Assembly: GCA_003415625.1 (NCBI GenBank)
Contig: PYIU01000008.1
Location: 3,038,001 to 3,102,000, forward strand
Reading direction: 5' to 3'
DNA length: 64,000 bases
DNA from: Aquanectria penicillioides
Lineage: Eukaryota; Ascomycota; Sordariomycetes; Hypocreales; Nectriaceae
Both the position numbers and the translations under genes were made by a program. Of the stretch, positions 1 to 64,000 are shown one piece after another (position 1 is the stretch's first letter; every line of letters starts with the position of its first letter). The notes beneath the pieces are model-generated. The model ran no database searches. It had not been told where the DNA came from and saw nothing but the letters and a program-made list of their open reading frames with translations.

Positions 1-1406
1 GGCATCACGTAGGTGGTGTTGATTTGCTCCTCGCTGTCGAGGCGGTGGATGGTGGTGTCGCCGGCTCGTGCGGCAGATCGAGGATTTCGACTGAAGTCGG
101 ATCGGAAGTTGGTCGAGGGGTTGGTTGATCGCTTGTTGGAGTAGCCAGCGAAGGACTTGAGGTTGAAGAGACGGCGGAGCAGGGTCCAGATGTAGGGAAG
201 GTTGGCGGTGATGAGAGCCGTCGACGATTCTCGGACGTACCAGAAGGTCCAGTCGGAGCCGAAGGAGTCGTTGAAACTGTAGTACTTGTTGAGAATAGCG
301 GAAAGAATCTATAATCCGAAAGTGTTAGTCTTGCTCGATGAATTGCAAGGATGCCAACGCAGTAAGCGCAGGACTCTGCCCGTCGCTAGTGCGTCGTCAT
401 GCATGTCGTACCGTGAAGCAGCCCAGAGCGAAGACACCGCAGAGAACAGCTTTTCTCTTGGTGGGCAACTGGGACTTGAGGAAAATAGGCATTGGGATGA
501 GAATAATCATGATGTCGGATGAGATGTTGAGAACCGTGTTGGTGATGAGATGGTTTGTAGCAGCGGAGCATTGAACTATCAATAAAATATTAGCGGAAAA
601 TAACAAGATCGAAGGATTCTCTTCCCGCGTACCATTGTCAGGGGGGACAGCCCAGTACTGGTTGAAGGGTCGGCACCAGACTCCCAGGTACAGGATCTCC
701 ATGAGGACGAATCCAACAACAACGTATCCAGCCACGATCTTGACGGCAAGGTTCTGCTTCAAACTCATACTAGTTGTGCGTTAGTGGACATAGCTGCTTG
801 GCAGATGACGGATTTATGAAGAGCTGGGATAACTAACGTCAAGCGGTTGTACATGATGAGTAGGCAGGCCTTGATGATCCAGATGGTGATGATCTGCATC
901 TGCTCGACGACGAGGACCCATTTTGAGCCGATGACACGCTCGGCAATGTTTTCAGGCGTGAGCTCGGTGTGGTCGTCGGGGTCAATGAGGTTGCTGCTGG
1001 TGTGCGAGATGATGCCCATGCCAACCATTAAAATAGTGTCGGTGATCTAAACAAGCCAGGTCAGCAAAGGCGGTTCGATTTTGTTCCTCTGCATTAATTT
1101 CAGGGTTGCGGGCGCAAAAAACGCCTCTTTGGAGCAGGATCTGCCTCTTGTTACGCACCATAGCAAGGACCATCAGGTAGTCCTCGATCTGCAACTTCTT
1201 GGGGGAGCCTAGCAGAAGGATTCTAGAAGTCCTAAAAAAAGCAAAAAGCAATCGCGCATTAGCAAGGGACGCCCATGGCCGATCGTGGGGGGGAAAGTAA
1301 AAGCAAACCCAAAAAGCAAAAGCAAGATGCACACTTACATGCGAGCGATGACAATCAGCCAGGTCAACCCATACCAACTCCAAATTTCCGCTATGAAGGC
1401 CGACAT
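1..1406 (-). CDS. SAT4/PTH11-like rhodopsin-domain integral membrane protein, 3' end cut by the window
   Basis: Six exons can be read on the minus strand: 1339..1406, 1159..1231, 838..1046, 633..769, 412..575 and 1..308, phases agreeing at every junction. They give 319 residues before the window edge. The start is the ATG at 1406 (MSAFIAEIWSWYGLTW), which opens directly into a first membrane helix. Several hydrophobic segments follow, then the family's characteristic central blocks (the CRPFNQYW segment after a helix, then CSAATNH and NLPYIWTLLRR). The last visible part is a hydrophilic Arg/Ser-rich tail. This family (fungal rhodopsin domain, often annotated SAT4 or PTH11-like) comprises seven-helix plasma-membrane proteins; a few sense surface or host cues, but most members have no proven role. 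No CFEM domain is visible at the N-terminus. I am sure of the family, not of a function. Confidence 0.85.
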
Positions 1407-4400
1407 GATTGCGGTGTTGTGTGTGTGTGTGAATGAGACGTGAGAGATTGTGTGTGGGTGGTGAGACGGGCCCGGGCGGTCGTGTGAGTGAGAGCTCGAT
1501 CCAGTCAGTGGGCACGCGTCTACGGGATCTCAGTTGGCATCGATGACGATCAAGGTTCCAGGCCGAGCAAAGTTGGAGACGAAGGCTGCGCAAGGAAATG
1601 ATTTGCGCCCGGGACAGTCGCTCATGGCCCTCTTCTGGCGGTTGGGAAGAAGGGTGGATTTTCTGCAAGATGCACAACAACGAACAGGGCGAAAACCGGA
1701 CCTTCAAGACAGGACAGCAGGATCGCGGGGGCGAGCAGGATAGCAGGACTACTTTTATTTGGCTCGACGACGAGGCTTGACGAGGATGGCATGGCCTTGG
1801 CTACGAAAGGGTGTGGGCGCAGGGTCCTCAGGGGCATCCCGGCGTTGGGGTTGCGGTCGTTAGTCCCGCATCCGCCTTCCTCTCTCGGGGATATCGCGCG
1901 GGCTTTTCTGTGACACATCGAGCGAGAGCAGGCCAGGATAGTCTTGGCCACCAAAGTTACTGGCCCGCAACGAGTTGGTTGCTGGACGATAGGGGAGGGA
2001 GCGTGGAGGTGGAGAGCTCGGGGAGGGCGCGTGGGTCAAGTCGCTCGAGTCAGCTCACGGCGGCATGGGTTCCGAGTCAGTCGAATGGGGGTCTGCGGGC
2101 CCTGTCAGGCTGCATGGGATATTCTCCAATCTCTCCGCGGTGGTGACGACTGACGAGTTCGAGTTTGTGTGATGGAGGGCCGGGGGAGGGGACGGACAGA
2201 CAGTGGACAATGGAAGTGGGTTTTGTGGGTGTAGAAAGTGGATTGATGATGATGTTATGGAGAAGAAAGCGTGTGCTTTTGGGCTAGCACAGCGAAGAAG
2301 ACGTGCGCCATAGCAACAGACAGACAGAGAAGAGGAAGAGACGACGCCACATTGTATTGTCAAACACGGGCAGAACCACGACATCCTGCGGGAGTGCCCT
2401 TTGACTCTGACTCTGATACACGGCGGAGCGCGCTGCCGATTCGATTTCGACTGCCGTCGCGCGGACGTCGATGTCTGCACCGTTGGTTCGGGTCGGTACT
2501 CTGTGCCTGGCGAGACGAGACGATGGCGGCGCGGTATTTGCCGAATCCTGCGTTCCAGCACCGAGGGACGGCTTGACTTGCCCAGTCCGTCAACAGGATG
2601 CTTCCCAGTCATGTTCCCAGTCGAGTTCCCAGTTGGGCTTCCATTCTCAGTTTCGCTTCTTCGCTTCCCACGCCCCCCAGGTTCGCTTCCAGACCTCACC
2701 TCAGTCCGGCGCATTTCCATTGGCCACCGAAGCAATCAAGGCCAGACGACGGGGGGGTTCCCTTTTTGGGATGGCGGAAGACGGCGGCGGCCTGCTTCGG
2801 AGGAGGAGCAGATGCTGGTCTCTCGCTCTCTGGGTACGTCTGTGGTGCGTCTCTCTCTGCGCTTGCGTCTGTGTGTCGCACAACGCAACGAAGCCCGGAG
2901 AACGGTGATCGATGCATACATAACGTGGCTCTTCTAAGATAGCGCCGTGTGCCAGGGCAGGGGGGCGAATCGCGTGAAAAGCCGCATGTACAGGGGGGAT
3001 TGGGGGGAGGCGAAATGCCCCCCCTTGACCCTTGACAGACGCACCGTCTGGCGACCGTCTCCTTTCCTCGCTTCGACGTTCGCTCCGTCTGTGCCTCTCC
3101 CGCCGTCGGTACTGGTACGGGAGACCTGGGCACAGTTCCAGTTGCAGTTGGAGTTGCAGCAGGTTTCCGGTAGAGCAGCAATTCTTGGTGCTGCGTGATG
3201 CCATGCGTGGCCGAACCTGGACTTGACGGTGGTGGCGGTCTTTAGTAACCCTCCGGTCAACCACTACGACACACCGAAACAGCTGGCTTGCGGCTTGGCG
3301 ATGGACACGCAATTCCCTTTGAGTTTTTTTCTTCTCTCTTAGTATCTTCTTTGTGTTTTATGCCTCGTCTCATATGGCATGAGCAAGAGCCACTTCGTTC
3401 GTCCAGTCTGGCTGTCAGTTGTGCATCGTCTCATCTCATCTGCTCCCATCGCATCTCACGACTTTCTTCCTACCTTGTCGGGCTCATCCACTATTGAGCC
3501 CGCTGGCGTCATGCACCAATCTCAGCCGTGCAAACGCTGGTGACCTGAGCCACCCATGCGAGGATCATCCTGCCTCGCAGGTGGGAATAATGGGAATACG
3601 GGATAGGCTGCTGGGCCACCCCTACTATCAGTCCCCTGCTCCCACGCGGCAGGAAAATATTCTAGACCTCTGCTCACCCCTTCGCTGGCTTCTAACTTCT
3701 GGCCCCCCGGAGCTGTATCAGGCCTGTGTGAAGGGGTCGCAGTCCTGCGGGCGTTTGCGTCTCGATATGCGGCTGCAGGCTTCAGGAACCCGACAGGAAC
3801 CGGTCAGGCTTGCTCGAACTGGCGATCGAAAAATCACCTGTTTCCCTGCGATATCCGGACACAAATGGGAATTGAGCCTAGCGCTGAACCAGGCCATTGG
3901 CAATAGTCGCAGAATCATTTCCCCTCCACGACTCGACACGATGTATGTATTCTAATTCTAATGCCCAATGCCTGCGCCCACGTTGTGCTCCTGCTTTATC
4001 TTGCATGGTTTCAACGATAATTCTCCGCTGCTATTAACCAGCCCACTCGCTGTTTTGCAACATGGAATCTGACGAACCGCAAAACTAGCTGCCTCCGTAT
4101 CTGCCCTGCACTATGGGTCCCGAGTAATGTCATAATATCACCAGCACCAACCGGTACCAGAAGTAGTGGCGAGGCCCCTTATCTACGCAGGCGACGCCCT
4201 CCGCCGATGCATGATGAGATGAGTGGTTCGACGGGGCAGCAGAGCGCGTGCAGGACGAGGACGAGATGGCCAAATCCACTTCTCCATGGTTGATCCAGTG
4301 GGAACTTCCTCGGCTCTTTTGGTCCGTCGCCGCCGGCCTGGTAACTAGCGCCTCAGATCAGCTGGGAGGGTCCCTCCTAACGCTCTGAGGCTGGCGCTGC

Positions 4401-5770
4401 GAGATGCAATGGGGCCTCGTGAATCTCTGCTTTGGGGCCGAGTCCAATCAGAAATGGGGGGACGGAGCGTGGTGGGCGGTGGGTATCCAAGGAACCCTCC
4501 CTCCCCCCATCTTTGGCTGGGTGGACAACAACGACGGCTCCAAAGATGGGGAGGCCGAGTACGCATCAGCTCGATGGCGTCCTTTCCCGTAGATCACAAG
4601 TTGTGGCGGACCCGATGATGGCGGCAGATCCGGGGGTTTAGCCGGGCCAACACCACACAGCCGAACTGGACCAACAACCACCGCCGCCGTGTACCTAAAT
4701 CGACGGGGAGATGGTGCCGGAGCGGCCAGGCTAGCCTACAGGATCACAGACTCCCGTGTGGAAAAGCAGCCGGACCAGTTTTGGTCGCATTTCGGCCCAG
4801 CCCAACCCAGCGCCATGGTTGCCGGACGTCTCGGGACAGAATTGGCCAAGGAACCAACACCAACACGTTCCCACCGCCGAGATGAAAGGCCGGCCGGCCG
4901 AGGCCTTCGCTGCTAAGCGCATCTCAGGCACGACTCCAGCGCAGGCCGAGGCCAGCCACCAGGTGTAGCCGAGCCATGAGGAAGAGGCCATGCTGCTATG
5001 GCGAAATGCAGTAATCAGGTCGTGTCATGACCGGTATGCGGCCGGATAATCAAACAATGCCATTTCCCGTGTTCCTCGACATCGCACATGTGTTATTTTA
5101 GCCTCACTGTCCGCTTCCTTCTAGCTTCCTCACGGCACTACCGGTATCTCTTCTCCCACTTATTTGTTCCATGGCGGTTCTGGGATTACCGCCACAGGAA
5201 CGTGATGTAACTTATTCCAAATGCTGCGTAATTGTTTCGGATTCCATTCCATGCCGGATTAGGCAGCCCGCGCGTGATGCAGCTGTGCCACACAAGGATG
5301 CTGCTCATTTGTTATTTTCTTGATTTGTCGCATCGCATTTGGAATCATGAGGCTGGTGCCGTGGCTGGAGCTTACCTAATGGCTGGTCATGCCCCCTCAG
5401 CCTTACGCAGCACCGTAGCTTCGGCGGGCTTGCAAGCACCTTGTTGAGCAATCAATTGCAAAAATGAGGGGAAAATAGCGCAATATCACGTGGGGCATAG
5501 ATTTGCAAGCAAGATTCCATCGCCATCCATTGTTCCAGAAGGCTCGTAAAGTCTCGGTAGGGCGCTGTTTGATTTTGTATTAAAAAGTGCACGACCTGGT
5601 CTGACTAGAGAGATTCGATATTTTTTCCCAAGAACATCCATCATCCATACACAACTCCACCAGACACAGCTGCACCCCCTGCCAAGCGACAGAGTCAGCA
5701 CTACCACATCAAACACGCAGATACACACAAAACACCAACACTTAAATCTCTTCAAAACCAACCAGCCGCA
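1407..5770. other. Long gene-free interval (4.4 kb)
   Basis: No convincing gene is seen. Open frames of up to 226 codons exist on both strands, but they overlap each other, have low-complexity Arg/Ser/Pro-rich composition and show no domain or splice structure. The stretch contains GC-rich and CT-rich tracts, a short GT microsatellite near 1418..1431 and a degenerate run of gttgcagttgg-like units near 3140..3165. It is the shared upstream region of the membrane-protein gene (leftward) and the thioredoxin gene (rightward). It may hold promoters, a long 5' UTR or a non-coding transcript. Confidence 0.6.
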
Positions 5771-6145
5771 ATGGTCAAGGAAATCAACTCCTCCCAAGAG
5801 CTCAAGGCTCTCCTCGGCTCAAACACCTACGTCGCCCTCGACTTCTACGCCGACTGGTGCCCGCCATGCAAGGCCATCAAGCCCGTCTTCGAGACCCTGG
5901 CACAGAAGCACAGCATTCCTGAGACGTTTGAGTTCGCCAAGGTCAACGTCGACCACGTGCAGGATGTCGCCCGCACCTACCGCATCACTGCAATGCCCAC
6001 ATTCCTCTTCTTCAAGGACGGAAAGCAAGTCGCAGTCAATGGCCAGGCCGCGATCCAGGGCGCCGATCCCCGGACCCTCGGCGCCGCCGCCGAGAAGGTT
6101 GGAGCCCTGGCCAAGAAGCGTGCCGAGTCAAATGCCGCTCTCTAA
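5771..6145 (+). CDS. Thioredoxin with a CPPC active site
   Basis: An intronless 124-residue protein with the thioredoxin fold. The active-site segment is FYADWCPPCKAIKP near residues 25-38, followed by the conserved cis-proline block TAMPTFLFFKDG near residues 76-87. Thioredoxins reduce protein disulfides in the cytosol and are recharged by thioredoxin reductase. The usual active site is WCGPC; here the residue after the first Cys is Pro (CPPC). Substitutions between the two cysteines are known to shift redox potential in this family, so the enzyme may differ from the housekeeping one. The start codon sits in a favourable context (CCGCA before ATG) after a C/A-rich leader typical of expressed fungal genes. 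No signal peptide is seen, so it is probably cytosolic or nuclear. Confidence 0.93.
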   Translation: MVKEINSSQELKALLGSNTYVALDFYADWCPPCKAIKPVFETLAQKHSIPETFEFAKVNVDHVQDVARTYRITAMPTFLFFKDGKQVAVNGQAAIQGADPRTLGAAAEKVGALAKKRAESNAAL

Positions 6146-7506
6146 ATGCCTGATGCGTCGCTGGTTCACGCAATTGCCGGCGAACTGTCGGCACTAAAGG
6201 GCAGCCACGGCTACTAGTGATTCATTCGCTAGCTATTTAGGTCAACAAGGGTGTAATGAGACATTACATCACATTGCATTACAGTGCCTCGAGGAGTTTT
6301 ACGGAAAGCGGATATTCTATGGACGACGTTATGATCATTTGGGAAGCGTTTCAAAAATAGAACCTGGTTAAATATGCATTTTGTACATATGCCATTGGTA
6401 GTCAAGCCAACATTTTACTCTGAAGCTTGTGTCCATCTGTCGATGCGTCGTGATTTTTTTGGCGTATAGCCACTCCAGGGTAAGCGTGCTCACCAACAGG
6501 TCACAAATTAGCGACCTTCTGCCAGCAAATCATTAAAAAAAAGTTACTTATAAATTACTAGTGCTTGAAACAGCTGTTATGGTATTTTTACCTTTGGCTC
6601 AAGTTTTAGAATTATAGACTAGTTGTTGGAATTTTTTTTGACAATTCCTTGTTGTTTACGTTCTTATTGCCAAAAGTCATGGGCTTTTCTGTTTAATGCT
6701 GTGGTTCCTAATACACTCAAACCCATGCAAGTAGCAATGCTAATGTAGCCATTCTAAACTATCAATCAATTCTCAAGTGATCTTTAAAAACTTCATGAAC
6801 TCATTCCAAAAAAAACTCTGCCTTAGGTTGAAACCCGATAAGAAGACCATGTACATTCGTCGGTCTTAGTAGCCGACTCAAATACTAAGGAGTTGTTGAT
6901 TGCTTATCATCCTAAATGCCCATGTCACTTTTTGTACTTGCGTGCTAGAAGCTGAATCTCACATTGGACACGCATGTGACCAATGCACCACCATTATCGC
7001 ACAATGGTCAAATTAACCTCATCATCTTGCAAAAGAAGGTTATGAAAACCTCGGGTAGTATCGAGAACTGCCGTCCTTATAACCCGATGCAACATCAGTC
7101 GCATCCTTCGCCGTCGACGCGCGACTCTATCTAGGACTGCTCGCAAATCGTAAGATCTTCACACTCCACTTTTCCGAAGACAGCAAGTTGATCCAGGGGC
7201 ATGTCAAGGTCGGCTTCTTAACGTACAAGAAGCCGATTTCATTCCCCAGATTCACACAAACTTCCCCGCACTTCCCCGCAGGATTCCCCAGGTTTTGGTG
7301 ATATGACGAACGGAGAATAGAATATTGGTTATGTCCATTTCCTCATCTGACGGGTATAAATAGGAGAGGTTCTGGCAGCTCTGTCCTAGTTGAGCTCATC
7401 TCCATTGCAATTCGATCACACAGATCAACAGAGAACCCTTTGCCATCTTCCCTGTGCTTCTTGTGATTTAATCTCACCTTCAGTACTGTCTAAACGCTCC
7501 ATCACT
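6146..7506 (+). other. Gene-free interval with TATA-containing promoter of the MFS gene
   Basis: The first ~900 bp are AT-rich with many poly-T/poly-A tracts, and I see no gene. A clear TATAAATA box lies at 7355..7362, about 150 bp before the MFS start codon. The intervening leader is C/T-rich, as expected for a fungal 5' UTR. The AT-rich part could be decayed sequence, but no repeat ends or transposon motifs are visible. Confidence 0.55.
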
Positions 7507-9269
7507 ATGGACGCTAAGGCCCCTCTTCCGGATGGCGCCTCTGACATTGAGCTTGGCAAGCCATCAGGAAGTCACGTTGAGCAGCTGCGGCGCGAACAAA
7601 CCCACACTGACCTTGACCCCGAAATTGAAAAGAGAATTGATCGCAAACTGGATCTTCATATCATGCCTTGGCTTTTCGGTATTTGGTAAGATAACAACTC
7701 CGTTATTTAGCGCACTTTGATAACAATTCAAGGCTTCTGGCTTTTATCGACAGAAGCAACATAGGCAACGCCAAAATCGACGGGTTGACGGACGATCTGG
7801 GCATATCTACGGGGAACAAGTTCAACATTGCCCTGCTAGTGTTCTTCATCCCCTATATCCTGGTTGATGTGCCCGGAAATTGGATTGTCAAACACGTCAA
7901 GGCGGGTGTTTACTTGCCCACCTTGATCACCTGCTGGGGCCTCGTATGCACCTTCATGGGCTTCACAAAGTCATTTGCAGGCCTCGTCGTATGCCGTTTC
8001 TTTTTAGGCGCATTCGAAGGCGGTCTCCTCGGCGGCATCCTGGTATACCTGGCCATGTTCTACCGCCGACACCACATGGTCTACCGAATTGGGCTCTTCT
8101 ATTGTGCTGCTCCGCTCTCAGGAGCCTTTGGCGGGTTGCTGGCAACTGGACTGGCCAAGATTGAGCATGGGGGATACAATAGATGGCCATGGATCTTTTT
8201 TAGTAAGACATACGTCCCTTTTAGGCCGTGCACTGGAAGGAAACTGACTATATTAAGTCGAGGGAATCATCACGACTCTGTTTGGAGCTGTATGCTTCTT
8301 CGTCATGCCAAATACACCAGCAGACGCGAAATTTCTCACTGACGAAGAAAAATTGATTACAATGATTCGATTGAGAGAAGACTCACATGGCGCGACAACG
8401 ACCGAGGACGTCAATGAGGAACATTTCAGATGGCACTGGGTCAGAATGGCAGTCACAGCCCCTCAGACATATCTCTGTTCTCTGATGTGGATTTTCCTTC
8501 TTATTCCTCTTTACGTAAGGTTGATCCCTTGGTGTACTACTGAGTACTCATGACTGAAATTTATCTCGACAGAGCTTCTCGCTTTTCTTGCCCAGCATCA
8601 TCAATGGTCTTGGATACCACGCCACAGTCGCCCAACTATTCACCGTTCCGCCAAACATGGCTGCATTTTGCACCGTTCTTGGGACGTCTATCGTGTCTGA
8701 CCGAATCAAAGCGCGAGGACCCATAATGGCAACTGGTTGCATCTTTGCCATGGGTGGATACATCATGTTACTTGTAGCTAAGAAGAGCGCCGTACGATAC
8801 GGGGGCACGTTTTTAGTAGCCATAGGGGTCTATCCTTGCTCCGCTATGATCATGGTAAGCGAAGGCGATCTGAGAAATGCAGTTGAATAATTAACGAGTC
8901 TAGGGCTGGCTTTCCAACAATTTGGCACCACACTACGTCCGAGCAACTGGACTTGGTGTGCTGATTGCGTTTGCAAACTGCGCTGCCTTTCCAGCTTCAT
9001 TTATTTATCGCAGTCAGGACGCGTAAGACACTCACTAGGAGCTTTGAAAGAAACAAAATCTAACGCTGATTTTTAGCCCGGAGTACACTCTTGGCCATGC
9101 TGTTAGTTTGGCATCGCTTGTACTATGCTTCGTGACCGTTTGCATACAGATGGCCTATTGTCGATGGGAAAACATGAAGCGCGAGCGTGGTGAGCGGGAC
9201 GAGAGACTGCAACAGGGAAATGTTGGTGATCTTGGTCATAGGCATCCTGCCTTTAAATATACGCTCTAG
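7507..9269 (+). CDS. MFS permease of the allantoate/nicotinate (Dal5/Tna1-like) family
   Basis: Six exons (7507..7685, 7733..8202, 8258..8514, 8573..8854, 8904..9022, 9077..9269) give 499 residues with all phases matching. A short acidic cytoplasmic N-terminus is followed by the family's entry motif FIDRSNIGNAKIDGL at helix 1. Next come the RFFLGAFEGG block of helix 4, a central hydrophilic loop, and a second bundle of helices ending in a charged tail (KRERGERDERL). Twelve membrane spans are expected. This anion:cation symporter group moves small organic acids and amides such as allantoate, nicotinate, pantothenate or biotin precursors across the plasma membrane; the substrate cannot be read from sequence. 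Length and motifs are normal for the family. The start is the first ATG after the TATA box, and no other in-frame ATG lies close by. Confidence 0.92.
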
Positions 9270-9498
9270 GAACAGCCGATAAGCCAAGAGAGAATATGGT
9301 GGATCATTTTTAAACGTTAGATTCGGACGCGTTCCGACTGTCACGGTGTAAATAAACCGTGTATCCTCCACCCTCGACAGTTCTCCACTGGTTCGTTGGC
9401 GAAGTTGAGCCGCAAGTTTGCCCATGCCTTGATATTGATATGGAATGAATGGGTTTACGAAATCCTGTATTTGAAGAAATATACATCATCTCTGCGCA

Positions 9499-12400
9499 CT
9501 AACCCATTCCGAAAAGGGGCTCGTCAAAGTCAAAGAGTCCTAGGGACGGCACTTCTGGGGGCGCCATAACATGGCCCACACCTTGGACAAACGATCCTCC
9601 GGTAATCATGGGAAACATATCCACCATGTCTATGTCTTCGGGGCCAAGTAAAGTAGGACCCTCGGAAGGTCCAAAATCTTCACAATCTGCTTCGTACCCG
9701 GCCATGTCTGCATCATTGTCCACGTACAGTTGGAATTTTCCTCTTGGCTGAGATATTTCGCCAGTGAAATCAAAATTGACATGAAAACCGGAAGCGTTGT
9801 TTTGAATCGCGTTTTGGCCATTATAGCTTGGAGATTCATCAAGGGAAGAATAATCTTCGCCTTCGGTAGTATACCAAGAAGTTGCATCCGTATTCCCGTT
9901 TTCGATGGATTTCGGGGCTTCGCAAAATCGGGGATCGGCGGCCATCATTATGGCGTCTTTCTCATGCCTTTTCTTGTAGATGAATTTGGGTTTAGCAGAT
10001 TTATAGAAGCCACGGTTGTTCTGATAGTATATTTTACGGCCGGCATTCACGTTCCGACCAGGCCTGCCCCTGCTTTTTGCTGAAGAAGAAATGGCTTCGT
10101 CCTCGGTATCCCAATCAATGATAGAGTCAGAGTACTCCGAATCCGTGTTAATGGGACCTGGGTTTTCAAACAAAAGCTCGTCGTCTTTCATCATTGACTC
10201 ATCTTCTTCGGTCAATGGTCGATGCGCCCTGAGCATCCTCGCAGCGATTTGATGGCCTTCACGTTCGGCAAAGCCAATTGCTCGGAGGTATTGTTTCCGA
10301 TAGAGACCTGTTGTTTGGCCGTTAAAATCGAGAAGGAGCCCAATCATGTCAATGCGGCCATGCTCCGCCGCAGCTTCCAACGCGGTTCGACCCATGTAAT
10401 CGGCGCCAGGGGCATTGATGTCGGCACCTGAGGCTATGAGTCGCTTCGCAATACCTAACCTGTTGTAGAATGCTGCAACCTGAAGTGGTGTCATACCACG
10501 ATGCTTTGCAGCTGGTGCGCATGGGTTAAACCCAGCTTGAAGCAGCATTTCAACTATGGCCAGTTGCCCAGTTTCAATGGCTTTGGAGAGCGGGCTGTCC
10601 GCATAGCCAGAACGCTCTTCGTAAATATCGCTATTGCAAGCTCTCAACAAGGACTGTAACAGGTCCACATCCCCCCTAATGATTGAATTATTTAGTCGAT
10701 CAATTGAAATTACCACTGACTCTGATGAAACTTGCTGGTCGTATATTGCTTGCAGGCCTGGCGTTTCGCCTTGTAAGTTGTCTACCATTAGACTAGACAT
10801 ATTATCAAAGCTGTATCCGTGAACCAAAAGTCTTTGGATGATGTCGGTGCGAGCTTCTAGAGCAAAGTTTACCACTGATATTGAGGAAAAACTCCATTTC
10901 TGAGCCCACCATCTTTCCAAATAATAGGTTGTTTCCTCAAATGTCTGCTTAATATTATGATGTGGATGGAATGAAATGAGTCCGGCATCATCATTTTTAA
11001 GGACTCTCGGAAGCCGAGCAGTGTTGAAAACGGGAATATGGGTCAAAAGCTGGTCTAAAGTAGTGTCGTGCTCGAAACACGCTGCGATGCCAATAGCGGT
11101 AGTCTCGATTTCAAGAGCGTCAGGCGAAGCGTTGCAATGGCGTTGACGATTCGCGAGCAGCCGGGGAATCAAGGCTGCGTCGCCATCTCCGAGGACTGCG
11201 TAGAGAGTTGCCTCACAGAGTGCTCCCGGAGAGTAACTATTTGGGAAGCGGGTAAGGATTTTGTGGATGAGGGTGGAATGGCCAGTGCGAATGGCCGCCT
11301 CAATCAGTGTAAGGTCATAATAGTAGCCATCACCATTATTGAAACGGCGGACCGTGGAAATTCCCTGCAAATCAAGGTTGACAATGGTCTCCGTTAACTC
11401 CCAATTTCCAAGCCTCACGGCTAAAACGGCATCGCCGGGAGACACGGCGGCACCAGCACGGAGCAACAAGAACGCCGATTGAATAAGAATATGTGCGTGC
11501 CTGTGCCCGGCCTCTTTAAGCACTCGTTGCAGTGGCGCATCATTGAAAACTGGGTGCCGAGTGTTGGGGTCGGCGCCGGCAGCCAAAACAACCGAGATCA
11601 AGGCTGGGTTGGGAGGGCATCTGAAGGGCTTGTAAGTGATGGAGGTGGCCAAGGCAGCTGCGAATGGCGGGAGCGCGACGCCGCATCCCAGCAGGTACGA
11701 CACCACATCCGAGGCCGATTCCGCTGCTTGGAACAGAGCAGTCCCTATGGGTGTCTCTAGGAGCTGAATTTCGTCAGGCTTTAAATTGCCACCCTTTCCA
11801 AAGTATTGATTTAATACAGCTTTGCGCCACTTCTTGCTCATCCGAATGCTGCAATTCACCCTCGCGCCTGCCTCGTGCAATACCTTGACCACCTCGACAT
11901 AACTCTCGAAACACGCAAGATGAAGTGGCGATGGATAATGAGCGTGGCCAGGGTCGACCTGCGACCCAAACGAGAGGAGCAGTTTGCAGCACTCAAAGTG
12001 GCCCCTCTTTGCTGCTGCGTGCAGCGCCGTGATGCCAAACTTGTTGGCTCTCGTTACATCCAATTTGTTGTCATAGAACAATTGGAGGACATCATAGTTT
12101 CCCGCCCCTGCCGCAAATATTGCAACATCTGCTGTGAAGAACCTGCGTTTGGTCGCATCACTGGCATGTTGAACCATGTACTTCATTAGGTACAGCGCTA
12201 CCTCGGGACGCTTGTGCCTGGCTGCCTCTGTAAATGCGCTTTGCTCATAGATCATCCCCAATCTAGGCCTTTGAATGCAGTCAACGGTTGCTCCGTACTG
12301 AATGAGCAGTTTCACGCTCCTTAAATCCTCAATTGTGTTCGCCGCCCGGATCGCCAACAGGAGTGACAGGTTTCCATCCAGGACCAGGTTCGGATTAGCT

Positions 12401-13668
12401 CCATGCTTGAGAAGAACAACCAGTAGCTCATACATATCCGCTCTCAAAGTTATTTGTAATGGAGTCTCTCCAAACCCTCCACTGATTATGGTATTCACGG
12501 ATTGACCGCATTCCAAAAGCCATCCAATAACTCGGGGTATCCTTGGTAAGACTTTCCTAGTCTCGTGGCTATAATATTCTTTTGTGGCAGGAGATTTAGT
12601 CCAGACTTTGAGGGCCTGAAAGATGAAGTGAAAGAGGGCCTCTCGAGCACCCAGCAACGTGAATTGTGTTTCATCCATCGTAATTCGTGAAAAGATTATC
12701 CCAGAGCACTCTAGGATGCTAAGTATGAGACTCAACTTTGATACATCGACCTTTGTTTTGTTCGAAAGCTGAAATAACAGTAGCATCAGGTATTCTTGTA
12801 ATGCTTCCTTGGTTGGTCTCCTTAGAATGACCTCTGCGTGATGGTTTATCGCGTCGGGATGTAGCTCTGGCATGGTTCCTCGCAGTATACCGGCGAGACA
12901 AGAGGGTGATAGAGATAGTGGCTTGCATTTTAGATTCATCAAGTCTAACATCATTGAAACAGATGCAACTCTGTTGCAAACAATGGCCTCTGTGTTTAGA
13001 TTTCTCCCTGAAATCCTCAACGGGATGTCTACACAGTACGCTCTCATCAGTATGACGAAGAAATTTGACCAAAGAGTTTCTCACCTTTGGTGTGATACTT
13101 CTGAAACTGTAACCATGGAATTTGCGACGAAAAGCAAACTCTAGAGGGTGAAGGAGATGGCGTGCGGAAGGCCACGCGCAAGCATCCGGGTAGTTCGGGA
13201 CTTGGAGCTATACAATATCTACTTAGCATGGCGACACGGGAATACAACTCCTCATTCGGGCTTACCCCTGCCATATGTCATTTGCCGATGTCGGTTCGTT
13301 TCCCTCACCACCTTTTCTGCATCAAGAACCTGACCCCCGTGTATAACACGAGTTTCTTTGCCTTGATGACGTCGCTTGCTGATCTGATGATCAATGTATT
13401 GCCAGGCAGAAGACCCAATGGTCTTGGGAATTTTTTTTCGAAAGCCCCATATTTTCAGTTTGTACTCTAGCTGGTTGTTGCTGCAAGACGTGGTTAGATA
13501 TTCGCTCCCATCTTGGATTTGTGAGTCTTACGTAACATGGAATCCATCTACCCCCAACGACTCTCTCATGGCATCATATGACAGATTTTCGGTCAGGAAC
13601 ATGTCATAAATGCTAGCCTTTCGACTGAGCCATTCTCTGTCGGCGTACCGCTTCGTTGCTGGAGGCAT
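9499..13668 (-). CDS. Clr5-domain ankyrin-repeat protein (1334 aa)
   Basis: The large open frame 9499..13028 is only the last of four exons. I add 13085..13207, 13266..13480 and 13532..13668, all with good donors, branch sites and matching phases. The N-terminus from the ATG at 13668 (MPPATKRYADREWLSRKA) is a Clr5 domain, continuing with WGFRKKIPKTIGSSAWQYID and a basic RHRQ segment. A Ser/Pro linker (TPSPSPS) and an IPWLQF block follow. Ankyrin repeats fill most of the rest, for example GITALHAAAKRGHFECCKLL, GETPLQITLRADMYELLVVL and GMTPLQVAAFYNRLGIAKRL. The C-terminus is acidic. Clr5-ankyrin proteins are numerous in filamentous fungi; ankyrins bind proteins and Clr5 is a putative DNA or chromatin contact named after a fission yeast silencing factor. 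The specific role is unknown. Confidence 0.88.
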
Positions 13669-14564
13669 GGTGATGGAAAGTCGTGTATACTTGGGCCGAG
13701 GGAAAAGAATGAATGTGTGGAGAGGAGGTTTGAAGAGCCTGACCCCCTGGGGCTGACACTCATATATATAGAGGCTGAAAGTCAAATTGGAATTTGGGAA
13801 GTGGTCAAGTGACCAGGTACCTTGGCTGGATGCACCAGGCAGTTCAAAACGCAATGTTGGGATTGGCCTAGTAAATGCTCGTTTGCTTTTGTGATTGGGT
13901 CCATCCGGTATCTGAAATGCAAGATCAACAGCTCATGGACCATGGCTTGAAATGTGGCTGAAAAAATGCGGTCTCTTGATTAGCCAGAGCCAGTATCTGA
14001 AATACATACAGCCTGACTCTAGCCTGAGTACGAGTGACGAGTTTGTGGGGTGCCGATGTTAAATGCGAGTTTGTGATAGGCCATAGACAATATCTGAAAT
14101 GCACAATGTTTGTTTTGCTTATTTGGGTACCTGGGCTTGAGGGACTTGGACACAACACCCCCAAGCCAACACAGCCCAACTGCCTCGTTGTCTCGCTGGG
14201 ACTTGCTTTGATTGGTGTAAACCAAAGTCGGAAACTCGACTCGGTCGGTGAAGCGTGGCCCAGCAAGTCATACGAAACGCCTTGCTTGCCGACTGATCGG
14301 GAAATGTACTCTGTATGGAATGGAATCCTGTGCTCAGATCGTCGGCAGCGAAAGGGAATTTATGGATGACCTGCCTTGATGTCCTGTATCATGTATAAAG
14401 AGGACATGCTACGCTCGAGAAATAGCATGATGAAAAGGTCAACAGCTTCAAGGATTACCAAAATCCGATATCTATCAATCCACCGGCATTAGTTGCTTCT
14501 ATCAATCTTTTTGAGTTCACAGCGATTCGACAGCTGTCACCACCTCATCCCAGCAAACTTCACA
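13669..14564 (+). other. Intergenic region with a repeated TATCTGAAATGCA motif and a TATA box
   Basis: No gene is seen on either strand. The 13-mer TATCTGAAATGCA-like element occurs at 13909..13921, 13994..14006 (one mismatch) and 14091..14103. The first and third copies also share preceding sequence (taaatg.tcgtttg and taaatgcgagtttg), suggesting an old tandem duplication. A TATAAAG box at 14394..14400 lies about 170 bp before the small gene starting at 14565. Confidence 0.55.
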
Positions 14565-14881
14565 ATGAACGGCAAAGTCCACTGCACCAATGACTGCACT
14601 TCTGTTTGTACTTGTCAAATGTATGGATAAAGAATTTGAGAATGTTGATAAACTCTAACTCTTGCGATAGTGGACCGAATGATCATTCGGTGTTGTCTAT
14701 CGCCGTGAACCCAGCACGTACCCGTACCACGGTTGCGGCTTCTCAGGCCTCTAAGTCTCATCGATCGACCACCCGCACCACCGATTCTACAATCATTCGA
14801 CCACAGAGCGACGGATCTGTGGAGCAAGATTTAATCGGTATCGGCAGTCAGTTTGGAAGTGTCACCTTCCAAAAAAATTGA
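14565..14881 (+). CDS. Small unrecognised protein, 88 aa, two exons, cysteine-rich start
   Basis: I do not recognise this gene. Exon 1 (14565..14620) starts at an ATG in a good context (ttcacaATGAAC) and encodes a short Cys-rich head, HCTNDCTSVCTC, with cysteines at residues 7, 11, 15 and 17. A 50-bp intron (14621..14670) has a GTATGG donor, an exact CTAAC branch site and a GATAG acceptor. Exon 2 (14671..14881) continues in frame with a Ser/Thr/Arg-rich segment (ARTRTTVAASQASKSHRSTT) to TGA. A TATA box and a C/T-rich leader precede it. No signal peptide or membrane segment is visible. Four clustered cysteines recall metal-binding peptides, but the rest does not look like a metallothionein. 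The splice signals make a real gene more likely than chance. Confidence 0.55.
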
Positions 14882-16045
14882 GCGTTGATGAGCGCTGCAT
14901 GGATGTTTTGGTCATCACCACCTGGGCATTGATAAGGATGATTGAAGTATCAATGGCCTTTTCAACACAATTCACTGATAACTTTTCCTATACTGAGATG
15001 TAGATTTTACTCAAAAAATAACATCTGTATCGGAAATTTGTGGCTGACCCAATATTGCTTCTTTGCTGATCCTTGGCTTGTTTGAAACATTATGCTTCGA
15101 GAACAGAGTTTTGAAAAATGAAATTATTGACTGGTCGAAAACATCTTAGACATTACTTCGTAGTGCATATAAGACAAAAAGCACGTAAAATAGATGTTCC
15201 AATATATTCAAGTTAAGACCAGGGTAGGTTAGGGGCCTCGGCCTATCGAGGCCACCGACACCGGCCACATGTCGCGGGCATTGGCGAGGTTAGCTGTAAG
15301 CGTATTTAAAAAGCACAAAGCGGCGACCTCCTAGTAGTTTGATGACGTCATTGGCGATCGGTTATTGTTATGGGAGACGTGGGTGCCGCGCTGGATCAAG
15401 CGGATCGTGCCTAATCGTAGACTTCGCTAGCATGAGGGATGCGAATCCGAAACGCTCCGCTGATACGTCAGTCACAGAGCCCAATTTCTCCTTGCGCCCC
15501 GCCCCGCTTCTCCTAGTGCTATGCACTCGTGATCATTTTCCTTGTGCATTCACTTCTTATTTTAGGATGGCTGTAGATGCCTTCGGCAAAATGACACGTA
15601 ACGAACGGGACTTGCTCGTATAATAATGTTGAAGTCGTTTATTAGCTCCAAGTGCTGCACGAACCTGGCATTTTGAGGACTGGCGGCGCTCGCTACTGGA
15701 CGGATCAGAATGGTCGCATCTGTCACTTAATCATATGGGAAGGAAGAGCACCAGCCAGTTTTGAATGACTCAAGTACATAAGCTTCAATACCCCATGCCC
15801 CGTCAAAGTTCATCATCCCCTGCCCTCACTGACATTCTGAGTTTGAACTGACGAACTACAGAGGCACTCGCCTTTTAAAGGGCCATTTTTAACGATACAG
15901 TCCGCAATATCATTCCGAGCTCAACAAAATAAAGCCTAGTTTTCTTCACACGTCAGTCCGCTGCTGAGATCCACACTAGACCCTCGACCTGCCCACCGAC
16001 TCTCAATTGAGACGCAGGCAACCATTCCTCCAGTTTGGATAAGCC
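14882..16045. other. Gene-free interval
   Basis: No credible coding region. The 14900..15200 part is AT-rich. At 15234..15253 there is a short inverted repeat, ggcctcg and cgaggcc around a 6-base spacer, in an otherwise unremarkable stretch. The last 150 bp contain the C/T-rich leader of the SNARE gene. Confidence 0.5.
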
Positions 16046-16984
16046 ATGAGGCTATTTTACGTCGGCGTGAGATCCTCTCAGCACAATATTGGAGAGGATG
16101 GTCTGATAATCACTAACGACCCATCATTCAGATCGTCCGCAATGAGGAGAAGCCAGCTGTGGAGTTGGTCTGCGAAAAAGACCTCTCAGCGTACTCGTAT
16201 TTTACCAAAAACACGCAAGTCATGTAAAATCAAGGGCTAATTAGCTAACGGTTACTAACTTGTCACCGTGAATAGCTATAGCGAATTGATGACTTTATTT
16301 TCCAAGACAGTGGCCGAACGAACAAGCACTGGGCAACGACAGGACGTTGAGGAACATGACTTCACTTCTCACGCTCTCTGCAGGAGTGAGGGCATTTGTG
16401 GCATGTGAGCGCCCGTTTCTGGAGATGAATGTAATGGAGGCTCTTCTAGTTTTGCTCTGCTGACCAACAACTCTCGAAGCGTCATCTCGGATCATCAATA
16501 TCCTAGCTTGGCAGCGCACCAGCTCCTCTCTCAGATGTAAGTTGGTTATCAACTTTGGTGCAACGCAGCGTACTTAATTATACCCTAACACTTGATTCTA
16601 GTGTGGATGAATTTCTCCTCATGCACCCCCGCTCCAGTTGGGCAACCGGGCAACCGACTCTGGCATTTCCTGAGTTAAAAACCTATCTATTGAAGTACCA
16701 GGATCCAGAACAGGCCCAAAGCATCGCGAAGATTCAGAAGGAGTTGGATGAAACGAAAATTGTCCTGCATAAGACCATCGAGAGTATTTTGCAGCGTGGT
16801 GAGAAGATTGACGATCTTATCGCCAAAAGCGACGGGTTGAGCGCGCAGAGCAAAATGTTCTACCGTAAGCTCACCTACACCATCCCCCTCTCCGCAAAGA
16901 ACTTGACTTGTTCTGTTATTGATAGAGATTGACCACGAGACAGAGGAGGCGCGAAGTCAGAACTCATGTTGCGTGCTGATGTAG
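16046..16984 (+). CDS. YKT6: YKT6-type R-SNARE, 197 aa, six exons
   Basis: Six exons (16046..16066, 16132..16214, 16276..16404, 16480..16536, 16602..16864, 16944..16984) join with matching phases into a full-length SNARE. The longin domain opens with MRLFYVG then IVRNEEKPAVELVCEKDLSA, and includes FSKTVAERTSTGQRQDVEE. The SNARE helix contains ELDETKIVLHKTIESILQRG, with the central-layer Arg of R-SNAREs. The C-terminus is QNSCCVLM: the CaaX box (CVLM) is farnesylated and the neighbouring Cys palmitoylated in this family. YKT6 acts in ER-Golgi, vacuolar and autophagosome fusion. Intron 2 has a GC donor (GCAAGT). The final acceptor was chosen because it restores FYQEARSQNS, the canonical spacing. 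Residues such as FTSHALCR differ from what I recall of fungal YKT6, so it may be a second copy. Confidence 0.87.
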
Positions 16985-17118
16985 TGGATGCTGGCCTGCC
17001 TGTGGCTGATGAAGAATATTGGCGGTACTTGAAGATCGAAGAGCTCTATAGAAACAATATGAACGATGGTGCAATATAATGATCAAATGACCAATTGACT
17101 AAATATCTCGGCACAATT

Positions 17119-18129
17119 TCAACAATGGCCGACATGGACCACAATCTTGCCCACTGTACGGCCGAGCCTGAGCTTTGCATATGCTTTTGGAGCATTTTCC
17201 CACTCAAACTTTTCATCAATCACGGCTCGAACCTTTCCTTCGACCATCCAACTGCCAATCTGCTCCAAGTCGTCTTGATTGACCTTGATCCTGACAAGTC
17301 GATACGCTCGCTTCCCCCCACTCAAGAATGATGGTAACACGCTCCTGCGAAACATTGCAAACATGGAGCTCTGCATCGCAACTTGCAAAAAGGTACCGTC
17401 TGGCTTCAGAAAATGGTGGCTTTGCTCGTACAAGCCTTCTGGAAGGCCGACGTTGTCGATGGCGATGTCGAAATTCTGGCCCCTTTTCTTTAACTCGTCG
17501 AGAAGATCGGCCTTCCGATAGTCGATGATCTCATCAGCGCCTAGGCTACGGCACAGCTGCACGTTTGCTGTGCCGCAAGTAGTCGTGACGTGGGCGCCAA
17601 GCGCTTTCGCGAACTGGATCGTGAAGGAACCCACGCCTCCACTACCACCGTTGATCAAGATCTTGGACCCAGGCTTGATAATATCCTGGGGGAGAGACTG
17701 GTAGGCAGTAAGTCCAGCTGTGCCCACTGCAGCAGCATCATCTGGCGCAACGCCTTTCGGGAGCGCCGTGACTTGGGAACAGGGCACGACGATGATCTGA
17801 CCGAGGGTGCCAAACTTAGGGAATTTGGATGCGACGCTCAAAGCGCCGAAGACCAGTTGCCCTTCTTCGAGCGATGTGTTCGAACTGTGTTTCGCTTTGA
17901 TGCGGCCGCAAAAGTCAAGACCGGGACTGGCAGGGGGCTGTACCATGAGTTTTCCAAAGACTGGAAGTTCTGGTAGCTTATACTCCACGGGGTTGATACC
18001 TGCAGTGATGACTTCGACTAATACATCGTCTTCAGAGATTGATGCTGCATTTGGAGGGGCGACTTTCTCATTGAGAGTGAGAGAGCTCTCAATCGTGCCC
18101 TTGATGGTTGCATACTGCCAGGCTTGCAT
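17119..18129 (-). CDS. Medium-chain dehydrogenase/reductase, quinone-oxidoreductase-like
   Basis: An intronless 336-residue protein starting at the ATG at 18129 (MQAWQYATIKG). The N-terminal GroES-like fold carries AGINPVEYKLPELP and the SPGLDFCGRI block. The Rossmann fold follows with NGGSGGVGSFTIQFAKALGA, the glycine-rich NAD(P)H-binding loop, then CRSLGADEIIDYR. None of the structural or catalytic zinc ligands of alcohol dehydrogenases is seen. This points to the zinc-free branch (quinone oxidoreductase, enoyl reductase and reticulon-4-interacting-protein-1-like enzymes), which reduces alpha,beta-unsaturated carbonyls or quinones with NADPH. The substrate cannot be inferred. It is transcribed away from the Zn2Cys6 gene's 3' end with a 0.8-kb gap; nothing links the two beyond proximity. 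Confidence 0.88.
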   Translation of the reverse strand: MQAWQYATIKGTIESSLTLNEKVAPPNAASISEDDVLVEVITAGINPVEYKLPELPVFGKLMVQPPASPGLDFCGRIKAKHSSNTSLEEGQLVFGALSVASKFPKFGTLGQIIVVPCSQVTALPKGVAPDDAAAVGTAGLTAYQSLPQDIIKPGSKILINGGSGGVGSFTIQFAKALGAHVTTTCGTANVQLCRSLGADEIIDYRKADLLDELKKRGQNFDIAIDNVGLPEGLYEQSHHFLKPDGTFLQVAMQSSMFAMFRRSVLPSFLSGGKRAYRLVRIKVNQDDLEQIGSWMVEGKVRAVIDEKFEWENAPKAYAKLRLGRTVGKIVVHVGHC

Positions 18130-18972
18130 ATCTGTGAACTTCAAGTGGCCACAAAGTTGAAAAATAAGAGAAAGCCAAGTTTGGTCCTGCGGATTAGAAA
18201 GGACTCTGGAGGGAGAAGCAAGCTGTATGTATATCGAATTGCTTTGCTTGATGTTTTCATTTTCATCATGACGGTTAAATGGCCCGTGGAATCTCTGGTC
18301 AAAGCTGGTGTTTGGATTGCGGATCGCGGAGTCGGAGTACGAGGAGGGGACCTGAATCTAATCCTCGTCGAGTCTCGGATTCGGATTCTAGTGTGCGTTT
18401 GATTGGCTGGTTCGCATTGACGTGGATGGTGAAATTATGGATACCGCCACCAGGGCGCCACAGACCACGAAGAGGAGACTAAAAATCGGTCATGAGGTGC
18501 CTGAGCTCATAAGATAAGCCCCTTCTAGGCGGTGTTCGCTGGCTTTTCCGCCTGCTTATTCATGGGATTTGGGTTCAAAGTGAAACTCAAAGTTAGAACA
18601 AGTGCTTTTGATGCCGAAACCGAGACACATGGCCCCAAGACTAACATGATTGGCCGTTTGCCCTGTCGATATGCCACTCTGTGTGCGGAGTTGCGGAGAG
18701 GTGACAAAAGCGTTGACTTGACACCGCAGTGCATGATTAATCATGGAGGGAACATGACCAGATCCGAATGCATTGTCCTCCGTCGGGATAGAGTTGTGGA
18801 AATTACGGCTGCAAGCCCTAAAAACACGTTTGCCATCTCTGGCAATCGACTCTGTGAGCAGGGATGCTGCAAGAGGACCATTTCCCAGTTATCGAGGCAA
18901 TTCTTAAATACCGCCTTGCGACTTTCATGACTTACTGTCCCTTCTAGCTCTAAGTAAAGTATGTTTCTTAGA
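18130..18972. other. Gene-free interval upstream of the reductase
   Basis: No supported gene. A 132-codon open frame on the plus strand (18532..18930) lacks any family signature, splice signals or promoter and overlaps a minus-strand frame of similar quality. The interval contains the reductase promoter (leftward) and the 3' flank of the Zn2Cys6 gene. Confidence 0.5.
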
Positions 18973-20265
18973 TTATTGTGAGCTATCATTGGGGTTTGTG
19001 CCGATGTAGTTCACTGGCCACTGGATTGACTCCTGCCATGCTGAGTCGGTTGATGCGGCGATTGCCGTAACGAGGCGACATCCCCAGCCTCTCATGAACC
19101 AAAAGTCGGATCCGACGGCATGAAGGACTGTGCAGTAGTGCGAAAGCACCACTAGAGCGGCGGGATGATGTGCATGTAGGAGATCCAGGAACCCATCCTT
19201 GATCGCCATGGGCCAAATCAGGGCAACATTCAGCTCAGGAGTTGTAGTTGACGCCTTTCCAATGCTCTCCCTCAAGGAAACTATTGCTTCCTTGATTAGA
19301 CTTTTGTCTTTAATGTTTATTTCGTGTACATCGAAACCCTCTTGCATCCCATCAAGTTGTCCTAGCAGCTGACGTAGTAGCACCGTGCTTCCTCGGCCAG
19401 CATCACATTGCATAAACTCTCTTAATACTCCTTGGCTCATGTATTCTCGAGATGACATCAAAAGGCTACTGACGCCGCGAACCAGCGTGAAGACGTCCAA
19501 CATACTGTCCACCTCTCGCTCGTGGCTTGTACCCATATTCGGCGTAGATGCGGCAAAGGCTCCGATAAATAACAGCGACGAGGCTGCGAACAGCGCGTGG
19601 CAGTTTTTCGGGGTAACATGGGAGACTTCAGTTTGGATTCCGCAGATTGCATGATGTTGGTGCTGGAAGGCTTGGGAGAGCTGCTCTTGGGCCAAAGACG
19701 CGTCCAAGCTGGCAAGGTGAAAGGCTGACACGGCAAGGATCTGATGCATGAGGAAAGGATACGAAACAGCTTGCCTTGGGATTTCAACCTCCCATACGCG
19801 GCGACTAGCTCCTGGGAGGGTAGCCGAAGTGTGAGACGTGTAGTGGTTCATCAAGCCCAGATCGGTGATCCAGCTCGTCGCTTGCTCGAATTTGGGCCCT
19901 GCGGGAGCAAGAGAGCTGCTCACGCAAGGTAGCGGCTTCGGTGCCAACAATGGCCGCTGGGAATTTCCCTGGAAGACCGCCTTAGCTAGCCCACCAATGG
20001 CTGTGGATGATGCATCGCCATCTTGGTTGCGTGGCCTCGGATTCGGATTGTTGTGACCAGTGGAAGCGCCATGTTCCGACGCGGACGGAATGGTTAGGCT
20101 ACAGCCGAGATTCCACTTGGTACACGCGCCACATGGGCGTCCCTCATCGCACTTCGATAGTGTCAGCGGATCCTGACTTGGGGCATCATGTCTGCGCACC
20201 TTGACCTTCCTCTCTTTGCAGCGAGAGCAGCCGTTACGGGACTTTTTGTGGCCGAGTCTGACCAT
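18973..20265 (-). CDS. Zn2Cys6 transcription factor, UPC2-like
   Basis: The open frame is continuous, but 20152..20199 is best read as a 48-bp in-frame intron (GTGCGC donor, CTGAC branch, GAAG acceptor). Splicing gives 414 residues and joins the halves of a perfect binuclear cluster: CSRCKERKVK then CDEGRPCGACTKWNLGC, with CX2CX6CX5CX2CX6C spacing. Unspliced, the cluster would be interrupted by 16 residues. A basic, Ser/Pro-rich linker follows. The rest is helical and begins LMNHYTSHTSATLPG, resembling the fungal-specific regulatory domain found in UPC2-like sterol regulators and many uncharacterised relatives. It is a nuclear DNA-binding regulator, probably recognising CGG-containing sites. 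The target genes cannot be read here; the adjacent reductase is only a candidate by position. Confidence 0.87.
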   Translation of the reverse strand: MVRLGHKKSRNGCSRCKERKVKVRRHDAPSQDPLTLSKCDEGRPCGACTKWNLGCSLTIPSASEHGASTGHNNPNPRPRNQDGDASSTAIGGLAKAVFQGNSQRPLLAPKPLPCVSSSLAPAGPKFEQATSWITDLGLMNHYTSHTSATLPGASRRVWEVEIPRQAVSYPFLMHQILAVSAFHLASLDASLAQEQLSQAFQHQHHAICGIQTEVSHVTPKNCHALFAASSLLFIGAFAASTPNMGTSHEREVDSMLDVFTLVRGVSSLLMSSREYMSQGVLREFMQCDAGRGSTVLLRQLLGQLDGMQEGFDVHEINIKDKSLIKEAIVSLRESIGKASTTTPELNVALIWPMAIKDGFLDLLHAHHPAALVVLSHYCTVLHAVGSDFWFMRGWGCRLVTAIAASTDSAWQESIQWPVNYIGTNPNDSSQ

Positions 20266-20707
20266 CGTCGGGGGTGATGATGTTTATTTTGTCCTCGTGT
20301 CTGGGCCGACTGTGCCGGTGCGAGGATGAAGGTGGGTAGTGCGAACTAGAAGCGGCCATGGATCCGAGATCGCCTGTCCCCTTATTAACCTTAATTAAGC
20401 GTCCTCTGCACTACGTAATCAAGGAGACTGTTCGTCCGATTTATCTACCCAATCACACCAAGTTGAGGTATCCACAGTGTGAATAGACGATTTACTTGAA
20501 CCAGGAATGGGCGGTAGAAGGAACCGGAACAGCAGAGCGGTTGACGATGGAAAGACGTGTGCGCTTTACAAGGATTAATGATATGACTGAACTTCTGTTT
20601 TAGTGGGTTCGCTTGAAGAAAATAAAAAAGCACAATCTTCTGTCATTCAACAAAGGCTTGGGCTAGCACTGGAGATACTTGTGGCCAAAACGGGCTATGT
20701 AGCCAAC
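20266..20707. other. Short intergenic region
   Basis: The promoter side of the Zn2Cys6 gene and the 3' flank of the large minus-strand ORF. No gene, repeat or RNA is recognised. Confidence 0.5.
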
Positions 20708-23700
20708 TTAACTCGACTTGACAGGAGGAGGTTGAGCAAACCAACTCTTCCTCCCCTGGGCCTCAAGCTTCTCTTGAACAGAAACCCCCAAGATCCTTAC
20801 CCCCTCGTCGTCAGAGTCCTTCCACTCATCTACCATCTCCCTTACATCGGAGACCACTCTCCCGTCCACTGGGACAGTGGCTCTAAGCAGAAGAGAATTC
20901 GCGAGCTCCAACCGTAGATAATCTGCCAACTGCGGCTCATCTACCGACGACAGGTCGTTGAGCTTCAACGCGAACGACGCAAAGTCCGCTGGCCTGGGTG
21001 CGTTGAGGATCCCGATCCTTAGGTGTTCGAAATCATCATGGTATGGCTTCGAGCGCTCGGCTAACCGGTCTACAAATTCTGATAGCTCCGAGACGAAGGC
21101 ATCCTCGTCTTCTCGCAGCGAAGACTTGCTGGACGTGGCAAACGGGATAGGCAAGGCCTTAATCCATAGGCTGAACGTGTTGGGTAGCACTTTTGGAGTT
21201 GTTCCCGTGCGGCCGCCATTGCTCGAACGGATGGACTCTACCATTTTGATGATGTTTTTCACTACAGGAACACAGTTCGCTCGCCAGCTCTCCCAATAGT
21301 CACGTTCATAAAACTGCCTCTCACCGAGCCGCGAGATTAAAAGGTCGAGGCTCTTCATATCGCCTTTCATGACGAATCGCTCCGCAGCAGCGAGGATAAA
21401 GTCTTGAAGCATCTGGATGGTTATGCCCTTCCCATCTTCCCTCGTCGCTTTCACGCGCTCTGTTGGGAATTGTAACGCGATTGCGGCGTTACTCAGCCCA
21501 AGCTTGATCACTTCTGTGCCTGGGTTATCGAATTGTGCCAACCAGTGCTTGCCTGCATTGGAGTTGAGAAGGTCGCTCTTTGCTTTCACCGCCTCCGTCA
21601 CGCGGAGTATGCTTGCGGGCGGATCAATGTTGGTGAGTGTGATGGTGCGTATCATATGAAGGAGCGAGGAGGGCATGTAGTTTGCGCAGAACCCGGTAAG
21701 CGACGAATACAAGCTGATGCTTACAGGCGTATCCGGGAGAGATCCGCCAGCTTCGAGTGCAAGCTGGTTCTGTTTGAGGAACAAGTTCATCCAGCGCTTG
21801 TTGTTGGCAACAGACCCTTCCAGAATGCTCATGATGAGGTTTACGAGTCTTGGCCTATCTTCTTCATGCAGCGCCATCGTGCGAGCCCGTATTACGAGTG
21901 CCCACAACAGAGGACCATCCTGAGTCACTTCGGGCAGCTTAGATGCGTCTTGTGTGGCAGCGAGCTCCCAGTCAGCTTCGGTGACTGGGAAACGCTCGGT
22001 GAGACGTGTGGCAACTGGTACAACGTCGTCCTCGAACGCATCGAGAATTCGTGTTCGTAGCTCAGGCGGACAATCCGGCGCTATTAACTTGCTGATCAAA
22101 TTGTTGACGATGGTGCTTTTGGCATCGATATGTCGCGCCTCAGGAAGTAGATTGATGAGAATGTCGCATGCTGAGGCGTTGCCGATGAAGACAGTGTCTT
22201 GTAGAAGCTGGGCTATCATCTTTACTGTCGTGACTTTAATCAGCGGTGCCTGCTGCTGATTTGAAGGATCAGGTGCTGCGCTGTCAGCTGTGGTGGGCTC
22301 TACAACATCGCGTCTGGGCCGCGAATTTTGCTCCCGCAATTTCTCTCTCATGGCTTCGGCCATGCTATAGAGAAGACCCTTTGCGTCTTTCGCACTGAGC
22401 GAAGAGAGGAAGCCTACACTGAGAAGTCGCCGATGCCACGAGCTGTTGTCGTCCCCGTTTAAAATGAGGTCACTTATAAATGGGCAGGCTAGCGATGGCT
22501 GGTCGCTGTGCGAAACGCGAATGACCACTTCGACGATGTCACCCATCCGGGCTTTGAGTCTCTCAGGCCCAAGCCGGTCATTCATCTGGTCCAAGTAGAA
22601 CCTTGCTAGCTGTGCTAGTATCGGGGTAGCTGATACTGGCAGCTTCTGCAAGACATATACACCGGAAGCCATAATGTTGTGCGAGATGAGTAGGAGAGCC
22701 TCGGATGTTGGTTTGCGAAGCAGGGCCTCAATTTCAATGAGGGCGTCAATGGTGGGTTTCCAAACTGTTTCCATACATTCTAGATCAGCATCCGTTGAGG
22801 GCGAAGAGGATTTCAAAATCTTCTCGAAGGACTCAATGTGTTTTAATCGCCAATCGACCATGGCCTTTCCTAGGCTTAGCAAGCTGTTCCATTGGTACCG
22901 CTGCATTCCAGGTTCCGGTGCCACCATCGCCGCGGTCTCGATGATATTGATCAATATGTGGTTTGCGAGATTGATATTGGTCTTCACCGATGCAAGAGTT
23001 GCAACTGCGGCTTCTGATGTCTCATCCTTGGGGATGGCGCCGAGGAGACCGTTTAGCTCCTTTGAGTCGAATACACCCTCGTTGTACAAAGCCCTCACTG
23101 TCAGAGGGTCCTTGTTAAAGCGCCGTGCCCAGATAAGCGTGCTCTTCAGGGTGTCCAAGTCACCAGCTGCGACGCACAGGTTCAATGCAGACTTGGACCA
23201 GAAGGCGCGGTCTTGGGGCTCACGAGACTTTTGCGCTTTGTTCCTTCGTTCTTGGACCAAGGAGCGAGCCCGATCCAACCAGCCTGGATATTCAGCCTGG
23301 GTACTGAGTCTCCTGATCAACAAACATCTCGCGATTTCAACATCTCCAACGTTTTCGCCTGGGCCTCGGACTTGGCGTAGAATTGTATTCGAATCGAAAA
23401 TAGAAACAGGTGACAAGAAGTTGCCACTTGGATACGCCTCGGACAGTCTTTCAAAGAGACATATTGCCTTCTCCGCGTTGATAGAAAAGAAAAGCATCAC
23501 AGGCCACAAGTTCTGATCGACGGGCATGCCAAGCAGTCGGGTCAAGCCCTTTCCTGACTCAGTCTCGATGTCGATGTTGTAGCCTTGCAGGTGTTTCAGG
23601 AGTAGCCGAAGGATGTCATACCTTGTGTCGGGATCGAGTTTGCGGACAGCCATGACGAGCAATCTATGAACAGGTTCTATAGTGCAGGCAACGGATTTTG

Positions 23701-24547
23701 TGGTCGGCTGAAGCTTGATCGCTTGGATCAGAGTATCCTTCAGCGGCTCCTTATCACTGGCCGACGCGTTAATCCATCGCTGGATGACATATTTGACGAG
23801 CCCTTCTCTGAGATTCAATTGAGAGCCCAACTGCTCTTGGTGTCTTTGGACCGACTCAATTACCAGATTCAAAAACATCTGGCGCGTGTCTTCATCGAAT
23901 CTGGTTTTGAGAAGAAACCTGAGCAATGGCATGGCGAAGTCGTAGATGAAGTCATTGGGGATTCGGACATCTTCTGTTTTCGAGTTGAGGGTCGATAGAA
24001 TCTCCTTGCAGAACTTAAGGTTCCCGCGGAAGAGTCTAGTCTCAGACTTGAACTGCCTGAGCTTGGCTTGAGGCGAGAAGACATCCCTGAGGAATCTCTT
24101 CTCATCCAGCTCGCGATGGGCGAAAAAGAGTCGCCTCTGCTGTTGGGCAGTCCACTCGATATCCTGTCTTTCTTCCCATTCCTGCACCACTTCTGGGTGG
24201 CACCCTGGGAGGATATTCTGGTAGAATGCTCCGAGGGGCCTTTCGTCTCTCGGCTCGTTGTACAGCAGGTTGACCAGCTCTCCAATAGCAGCGCGCCTCT
24301 CTGGTCTCGCCTTTATGGCCGAACCAGTGCGTCCTAGCAGACGGCACATACTTTTCACATCTCGCACGCTGAACTCGGCCATCAAGGAGGCGAGTCCATC
24401 GGCTCCGCCTACAGAATCCCATGTTTCCTGGAAGCGATCCCCACGGCGGAGCGCCTTGCCAAACGAGGTGACAGCCGTCTTGCGCTGCCTTGCGCTGTCG
24501 GTTTGGCGCAGCGCAGCGGCGATGTCGATGCCTTTGGAGCGCGCCAT
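20708..24547 (-). CDS. Large unrecognised intronless protein (1279 aa)
   Basis: I do not recognise this protein. The first ATG in the frame is at 24547 (MARSKGIDIAAALRQTDSAR); the frame continues upstream without another ATG, so I start here. The sequence is largely helical and Leu/Arg-rich with no membrane segments, nucleotide-binding loop or zinc ligands that I can see. Segments such as FDEDTRQMFLNLVIESVQRH, LLKHLQGYNIDIETESGKGL and ISDLILNGDDNSSWHRRLLS look like stacked alpha-helical (HEAT/ARM-like) repeats, which is an impression, not a domain match. The C-terminus ends WKDSDDEGVRILGVSVQEKL plus a short basic tail. A 3.8-kb uninterrupted frame among intron-rich genes is clearly a real coding sequence. 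It has no obvious partner in the neighbourhood. Confidence 0.8.
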   Translation of the reverse strand: MARSKGIDIAAALRQTDSARQRKTAVTSFGKALRRGDRFQETWDSVGGADGLASLMAEFSVRDVKSMCRLLGRTGSAIKARPERRAAIGELVNLLYNEPRDERPLGAFYQNILPGCHPEVVQEWEERQDIEWTAQQQRRLFFAHRELDEKRFLRDVFSPQAKLRQFKSETRLFRGNLKFCKEILSTLNSKTEDVRIPNDFIYDFAMPLLRFLLKTRFDEDTRQMFLNLVIESVQRHQEQLGSQLNLREGLVKYVIQRWINASASDKEPLKDTLIQAIKLQPTTKSVACTIEPVHRLLVMAVRKLDPDTRYDILRLLLKHLQGYNIDIETESGKGLTRLLGMPVDQNLWPVMLFFSINAEKAICLFERLSEAYPSGNFLSPVSIFDSNTILRQVRGPGENVGDVEIARCLLIRRLSTQAEYPGWLDRARSLVQERRNKAQKSREPQDRAFWSKSALNLCVAAGDLDTLKSTLIWARRFNKDPLTVRALYNEGVFDSKELNGLLGAIPKDETSEAAVATLASVKTNINLANHILINIIETAAMVAPEPGMQRYQWNSLLSLGKAMVDWRLKHIESFEKILKSSSPSTDADLECMETVWKPTIDALIEIEALLRKPTSEALLLISHNIMASGVYVLQKLPVSATPILAQLARFYLDQMNDRLGPERLKARMGDIVEVVIRVSHSDQPSLACPFISDLILNGDDNSSWHRRLLSVGFLSSLSAKDAKGLLYSMAEAMREKLREQNSRPRRDVVEPTTADSAAPDPSNQQQAPLIKVTTVKMIAQLLQDTVFIGNASACDILINLLPEARHIDAKSTIVNNLISKLIAPDCPPELRTRILDAFEDDVVPVATRLTERFPVTEADWELAATQDASKLPEVTQDGPLLWALVIRARTMALHEEDRPRLVNLIMSILEGSVANNKRWMNLFLKQNQLALEAGGSLPDTPVSISLYSSLTGFCANYMPSSLLHMIRTITLTNIDPPASILRVTEAVKAKSDLLNSNAGKHWLAQFDNPGTEVIKLGLSNAAIALQFPTERVKATREDGKGITIQMLQDFILAAAERFVMKGDMKSLDLLISRLGERQFYERDYWESWRANCVPVVKNIIKMVESIRSSNGGRTGTTPKVLPNTFSLWIKALPIPFATSSKSSLREDEDAFVSELSEFVDRLAERSKPYHDDFEHLRIGILNAPRPADFASFALKLNDLSSVDEPQLADYLRLELANSLLLRATVPVDGRVVSDVREMVDEWKDSDDEGVRILGVSVQEKLEAQGRKSWFAQPPPVKSS

Positions 24548-26350
24548 TGCCAGTGACTTGATTGAGGTGTTGTTGAGTGAAGGTGACTCTGTTGATGGCA
24601 CGTCTGAGTCACGACGGCGAAGACCCTTGGCGCAGACGCCTTGTAAGGCATGGACAGTCCTGATTTGGAGTAGGCCGGTGATGTGGCTGAGGAAGCTCAA
24701 GATGTGGGGTCTGACTGGGGATATTGCTCCAATTGGCCGAGTTGCGTCGTATTATTGCCAACGTTTGAATACGAAGCTGACTGCTGATGCGCTCTGCATC
24801 CTGGCCTCTTAAAATGGTCTTTAGTCACGCTCATGACGCCAGGGTCACCGCAGCACTAGACTTGGACAACGTGAATAAACACCGACCCTGAGCGATAGTG
24901 CAATTGCGATCAGCTTAGCTTGGCGCTCTGCGCGGCACCACTATAATCCGAGAATGACCTGCTCGGCCTGGTAGCCTACAATCATGCAGCCACATGGTTG
25001 ATCCGCCACCAGCGGCATCCTTTGTATAGCATTGCATCAATTGCCGTCGCTGAAACGTGATTCGCCCTCATATGTTTCCCTATCGAGCAGGCCGCTACGG
25101 AACATTCCTTGCCTGTACTGGTTCTGAAAACTCTAGTGCATCTTAAACGGATGTTTGGAGGGGAATAAACCGACAGAAAAGGAGCCAGGCAAATTTCAGA
25201 TAGTGAGTGAGACTGCCGACATACAATAAGCGCCTAAATACTATTGTGGGATTAGCCTTGGGTTGTATTGATTTCATGGATGGAAAATTAAGAAATATGG
25301 GGCACTTTCACTTTGGTGATGTCTTATAGTGTTGACACTTTTAACACCCAGTGGCAGGCGTTCTGTGCGTGAAGGTTTGTGAAGCAATCCTCTCATCTTC
25401 CTCATCAAGTAGAGTGCCGACATTGTATCCTTCTCGCTAGAGCCTGGTCATTTCGTTATCTACCTCTTTATAGTCACCGGAACTCGGCAAGCAATATGGT
25501 ATCTGCTTATGCTCTAGTTACTTTATGATTGATTGGACCTAGCTGCGAAGAGCTGACAGGTACCTCAGACCGCCAATAGATACATGATCCACAGACTGAT
25601 TTCCCACAGCAGCCTTACCTGATGCAAGTCCCCGATGACAAAGATGAATACCAATACCTCAACATATGATGGCAAATGATACACACGAGGAAATTATTTG
25701 ATTGGCGGCGCTGGGAGACTCAACTTGTTGGACATCTACTCATCCACATCTGACCTTCTCCAAGATCTAACCCCACCATCATTCTTAGCGTCAGCCAACC
25801 ATTCGAGCTCCGTGGAGCAGTAATCGGCAAAGTTGCCGGCGGGGATATTTATCACCAAAAAACGACACGACCGCCCAACCCCATCAGGTCAGATCAGACC
25901 AACTAGATATGGATCTAGTCACACAAGCCGCTAGTTTCACATATCCGAAAATTGCCCGCCTTGTCGACCAACTCATTTCCCTTTGTCACCTGACTTTTTG
26001 TGCCGAGGAGCCTTCAAAGCCATCTCCCGAAGGCATTAGCCGAATGGGACTTGAGCCGTGGGAGGTTAACCCCGGATTTTACGTCCTGCAAGGATGCGGG
26101 GAACGTGGGGACAAGATGCCGCTAGACCGCAGTTGTCACGTCACGACGAGATATTGTCAAACGAGAAGATTGGAGAAACAGAACCGAGGCACAATATGAG
26201 GCACAGCCAGACTGATAGAGGGTGAGACATGATACATGGATCTTTAAAGCCCCTCAGTTCTGTTGTCGTCCCCATTTGACCCCTCCTCCGATCGCCTCTC
26301 CTCTTCATACACTCTGATTGCGATTTGCGTCCCTTGGCAAGTCTTTCGTC
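24548..26350. other. Gene-free interval (1.8 kb)
   Basis: The shared upstream region of two divergent genes, the large ORF (leftward) and the CoA ligase (rightward). No gene is supported; a 96-codon frame at 25909..26199 has no features. The last ~70 bp before the ligase ATG are C/T-rich, consistent with a 5' UTR. Confidence 0.5.
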
Positions 26351-28342
26351 ATGGTTTTTACATCACCAACATGGGTTCCTCAGTTACCCATCGGTGCGTA
26401 TATGATTTGACCGTCGGGATCGTTGCTGACCAAACCCACAGAGCCTCCCGACACCATCACCATTGCTGAATTTATGAGCAATGAAAATTATGGTCGCCGT
26501 GGTATCGCCAAGTCAAGAAATCCATACACCTGCGGTGTCACGGGCAGATCGTACACGGTCGCTGAAGTGATTGAGCGTGAGGATTACCTTGCTCGCGCCT
26601 TGAGCCACGACTTAAAACTCGATCCTCACGAGGGCTCGGAATGGGACAGAGTCGTTGGAGTATTCTCTCTAAACACGGTTTGTGAGCTACCTAAGAGCGA
26701 AATTTCAAATTCGCTCATGTCTCAAAACTAGATTGACTACATCCCCCTCACGCACGCCGTTCACCGGCTCAACGGCATCGTGACGCCCGCTAGTGCCGCA
26801 TATTCAGCCGTGGAGCTAGAGCACCAACTTCGATCCGCGGGCGCCAAGGGCCTCGTCACCTGCATTCCGTTATTAGAGACCGCATTGAAAGCGGCGGATG
26901 CAGTTGGAATTACTCGTGATCGCATTTTCGTCTTACCGATTCCGAAGATTAATACCAAGGTCCCGTTCAAGACAACGGAAGACTTGATCGAGGAAGGGAA
27001 AAGGTTACCCGCTTTGAAACCTCCGGCATGGACAAAGGGACAAGGCGCCAGACAAGTAGCGTATCTATGCTACTCAAGCGGAACATCTGGATTGCCCGTG
27101 AGTCTCATACTATTGCGCTGCAGCCCGAGTTTTGCTTATCAGTCCGTAGAAAGCCGTCAAGATCTCGCACTATAACGTCATCGCAAACATCCTCCAGAAG
27201 AGCACTTATGACACAGTCGGCAGAAAGGCTCAGAATATCGAAACCCAAGTCATGCTTGGCGTATTGCCATTTAGTCACATTTACGGTCTAGTCCCGGTCA
27301 CACACTTGGGAACATTCCGTGGTGATGAGATTGTGGTTCTACCCCGGTTTGAGCTCCGGTCGCTTTTGGCAGCGATTGCGCGATTCAGGATCCAGCAAAT
27401 CAGCGTTGTGCCGCCAATCTTGATTCAATTTTTGCAAAATAAGGAGGAGTGTCAGAAGTATGACTTGAGCAGCATACGATTTGTATACACAGGCGCAGCA
27501 CCGCTGGGACGCGAAACAACGGATGCGCTCTTGAAGACGTTCCCCAAATGGCGCATCGGTCAAGGCTACGGTAAGTGGCCCAATGGAAGTGATGTAGCCA
27601 CTGCCGCTGACATCAGATGAAGGTCTCACCGAAACAGCGACTGTGGTCGCATCTACTAGTGAGCTGGATATCGAATTTGGTTCGGTTGGCTCCCTCCTCC
27701 CGTGGACAAAGGCCAAGGTGATCGACCCTGAAGGCAAAGAAATCACTGAATATGGAAAGCCAGGCGAATTGCTGGTGCAGAGCCCCTCCGTTGTTTTGGG
27801 GTATCTAGCAAATGAAAAAGCCACCGACGAAACGTTTGTGTGGCACGATGACGGTCGGTGGATGCGTACCGGCGATGAAGTGGTGGTCAGGAAGGCGGCT
27901 TCTGGAAATGAACACATCTTCATTGTTGATCGCATCAAGGAGTTGATCAAGGTCAAGGTAATCTCAGGCCCATGATTCAATATCCCAGCATGCTAACCAA
28001 AGATTCTAGGGCCATCAAGTCGCCCCTGCTGAACTTGAGTCACACCTACTGTCGCATCAGTACGTCGCCGACTGCGCTGTCATCCAAGTCCCCGATGAGC
28101 GTGCTGGAGAACTGCCGAAAGCGTTCATCGTGAAATCATCAGAGGCAACAGGCAAGTCGGACGACGAGGTGATGAAGGACATTCACAAACATGTAGAAGA
28201 ACACAAAGCGAGGTACAAGTGGCTCAAGGGCGGGATAGAGTTCATCGAGGTTATTCCCAAGAGCCCATCTGGTAAGATTTTGCGCCGAATGTTGAGAGAC
28301 AAGGAGAAGCAAGCTAGAAAGGCCAAGGAAGCAAAGCTCTGA
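26351..28342 (+). CDS. 4-coumarate-CoA-ligase-like acyl-activating enzyme with PTS1-like end
   Basis: Six exons (26351..26393, 26442..26677, 26732..27097, 27150..27570, 27623..27957, 28010..28342) give 577 residues. The AMP-binding P-loop YSSGTSGLP-KAVKISHYN spans the exon 3/4 junction. The second motif GQGYGLTET spans exon 4/5; I chose the acceptor before 27623 because the alternative six bases upstream would insert two residues into it. The hinge region DGRWMRTGDE and the catalytic-Lys motif SPSGKILRRMLRD near the C-terminus are present. Such enzymes convert a carboxylic acid to its adenylate and then its CoA thioester. The last three residues, AKL, fit a type-1 peroxisomal signal, as in plant and fungal 4CL-like enzymes acting with beta-oxidation. 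The acid substrate is not predictable from motifs. Confidence 0.92.
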
Positions 28343-29689
28343 GGCATCGTGATTAGAAGATCAACCGGTTTTAGACGGCCAGCTCAAAGCAGAGAGACAA
28401 TTTAAGCATCCGAAGCATGTCCTCACCTTGATTTCATGTCTCAAAGGCTGTAGAAGATGGATTTAGATCAATGATCCAGATTTGCAGAGTGTTGACATCT
28501 AATAAGTGCCCCGGGTCTTGTCGATGCTTGATTTAGCGAGAAGTGACGGAAACATTTGTCCGATGCTGGGTCGAAGGGGCGATCGTCATCGGAGGGCTTG
28601 AAGTGGACCAGTGATACAATCGGTGACGACGGAATAGGCAATAGATGTCTCACTGGCAGGGCTCCCAGAGATTCAACCCAACCTGCCAATTTTTCCACAT
28701 TGAGTTTGCAAGCCTTTTTGGCTGACTTGTTTGAGGGGTTCAAATTGCTGCTACGTATGAAGACATTGCCCCATATATTCCTCAATTAGGTTAGTCATCG
28801 CACTACCCCCATTCTGCTGAGTCATCCATTCAATACCTTACCCTAAAGCTTATTCGGAAATCTGTATTGATAGGAAAAGTACAATGACAAGACCGATGAC
28901 GAAGAAAAAAAAGGGAAATATATTTGAATGAACACTAAATTAAATAATATCTTAACTAGTTTGAGTTATTTTTGGTTTTGGGCGTTTTTAATTATGTTGA
29001 ATTGACTTGAATTGCGCGAGTTCAACTTTTGAGAGCCTTACTTACTGGTAACCCTACCTGTATCAAACAACACTCATATATAAGCTAGTGCGAATAGAGT
29101 CATTTTGAGACAGAAGAGATTACATATCCGCATGCGGCGCCTGTGGAGATTTCTTTCAGCTGCAATACACCACTGGCGTCGCAGATGGGCGCAATCATCC
29201 ACTGAGAACAGCCAATTAACCAGGTCAAAGATAACATGATACCGATAGTGGAAAATTTGGAGATTACATTCAAAAGAGATCCTCCCCTGCGGTCGTCCGG
29301 AAGTGGATCAGGGCTCTCGCTTGGCGTTCCGTCTCCGGAATGTGAACGTGGCTACCTGCGCTTCAACAAATGCATCAAAATTATCGATCGAGTGGGGAGC
29401 AATTTTGACAAGAACATCGAGAACTCGCAAACCTCAGTTCGTTTCAAGCTAGTATGGCCCATTGCATAGCAGCTTGCGATGTGCTTGGGAGGCTAATGGG
29501 ATGTCGGTTGAGGTGTTCGTTCACAGGCTATATAAAGACCGACGACATGCGCCCAAGGTGATTGAAGGAGTATATCAACAACAACCACAACAACTACTCT
29601 AAAAACTATCTCCAAACAATCATCCTCAGACCAAATCAACACCTCCATCATCAATCAATCATCTCTCGACTCTCTCACCCATCTTCAAA
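28343..29689 (+). other. Gene-free interval and promoter of the secreted-protein gene
   Basis: No supported gene. 28860..29030 is strongly AT-rich. A TATATAAAG box lies at 29529..29537, about 155 bp before the secreted-protein ATG. It is followed by an A/C-rich leader (repeated CAACAA units) of the kind seen in well-translated fungal mRNAs. Confidence 0.6.
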
Positions 29690-30103
29690 ATGAACTTCAA
29701 GCTTGTCCTCGCCCTTCTTGTTACGGCTGCCACTGCGGCAGAGGTCGGTAAGTGCCATATACTCTGGACGCGAAACCTTATCAGCGCAAAGCTAAGGAGA
29801 TCAACAGATATGCCCGATGCCAACGTTCTCGAAAGCCGGGATCCTATCAGCATTCCCGACGATACTGAGCTGCTTGAGGCCCCCAAGGAACGATCGGAGG
29901 AGGCTCGGTTTGTGGTCACTGATGCCGCTGCCGCTGCGCCTACTGCACTGGACCCTGCTTGCCAGTGGTTTGGAACTGCTCCCTTCTGCTTTGGCGAGTG
30001 CCCCAGGGCTTTCAAGGAGGTTCTGAACAGCACAAGCGGTGATGGCCAGCCCTGCTGGACTGGCAAGAAGCTGCTGTGCTGCCCTAGCTCCAGCACCAGC
30101 TAG
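29690..30103 (+). CDS. Small secreted cysteine-rich protein (117 aa)
   Basis: The frame is open throughout, but 29748..29807 is best taken as a 60-bp in-frame intron (GTAAGT donor, CTAAG branch, AACAG acceptor), leaving 117 residues. The N-terminus MNFKLVLALLVTAATAA is a classic signal peptide with likely cleavage after Ala17. An acidic pro-like stretch precedes a compact C-terminal module with six cysteines: ACQWFGTAPFCFGECP, then PCWTGKKLLCC. Spacing is CX8CX3C then CX7CC. The APFC...C...CWTGKK.LCC pattern recurs in small secreted proteins of fungi and some bacteria, with no settled function that I know of. Small size, secretion and disulfides make it an effector or antimicrobial candidate. 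The TATA box and A/C-rich leader suggest strong expression. Confidence 0.8.
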   Translation: MNFKLVLALLVTAATAAEVGKCHILWTRNLISAKLRRSTDMPDANVLESRDPISIPDDTELLEAPKERSEEARFVVTDAAAAAPTALDPACQWFGTAPFCFGECPRAFKEVLNSTSGDGQPCWTGKKLLCCPSSSTS

Positions 30104-30243
30104 ATAGCACATGGGCACTATTATTGTCTGAGAAAGCACCATTAATTGGGACAATGTAAAGGCTTCTACAAATAATACAGGTCACTGGCTTAGCCGTGAA
30201 CTATTAATTCATCTCATTGATAAACTACTTCTGTCTTGAAAGC

Positions 30244-31940
30244 CTAATTTCCTTGCACTTTGAAGTTTTCGAAAATAACAGGACTAGCCTTCATGGCTGT
30301 CTCGGTTGTAGCAAAAATGCCGAAAATCGTTCCCGTAAAGTCCTTGCCTGTCAAAGTCTCTGAAGGAATGGAACCGAGCGCCTGCCAATCGCTGCTGGGT
30401 TGTGTCGAGAATGAGAAGGAAAATTTATTCAAATTACTCTGTATGCGAAGGTAAAGCCTCCCGTTGATGCTTTTGACCATGTGGGATTGCGCCACGATGT
30501 CGATCTTAGGTTTTGCATTGGCTATAATCGCCGTGCGCAGAATGATTTCCTTGGAAGCCGAGTCATAGAATATGTCAATATGTCGATATTCGTCTTTGAA
30601 AATAGACAACCCAGCCTCAGACTTCTCACCTTGCGTAGGCAAGGTCAAGATAACTGTGGCGCAATCTGTGAGATGACGCTGCCGCTGGCCCACGAATGAC
30701 GGGGATCCTGTAGGTGACGACAACCCAATTTCACTGGGGATGAGCGCAATTTTATCTTTAGAGATCGCGTAGTGACCTTGTTGAGGATCTCGAATGTAAA
30801 CTAAAGGATCAACATTCTTCGACCTCGACTCATCCAAGTCCTCCCTGGGGCTAGCTGAGCGGATATCTCGAGAAAAGGTTAGTTGCGGGTGTGATATTTG
30901 AGGCCAAGCTTCAGCAGGCCAATCGACAGGTGTTAGGAAAGTCTCCCTTCCCAAGGGATATCTGCCGTTGTTGTAGCGGATACCAAGACAAACACACCAC
31001 CATCTAATGCTAGTCAGTATCAACCGCAAACTAGGGAGCCGAGCCTGTTCTGACTTACCTGCCGTCCCGGTCTTGGAAGAGCTCTCCATGGCCTGTGTTC
31101 CGGATATCTTCATCCTTACCGGCTGCAGTCAATAGTGGATTTGAGTCTGCTGTCTCAAAAGGTCCCCAGACGTTAGTTGATCGCGCTATAGAAATGAGGT
31201 GACCTTCAAAAGTTCCTCCCTCCGCAGCAATGAGGTAATAGAACCCATCCTTTTTATAGACATGTGGTCCCTCTGCATCCCATCGTCCGGCATAGCCATC
31301 CCAAATATGTTTTATGTCTGATAGAGGTTTTCCAGTATCAATATCAATCTCGAATTGGCGGATAGTGCAGTTTAGCTCGTGTAAAGGACCGTCACGGTAG
31401 GAGCCCTGGATGTAAGCGCGATCGTCGTCATCGAAGAAGATGCTAGGATCGATGCCTTGAAAGTCGAAATACACAGGGTCTGACCACTCTCCTGAATAAA
31501 TATCGGTAGTAGTCACGTAGAAATTGTGGCATTGTATCGCGCTCGGCTCATCTGCAACGAAATTTGTGCAAACCACGTAGAACGTGCCCTTGTGCCATCG
31601 AATGGTCGGCGCAAAGAGTCCACCAGCAGCAACCAGAGTTTGGTTGTTTTCGATGGGCACGACAACTGTCTTGGCCCCGTCTAATGAGAGCTGGGTCGGC
31701 CGATGGATAGCATTTCCTTGGAGGGACGACAACTGTTAGCTATGTTCGCAGCAGCTCTGTTTAAATAGGATACAACTTACCAATTTGTTTCCAGCCTTTC
31801 AGATTCTTAGAAGCGTAAATGGGCAACGCAGGAAATATGTGAAATGAAGAGTTAACGAGGAAAAATGTATCTTCGGATTCAACAAAAACAGCCGAGGGAT
31901 CAGGGGCAAATCCCGGAATGATTGGATTTTGATACTCCAT
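30244..31940 (-). CDS. Glycoside hydrolase family 43 (beta-xylosidase / alpha-arabinofuranosidase type)
   Basis: Three exons (31781..31940, 31059..31716, 30244..31003) give 525 residues in continuous phase. The family's three catalytic acids are visible: the general base in GFAPDPSAVFV (Asp14), the pKa-modulating Asp in GIDPSIFFDDDDRAYI, and the acid Glu in AEGPHVYKKDGFYYL. The first two-thirds form the five-bladed propeller. The C-terminal third (from about DPLVYIRDPQ to FENFKVQGN) is a beta-sandwich typical of the xylosidase-like subgroup. These enzymes remove xylose or arabinose from plant cell-wall oligosaccharides. There is no signal peptide; the protein starts directly at MEYQNPIIPG, so it probably acts inside the cell on imported oligosaccharides. 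It is divergent from the sugar transporter across a promoter with six CGTCCACC copies. Confidence 0.9.
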
Positions 31941-32566
31941 AATGTGCGGCCTTGAGGACTTGCTGTTTGCTTTGACATTCGTGCACAGCCTAATTTACAA
32001 ATCGACTATTTAAAGGAGAATGAGAATGTAAAATATTGGCTCGGGATGATTTAAACCGAACTCGTCATCAAAATCACAACACGACAATTCTCAGCTGAGA
32101 TTTCGTCCACCAACCTCCTCACCGTCCACCTGATTCTCTAATCTATGAACCCGTCCACCCTGGCCGTCCACCTCCTCAAGTCCTCAGCTGTCCCCACTAC
32201 GTCCACCCACGTCCACCCTTTAAACTTCTTTCTGGCAATAATATCCACAAATGACAGGGTTTAGCGAATATTTTCATGACCGTCTCACTTTTCCCGCCGC
32301 TTTGACTTGCGCGGTGTCTCTGTTCCCTGGCAATGGATTCTGGGCAAGACTGGATTGCTGCATCACAGCAAACCGACTCCTCACTGTCCCCAGGATTTCC
32401 CCGCACCCCAGGATTTAGACCAACATCTAAAATCGATAAATGCTCCGCCCCATGCCCGTGTTTGTCGACTAACACCTGGAGACTCATCCAGCTCGCAACG
32501 CACTCGCCAGCGGCTCATCTCTCATTTATACTTTCTCATACTTGGTCTGCCTTGCTCTATTTTGCC
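31941..32566. promoter_or_regulatory. Bidirectional promoter between GH43 and sugar transporter
   Basis: This 626-bp interval separates two divergent start codons and contains the dense CGTCCACC array described separately. A reading frame opens upstream from an ATG at 32333, in frame with the transporter, but its 78 extra residues are low-complexity and polar. I therefore treat that part as leader. Confidence 0.7.
32104..32217. promoter_or_regulatory. Array of six exact CGTCCACC motifs
   Basis: Exact copies lie at 32104..32111, 32123..32130, 32152..32159, 32165..32172, 32200..32207 and 32210..32217, all in the same orientation. That is six 8-mers in 114 bp. The flanks differ and the spacing is irregular (10 to 35 bp between starts), so this is a set of sites, not a tandem repeat. 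They lie 164-277 bp before the GH43 start and 350-463 bp before the transporter start. I infer binding sites for a regulator of both genes. Confidence 0.75.
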
Positions 32567-34228
32567 ATGGCTGAACCACCAAAAGACGAAAATATGCCAG
32601 CGGTCGCTGCACTTGATAACGTCGACAATGCCCCTGAAGAGTCGATCCAAGAACAAATCCGTCGCGATGAGCTCGAGGGATCATTGTGGCGTGTTACCGT
32701 GGCCCACAAGAGAATTCTTCTACATGCCATCGCCGCATTTTTTGCTGGTATGGTGTTCGGCTACGACGTCCTTGTCAACGCTGCATCCATTTCTATGCCC
32801 GCATTTCTCATGTACTTCGGAGCGACTGGCCAAGATGGCAGCTTCTATTTGCCTTCAATTTGGACCTCGCTCTGGACAGCCATGTCTGCCCTGATGCAGG
32901 CCCTTGGCAGCATCGGCATTGGCGCTGTGTCTGATGTTATCGGACGCCGGTGGAGTTGTATTGGCGCTTGTCTGCTGTCCGTTGCTGGTATCGCTATGCA
33001 GTACGTTACGACTAGTCGAGGTCTTTTACTCGGAGGGAAAATGCTCAACGGTTTGGCTATCGGGGCCTTGACAGCCGCCTCTACAGCCTGGGCGTCGGAG
33101 ATTTCCCCCGTGAGACTCCGTGGACCGATTCAGTCGGCTATCGTCCTTTTCACTATTGTGATGCAAGGAGCCGCCTTGGTTGTGATCAAGGTGTATGCAT
33201 CAGACATGAGCACACACTCTTTCAGGACTGTATTTGCGATTCAATGGTGTTGGTCAATTCTCACGGCTCTGATTTTTGTCGCCATGCCCGAGTCACCCAC
33301 GTGGCTCATATTGCGCAATAAGCCTAACGCAGCTAAGGAGTCAATTGCGCGCTTACATGGTAGCGATAGTCGTATCGAGGCTCGCCTCGCTGTTTTGCAA
33401 CAAGATATCGAGAGAGAGCGTCAAAATTCGGCAGAACAAGGCACTGGCAGCTAACTAGATGCGTTTAGGGGATCGGATTTGAAGCGCACCTTGACAGTCA
33501 TGTGGCTCTTCCTCGGGACGGGACTGGTTGGAGGCACCATTCTCTCACAATCTATCTATCTTCTTGTTGTCGCTGGTATGGAGATATCCCATATCTATGA
33601 CGTTTCTATCGGCGGATTTGGTCTTGCGGCCATCGCAATCATTGGATCGTGGTACATTTTGGAGCGCGTTGGTCGTCGACTGATTTGGCTGGTTGGCTGT
33701 GTTGTTAACATCCTTGCATTGGCGGTGATTGGCGGGCTTTACTATGTCCCAGGCAAAGGGAAGTTTTGGGCCATCGCAGCAGTGATGTAAGGAAGCTCTG
33801 GTTAATGTTTTATGCTGTTCTTCGCTAACATTATTTTTAGGAACGTCCTACTCTCCTGGCAGATTGTCACCATAACCGCCGTCGCCTGGATTGTTACTGC
33901 AGAGATCTCGTCTCATCGTCTTCGAGGCAAGACTCAATCGATTGCAGTATTCTCATTATCATTTACGACTTGGTTCTTTACCTTTATTACACCGTATATG
34001 TACAACACAGACGCAGGAAACCTAGGTGTGCGGTCTGCATTCGTGTTTATGGGAACCTCAGTTGTACTCTTGGTTGGCTCATATTATCTTGTTCCAGATT
34101 TACAGGGATTTACTACAAATGAGATTGACTGGCTTTATGAAAACAAAATCCCGGTCACTCAGTTTAGGGCTTACGCGGATGGAAGACTTAGAGAGACCGT
34201 GGAAGCTGTGAAGAAAGTGCCGGCGTAG
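32567..34228 (+). pseudogene. SP-family MFS sugar transporter interrupted by one in-frame TAA
   Basis: Two exons, 32567..33786 and 33841..34228 (intron with CTAAC branch), encode 535 codons. They carry the sugar-porter hallmarks: FFAGMVFGYDVLVN at helix 1, VSDVIGRRW in the helix 2-3 loop, PESPTWLI after helix 6, and EISSHRLRGKTQS in the second half. A single TAA at 33452..33454 interrupts the frame inside the central loop, between AEQGTGS and LDAFRGSDLKRTL. The family usually has Tyr or another residue there, and both sides are intact and in the same frame. It is either a recent nonsense mutation, an assembly error, or a site of readthrough: the stop is followed by CTAG, a context associated with leaky termination. 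The likely cargo is a sugar or oligosaccharide released by the neighbouring glycosidases. Confidence 0.8.
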
Positions 34229-34627
34229 CCGCTTCCCCTATAGTAAATCAAACCATAGCCACAGCAGGAGTAATGTACAAGTATGGCAGCATTTGATGTC
34301 AGAAAATATTCAGATTGTAAAAACCTATTTTTCTTTCGAAATTGGGGGATAAAATATGATATAAAAATGCACGCTAGATTATCGTATGAAGATGATTCTT
34401 GTCCCGCCTGAGACTGCATGTGTTGCACATCAACACAGGGCGTTGCAGAAAGGGTTCCTTTAGCGGTGGCCGGTCTGTGGTGAATGCTATTTAGTTCTGC
34501 AAGTGATATATATTACAATGTTTCTAGTAAATCGCCATTTGATTTCCTTCTAATTTGCTTTGTAATCTATCAACAAAAAAACGACATGTATGAACCTATC
34601 ATGGGCTATTCTTAGTCACTAGAACTG
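34229..34627. other. Convergent 3' region
   Basis: A 399-bp, AT-rich gap between the converging transporter and rhamnosidase genes. It should hold both polyadenylation regions; no gene is seen. Confidence 0.5.
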
Positions 34628-37146
34628 TTAAACCTGATCTTCCGGATGGAAATGGACCACAACACTGCTCGATGGACCTTGAATAACTTTGAGCCCCCGA
34701 TTTATGTATCCGCGGGGGGCTAGAATATCTGCTGTCACGCCGGATGGTAGGGTCAATCTCACTGACACAGAGCTCTTAGGCTTATGCTGCTGCAACTCGA
34801 TCTCAACTCGACCTCCTGAAACTTCAATATCATAGTGCGCGAAATCGACATTTGACAAGACTGGTGCAACCTGAATTTTACTCCAGCCAGGTTCCAAGGG
34901 CTTCACCCCTACCACATACTGAGGAAGAAGAAAGACTGGCCAGGTGGACCAAGCGTGCATCATGGAGCTATCATGCCCTAGTGGGGTACCAGTTGCTGTG
35001 ATGGCCTCCCAATGACCTCCGGAGTAATGAGTTTGGGATGAATCAGCCATTGGTCCCCAGACAGTTTTAAGTAAGCGGATGGCATCTTGGCCTCTTTGTC
35101 TTGTAAAGAGACCCTCGACTGCAAATCCACTTGCATAAGGACTAACAACCTTGGAGCGATCCCAGTGCGCTAGTCCCTGGAATGCTAGCGGCATATTTGC
35201 ATCAGGGTATGCCAAACGCGAGTCTCCTTTTTCAGATACTGGTGCTACGCCCAAAGATCGAGCGTAACCATTCGTATCCTGACAAAACCCATCGGCGGGG
35301 AGGGCTGTACCCATTCGAAAAATGTCGGCTTCCGAGTTCCAGAGATGTGCTAGCATATCATCTTTCAACTTGGTAGCTTCAATTCGAAGCTCATTCTTTT
35401 GAGTTGTATCACTGCTCATTGCTGCAACGGCGTTTAGAGCATCAAAGTAAGCCAGATTCAGTGTTCCTGATGCGCCGAAGACTGGACCACCCATTGGGAA
35501 CCAATGCACTTGATTCAGTCAGCTACACCCCTTGGAGTCGGATATTTCAACTTACTGGAAAGCCCAGGAGGGGCTTCAATGAGCCCAGAGGGCTTCTGAT
35601 GCGTCTTCGCAAACTCTAATAGTTTGCTGACAGCGGGCAAGCATTGCTGTACCAGCTTGTCGTCTCCAGAGTTCAGCCAATAGTCCTTAATGGCCGCAAC
35701 TAGAAGAAACGCATAGGTCAGGGAATAAAATGCATATGTAGGTGGCAAATCATCGCTTTTGTGGATAGGGGCCTGAACAGGACACAAATTACCCAGGTAT
35801 CCGTCAGGCGTTTGGTGGCTGGTGAGAAGCTCAATGCTGCCAGCAACGGCATTCATGTCCAGACCGGCATATGCAACACCCCGCCCAGAGACGAACAAAT
35901 CTCCACCAAAGCAAGATCTATCTCTTTTCGCACCGTCAATTAGACAGGCAACATAATTTGTTCCAACCTGGAAGTCTTCAAAGACTCTATCTTTGTCCTG
36001 GAGGAGCATTCCATTCTTGTACAATAGGGAGCCTTCGAAGTCTTGGACAAGGAGGTTACGGTATAGTGCAACCCATCCTTGAGGCCCACCAAATGCCATC
36101 GACCCAGTGTTAACATGGCCCCCAAGAATCGGTCGGAGCTGTAGGCCATCAACCGATGAGATTTCGCGGTTATTAATGGCTGTTACTATCCGGTCGGCTT
36201 TCACCTCGATCTTGACATTGGCCCATTCCCCGGCTTGAACAACTTCTCGGGTTGGCCAAGATCCTAGAGTTTTGGTTGGAAAGACGGCTGATTGATCTGC
36301 GAGCCCTTCATAGGCAGTAAGTGTTCCAAGGTCTGTATCGAGGCAAAAGATGATGCCATTGGCTACCATGTGAACACCCCAGCTTGCTCCATGTTGTTCG
36401 ATGAATACTTGGAATGACACTACTTTGTCACCCCAACGGGTCCCCTGTCGACATGGTGCCCAATGTTGACCAAAGACTCTGGTTCCACGGCCGGTGACCT
36501 CCCAGGCTGGCGCAGTCTCACCCTTGGCGAGACTGCACATGTCAAGAGTATAAACTCCATCCTTCCAGATGCGATTTAGCGTCTCATCTGAACAATGAAA
36601 CCGGGCCCTGGGTACCATGTGTGGTCGCACAAGGCGGTAGCCGACTTTGGTGATGGTAATGGACGAGGCTTCAGACAACAGCACGAGCTTTTGGTATCGC
36701 TGCGACCTCTGAGCGTGACTAGCCTCAATGCTCTGTAGCGAGTCCGATGGTGTTATGGTGAACTGAACATTGCGATATGTGTCCATGGCATTTGAAAATA
36801 AGAAGAATGGTCCATCACCTAGATTTATACACTGTAAGCATAATGTCAGGGCATAATGTCAGGTGTATCTGCTGGGCAATTCACCTGTGGGAGACTCAAT
36901 CTCATCCATGGTCTCGCTGTACACAACCTGGACAAGAATGGAGCCATGGCCATGAGCTTTTTCAATATTGAATACTGGGATGCCTCCCACGCATCGATTG
37001 TAGTCGAATACTATCGTCGCGCTTTCTGAGACAGCCAGTGATGCCTCGTTGGATAAGACCACAGTTCCAGAATCCTTGTCATATCGGGCACCGCTAGAAG
37101 CCCGCACGACACAGTGTGGTACAATGACATCGCTTTGTACAGCCAT
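34628..37146 (-). CDS. Alpha-L-rhamnosidase (GH78 type)
   Basis: Three exons (36885..37146, 35556..36818, 34628..35508) give 801 residues. The catalytic (alpha/alpha)6 region carries DGAKRDRSCFGGDL, matching the DGxKRDRxxWxGD signature that contains general-acid residues of GH78, though the usual Trp is Phe here. It continues with TYAFYSLTYAFLLVAAIKDY and WPVFLLPQYVVGVKPLEPGW. Before it lies an N-terminal beta-rich region (DGPFFLFSNAMDTYR) with an inserted lectin-like segment near WGVHMVANGIIFCLDTD. GH78 enzymes release terminal rhamnose from pectic rhamnogalacturonan, flavonoid glycosides or saponins. No signal peptide is present when starting at the first ATG; the open frame extends upstream with a hydrophobic stretch but no ATG. 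It is divergent from the C2H2 regulator over a promoter with CGTCCACC sites. Confidence 0.85.
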
Positions 37147-37506
37147 AATGACAAGAAAAAAAACAGCCCCGTATAGCGTTGTAGGAAGGTTGTGCAAGGC
37201 AATGGCGGAGAGCTTGGGATATATTCCGAGAGCGAGAGCGGAGTATTGCACACCCCGGATCGCTCCCGGAGCTACTACAATACTAGTCTTCTTTTAGTGC
37301 CTGTTATTAGTGCCCTTTCCACAATGATGTGTGTGACTGAAGCTGGGGGAGGGGTAAATCTCGCTGACGCTGGGCCCGGAAAAGCCGGTCGGTTATTTCA
37401 TGGAAGCCAGACTTCATGTGGGTCTCACAAGATCAGGAGGTAGACGGACGTGCGTCCACTCTGCGTCCACCCGTCCACCCTCAACATCTCGGATCTTGTG
37501 CTACCG
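37147..37506. promoter_or_regulatory. Bidirectional promoter between rhamnosidase and C2H2 regulator
   Basis: A 360-bp interval between divergent start codons. The CGTCCACC sites sit at the regulator's end, 28-54 bp before its ATG, suggesting autoregulation. Confidence 0.65.
37453..37479. promoter_or_regulatory. Second CGTCCACC cluster
   Basis: Exact copies at 37464..37471 and 37472..37479, immediately adjacent, plus a 7/8 match (CGTCCACT) at 37453..37460. The orientation is the same as the array at 32104..32217. A further partial site (acggacg) lies at 37444..37450. Confidence 0.7.
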
Positions 37507-40297
37507 ATGGCTCCATCTATTCCGACTGTGAGACATGTTCCTGAAGAGGGAACTGGGCATGAGAATTCAAGTGGATTGCTGGCTAAGAAAGTCCACTCTT
37601 GTTCGACTTGCTCTCGCTCATTTACTCGCATCGAGAATCTGAAGAGACACCAGAAAACCCGTAAGGGCAAATTCACTTTACATCTTGATATAAAATCAAC
37701 TGACGGGCTGGTAGATGGTAATATCCAGCCGTATCAGTGCCAGATTTGCCAAAGAGAATTCTCTCGTAGCGATCTCGCCAACAAGCACAAGTTGCGGCAT
37801 CAACGACGTCGTGACCATGCAGGCTCAAGCACCCCAAATATCATCGTTCGATCGAAAGAGCATCAAGGTCGTGCAAACAACTCACCAGCTTCATTCTCCA
37901 GTTTCAGTGTAGCTAGGAGTATAACAATTCAGTCGTCGTCACCTAAGCAACTCGGCAGCTTTAATTTTAGCCCTGGGCTTGAACAAAGTCTAGGCCATCC
38001 TTTCAACGCTCTGACACGGGTGCAATCCCCCAATGGAGACCACCCCGTCGACCATGGTTAGTATCTTGAAGAGAATCTCCTTTCCTTTTCGTAAATTTGA
38101 TGGTGCTAAAGTGCTATGCGGCTAGATCGCCAGAATTTCGACCCAATCGTCTCGATGTACCACCATGCCTCGCCGCCTACCTGGAATGATGACTTCCGAC
38201 GCGGTAGCTCTTCGTCTTTGGGAATGTGTGTCAATACGAGAGGTTCTCATTATGCCTTTGACCCCGATCTTTTCCTACACAACGACGGCGGGTTCTTAAA
38301 TTCTGATATAATCAAGACATCGCAATCACATCGTCGACGCCCAAGATACTCTAGCCCTAATAAAGCTGGCAGCAATGCGGCAGCAGATTCATCCAGGGTC
38401 TCTAGAAACTCGGAGTCCGTAGAAAGGATCCGAAAAATGTCCAGATCCCCTTCGCCACCAAATGTTCCCTCCCAAGAGGACAAGGTGGCATACGCCTGGG
38501 ACCCGTCCTCCAAGAATGTCACACAAATGCAGCCCATCATAATCAATGACGACCATTACCTATGGAGAAACCACAATCCAAGATTTGACATGAGCGAAGA
38601 TAGTTGGTGTCAGGTAAAGCAGTTCTTGGAACCCTATGGAGCAGCTCGAGACGATTTTACGCTCCCTCCTTTGGCTATCGCAAATGTCTTCATTGGTTTA
38701 TTTTTCGAGAGGTTCTACGAACAGTCACCTGTTTTGCACCTGCCTACTCTAGACATTGATGTCCTAAGATCGCAATTATGATGGTCATTGGGGCCAAGTA
38801 TAGCCACCTCCAACATAGTCGACATTTTGCGATATTGGTGCTTGACCGAGCTCGCCAAAATCTGCAGCAGGCTATTGAGCAGAACAACAGCTTGATGCGA
38901 GACCATGAGATTATATATGCATATTCCTTGATTTGCTACTGTGGACTGTGGTGCGGAAACAAACGGGCATATGAGCTTGCTGAAGCTTCACGCGGCACCC
39001 TGGTCACGTACATCCGGCGGCTTCCTAAGGACGATAGTGCCTTGACGGAAGATGCTGGAGATTGCGAAAGTCAATGGTCGGCATGGATACTGTCTGAGTC
39101 CAAGCAAAGGCTTCTCTGGTTTGGTTTCATGATTGACTTCCAATTTCCAGCTATCTTGAACATGAAGAGCATGATGTCCTTGTCGGAGATCGCGAGATGG
39201 GAGTGTCCTAGCGATGACGAATTTTGGTCCGTCGCAACCGCACGGATGTGGAAGAACTTGCTTGGTTCGGCGACAGTTCCTCCCACACCAACATTTGCAA
39301 TCGCCTCTGGTGCCTTTATAAACCATGCAAAGAGATCCTCGGATATCTTGTCGGCCTCGATGCCAATCCCGAAGCTTAATCAATGGACGTCATTCTTGGT
39401 CGTCGAATCTTTGGCTAGTCGCGCATTGGAGTGGTCGCATGATTGGGCCCTAGCCGTTGACACAACTCTAGAAGTAGTCAGTGAGGATAATCTCTCGGAT
39501 TTCTTTTCTATCGAGAAGATGAGTTCCCACATGCATGAGTTGTCAGAGTCTCGGGAAACAATCTTAGGTATGGGTACTGCACTGCCTTAAACTCATGCAA
39601 AGCTAACCAAGTAGCGGCATTTGACACCTGGCATAATTTTTGTTGTTCTTCGCAGCCTGCCCAGTCTAGCAAATCGCGAATCGAGTCATTTTTTCAGAGA
39701 GCCTCCCAAATACTCTACAGTCTTGCCAAAATGCCTCTTTTCATCTCGCTGTCTGACATTCAAGAGGTCCTTGGCAAGGGTGGCCGAGTGAATGTGGACC
39801 AGGCCCTATACAGATTTCGAATCACGTCTATACACGGATATTCTAGCAGCACGACAGGACAGTCGCCTTTGACATCTAATTGTGAGCGGAATACAGAGTT
39901 ATCGGAACCTTGCACTGTGTTTCACAATGCCGTCACGGATATTGTCGCAATTACAGAAGACCATCTCATGCAGTCAACATTCCCTTATAGTTTCATGAGC
40001 CTTTTTCTCAATCACGTTTTGCTCTGGATGCTGACTAAGGCGAGTACTCAGAGTCTCCGAGAAGAGATGAAGGCAGCCTTAGCTCGAGACCTCGAGTCTT
40101 CAATGAGACTCACGGGCGCAGAGTTGAAGGAGCTGCTATACTCGACGCTTACCCCAAGTGACTCCGCCAATGAGAACACTGGCCAAGACAGTGAAATTTT
40201 GAGACATGCGTCAAACGTACTATCTAGGTTAGAGACTTGGGGTGCGTCGTTGAATTTGTCGTTATTACTCCAGTGCAGGTCTGAGAGTCAGATCTGA
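37507..40297 (+). pseudogene. C2H2 zinc-finger / fungal-specific transcription factor with a 1-nt frameshift
   Basis: Four exons (37507..37660, 37715..38056, 38126..39567, 39615..40297) encode about 873 residues if one frame break is ignored. Splicing at 37660/37715 completes two tandem C2H2 fingers: CSTCSRSFTRIENLKRHQKTH, linker GNIQPYQ, then CQICQREFSRSDLANKHKLRH. A Ser-rich linker and the fungal-specific regulatory domain follow (FFERFYEQSPVLHLPTLDID, then MMVIGAKYSHLQHSRH, AAFDTWHNF). At 38776..38781 the frame reads TTA TGA, whereas the domain continues from ATG ATG one base back. A single missing A, or a -1 shift, explains it. A 38-bp intron could also restore frame but would delete conserved residues and has a poor donor. 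The regulator is divergent from the rhamnosidase and probably controls this cluster. Confidence 0.75.
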
Positions 40298-41166
40298 TGC
40301 CACCAAGCTCGAAGAGGAGGGACTGGACACCGAGTTTAGGATGTGTATCATGAAGTTACTTTTTGAAATATGTAATATTATCTAAGGATTTGATAGCTCA
40401 CACTGGCAGAACTGATCCAATGTTAACATGTGTGGCTTTGATGTTGTAATATGCCTCTTTGACGAGTGTTGCCAAGTATAGAACCAATAGTGGGGTTAGC
40501 TCAGCTGGCTTTAAGATGAAGGTGTTTCCACAGCAAAAAGCTGGAGCAAGCTTTGTCATGGCCACGTTGAGATAGAAGTTACATGGCTAGTTGCTACAGT
40601 GTGAAGTTAGTTCGCATGTATCATTCAATCGGCCGAGAGGAATAATCAGGCTTAGGTAAATCCCTTTATTGGAATCGTTCAACTTGTTTAATCTAATTAT
40701 CAATCGTCTTATGTGCAGACGTTACTCGTGGCCGTCAATATGATAGCAATAGAAATGGGCGGCTGATTGAGGGGGCCATGATGGCTAGCCTGTTCAAGGG
40801 TGACTGGTTGATGGGTATCCAGGACGGATTCGGCTATAAGTCACCGTCGGTGATTTATCAAGGGCGCCAGACCTCTATTAAATCCACCCACCCCCGCGCG
40901 GTGGAAATGCCCCTATGTAAGGATTGATCATGGCGTATTGCCTTCCTGATGTTTCCCAAAGGTAGGCACTGGCCGTAGGCACGATCTAAACATTTGGTCT
41001 CCTTGATCTGGTTGACTCTCTCAATACTTCGTCGTTGCACTATCGCGACTTTACTCCCAGAAAGGAATTGAGCCTGCCCGCCCATCGTCAACATGTGAAT
41101 ATTGTACCGATAGCTTACTTTATGGCTGAAAACCTTGCAAACACCGCCTCTGCAGTAACTGTGTCC
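40298..41166. other. Intergenic region containing an aldehyde dehydrogenase relic
   Basis: Apart from the relic at 40433..40586 there is no supported gene. The region lies between the 3' ends of the C2H2 gene and the amidase gene, so it needs no promoter; the surplus length suggests a lost gene. Confidence 0.55.
40433..40586 (-). pseudogene. Aldehyde dehydrogenase fragment
   Basis: About 51 codons read on the minus strand match the NAD-binding segment of aldehyde dehydrogenases: the PWNFPL-like start ([10 protein letters not shown]), then [18 protein letters not shown] and [18 protein letters not shown]. In intact enzymes this covers the conserved Lys of the KPAE motif that contacts NAD(P). 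Neither the upstream nor the downstream sequence continues the family, so the rest is deleted or too diverged. Several core residues are altered (W to C, L to F, AA to CC, G to Y). ALDHs can oxidise lactaldehyde, a product of fungal rhamnose breakdown, so a former member of the neighbouring cluster is possible but unproven. Confidence 0.7.
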
Positions 41167-42928
41167 TTAAGCCATATAATATGCAAATCGCCCCAAAGCT
41201 TTATCAACGGTCCTGAGTAAGCCTAGGACTTTCTCCTCTGTGAATCTCTGCCCAAGTACCTGCAGACAGACATCTCCATCCTTGAAGGTGCTGACATTGT
41301 CTGGAGAAATGGTTAGAATTTTGAACACCATAAATCATTGAAAATTGCTTACATCTTTCCCAATTTCTCTTATCATAATCCGACATAGGATAAAAGTCTT
41401 CAGGTCTCTTTGCGTCAAGCTCTGGATGCACTGTTGTTACAGGCACAGTGGCGCACGTCCACTCTAAGAGGTTCGATATCGCTTCGTATGTAAAGTATTC
41501 CATTGTGCCGTGGGGTGGCGCAACGTGGCCGCCCGAAGGAAGTATTATTGCATCGACAGGCAGTCCGGTCTCTGTCATTTTGCTTGTGCGCTGCCAGATA
41601 TTGTGATACTTTTGACGGAGAACCTCAATGGTGGCGATGTGTTGGCGGTACTCTCGCACTGTCAGCCGCTTGCTCAACTCTGGCACCAGCGCTTCCTTGA
41701 TCAGCGGCTCATCGAATCGTGCAAGTGCCTCGCGGAGTTCCTCGCCTCCCGTCGCCATCCACATTGCCTCTGATACTTTGAGAATTTCCCGACCATCGAA
41801 ATTTTCAAGGTCAATGACCTGATGCCCTGCATTCTCAAGAGCCAGTCGTAGCTGTTGCATGCCCCGCATGATCGGCGGATGAGGCAGGACAACGCGGTCG
41901 TGCCTCATGAAAGCGAAGGCCAGTTTGTGATGACGGCCCAAGCCAACTTCATACTCGGCTTCTCTCCATGGGATATTGACGCATCCTGAATCCCACTCCC
42001 ATGGATTCATAGACAACATGGCGCGCGAATACAACTCAAGACCATCTGTGCCCCGTGCCAATGGTCCACAGACCGGTCGGATTCCACTGAGACCCTCGCT
42101 GTACTCTACAGAGTGGTATGGAAATCTTTCGGGGGATGGGCATAGCCCATAAATGCCGTTGAAGTTGGCCGGAGTACGGATCGATCCAGCAATATCGCTG
42201 CCGATACCCAAGGGGCTCCCACCAAGCGCAATCAGGGAGCCTTCCCCGCCACTGGAGCCACCAGCAGATAATGTGGTGTTGGACGGGGTACAAGTTCTTC
42301 CGTATATATAGTTGACACACTCTCCTGACATTAGAGTTTGGGGCACATTAGTTTTACAGAAGAAAACAGCCCCGGCGCTTTCTAGCTTCTGGAGCATTAA
42401 ATCTGTTCTGCGATCCTTGTTGCCAATAGAGGAAATCAGGCCGTACGTCGACTCGGTGCCTGACAAGTTGAAAGTGTCCTTGAGGCTTATTGGGAATCCA
42501 TGCAGTGGTCCCACGGGACGCCCTGTTTCTTTAAATGTGCGATCCAGCTCTTGGGCGCGTTGGATCCCACGGTCGAAAAAGACATCGGCCAAGGGATTTG
42601 TAAGATGGTGAGCAATCACGGCGCGCGAAATGAATGCTGTCAAGACGCTTTCTGCGGACCAATTTCCGTTCAAGAGATTCCTCAAGATAATGGTCGGGCT
42701 CGTCTCGGTGATGGTAATCTGCTCTTGGCTTAGAAGCCCACTCTGGACCGGGATGGTTCTGACGTATGTCACGCCACTGGCGAGATCTGAGGGGATTTCG
42801 AGCCCCCATTTTTGGATTTGGTCGTCTCGTGCAACACGCGTCTCGGTCGCGATGCGCTCCCACAAGGGTGGCGATTCTTTCAACGTATAATTAGAGGTCC
42901 CGGTAAGCAGATGAAAGGTGGAAGGCAT
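41167..42928 (-). CDS. Amidase (acetamidase-like, amidase signature family)
   Basis: Two exons, 41353..42928 and 41300 down to 41167, give 569 residues. The second exon replaces the frame's non-family ending with YNVSTFKDGDVCLQVLGQRF, the usual C-terminal block of the family. The catalytic triad is complete: Lys150 in HGFPISLKDTF, cis-Ser225 in SAGGSSGGEGSL, and nucleophile Ser249 in GSDIAGSIR. These enzymes hydrolyse small amides to carboxylates and ammonia. No signal peptide is seen, consistent with a cytosolic enzyme. Fungal homologues include acetamidases and many uncharacterised amidases; the specific substrate is unknown. It converges with the C2H2 gene, and its promoter lacks the CGTCCACC element, so I do not place it in the glycosidase regulon. 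Confidence 0.92.
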
Positions 42929-43892
42929 TTTCTGAAGCGAAATGGAAGAGATTTTTGAGCGAGAATTAGTTGCTTGCAGCCGCGTTTGGGCTGGACTTAT
43001 ATTTGCTTATTTCACGGTTTTTACTCGGCGGGTGCCTCTGGCTAGCTAAGGATTAGGATAGTGGAGCGGTAGCGCCGGGACAGCTGTGAATGCCCCGCCG
43101 GAGAGAAAAAACTGGTCTTGACTGGTCTTGACAGGTCAACTTGAGTGATAAATGGCTGTCGGCTGTTCTGCATATCGGTCTCACGCAATCCAAGTCCCGT
43201 GCGATGTCTAATCAAATCTCGTATTACTCCGACGTCGACAATCTTTTCGGCATCCCGTATATGCCTTTAGACCACTCCATTACTCCATTCGATACACGGA
43301 GGTCTCAAGCTGTTCCAAGGTCACACAGGGAGGGCCAAAACACGCAATCTCCATGTTGGTGATTCCGAGTATAGGGTAGGTGGTCCTGGTTGTTGAAAGT
43401 ATAGAACCCAAAGTACCACTTGTTTCGGCAAGGGGATACCTCCAGTTTTTGCTGAGGTGCTATGGTTCAATACTGGTGTGGTCCTGGTGAACAAGGAGGA
43501 TGAACGGCACGTCATTCAAGGAAATGACAGTGAAAAGGGGAGAATTCTCGATTGATTGAGTTGCCCCTATCAATATGCACTCTTCAACAATATTTACTAG
43601 CCCTTTTTGTTTTGAAACGCAAGTGGTACCTTATCACATCGCTTGCTTGTGTAGGGCGGTACGTGGGTGGCTTTTGGACTCCGGATGTGGCTTTGCGGCC
43701 ACGTGAGCGCTCGAGGCGTTTTCGCAGTTTGCCTTGTGCCGGTCTGTGAGATAAATTCGCTTGGCGACAGCCATAGTTGTAGGCTTACGTGACGAGGACT
43801 TCAGGATATATAAACCCTGCTGGCTGGGAACATTGTCATTTCCTGGCCAAGGTCCCTTCGCGAAGGACCGCTATAACTCAAAAGCGCCCACA
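42929..43892 (+). promoter_or_regulatory. Intergenic region with HET-gene promoter
   Basis: The divergent upstream region of the amidase (leftward) and HET gene (rightward). A TATATAAA box at 43806..43813 lies 80 bp before the HET ATG at 43893. A short direct repeat (ctggtcttga twice) is at about 43111..43131. No gene is supported inside. Confidence 0.6.
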
Positions 43893-46084
43893 ATGACAAC
43901 GACCCCGGCTATCGGCTCATCAGCCATGGCAGCACTGGCAAAGATTCTGGAAACTGACACCTTGGCCAGAAACAAAAACGATCAACATCTCCCAACTCCC
44001 GACATGAGCCAGGTTTCTACGAATGACCGCTCACTGCAAGATTCGAGAGTCATTAACAACCTGCTGGGGCCAACTCCATGGGGCATTTCTTCCAAAAGAC
44101 GATTTTCTTTACAGGGCGCATGCAAATGGTGCGGAGGCCCTTGGGATTTTGGAGGTGATATGAACGAATATTTAGAGCTGGGCCCTGTACATGAGCTGTC
44201 CTCACGAAACTGTACCTTGTGTAACTTTTTCGCAACTCTCCTTGCAGTGGAATCTACGGCACGCGGAGGGCCCATCGACGACTATCGGCTGGGACGCGAG
44301 AATTCAGTCTTCCTTGTTGAGGAATACCAGGTCGGATACCGCGTAGAACTCAACGCGACTACAAGGGCGAGGCTACGCGATCCCTCCTTTGGCCGACTGG
44401 AAGTACCCTCGGTCATCGGAGAAAGACCTCTAAATCCAGCCTTGGTCACCAAATGGTTGTTAGATTGCGAAACACGCCATGGACAAAAGTGCAGGTCCTC
44501 ATACGCGCCAAGAGCAAAAAAGCACAATATCAATCTTATTGATCTCGAAAATAGGTGTATCATTACGACATCCGAGGCGTATCAATACGTGGCCCTCAGC
44601 TATGTTGTCGGCAGTGGAAAGCAACTCAAACTCACCCAAGCAAACAGTCTTCGCCTGAGAGAACCTGGGTCGCTCTCCAAGGAAGTGCTCCCTCAGGCTG
44701 TTTGGGATGCCATGGTATTTACGCAGGCAATAAAACAAAGGTTTCTCTGGATAGACAGCCTCTGCATCGTCCAGGATGACCAAGTTACAAAACACGAGCA
44801 AATTATGAACATGGACACCATCTACAGTCGGGCAGCTCTGACTATTGTCTCAGTATCTGGAAATAGTTCCGAATCCGGTTTACCAGGCATTAGACCTAAT
44901 TCTCGACCAAGGTTGAATTTAGTAGGTGATCGGGGCGAGGGTGGCACTGTAAAAGCCTGGCCCCCCAAATTTACCGAAATAATGTCATCGTCGCCATACG
45001 AAACACGTGGATGGACCTTTCAAGAGAGAATTCTGTCACCACGTTGTTTATACCTTACGAACTGGCAAGCCTTCTTTCACTGTCGAGAAGAGCTTCGATC
45101 CGAATACCCTTTCATTGAGCAAAATAACCCAGCTCAAAGACCTACGGAAGTGCAAGCGTTCAATCCACTTGATGCGATTCCGCCCAATATTGAGCATTGC
45201 CTTCCTATGGCTTCTGTCGACTTTTTCAGATGCTATGCACTACTGGTCAAAAACTATACGCAACGCTCATTGTCTTTCTCAAATGATATTCTCAATGCCT
45301 TTGCGGGTATATCGACTGCTCTAGGGCGAATGCAAGGAACAAACTTTGCATGTGGTCTACCGGCTGCTACACTCGAAAAAGCCCTACTTTGGACCCCTGT
45401 AATGCCACTCAAGCCCAGAGAACCATTATCGTCACAACCATCAAACCCGAATATACTACCCTCGTGGTCGTGGGCTGGTTGGGTTGGCCCAGTTACATAC
45501 GATCTCGTGGTTGGGGATCACCGTCCACCCCCGATTTCGGAAATATTCGACATCCAGTGGCTCCGCGGAGATAGGATTCACTCATCAATTACTTCAAGTA
45601 AAAAGGAAGGCTCCTTAATAAACAATTCTAGCAGGAACTTCGGGCCTCATAATGTTCTTTGTTTCAGAGCTACAGTTACTAGGCTCGACAGTTTCAAATA
45701 CCTGATGGAGGAATTTCGGTATCGACAAAGCCTATTCCCCGCCGACGCGCAACAAGGAGACCCCATTAATTGTGGTTTCATCTGGGAGCTTGATACATAC
45801 ATGTCTCAAGTGAAGGACAAGGCTTCTTGTGAGCTTGTTATGATGGGCACCGCTACTTGGGTGGACGGACCTGGCAGAAGGACATGTAACCAATTCATAG
45901 ACGCAAAGGGCTATTCAAATTCAATATATAATACCGGGGGTCTAAAGAAGAAGAGGTTACCTTGGTTCATGTTATGCTGATAAACTGGGAAGGGGACGTG
46001 GCGAAGCGGCTGAGTGTTGGGTCGATTCATCAGGACGCGTGGAATGAGGTACGAACAGAGCGGAAGATAATCACATTAACTTAA
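43893..46084 (+). pseudogene. HET-domain protein with a probable C-terminal frameshift
   Basis: A single exon reads about 695 residues to a TGA at 45978. The start is the ATG at 43893, after the TATA box; in-frame sequence further upstream has no ATG. The N-terminus has a Cys-containing CKWCGGPWDF block. The HET domain carries its three hallmarks: YQYVALSYVVGSG, RFLWIDSLCIVQDD with MDTIYSRAALTIVS, and ETRGWTFQERILSPRCLYL. Such proteins trigger heterokaryon incompatibility or related cell death. The ending KKRLPWFMLC is atypical. In another frame the family's usual C-terminus appears: EEEVTLVHVMLINWEGDVAK, running to TAA at 46082. One extra G in the G5 run 45936..45940 would join them, so I suspect a 1-nt loss or a sequencing error. 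The main domain is intact either way. Confidence 0.78.
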
Positions 46085-46481
46085 AACCTGCAAATAGTTT
46101 CGGTAAATGAAAAGTTTTGGACTATCTCACTTGACTTAAATGGAGTAGGGATATGCCGTGATTCAGCTCCGGGATCTGATAACAAAGATCACCTGATGAG
46201 ATCTTATCTTCGCCAATTTCCTACCTTGAACGATCTTACCGGATCGTGTAATAATTTCACCGACAGGCCAACCAATAGTATCTATCATTTACACACCGCA
46301 AATGCTGGCATTTTGCAAATTTCTGTTGTTGAATTGTGGCGCAGCTTGATGTGATGGCGTCGCGCCTGATCCAAAAGCCCAACGACTTTCTGTATTCACA
46401 TCCGCTATTTCTATCCCGATTCTCTATTTCAACTCTCCTCAACCGTGATTGAACTCATCATCTGCGAAGTACCTGTCTATC
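46085..46481. other. Intergenic region
   Basis: About 400 bp between the HET gene and the decayed frame that follows. No gene, repeat or RNA is recognised. Confidence 0.45.
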
Positions 46482-49205
46482 ATGCAAAACTCAAGTAATG
46501 CGGATATGGTGGCCAAGGCCCTGGACCTGTCAGCATGAAGCATCGATCTTCTCTCGGTCGTTGGAAAACTCACTGAAACCACAGGGGCCGCTGCCTTGAT
46601 TGCTAGAGAGATAGGTCGCTGGTTGGGAAGAGAAGGACTGGATGAAAATGACCTGGAGTTCTTTCTCAACAGGTCCCAGGCTTTAGTTATGCCAAATAAT
46701 GAGGAAGGGGTCACATCATTCTTCAAGGCAGTCTCCGGTGGTCGTCGCCAACCAGCAGTGGTTCCCCTATGGGTTCAACCATCTGGATCTCTCGGCAAAT
46801 ATCTTGCCAGTGACCATTTGCAGCGGTGGATATCTTCTGCAATATGCTGTCTCTTTCGTTATCACGACGAGGACTACATCAAGGCGGCCCTCTCATGGCT
46901 ACTGATCAGCGACGCGCGGAAAGGTGAACCGCTTCCGCCAAGAAACCGGCTTAACCGCATGCCAGAGAAACTGAGGCTGGACATGGTTGTTAAAAAGGTG
47001 GTCGAGTCAACTTGACTTCACGTTGCAAATGCCGGTATTATTGGGTCAGAGAACGAATGTCCTCGACTTCCAGATGAATTCAATTGGGCGTGCGAGGATG
47101 GTCACAAAATCGAGGGCTACCAACTTGCGATGCTCATACGAAAGATCTGCGATTCTCCAAATGAACTTATCATTCAAAGCAAATATTTATTGACTAACGT
47201 GGTCCTGTGGATGCTGTGGCATTATGGAGGACGATTTCGCATCATCGTCAGCGGTAATATCGTCTATGATTGAGTTTTGGGATCAGAGAATGGAACCGTC
47301 GAATGCCGTGTTGCTGAATACTGCCATGCGGACAGAAATCAGTGCTCTAGTCCCGAAAGCAGTGAGTTCTGCTTGTTCCATGTCTATGAAAACATAGAAA
47401 GAAGCCTGAATCTACTTTTCAAAGGTGAGTACGATTCAAAGGACTCAGCTCCTAGTGGGGTGTTCGTTCGCCAGAAGTTATATGAGTGGCCACATAGTTA
47501 CCCAAAGGCTCAGAAAAGTATTCAAACTTTGACTCGGGCTACCGCAAGGGAAATTCTGAAATGGTTTATGCAATTACCAGTCGAGAGTGAGGATATTGAC
47601 ATTGAACCAACCCTCGTCTTCCGCCTGCTTTTGACTGGCGAGACGAATTCATCACATCGTGGGCTTAGAGTGGGAGATTTGTTGGGCAGGAGCCCTCAGC
47701 TCTTGAATATGAGATGGGGCGATCTTGGCCGACCCGTTGTTGTCTTTTCGGACTCGGACAACGACATTGACGAAGATAAATCATCCATGGATGAAACAGC
47801 CCAAGCACATGACATGGAGTCGGAAGAGTGGATCAACTACGTCCTCAAATACTTTCCTATTCTACGGGACCTCGTTGATGAACTCCACCAAACGTGCGAA
47901 TGCCACCATTGCCGACATTTGCCACATTCAAGCAGCGAACCAGCTATTCCAAATACACTCTACTACGATGGGAACTGTCTTGCATACATGGCATTTCACG
48001 AAGTCATGCCCTATTTTTCTCATGCGATTGCAGACGCATTTGGTGCCTCTGATGCATCTGGATGCAGATCTGTGCTTTATGAAATGGGCGGTGATCTTGG
48101 TGGTCTCGACATCCTGGGAAGTATAGTATAACAAGGTTTGGACGGACCCCGGAGCAGCATCAAGTGGCATACCATGTTCTACACAGCATCCCGAGTTTTT
48201 CTCGGTGCCCAGGTCCTGAATCGCCTGGAAGACTACAAAACGAACCGAGGGATCTTTGACAAATCTATCAATAAATTTGATTCTGCCGTTTCCCTGGGAT
48301 CAGCTGTTCCAACCATCGTTGCCATTCAACATGGTTCGCTCGCCGTTGTTGCTCCATGGCTGGACATCTCTAACTCTCTGTCGTGTAAGCGCTCATTTCG
48401 GTTTGAGATTGTGCAGGGCCAACTCGCTCTGCATAACGGAGAGGTTGATGGCCAGCATATTCTCCATGGTGTGCCAGGCGAAGCATGTATAATCAAGACA
48501 CAGAGGACAGGAGATGTAAGCAATTTCACTTTGAGGTCACCTGCTACGATTCACAGATCAGGAACTCGACTGTGTCTTGAAATGGACAAGTCACAAGAAC
48601 GATGGGACTGGGTGCTTGTGCCAGTGGACTCGTTCAAAAGGAAGCTTCTCTTACGAGTAGCATCCGGACAACGTTCTCGCATGGTGGAACCCGCTAGGGC
48701 GATTAGACAACTTTCACGTATGATTCCGATACCATCCTGTGTGCATGGTGGTGAAGGAGAGGGTACAGTCCCCGACAATGCCGTTTGCGAAATCCACAGT
48801 TTTGGAGAGTTGCTTGGACGTTGGGGCGATGATGAAAGCGACAGTGGTGAATCGGAATATGACTCGGATCTCGAGGAAGTGAGCTCAACGCCTCCGCGAA
48901 AGCAAATCAAGACTGGCAAAGTCAAACTACCACCAAAAAAGCCATCTCGACTAAGAACGTCTTTTTCTCTTGATTCATCGTTCAAGTTCAATACGGCGCT
49001 GGCTCTAGCAGGAAAGGATCGTATTTTTGTCAATCAGGGAGCAAGTTGTCTGGACTGTTCCCTTGCATTCGCCATGTCGGTTGAAGGAGCAAAGCATTTC
49101 ATTGTGGGTGGAGAACCCCGGTGGATTGTTAACAGGGTCAAGAATCCCGAAAGAAGGATTCCATGGTCTCTTTCCCTTCGCCGAGCCTTACAGGCTATCG
49201 AATGA
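46482..49205 (+). pseudogene. Unrecognised ~900-codon gene with four in-frame stops
   Basis: I do not recognise the protein. From the ATG at 46482 one reading frame runs 908 codons to TGA at 49203 with no frameshift. It is interrupted only at 46536 (TGA), 47013 (TGA), 47271 (TGA) and 48129 (TAA). Sequence on both sides of each stop looks equally coding, for example GRWLGREGLDENDLEFFLNR, ILRDLVDELHQTCECHHCRH and SCVHGGEGEGTVPDNAVCEI. Each stop is one C-to-T transition from a sense codon (CGA Arg three times, CAA Gln once), as expected from RIP or cytosine deamination. There is a His/Cys cluster (CECHHCRH) and an acidic stretch (DDESDSGESEYDSDLEE) before a Lys/Pro-rich basic patch. A fungal-specific protein next to a patatin relic, probably inactivated. 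Confidence 0.65.
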
Positions 49206-49537
49206 TAGCTCGAATAGCGCCAGCTCATGAATAAGGCGGAACAAGGCGGCAGAAGGAAAAATGTATTGACTTCGTCTTACACCCGACTACTGTCACATAA
49301 AGAAACATATTTTTTGCTGGCCTTTGAAACATTCAAGGCAACTACTAAACTTCTAATAGGGGCGCTTGAAGTGTACTGCATGCTGTTGGATGTTAAGGTG
49401 GCCGCTCACAACTATGTAATGAACCGCGAGTATTGTAGTGAGGCTGAGATTTTCTGCTCGATTTGCAACCGTAGCTTATATCATATCATCACAGCTCGTA
49501 AACTGTCAGATGGCCTCCTCATTGCATAGCTGTATCC
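49206..49537. other. Gap between two decayed genes
   Basis: A 332-bp stretch with a 100-codon open frame that shows no family features. Nothing else is recognised. Confidence 0.4.
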
Positions 49538-50480
49538 TTGAACTTGGCTACCACGAATAGACTGGCGTTGTCGGAGCGCGTCTGCCTGTTATCCCTAGCA
49601 AGCGGCGGAATTCGCGGCATTTCTAGCCTGCTACTACTGAAGAAGCTCATGGAATCTATCGATCCTGATGATGTGCCACGACCATGCGATTATTTCGACT
49701 TGAGGGATGGCACATCGACAGGGGGCCTGATTGCTTTGATGCTTGGAAGATTTTCTCCAAAATCCACCACTGTATCAAAATCATGAGCGGCAACACCCAG
49801 GGCCGATTTAATCATGAAACACTGGAGGCTAGCATCAAAGATAATCTTCGCCAAGATGGGTTCTCGCCAGTATCCCTGTTGCAAGACTATGATAGAGAAA
49901 ACTCTTACAGAGTGTGAGTCAAACCGGCCGGGAATAACCCATGCAAAGCCCAGATTTGTGTGCCACCAGCCAACGAACAGGGAGACCCATGATCCATTCG
50001 AGCTACCGATATACCGGACGAAATTAGACTTCGTTTGGTATAATTACCATTTGGTAAGTAGTCCGCGCAACGTGGGCTGCAACCACATTTTTTTATCCAA
50101 TGACGGTGGGCGACGAGCCATATATGGACAATGCAACTGGAGTAAACAACTGGATATCTTATGCCTGGATCGAGGCACGCGACATTTAGAGGGATGGGAA
50201 AACATCTTGAGCTCTGATACATCGGCTGCATCGTCTCCATTGGAACTAGTCTCCGCGCTTTGAAATCATTTGATCCAACCATTTCTGGAGTTGCGAAAGC
50301 AATAGGAACCACCGCGAGGGACACAAGAAACAGCGCAGGTTTTTCAAAAGCAACAAAAAACTCTTTCAAAAGAATAAGGCATTCCGGTTCAATGTAGTTA
50401 AGGGACTTGAGAGCATCGGGTTGGACGAAATCAAGCGATGGGATGATGTCAAGGCGGCAGCTTATAAGATGATTGAGGGC
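49538..50480 (+). pseudogene. Patatin-like phospholipase relic
   Basis: Fragments of a patatin-like lipase appear in order but in different frames. First comes VCLLSLASGGIRGISSLLLL (oxyanion loop, normally DGGG, here ASGG) with RPCDYFDLRDGTSTGGLIAL, whose GTSTG nucleophile motif is intact. Then, after a frame change and a missing segment, NTQGRFNHETLEASIKD. Further on, AATTFF and DNATGVNN (normally DGATGANN, the catalytic Asp) are followed by EARDI-stop-RDG, where TAG probably replaces TGG. Last is FRFNVVKGLESIGLDEIKRW. Fungal patatin proteins of this type are often NLR-like, with nucleotide-binding and repeat domains downstream; none is visible here. Multiple stops and shifts rule out a functional product. 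Confidence 0.8.
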
Positions 50481-51144
50481 TCTGATGGTGGGTGGCGTCT
50501 CCCCGGAGTCACCAATCATGGAGTGGCTGGCGGCAAGTCCCTGGTCTCTTTATTGCTAGCCAACTGCTACGTCAAATAGGAGCAAAAAGCGGTGATAATG
50601 GAAAGACAAAGTTCAGTCTAAGTCTTCTAAAACAAGATCGGCGTTGGAACATCCGAATATCGGGCTCAATTGAAACACCATTACATGCAAGGTGAACAAA
50701 ATGTTGAATAATTTAATATAGACTTTTTGATTTCTCTGCTATTCTAACAAATCCATGCTTCAGTCGCTTCAGTATCTAGCTACCCTTGCAAAGCATGACT
50801 TCATAAGCATAGTAATGAGTGTAGCGCATCGACTTTCCCACATATAAATCTTGACAAATTGCTATACGTTAGTTCTTCAGCTTTGTGGATTGAGTGTTTG
50901 AAATACGTCCAACCACATCTAAGCAGATTCAACGGACATATAATTGGGACTTGGAACGCATACTTGCAAACTCTAAGAGTATTAACATTCTGTGGATAGG
51001 GATAAGCATATGGTATTCTATCAAAGTATCCCGAGTAATTACATGACAAAGATCACTGTATTGTATTGTTCCCGACTTCTCGGTGAGCACAACCTGTCAA
51101 TTTGTCATTAACAGTTGTTGTATGGGTCGAGGTTCTAGTACCAA
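50481..51144. other. Gene-free interval
   Basis: Follows the patatin relic; no downstream NB-ARC, NACHT or repeat domain can be read in any frame. The right end holds the 3' flank of the MFS gene. Confidence 0.5.
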
Positions 51145-52520
51145 TCAGAAAACCCTCTTGACCCCATGCCATGATAGCATGATGATAGCAGCCAGGGCGG
51201 AGGAAGATCCCGTCAAGATAACGACGCCATCATATTGTCCGGCTGCGTATGCTTCCCTCATAACTTCCCTGGATGACATCAAAGCCGCACTGATGGGGCC
51301 GACCAAGACGTTTCCTACTCCCTGCAAGAAAACAAAAATCGCATATGTGGCAAAGACGGTTGAAGGATCATCACTGACAGCTCGTCCCATGGCAACCCGC
51401 AATGTGCCGAAACCGAAGCCGAAGAAGCCGTAGGCGACAGCAAAAACAACCAACAAGGCCATTGACTTGCCCAGTCCCCACATGGCTAGAGAAGCAGTCG
51501 CAGCTGTGACACACGCCGCGGTTGCAAGGAAGTTGACCGAGAGGTTCTTGTCCGACAGATAGCCAAAGGCAAATTGTCCCACAACTTGGGAAATAGACAT
51601 GAGGGCGATGAGCAAAGCACCGTTGAATGGGGAAATGCCAACAGCAGATGCATAAGACGGCAAGAAAACGATGGGGAAGAAGAATCCAAGTCCTTGGATC
51701 AAGATTGCAGAGCTATAAATCCAGAAAAGGGGCTTCTTGAGAAATCCCCAGTCAGTTCTGGCCAGAGCAGCCTGATCCGAAGTGGGCAATCGACCTCGGA
51801 ATAGAGGAATCAACGGCCCAGTCAAGATTATCATTGCAACTGCAGAGGCCCTCAAAGTAGTTTTGTAGCCGTATCTCTCCAGCAGCGATTCAATGATGAA
51901 CGGCATGACAGCGCCAGTGGCTCCAGATGCTGCTGAAATGAGACCAAACGCCATGCCCTTTCGCACGACCCACCATTCGTTAATCATGCTAATAATAGGA
52001 TACGTGAGAGTGACGAAACCGAGACCGTACAGAAGTCCTTGGGTGGCGATGAGGCCATTGACTGAAGTGGCAAACGATGCGGTCAATAAACCGAGGACGC
52101 ACATGGGCCATCCGACCCAGATCTGGTGTCGCTGGTACTTGGGAAAGCGCTTTGTCACAATTGCAGAGAAAGGGGCGCCGAGATAATAAAGACCCTGGGC
52201 GAGTGTACCAATCAAAGCGATGTTGGACTCGGAGCCTTTGAATTCGGGCACGTTGGAGTAGTAGTTTTGAAAAACACCGTAGCACATGGGGAAGCCTAGC
52301 GACGAATTAGAAACGCTTCATCGACGGGGATTGCACATCACGAACCCCAGAAGATTGCTTCAAAGGCAAAGCCAGCGATGAGTACTACCCAAGCATCTCG
52401 GCCTCGGTCAACCGGTTTCAATTGCTGCGTGATTGCAGAGCCAGGGCCGTCGCTAATAATTGCACCATGTCGGTCGGCTTGCTGCAGCTCTAAGGAAGCT
52501 GAGTCAATTTCCTGCCTCAT
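51145..52520 (-). CDS. MFS monocarboxylate-transporter-like permease
   Basis: Two exons, 52346..52520 and 51145..52295, give 441 residues. The start is the first in-frame ATG (MRQEIDSASLELQQ). Helix 1 begins DAWVVLIAGFAFEAIFWGFP, with the exon junction inside it, followed by MCYGVFQNYYSNVPEFKG, typical of fungal MCT-type permeases. Helices 4-5 carry GLGFVTLTYPIISMINEWWV and RKGMAFGLISAASGATGAVM. About 12 membrane spans are expected. The donor (GTTCGT) is weak but phases agree. These transporters move small monocarboxylates or related solutes; relatives often sit in metabolic clusters. It is divergent from a Zn2Cys6 gene 0.9 kb away, a common regulator-transporter arrangement. Confidence 0.88.
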
Positions 52521-53406
52521 CTTGAAGAGAAACAAGAGCTGAAATCGAGGTCGGTTCGTAAGGAAGGCTGTTATCGATGGCTTGTATCACCATATAAGAC
52601 ACTGCTACTTCTTGTGCCAGGGTATGGGAAGCGGTGTCTTAAAATTAGATGAAGTTTGATGGTTCGTGTGCAAGGCACGCTTGTTTTACATGAAGGGCGC
52701 AGACAGGATCCACAAGGACTCCAAATCGGTGACAATGAGCAGATCGGCGGCTTTGGGGTGAAGGATTGCTTCGGTCGAAGGTCGAGAAGCTTTCACGGTC
52801 CGTTTCCGTTGCGTTGGCAGTGCGCTGGGGGGACCTTGGAATGCGCCGAGTTTGAATCCGGCAGATCGCGATGCAGCATGGCACCTGCAAAATCCAGAAG
52901 GAGATGTGAGGATAAGAAAAGATTGACAAGTTGTCAAGAATGCGGGCTGAGAGAGCCTGCCGGTGAGATAACCCTCATCGTCCTGGACTCGTGGCTGTTG
53001 TCGGGGTGGCGCTCGGCGTTCGAGGTTATCGCTGTTTCGGTAGTGCGGACAAATGACGGCGTTTGGGGGACGCAACCGGAAGTTTAGCAGCTCGGTCAGC
53101 TTCACAAATCAAAAGCCACCACCCGATCGCTGTGGATCGGGGATTCTTCACGAGGGTATCCAGCCACTTCGTTCATCCGGCGTCCTTGTCCCTTGTCCTC
53201 GCCCCAGACTCTGTGGTGGCGGTGCGACGCTTACGCACGAGCGTCCATCCGATGTCCTAAAGCAGCGTTGCTTGGGCTCGTCCACGTAATTACCATCTCC
53301 GTCCAAGTCGTCTCGGCCCACGCTGCGCCAACTTCCGTGTCTTGTTCCCTCCCCGAGTCTCGGCCCGTGGTTCTCGGTTACCCGGGTCGATAGCAGCGAG
53401 CTCGTC
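52521..53406. other. Divergent intergenic region
   Basis: An 886-bp region between the MFS gene and the Zn2Cys6 gene. Open frames here overlap on both strands and look non-coding. No motif array like that at 32.1 kb is present; a single near match, CGTCCACG, occurs near 53280. Confidence 0.5.
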
Positions 53407-55698
53407 ATGGATCCGCCGACTGCTCGGGCTTGTGACCGCTGTTGGTCCCTGGTATGCACCTCACTCCCCGCCGTCGGCCGGCCTCGAAGCTCGCAGCTCT
53501 GAGGAGGATCCCTGTAGAAAACACAGTGTGATTTAGGCCGGCCCTGCGCTAGATGCATCCGTCTCAACATAGAATGCACCAACCAAAGACCTGCTCGAAC
53601 TCGCGGCAGACCCCGCAAACGCGCTCGGCGCCCTCGCGTCCAACCAGAGCCAAGCCCGGAGTCGCTGCAAAGTGATCCCTCCCCGGCCCAAACCGCAGTT
53701 AGTGTAAGCAAACACTCCTATCACATTGACGTAGCCGCTGCAGCTCACCATCCGTTCCTCATAGGCGCGTTCAAGGACGGAATCCCCGTACCCTGAGCCG
53801 ATTGCTCTTGCTCATGCCGTGAGACTTGTGCAAGAAGTCCCTGGTATTCCCTTGGAATACCCTTTCGCAGGCAGCCTCTTGGTTCTCATGCTTCCATATC
53901 TACGCGGTTTGGGCATTTTAGGAATCTTGCCTAACAGCATTCACATCGAGGAGCCCCCAAGTGACGGCATCAAGCATGTGGCGGCAGAGCTGCTCAGCCC
54001 TAGTCTCATATGTGGGTGCCTTGCGATATGCCTGCAGACATACTTTGATGTCATCCCACCGGCATTTAAACCCAAAGCTGAAGTCAATAAGAGTGTGCTT
54101 AGAATGAACGCCTTGGCCGTCACTCCTAACTTGGCTTGGAAGAGCTCAAGGCTACGAACTGGAGATGTCATTCTCTTGGTGTTGTACAGCCATGCTTGGG
54201 CCTTGACGGACAACTTCCTTGATATTTCAATTCGTTGGGTCTCTTTGGCCAGAGTGATGCTTTCTGATATCTATAGGAATGAAACCGTTGATCCAGAGCA
54301 TGTGAGAGAACTACAACGACGGTGAGTAAAAACTCAGGGCAATCAATACTTGCCGATCAGACATGTTTACTTCTTCCACTTAGGACAGCTGCTGGTTTGG
54401 CTCTGCAGGAACGGTAAGCCCAGGCAAATTCCAACCAGATTTTGCGTGGCCAATCCCCACTGGCAACTTCTCCAGGGTTTTATCACTTCTGCATCATCGC
54501 AAAGTCTCCCAACCAGTCACTGCAGACGATAGGACATTCCCAAGATGGCCAAGCATGCCGGATTCCCAATGGCACTCCGAAGAATCTTCTCCCACAGATA
54601 CCGGACCGCAGGTTGCTGGATCCTTTTTTCACCTATTTAGATAATTAATCGAGTGAGCTCTGGCTTAGGCTCGCATTCAGTTACCCAAGCTGACTTTTCT
54701 TCTATTAGCTGTCTCGATGCTGTCTTGGATGAGCCCGCATTTGGAACACAGGAATGGCATCATGCAAAAAGTCAACTCGAAGACTACTTTTTCTTCTTCC
54801 CCCCAGAATTGCTACGATTCGAAGATTTAGAATATCTGTATCAAGCTGAAGCTATGATATGGATCCATGGCCTCTTCATCGGCCTCTTCATCATACTGTG
54901 TAAGCTCTTGATTCCTCGCCATGAATGGTCCAATATTCCTTTCCCGCCTTGTCCTAATGTCTAAATAGACCTTAAATCAGACCTGCTTAGAATTTTGTTT
55001 GATGTCCCCAGTTCATCTGAACATAGTTTCGTGAAGGCATTCGAGCATGCATTGCTACTTGGAGAGGTATGGTTACTCCTTCACAGTCCCTCTTATTCAT
55101 GCATAGGCTGTCCTTTGGCAGTTTAACACAGTTCGCCGACATTTATCAGGTGCTCCCTACACTACCAAAGCTTAACCCAAATTTACAAGCAGTATCACCC
55201 GCGACTGCTCATTTCCTACTAATATCCAGCGTTACACTTGCTAAAGCAATGCACCAATACTTTATTGACCCAGAGTCAACGGTGGACGCGGAACTTTTGG
55301 GGGCTCCCGAAAAATTGGTCGGGGCCGCTGAAATTCACATCGTAGCCCTTACAACCTTGTCCGCCCCAGAAAGCAGATTCGACCACGAATTGTTCAAGGA
55401 GATTCGGAACCTGCTTCAATACTGCGTACAAAGAGCAACATCAACGATTGTCCGAAATGGTTTTACCTGCCTCAATATAACAATCTATCGGTGGACGGAG
55501 AAAGGAAAAGGGTTCATTCCGCTTGATGTTGAACAGGCAGTAGCCGACTGGACATGGGACACTCCGCCTAACAACCCTATATGGGATGGTAACTACGCCG
55601 GAGATGATAGTTTACGAACAGTCATTGGGGATCTTTGTAAAAGAGATTCGAGAATATGTCAGGAGGGATATTTTGATCTCAGCATTAGCCTATTCTAA
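53407..55698 (+). pseudogene. Zn2Cys6 transcription factor with disrupted middle
   Basis: Exons 53407..53451 and 53518..53703 splice into a perfect binuclear cluster, CDRCWSL-KTQCDLGRPCARCIRLNIEC, followed by an AT-hook-like basic GRPRKRARR. Exon 53765..54321 continues a fungal-specific regulatory domain to ELQRR, and a short 39-bp intron leads to HVYFFHLGQLLVWLCRNGKP. Then the frame breaks. Domain-like sequence continues in a second frame (about 54418..54643, ending VAGSFFHLFR) and then a third from 54641 (IINRVSSGLGSHS, then YFFFFPPELLRFEDLEYLYQ). Further exons 54969..55066 and 55150..55698 end at TAA. Two single-base losses would explain it; unrecognised introns are the alternative. It is divergent from the MFS transporter, possibly its former regulator. 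Confidence 0.62.
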
Positions 55699-55744
55699 AT
55701 TCGATTCTCGTCACAGTTATCGACTCGTTTTTCTCTCCTTTCCG

Positions 55745-57318
55745 TCAAAATAGGGGAATGCATAATCCCAGTTCCCTGCTGAGAGACTTGATGCTTATAC
55801 TCTCCATGACATGATCTGTCCCTGGAGCATCCATGTCTTGGCACCTGGCCCATAACACCGTTAGTATCCTCTTAACGTGATGAACGTGTTCAATCCTAAA
55901 GTATTCGTGCAACTCGTGCAAAAGTTTCAGCAGCTCTGCTTGTAGTGGACTCAATTCCCCCGTGAGCTCGTTTCCCGCCACGACCAAAGGCCAAAGCATT
56001 GCATTCGCAATGCGGTTGCCTTGCTTGTGGGCGAGGTCTAACAGTACCCGGATCTCAAGAATAATCTCCTTGACATAAATCGCGACCAGGGCAGCTCTAT
56101 CAGGTCTCATTTGCAGCCTGATATTTGTTCCAAAGCCCCTGCGCCATAGATATACCAACGCCGCCCTACGGATGATTTCCCAGGCACCGGTCAATGATAG
56201 TGACAGGGACACAGAAAGGTGTGAGGGCATTTTTGGAGGATGCCATGATCTAATTATAGTCTCCATCTTCATTGGCCACTGTATTTGACCTTTCCTGTCG
56301 CTGTCTCTGCTCCGATCATCCTCGTCCATGTCACCATTGTTTGAGCCTGGTGAGCGACGGTCAATATCACTTCGGGGTACCCAGGAGAAAAAGTCATCAA
56401 TAGCATTGTGCAAGAAAGCAGGAAGAGGTTGCCCAGAGTCTTCTTGTTGTATCGCCGTAGATAAGATGCAAATAATGGTAATCAAGCTCTCCGGATACCC
56501 CGTGGTGATCTCAAGTGCTGTAAACGTTGATCGTTGTTCTCCGAGGAGCAAACCTTTCGAAGGGGGGCGAACACCCCAGTTGAGCCATGTTGCTTGGCTT
56601 TTCTGGCGTCTACCGACCGAAAATGCTGGAGTGTCGAAGTGAGCAACCATCGACTTGACAAAGTTGCCCAGGCTTGTCGAATCGAGCGCCTGCATATCCA
56701 CCTGTTCAATAAGTGAGATCGGACCGGTCACATGCAATGACCAATTCAAAGTTTGGTCTGGAAACCCAAAGAAGGATAGGATGAGGGCCGTAGCTAGGGT
56801 TTCCTGAATGGCTGTGCCGCCAACTCCGTCAGATTGCGTTTGTGGAATGTTGTCAATCTTGTCTCGGAGACTTGATAAGGTTGTCTGATAAAGCTCTATG
56901 GCAAGCAATGAATGGTCATGAGGACTGAGTCGCGGCGAAGTGTCATCTTGCGATGTACCAGAGACAGAGGCTCTCAGTCGGCGGGCTAATGTGAGCAGAG
57001 CCATCAATATCTGCCGGTTATGCTGCGCGACAGGGAGCAACTGCTCCAGAATAGGGATGCCAGATTCACCAATAGCTACATATGACATACTACAGGACCG
57101 CAGCACTAGTGTGCAGCTCGCTAGTTTGATGCAGGCCTGGCTGTGGAGAGATTGGATGAGCGCTTACAAAGCCTGAACTCCTGATTCTGTCGGCCGTCGA
57201 GTGAAAGCCGCAGGGGCTGGAGGTTGCTGTCTACCATAGTCTGCATTACAGTCAAGCTGGCACATTCATTGTGAAACGTGGCACTCGCGTGCCCGCCCGG
57301 CTTTCGAGTTGAGGACAT
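55745..57318 (-). CDS. Fungal-specific regulatory-domain protein without visible zinc cluster
   Basis: Most of the protein is exon 55745..57120, beginning around SSCTLVLRSCSMSYVAIGES and ending MESISIKSLSRELGLCIPLF. The blocks LEQLLPVAQHNRQILMALLT and ETLATALILSFFGF resemble the fungal-specific transcription factor domain of the C6-regulator class, with an Asp-rich central insert. I add a first exon 57168..57318 (MSSTRKPGGHASATFHNECA) by a 47-bp intron with good donor and acceptor but no clear branch site, giving 508 residues. No CX2CX6C cluster precedes the domain, so either it is a DNA-binding-less member, which is common, or an upstream exon was missed. Its end lies only 46 bp from the convergent decayed Zn2Cys6 gene. 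Confidence 0.68.
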
Positions 57319-57585
57319 TGAGCCACTGTGAACCCGGCGAAGGTCGGATCAAGACAATCGAGCTGGATAGGGACAGCTGCGTAATACCTGTGATGCAACG
57401 TATCATAGAGGGAGGTGTGAACCCTGCACAGCGGGGTCGTCTGGTGGAGACGATTCGTGTGCGTGAAGATTAAATCGCCGTCGGCAAATTTACTCAGCAG
57501 CTAGTAACATCAACTCTAACCGAGTTTATGATGAGTGGAAACCCAATTCATTGACAACATTCGCCCAGATATGCATTCCAACTTT

Positions 57586-58900
57586 CTAATATCTGTTACT
57601 CTCCCACCCAAGCACCTGCTGTCTTTTCCAATCCTCTGCCGCGGATGACTGTGTCGCCACCACTGTGACTTGCGTTTGCTTGAGGATATGCTTCTGACTA
57701 TCTCCATCATCATCTATGCTTGCACGCGATGGCTTTTTCTGATGATAAGATCCTTGACCTGCCGAAGCGGGATTAAACGTGTCCATATTGACACTTTCTA
57801 TGTCTGGATGTCGCGAATTCATGCGCCCCCGCTTGCTTGCAGTCGCAAAAGAGTTGATGGGGGCTGAAGGGTGACCAGAGCCACTACCGCTGGCGTAGGT
57901 GCTGCGGCTGAAGAATCGAAGGTTGAGTAGAGGGCGGAGAGCCGGCATTGATCCTGCGATTATTCCAATGCCCTCTTCCAGAATTGACCAGAGACCGATA
58001 GCACCAGTGCTATACACGAATTCGTTCGGATCATTATAGAGTGTGAGAAAGCCTAGTCGAACGATGGTCGCGCAACTTGCACTAAAAGGGCATAAGGAAC
58101 TGAATGGGGGAGGGAGAGCAAAGGAGTGCTGGAATCTGCTCACAACGCTGCTAGTCCTAGCATCATAATAGCTGAATACTTGACTCGAGGTTTCATTTGG
58201 ACGTTCCATAATAAGAATCCGGGAATGATTGCAAGGGCCCAATCAGTCAAGATCGAAACGGCGGAGAAGAAATAGCTGACGCTGCTGTTCAGCTTTAGGT
58301 TGCAGTGCCCAGTGGACGTTTCCCCCCAGAGCGTTGTAATTGGACGGCATATGTTTGCTATAACGATGATGAATATCACAGCGGCAAGAACCATGATAAT
58401 CATAAGACCCCAGATAGTGTACACCCAGCGTCGGCGGCTATCGGCGATTCGAAGAAGCGTCACGCAAATACTGGCCTTTATCGGCACAGTGCAGGCTGCA
58501 TAGAAGAACTCGGCGATGTAGAAGAGCTGTGGCCTATGAGGTTAAATTGCGACCCTATTACTTTCCAGAACTGGGAGTCACCTTGGTTCCATTGGTAATA
58601 TCAGATCGATCCAGGGCTCCTGAGCGCTGCCCTGCCCCATAAAAGCAGCATGTAATGACCAGAGACGCAGTAATCGTGTAAAGAGCCTAGAACCAAGAAT
58701 TTCGTGTTAATAGTTGATCTTGGGCTGGAAAAAGTTACCACGTTACACACCAGTCCTGTGCACATGAGCAAGTCATCGGAACCAAGACTCTTTTTCCATC
58801 TCCGTACCGCCAGTCGTGCAATAACAAACACCCACGACAGAGCCAGCAACCAGATCGTAACGTGGAGGAGGGGCAAACCTTCACCCGCCACCCGAGCCAT
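57586..58900 (-). CDS. SAT4/PTH11-like rhodopsin-domain integral membrane protein
   Basis: Four exons (58739..58900, 58582..58686, 58144..58526, 57586..58081) give 381 residues with all phases matching. The start is MARVAGEGLPLLHVTIWLLA, entering the first helix, then ARLAVRRWKKSLGSDDLLM, the family's loop before helix 2. Next come NGTK-LFYIAEFFYAACTVPI, VTLLRIADSRRRWVYTIWGL, CRPITTLWGETSTGHCNLKL with paired extracellular cysteines, and ILTDWALAIIPGFLLWNVQM. Seven helices are expected, with a 100-residue Ser/Gln-rich cytoplasmic tail. It is the same family as the gene at the left window edge but clearly a different member. Its role is unknown; some relatives are surface receptors, others lie in secondary-metabolite clusters. 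Confidence 0.87.
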
Positions 58901-60511
58901 GCTCAGTGCAAGCCGTTCTAGGTTTGATCTGGGCAGACAAAAAGCAGAACGATGTGAGAATGGTTATCGTGACAAAGTTTACCAAACATCTGCAGCATGG
59001 CTAGGAGATGTGAAGACTGTGAAACGGGGCTGATCAGTGGGGGAGGTTTCTATTCTTGATTCTCGACATTGAAATGCCCCTGAATGCTACAGCAACAAAC
59101 GGAAGAAGAATGCGGAGTAAACGAAGGATTTGTGGCTCGTGTGTAGGTTAGACTGCTCTGATGGCCAACGGCGGGTAACCCATGAGGTCATCTGTCTGTC
59201 TACCTGGGGGATCCATGGATCCATTTGAAACCAGATCTCGGCTGGTAAATACTGGGGTCATTTAAGGCTTTTTCGCATATGATTGTTTTGTTTGCACATT
59301 GGTTCCTAATGATTTTCGGTCGGGACGAACGATTCGCTGCTTAGAGCGAGCCTCCCTTGCCAACAGCTCTAAGCAAGATCACCAAGGGGGAAAGGGGGCA
59401 AAGGTATATTTAAGCGGCAATTCTTGACACATGCTAGGCCGTGGCACCATCGTACGTGAAAAATGTGGGTTACACTTACTCTAAAGGAAACGGTGTTGGT
59501 TGGCACATATGGAGACAAGCGGGGAAACATCTCTTCGCTTCGACCAACAAACAGGGGACCAAATATCTCATGCTTAGTCGGGGCTACTTTAGAAAGTGTG
59601 AAGAAGAAGGCAGTAGTTTGATATCATTAAAAATATGGTCAAGCAAGGTAATAGTTCCATTTAAGCTCTTGGGAGTAATACCTACCTATTCTTAGGTCAC
59701 TCTTAAGGGAAGGGAATGGAGATATCTCATAAACATGATCCCCACATCCAGCATTGTAGCTTCGAAAGGGTCCTTCATACCAACCAGGCCCTGTCAGATC
59801 ATGGACCCTTTTATTGCATTGCCATCGTTGGAGAGAATCGGTTCAAATTGCCGAGCACTCTGGCACTGGCACTGGGGCATGATTGTTGCGAAGGCATTTT
59901 GCACACCTAAAATATCTTCCGGATGTGTTACCCGCCCGGCATCCCAGCTTAGTGCAACGCGCTAGCAGCCTCCACGCTACTAGCAGTGCGGGGGCTCTCA
60001 CACAGCAAGGAACAAGAAACATGATATGAACAAGAGAATGGGAGCATATCGTATCATCGGGAGCAGACTAGTTGCATCTCATGTGATCGTTAGTAGCGAT
60101 GAACCCCTTCATCAAAGTGAGGAGAAGCCGTCTCAAAGCCAAGAACTACCCAAGCCCCAAATTATCGTCACATAGCTCCAAGCTTGAGGATTGAGATTGC
60201 ATCATGCATTCAGTCCCTTGCCGGTGGCTTTCTTCAAGTAGACATGTACTGTATTTACCCCACTGCAACAAAAAAGATATCCTTTGGGTCTGGGGGATGC
60301 AAATATGCAATGAAACATCGAAACACTTCGTGAAATTAAGGGCGCGTTTCTCATTACGGAAGAACCAACAACTGTTAGTAGAACCAACACCAGGGACCTA
60401 CACCTGTCCCCAACTTTTCATTCAGCTCGGATTTCTTATTTGTTTCGCTGCAACATCACATAGTTTCTGCATTAGATCATTCCAATCATCGACTCAGACC
60501 CTTCACACACT
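58901..60511. other. Gene-free interval (1.6 kb)
   Basis: The divergent upstream region of the membrane-protein gene and the SDR gene. Small frames (up to 114 codons) show no family traits. The last ~100 bp have the C/A-rich character of a 5' UTR. Confidence 0.5.
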
Positions 60512-61516
60512 ATGGCTGCTGAATTCATCATTGAGGACAAGGACCTAGCCAGCCTCAAGGGCAAGGTAGTCATCGTGACCGGTATGTTGGTTTCCCAGAC
60601 CCGCGTGCTGCATATATCTGAAGACTCAGTCTAACTATTCATTACATTCGTGCAGGAGGCTCGGCGGGTATTGGCCTCGCCACCGTCAATACCTTGCTGT
60701 CACACGGAGCCTCCGTCGTTATCGGTGACATCCAGCCGCCGGCACAGCAGCCTACCGGAACGTTCACATATGCCAAAGCTAACGTGGCCATCTGGTCTGA
60801 TATAATTGCGCTGTTCAAGACGGCCAAGTCAACTTACGGTCGTATTGACCATGTTTTTGCGAATGCTGGCATCGGCCCGCGCACAGATTATTTGTCCACC
60901 GAGCTGGATGAGAATGGAGATCTCAAAGAGCCTTCACACGAACTCCTGGACGTCAGCCTAAAGGGCGTGATGGATACTGTCACAATCGCCATATACTACA
61001 TGCGACAGCAACCCGAAGGAGGAAGCATCGTAATCAACAGCTCCTCTACGGCTTTGCAACGGCTACGTGCTGTGGATTACGGTATGTAGAGACTCATATG
61101 GCTTTGGGACTATCATACGATATTAACTCATTACAGCAACGGCTAAACATGCTGTGCTCGGCTTTGGCAGGGGCCTTATCCCAGTTATCGAAACCGCAGA
61201 GCTACCCATTCGGGTGAACATTCTCGCTCCGAGCTGGACAGAGAGCAACGTGCTTCCCAACTTGAAAGGCCTGATGCAGCAAGTCGGTTATGAGATACAG
61301 CCTGCCTCAGCTGTCGCGCGCGCCGCGGCTCTCGTGATGGCCGACCAGTCTAGAAATGGACATGTTATCCACGTGCAGCACGGAAAGTACAAGGAGATTG
61401 AAGAATCGGTGTTGCTTCCAGCATTCAATTCTATCAATAGTGACGGCTGTCCTACCGAGGACGAGGTTCTGCGACGTTTGTTTGAGGTTATAATGGCTGG
61501 CCAGACTGGAGCATAA
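60512..61516 (+). CDS. Short-chain dehydrogenase/reductase (classical SDR)
   Basis: Three exons (60512..60581, 60656..61081, 61137..61516) give 291 residues. The first junction lies inside the cofactor loop, joining KGKVVIVTG to GSAGIGLATVNTLL: TGGSAGIG is the TGxxxGxG motif. ANAGIG provides the NAG strand motif, INSSST the catalytic Ser region, and YATAK (split by intron 2) the YxxxK active site, so all catalytic parts are present. An Asp at the end of beta-2 (VVIGDIQPP) favours NAD(H) over NADP(H). The intron-1 branch site is an exact CTAAC. SDRs interconvert alcohols and ketones; the nearest comparison is 15-hydroxyprostaglandin-dehydrogenase-like fungal enzymes, but I cannot name a substrate. 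Confidence 0.92.
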
Positions 61517-62234
61517 CGGTGACCGATTGAATATAAAACGAAAGTTATGTCACATTAGGCTTTAATGTACCAGTTGATGCATCAATTAGTTTAATCTTTT
61601 AGTGACAGGAGAATCAGCTTGAACGCCGTCGTTGTGCAGGAAACAGAAAGGGGACGTGTTGGTGATGAGAAAAATATTGCGAATTTTCTCCAGCTAATTA
61701 AAGATATTAACCTAGAAACTGTCCATAAAGCTTAGAATGAGTAGTTAAATGTCAGAAACAATCAACAAGTATTGCATTGCTCCTGGTTAGACTAGTGTTT
61801 AAGGAGGGTGAGTAACTTCATGTGGTCCCTTAAAATAGAGATGGGAATGGAATAATTCTCGAACAGCGCAGTTCCGTTAAGGGACGAGGAGACAAGTGTC
61901 TTTTTCATTATTCCTCAATTTATTTGATTTATATTTACTAAATTTTATAACTCTTGAAGTATTTCAATGCCGCTGTTAGAAAACATGGTTAGTTAGGTTG
62001 GCTCGTCTCGGAGTCTATCCTACCCTAGACTGTGGGGAAGATTCTAGATGAGCTGAATGTCTGATGGCTGAGCAAAGCGAATATACTCGGATAAAAAGTC
62101 CAACCTGATTTGATAGCTACTGGCCCCTTGGGTCACCAATACACGCATAAAGCTAGATCATATTTTGTATATTCTATATAGGCACTCGTCCCGTGTTGAT
62201 TACGAGTACATGGGAAGGACTTCTTCTTAGTCAT
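61517..62234. other. Convergent 3' region, AT-rich
   Basis: A 718-bp gap between two converging SDR genes. It is AT-rich, including tataggcac and aattttat tracts, with no gene seen; it should hold both polyadenylation regions. Confidence 0.5.
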
Positions 62235-63236
62235 CTAGTTGTCCTCGGGAAGACCGACGAGCTGCAAAGAGTCTTTCCACAGTCTACCTTCCTCAACCTC
62301 ATTATAAGTGTGGCTAACATAAGTCCCCTTGCTAACAACGCCGTCATCTTCGCCCTTTTCAGCAGCGACACAGTCGTTGAGGTAGACACCTCCGCGACCT
62401 TCCCACTCCCTGCCAATCGCACCGACGATAGTGGTTGCGGTTCCCTGCTCAATGTTCTTGCCGACATTGGTACTGAACTCTTTCATAAGCTTTTCTACCA
62501 CTTCGGGCGGGATGAACTTGGCAAGCCCAGTGGCGATAATTCCGGGATGCAGGCTGGTCGCGTGGATGCCACGGGGTCCATACCGACGCTCGATTTCATT
62601 AGCCATGTAGGTGTTGGCAGTCTTGGATCGCGCGTAGGCCATCCAAGGATCATACTCGCTCTTTTGGAAGTTGTAATCGTTTGAAGCGCCAATGGGACCG
62701 ACTCGGTGGGCTGCTGCTCCAACCATGACGACTCGAGACTGGAACTCAGACGTGCTCGCCTTAAGCATGGCCGGCTTGAGGAGTTCGAAGAAGAGGAAGT
62801 GCGCCAAGTGGTTTACACCAAAGTGGGTTTCGTGACCATCTTGGGTGAGTTGTAGTTCTGGCACGGCCATGATTCCAGCATTGTTGACTAGGATGTTGAC
62901 TTTATCAGTCTTGGCTAAGATGGCCTTTGCAGCGGTGCGAACACTCTCAAGAGAGTCATGATCCATCTGTACAAGAGTCATTCTGTCCTCTTTCCAGATG
63001 TTGGCAAGGGCGGACTTTGCCCTGTCGAGGTCTCTGGCAGTCAGAAAGAAGCTGGCTCCAGTCAGCTCCAGAGCGCGAACAGTCTCAATGCCGAGGCCAG
63101 AGGAGACCCCGGTGACCACAATGACTTTGCCAACAAGCTTGCCCACCATGTCATTGTCCTTGACAATCTGGACAGCTGTGGGACGTGAATCACCGGGACC
63201 TTGAGGGTTGATGTGGACTTGGGCGTAGCGAGACAT
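62235..63236 (-). CDS. Short-chain dehydrogenase, retinol-dehydrogenase/WWOX-like
   Basis: An intronless 333-residue SDR from the ATG at 63236 (MSRYAQVHINPQGPGDSRPT). The frame runs further upstream through an AT/GT-rich leader, but the extra sequence is low-complexity and the ATG at 63236 begins the conserved part. Motifs are complete: VVTGVSSGLGIETVRALELT (TGxxxGxG), VNNAGIMAVPELQLT, HFGVNHLAHFLFFELL and YARSK (YxxxK). An Arg in TARDLDRAK after beta-2 suggests NADP(H). The C-terminus (GVYLNDCVAAEKGEDDG) matches the fungal WW-domain-oxidoreductase-like group. It probably reduces or oxidises a lipophilic alcohol or ketone; the substrate is unknown. It converges with the other SDR, but the two are from different SDR subgroups, so not a tandem duplicate. 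Confidence 0.92.
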   Translation of the reverse strand: MSRYAQVHINPQGPGDSRPTAVQIVKDNDMVGKLVGKVIVVTGVSSGLGIETVRALELTGASFFLTARDLDRAKSALANIWKEDRMTLVQMDHDSLESVRTAAKAILAKTDKVNILVNNAGIMAVPELQLTQDGHETHFGVNHLAHFLFFELLKPAMLKASTSEFQSRVVMVGAAAHRVGPIGASNDYNFQKSEYDPWMAYARSKTANTYMANEIERRYGPRGIHATSLHPGIIATGLAKFIPPEVVEKLMKEFSTNVGKNIEQGTATTIVGAIGREWEGRGGVYLNDCVAAEKGEDDGVVSKGTYVSHTYNEVEEGRLWKDSLQLVGLPEDN

Positions 63237-63857
63237 TATAAGTGTTGTGAGTATTGTGAGTTGTGTAAGTGGTGCAAGTACCGGTGGTGCAGGTGGATTG
63301 AAGAATAAAAGGGCGTCTTGAAATATTGCAATGAGAATGGATTTCACTGCAGAGAAGCGAGACTAAAACTATGAGCTGACCATTCCCTTTTATTCTCAAC
63401 TCTTTTCTAGCATCTTGCATTTGCCTTCATCTTTCGTCCTCTTACTCTTGATGGCTGCCGTACGACAATTCCGCTGCGGGCTGCGGACCCATGTTGCTGG
63501 CTGTGTGTTCGTGTGTGGCGGATTTCGGTGGACCTTGAAGGAGTGGTTTGGCTGACATTTTTACTGCTTTGGGCTTAGCGCAGCCTCACATGTCGGACAT
63601 CGTCACTAGCGATGATGACCCATAATGACTTTGACCTGGCTTGATAAATCCCGAGATCCCCCATTCCAACCGCAATGACATTTTTGCCTTTTTTGACTAG
63701 TCCTCTCAAGCCTGGTTCAACTCCAACATCTTTGTTGCTGGACCATCCTTGGCCATCGCATTCTCGGAGAGAATATTGCCCCTTTACCGCCGTCCTGAGG
63801 CGGAGTTTATTCACAATCGCGACACCTAAGTCCGCACCCAATACCGGTACCGCCGAG
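63237..63857. other. Divergent intergenic region
   Basis: The upstream region of the SDR (leftward) and a possible bZIP gene (rightward). The first 50 bp are a degenerate GTGAGT/GTAAGT-rich low-complexity leader on the SDR side. No gene is seen. Confidence 0.5.
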
Positions 63858-64000
63858 ATGGAAGACGATCGCAAACAGAGGAAAAGGCTCCAGAATCGCG
63901 TGAACCAACGCGCGCGGAGTTAGTCAAGGGATCTCCGCCCTTCGCAGATGTATGTGACTAATAGGTCGGATAGGGGATCGCATCAAGGATTCGGAGGCTA
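63858..64000 (+). CDS. Possible bZIP transcription factor, 5' exon only
   Basis: From the ATG at 63858 the frame encodes MEDDRKQRKRLQNRVNQRAR. This matches the basic region of fungal bZIP factors (RKRLQNRxNQRA, with the invariant Asn and Arg spaced correctly). A GTTAGT donor at 63919 ends the exon in phase 1. An acceptor at about 63965 would continue with basic, polar sequence (RIGDRIKDSEA) to the window edge. The leucine zipper or DUF3425-type domain would lie outside the window. Short and partial, so the identification rests on 20 residues. Confidence 0.5.

What the first reader, a model, noticed from the sequence alone, without database searches (positions are those of the whole stretch)
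31941..37506. Shared CGTCCACC arrays mark a fungal glycosidase regulon
Six exact CGTCCACC copies in 114 bp (32104..32217) lie between GH43 and the sugar transporter. Two exact copies plus one near copy (37453..37479) lie between the rhamnosidase and the C2H2 regulator. By eye I find only three other exact copies on either strand in 64 kb, all single and inside coding sequence (near 45522, 45860 and 55490), close to the ~2 expected by chance. Both arrays have the same orientation and sit in bidirectional promoters, which would let one regulator control four genes. I know of no published regulon with this exact element, though I cannot search.
Basis: partly seen in the sequence, partly recalled or inferred. 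Interest (0 to 1): 0.9.

Follow-up and report, generated by a model that had tools for sequence, protein, structure and literature searches.

The report
Paired control sites in fungal rhamnose cluster
Two promoters in a fungal sugar-gene cluster carry a known-type switch for the plant sugar L-rhamnose next to repeats of a second DNA sign of unknown binder, which also occurs at a core rhamnose-breakdown gene, so the genes are probably controlled together.

Summary
Array A has six exact CGTCCACC (32104-32217); array B has two plus CGTCCACT (37453-37479). They lie in the head-to-head promoters of GH43/sugar transporter and GH78-type/C2H2 regulator. The 8-mer is not enriched genome-wide (1,733 versus 1,879 for the reversed word), but only 8 places in 53.8 Mb have three or more CGTCCAC with gaps up to 30. 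One of the six outside the window lies between genes for L-rhamnonate dehydratase and a RhaR/PDR-1-type activator. Both window promoters and that one also carry an exact TCGG-N11-CCGA, the PDR-1 consensus of Neurospora. This site is frequent around the 15 other GH78-type places: 8 found, 0.99 expected, other spacers 0 to 3, half of them upstream. Best reading: the cluster belongs to the L-rhamnose (RhaR) regulon, and the arrays are a second element at a few of its promoters, binder unknown. The local C2H2 protein is a candidate, weakened by a frame break in its gene. No rhamnose gene was seen at the three other arrays that could be read. No cross-species or expression test was possible.

The parts
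30244..31940 (-). GH43 glycosidase gene (Glyco_hydro_43 plus GH43_C2), no signal peptide seen by eye
   Evidence: start read
32041..32059 (.). PDR-1/RhaR-type site TCGG-N11-CCGA in promoter A, 44 bp before array A
   Evidence: of spacers 2-30 only 11 gives a hit in promoter A
32104..32217 (+). Array A: six exact CGTCCACC, irregular spacing, unrelated flanks
32567..34228 (+). Sugar transporter gene (Sugar_tr); in-frame stop at 33452-33454 in this assembly
34628..37146 (-). GH78 alpha-L-rhamnosidase-type gene; weak but above-cut-off Pfam matches (Bac_rhamnosid6H 30.3 bits, cut-off 24.5; Bac_rhamnosid_C 28.4, cut-off 22.1), weakest of 21 matches in the genome search
   Evidence: best solved-structure match an alpha-L-rhamnosidase, 8iwd, 43.9 bits
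37446..37458 (+). GGACGTGCGTCCA, an inverted CGTCC repeat that overlaps the first copy of array B; 3 copies genome-wide
37453..37479 (+). Array B: CGTCCACT, CGTCCACC, CGTCCACC
37489..37507 (.). PDR-1/RhaR-type site TCGG-N11-CCGA in promoter B, 9 bp after array B; its last base is the A of the C2H2 start codon
   Evidence: of spacers 2-30 only 11 gives a hit in promoter B
37507..40297 (+). C2H2 (two fingers) plus Fungal_trans regulator gene; frame break at about 38760-38781 before the Fungal_trans part

Best explanation
The four-gene cluster is part of the fungal L-rhamnose (RhaR/PDR-1) regulon. A RhaR-type Zn2Cys6 activator binds TCGG-N11-CCGA in both head-to-head promoters and switches on a transporter and two apparently intracellular glycosidases (GH78-type, GH43), which would import and cleave a rhamnose-containing plant oligosaccharide or glycoside, and also the local C2H2 gene. 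The CGTCCACC arrays beside these sites are clustered binding sites of a second regulator that acts with RhaR at a subset of rhamnose promoters, including the one between L-rhamnonate dehydratase and RhaR. Shown by sequence: the arrays, the RhaR-type sites, the gene types, the rhamnose locus. Inferred: binding, rhamnose response, cooperation. Most likely second regulator, weakly supported: a protein of the local C2H2 family, which would then control its own promoter.
For: Array A far beyond chance, with an invariant core and random flanks. Of 8 places with three or more CGTCCAC, two are here 5.2 kb apart and one is at the rhamnose locus; that one of six falls in that 3.1-kb interval has an expectation of 3.5e-4, a figure computed after the fact. 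Dehydratase: 749.7 bits to solved L-rhamnonate dehydratases 3fxg/2p0i. Its neighbour's best NCBIfam match is Lra1 L-rhamnose dehydrogenase (339.2 bits, below the cut-off of 400). In N. crassa pdr-1, putative lra3 and putative rha1 have consecutive locus numbers NCU09033-09035 (PMC5469009, passages); rhaR/lraC are divergent in A. nidulans (PMC4245848, passages). Exact TCGG-N11-CCGA in promoters A and B: joint expectation 6.5e-5 from 916 genome sites. Motif checked in this genome: 8 sites in 58,247 bases around 15 other GH78-type places, 0.99 expected, spacers 2-30 other than 11 give 0-3. C2H2 recognition residues (finger 2 R,L,K; finger 1 R,N,R) suggest KTG-GAG, five of six bases of GTGGAC in the element (fingers; the code is recalled).
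Against: No DNA of related species, no expression and no binding data. Five other arrays of three or more copies (C6:3617092, C7:3641618, C8:2694225, C8:3117340, C11:744085): three were read and show no rhamnose gene, two could not be read. Four of these five (periods 10, 10, 11, 12) and the rhamnose-locus array (period 8) have a fixed period, as tandem repeats do. Of the 8 RhaR-type sites around GH78-type genes only 4 lie upstream of the domain match; 4 lie on its downstream side. Clustered copies lie no nearer than 113 kb to any other GH78-type place or 234 kb to any listed HpcH_HpaI place. CGTCCAC is not enriched near TCGG-N11-CCGA genome-wide. The C2H2 gene has a frame break and the transporter an in-frame stop, so the cluster may be decaying. 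The GH78 assignment rests on weak matches. The predicted C2H2 site misses at the base where the recalled code is strongest; by my own estimate, from no call, 5 of 6 at any offset is about a 3-5% event.
Confidence: 0.52

Rival explanations
1. One reading: the local C2H2 protein alone binds CGTCCACC, controls the four genes and its own gene, and RhaR is not needed.
For: Array B ends 27 bp before the C2H2 start codon; C2H2 relatives largely keep the recognition residues (14 sequences); in Penicillium waksmanii and Didymella exigua a relative of the C2H2 protein and one of the transporter appear to lie on the same contig, judged only by identical longest-contig lengths 4855768 and 555192.
Against: Exact RhaR-type sites in both promoters; the C2H2 gene has a frame break, and its Fungal_trans part has no close paralogue in the genome (next best 35.5 bits); the predicted site differs at one base.
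Confidence: 0.2
2. The arrays bind a general carbon or stress regulator not specific to rhamnose, for example the unknown agent of CreA-independent glucose repression.
For: Other CGTCCAC clusters lie near genes with no known tie to rhamnose; in A. nidulans rhamnose genes are glucose-repressed independently of CreA (PMC7532622, abstract and passages).
Against: Only 8 arrays of three or more copies were found genome-wide, few for a general regulator that uses arrays; a 2012 paper in the reference list seen places that repression at inducer uptake (title only seen).
Confidence: 0.15
3. The arrays are neutral: tandem-repeat or relic sequence in a decaying cluster.
For: Frame break in the C2H2 gene and in-frame stop in the transporter; five of the six arrays outside the window are periodic with a fixed unit.
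Against: Array A is not periodic, its flanks are unrelated and all six cores are identical; RhaR-type sites beside both arrays and the array at the rhamnose locus.
Confidence: 0.12

Closest known systems
A. nidulans RhaR regulon (PMC4245848, abstract and passages seen)
   Same: alpha-L-rhamnosidase genes and L-rhamnonate dehydratase under a Zn2Cys6 activator encoded beside the dehydratase; site CGG-X11-CCG; here exact sites of this form in both promoters
   Different: No CGTCCACC array in the passages seen; here a second element and a C2H2 regulator gene are added
N. crassa PDR-1 regulon (PMC5469009, abstract and passages seen)
   Same: TCGG-N11-CCGA consensus; pdr-1, put. lra3 and put. rha1 with consecutive locus numbers, like the C7 locus here
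   Different: No CGTCCACC element or C2H2 partner in the passages seen
A. niger RhaR-dependent motif TG[CAG][GTA]GGG (PMC5617896, passages seen)
   Same: A second short motif linked to rhamnose-dependent genes
   Different: The sequence differs from CGTCCACC/GGTGGACG; predicted with MEME from A. niger promoters
CreA and ADR1-type C2H2 sites (SYGGRG, TTGGRG; recalled, from no call)
   Same: TGGA/TGGR core and two-finger C2H2 binders
   Different: The element has C where these have G

Membership tests
RhaR/PDR-1 (L-rhamnose) regulon | TCGG-N11-CCGA or CGG-X11-CCG in the promoter | tested here: met
   Exact in A (32041) and B (37489); spacer control
RhaR/PDR-1 (L-rhamnose) regulon | RhaR/PDR-1-type activator in the genome, beside L-rhamnonate dehydratase | tested here: met
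   C7:2326436-2329035 with dehydratase at C7:2321636; no direct comparison with the named N. crassa or A. nidulans protein was made
RhaR/PDR-1 (L-rhamnose) regulon | Gene product acts on rhamnose-containing substrate | tested here: inconclusive
   GH78-type domains by weak matches above cut-off and best solved-structure match an alpha-L-rhamnosidase; activity not tested
RhaR/PDR-1 (L-rhamnose) regulon | Induction by L-rhamnose that depends on RhaR | not testable with these tools
   no expression data
   0 of 15 other GH78-type places have a clustered copy within 113 kb (lists); other glycosidase families were not checked; one rhamnose-pathway promoter does have an array
   no fungal DNA outside this genome was available
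   only a recalled recognition code; 5 of 6 bases fit

The most novel reading that the evidence does not exclude
CGTCCACC is the binding site of an undescribed second rhamnose regulator, the C2H2/Fungal_trans family of this cluster. In dense arrays next to RhaR sites it makes selected promoters (import and intracellular cleavage, plus the dehydratase step) respond only when both signals are present, with the C2H2 gene in a feed-forward loop under RhaR and itself.
Probability: 0.25. Interest if true: 0.65.

Novelty: new variant of a known kind. Interest (0 to 1): 0.48.

Why it matters
In the papers seen, the fungal L-rhamnose regulon rests on one activator, RhaR/PDR-1. A second clustered element at some of its promoters could explain how fungi tell free rhamnose or pectin from particular rhamnosides, and it gives exact sequences for reporter and DAP-seq tests. 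It also ties a C2H2/Fungal_trans family found in Colletotrichum and Nectriaceae relatives among others to a pathway. If the arrays prove neutral, the RhaR-type sites still place the four genes in a known regulon.

Tried and rejected
Literature search for the 8-mer itself: 1,140 papers hold it; the 20 listed look unrelated by title and none was read. Searches for a C2H2 rhamnosidase regulator or the core GTGGAC (1, 4, 2 and 202 papers, the last with 8 listed) gave no listing that describes this element; that is not proof of absence.

Direct binding of the array by RhaR: rejected as unlikely, since the element has no CGG. CreA: the element has C where the recalled consensus SYGGRG needs G. XlnR GGCTAA (recalled): absent from A and B. 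GaaR CCNCCAA (recalled): one match in A, overlapping the first copy only, none in B.

C10:1940528 (CGTCCACCCGTCCACC, with GGACGTGCGTCCA 0.85 kb away): followed through; the neighbours read by eye as a 6-phosphofructo-2-kinase-type and a GSK3-type kinase gene, not sugar-polymer genes; left unexplained.

Aldolase (HpcH_HpaI) genes as further members: nearest clustered copy 234 kb or more from any of 9 places. LRA1 upstream region: no CGTCCAC and no RhaR-type site.

Full report
What is there. The window is C12:3038001-3102000 of an unnamed 53.8-Mb fungal assembly in 13 contigs. Its RhaR-type protein is 90% identical to one from Mariannaea and 89% to one from Ilyonectria, so the source is probably a nectriaceous fungus (inference). 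The cluster is GH43 (-), sugar transporter (+), GH78-type (-) and C2H2 plus Fungal_trans regulator (+). The GH78 assignment is weak: 30.3 and 28.4 bits over cut-offs of 24.5 and 22.1, and it is the weakest of 21 matches in the genome search; its best solved-structure match is an alpha-L-rhamnosidase, 43.9 bits.

Is it more than chance. CGTCCACC occurs 1,733 times in the genome, against 1,879 for the same word read backwards, so the word is not enriched overall. From that density 0.87 same-strand pairs with a gap of 0-30 are expected. Observed were 24 pair matches against 7 for the reversed control. They reduce to 18 distinct places, 16 of them outside the window; 8 of the 16 lie in an open frame of 235 codons or more and may be coding. 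For three non-overlapping CGTCCAC with gaps up to 30, 14 matches (control 3) reduce to 8 places: A, B, C6:3617092, C7:2324067, C7:3641618, C8:2694225, C8:3117340 and C11:744085 (the tool says it skips simple repeats, and runs of CGTCCA with overlapping copies, as at C1:5025816 and C13:1683974, are not counted). A alone has six copies. Its flanks are as different as unrelated DNA, which speaks for selected sites and against tandem duplication. Five of the six places outside the window have a fixed period (8, 10, 10, 11 and 12 bp), so slippage could have made those.

The rhamnose locus. The array at C7:2324067-2324097 lies about 0.8 kb before the assumed start of an L-rhamnonate dehydratase gene and 2.3 kb before that of a Zn2Cys6 regulator gene on the other side, with an L-rhamnose-dehydrogenase-like gene next to the dehydratase. 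The dehydratase matches solved L-rhamnonate dehydratases at 749.7 bits; the best NCBIfam matches are L-rhamnonate dehydratase (380.9 bits, cut-off 393) and Lra1 (339.2, cut-off 400), both below cut-off. The same three gene types have consecutive locus numbers in N. crassa (PMC5469009, passages), and the divergent rhaR/lraC pair is described for A. nidulans (PMC4245848, passages).

The RhaR-type site. Papers give CGG-X11-CCG for A. nidulans RhaR and TCGG-N11-CCGA for N. crassa PDR-1 (passages). The longer form occurs 916 times in the genome and four times in the window, at 10282, 32041, 37489 and 50638 (1.09 expected). Two of the four are in promoters A and B, 44 bp before array A and 9 bp after array B; the joint expectation is 6.5e-5. 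The promoter between dehydratase and RhaR has one too (C7:2323634; 0.054 expected). In A and B no other spacer from 2 to 30 gives a hit; in the dehydratase/RhaR interval spacers 10, 20 and 21 give one each. I scanned several recalled carbon-regulator motifs in the same script. To see whether the site means anything in this fungus I counted it in the 58,247 distinct bases held around the 15 GH78-type places outside the window: 8 with spacer 11 against 0.99 expected, and 0-3 for every other spacer from 2 to 30. Four of the 8 lie upstream of the domain match and four on its downstream side, one only 29 bp from the match. So the link to GH78-type genes is strong as a neighbourhood but only half are placed like promoter sites. 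The DNA held reaches 1.5 kb beyond each domain match, so not every promoter is covered.

What the arrays are not. Of the 15 other GH78-type places, 14 lie 113 kb or more from the nearest clustered copy listed, and one is on a contig with none. CGTCCAC up to 30 bp before a RhaR-type site: 4 matches, three of them array B, control 4; 20-50 bp after one: 7, array A among them, control 6. So there is no sign of a broad CGTCCAC regulon. Of the five other triple places, three were read: C6:3617092 (L033, 3 kb), C7:3641618 (L045, 3 kb) and C8:3117340 (L060, 6 kb). Six of the longer ORFs at the first two gave no Pfam family; at the last a CFEM protein and a phosphoesterase were found. None of the three has TCGG-N11-CCGA in the DNA held. 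Of all the pattern-hit loci held (L001-L054), only those of A, B, the rhamnose locus and L054 (C8:1628638) hold one.

The binder. The C2H2 protein has two fingers whose recognition residues are largely kept in an alignment of 14 sequences (FTRxENLKRH; FSRSDLLKKH, with I or V for the first L in some). By the recalled C2H2 code this suggests KTG-GAG, five of six bases of GTGGAC. That is weak support. The gene's frame breaks at 38760-38781, just before the Fungal_trans domain, where relatives have an unbroken stretch, and the Fungal_trans part has no close paralogue. The transporter frame holds a stop at 33452-33454, inside a block that was recognised in 7 of 11 relatives examined. Assembly error, an unusual intron or real decay are all possible. 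The transporter's relatives include proteins named maltose or alpha-glucoside permease, and by eye neither glycosidase has a signal peptide; hence the reading as import and intracellular cleavage (inference).

Verdict. Observation confirmed. Interpretation partly supported: co-control is likely, with RhaR as best-supported controller; CGTCCACC is a real, rare, local second element of unknown binder.

Noticed in passing
window 33452-33454: In-frame stop in the sugar transporter frame, inside a block conserved in relatives; a nearby branch-point-like and acceptor-like sequence leaves an unusual intron possible.
   Followed up: partly
window 38760-38781: Frame break in the C2H2 regulator gene before the Fungal_trans domain; the relatives aligned are unbroken there.
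   Followed up: partly
window 37446-37458 and C10:1939677, C1:6685699: GGACGTGCGTCCA, an inverted CGTCC repeat, occurs only three times in the genome, once overlapping array B and once 0.85 kb from another CGTCCACCCGTCCACC pair.
   Followed up: partly
L055:2999-3014 (C10:1940528): CGTCCACCCGTCCACC in a long gene-poor stretch between a 6-phosphofructo-2-kinase-like and a GSK3-like gene (read by eye).
   Followed up: partly
window 36838-36863: Perfect two-copy 13-bp tandem repeat in what looks like an intron of the GH78-type gene.
   Followed up: no
window 10282 and 50638: Two further TCGG-N11-CCGA sites in the window, with no array beside them.
   Followed up: no
window 41204-43006 and 43755-45980: Amidase gene and HET-domain gene beside the cluster.
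   Followed up: no
(P0027, P0051; P0031, P0056): Relatives of the C2H2 protein and of the transporter appear on the same contig in Penicillium waksmanii and Didymella exigua (identical longest-contig lengths), which suggests an old or transferred gene pair.
   Followed up: no
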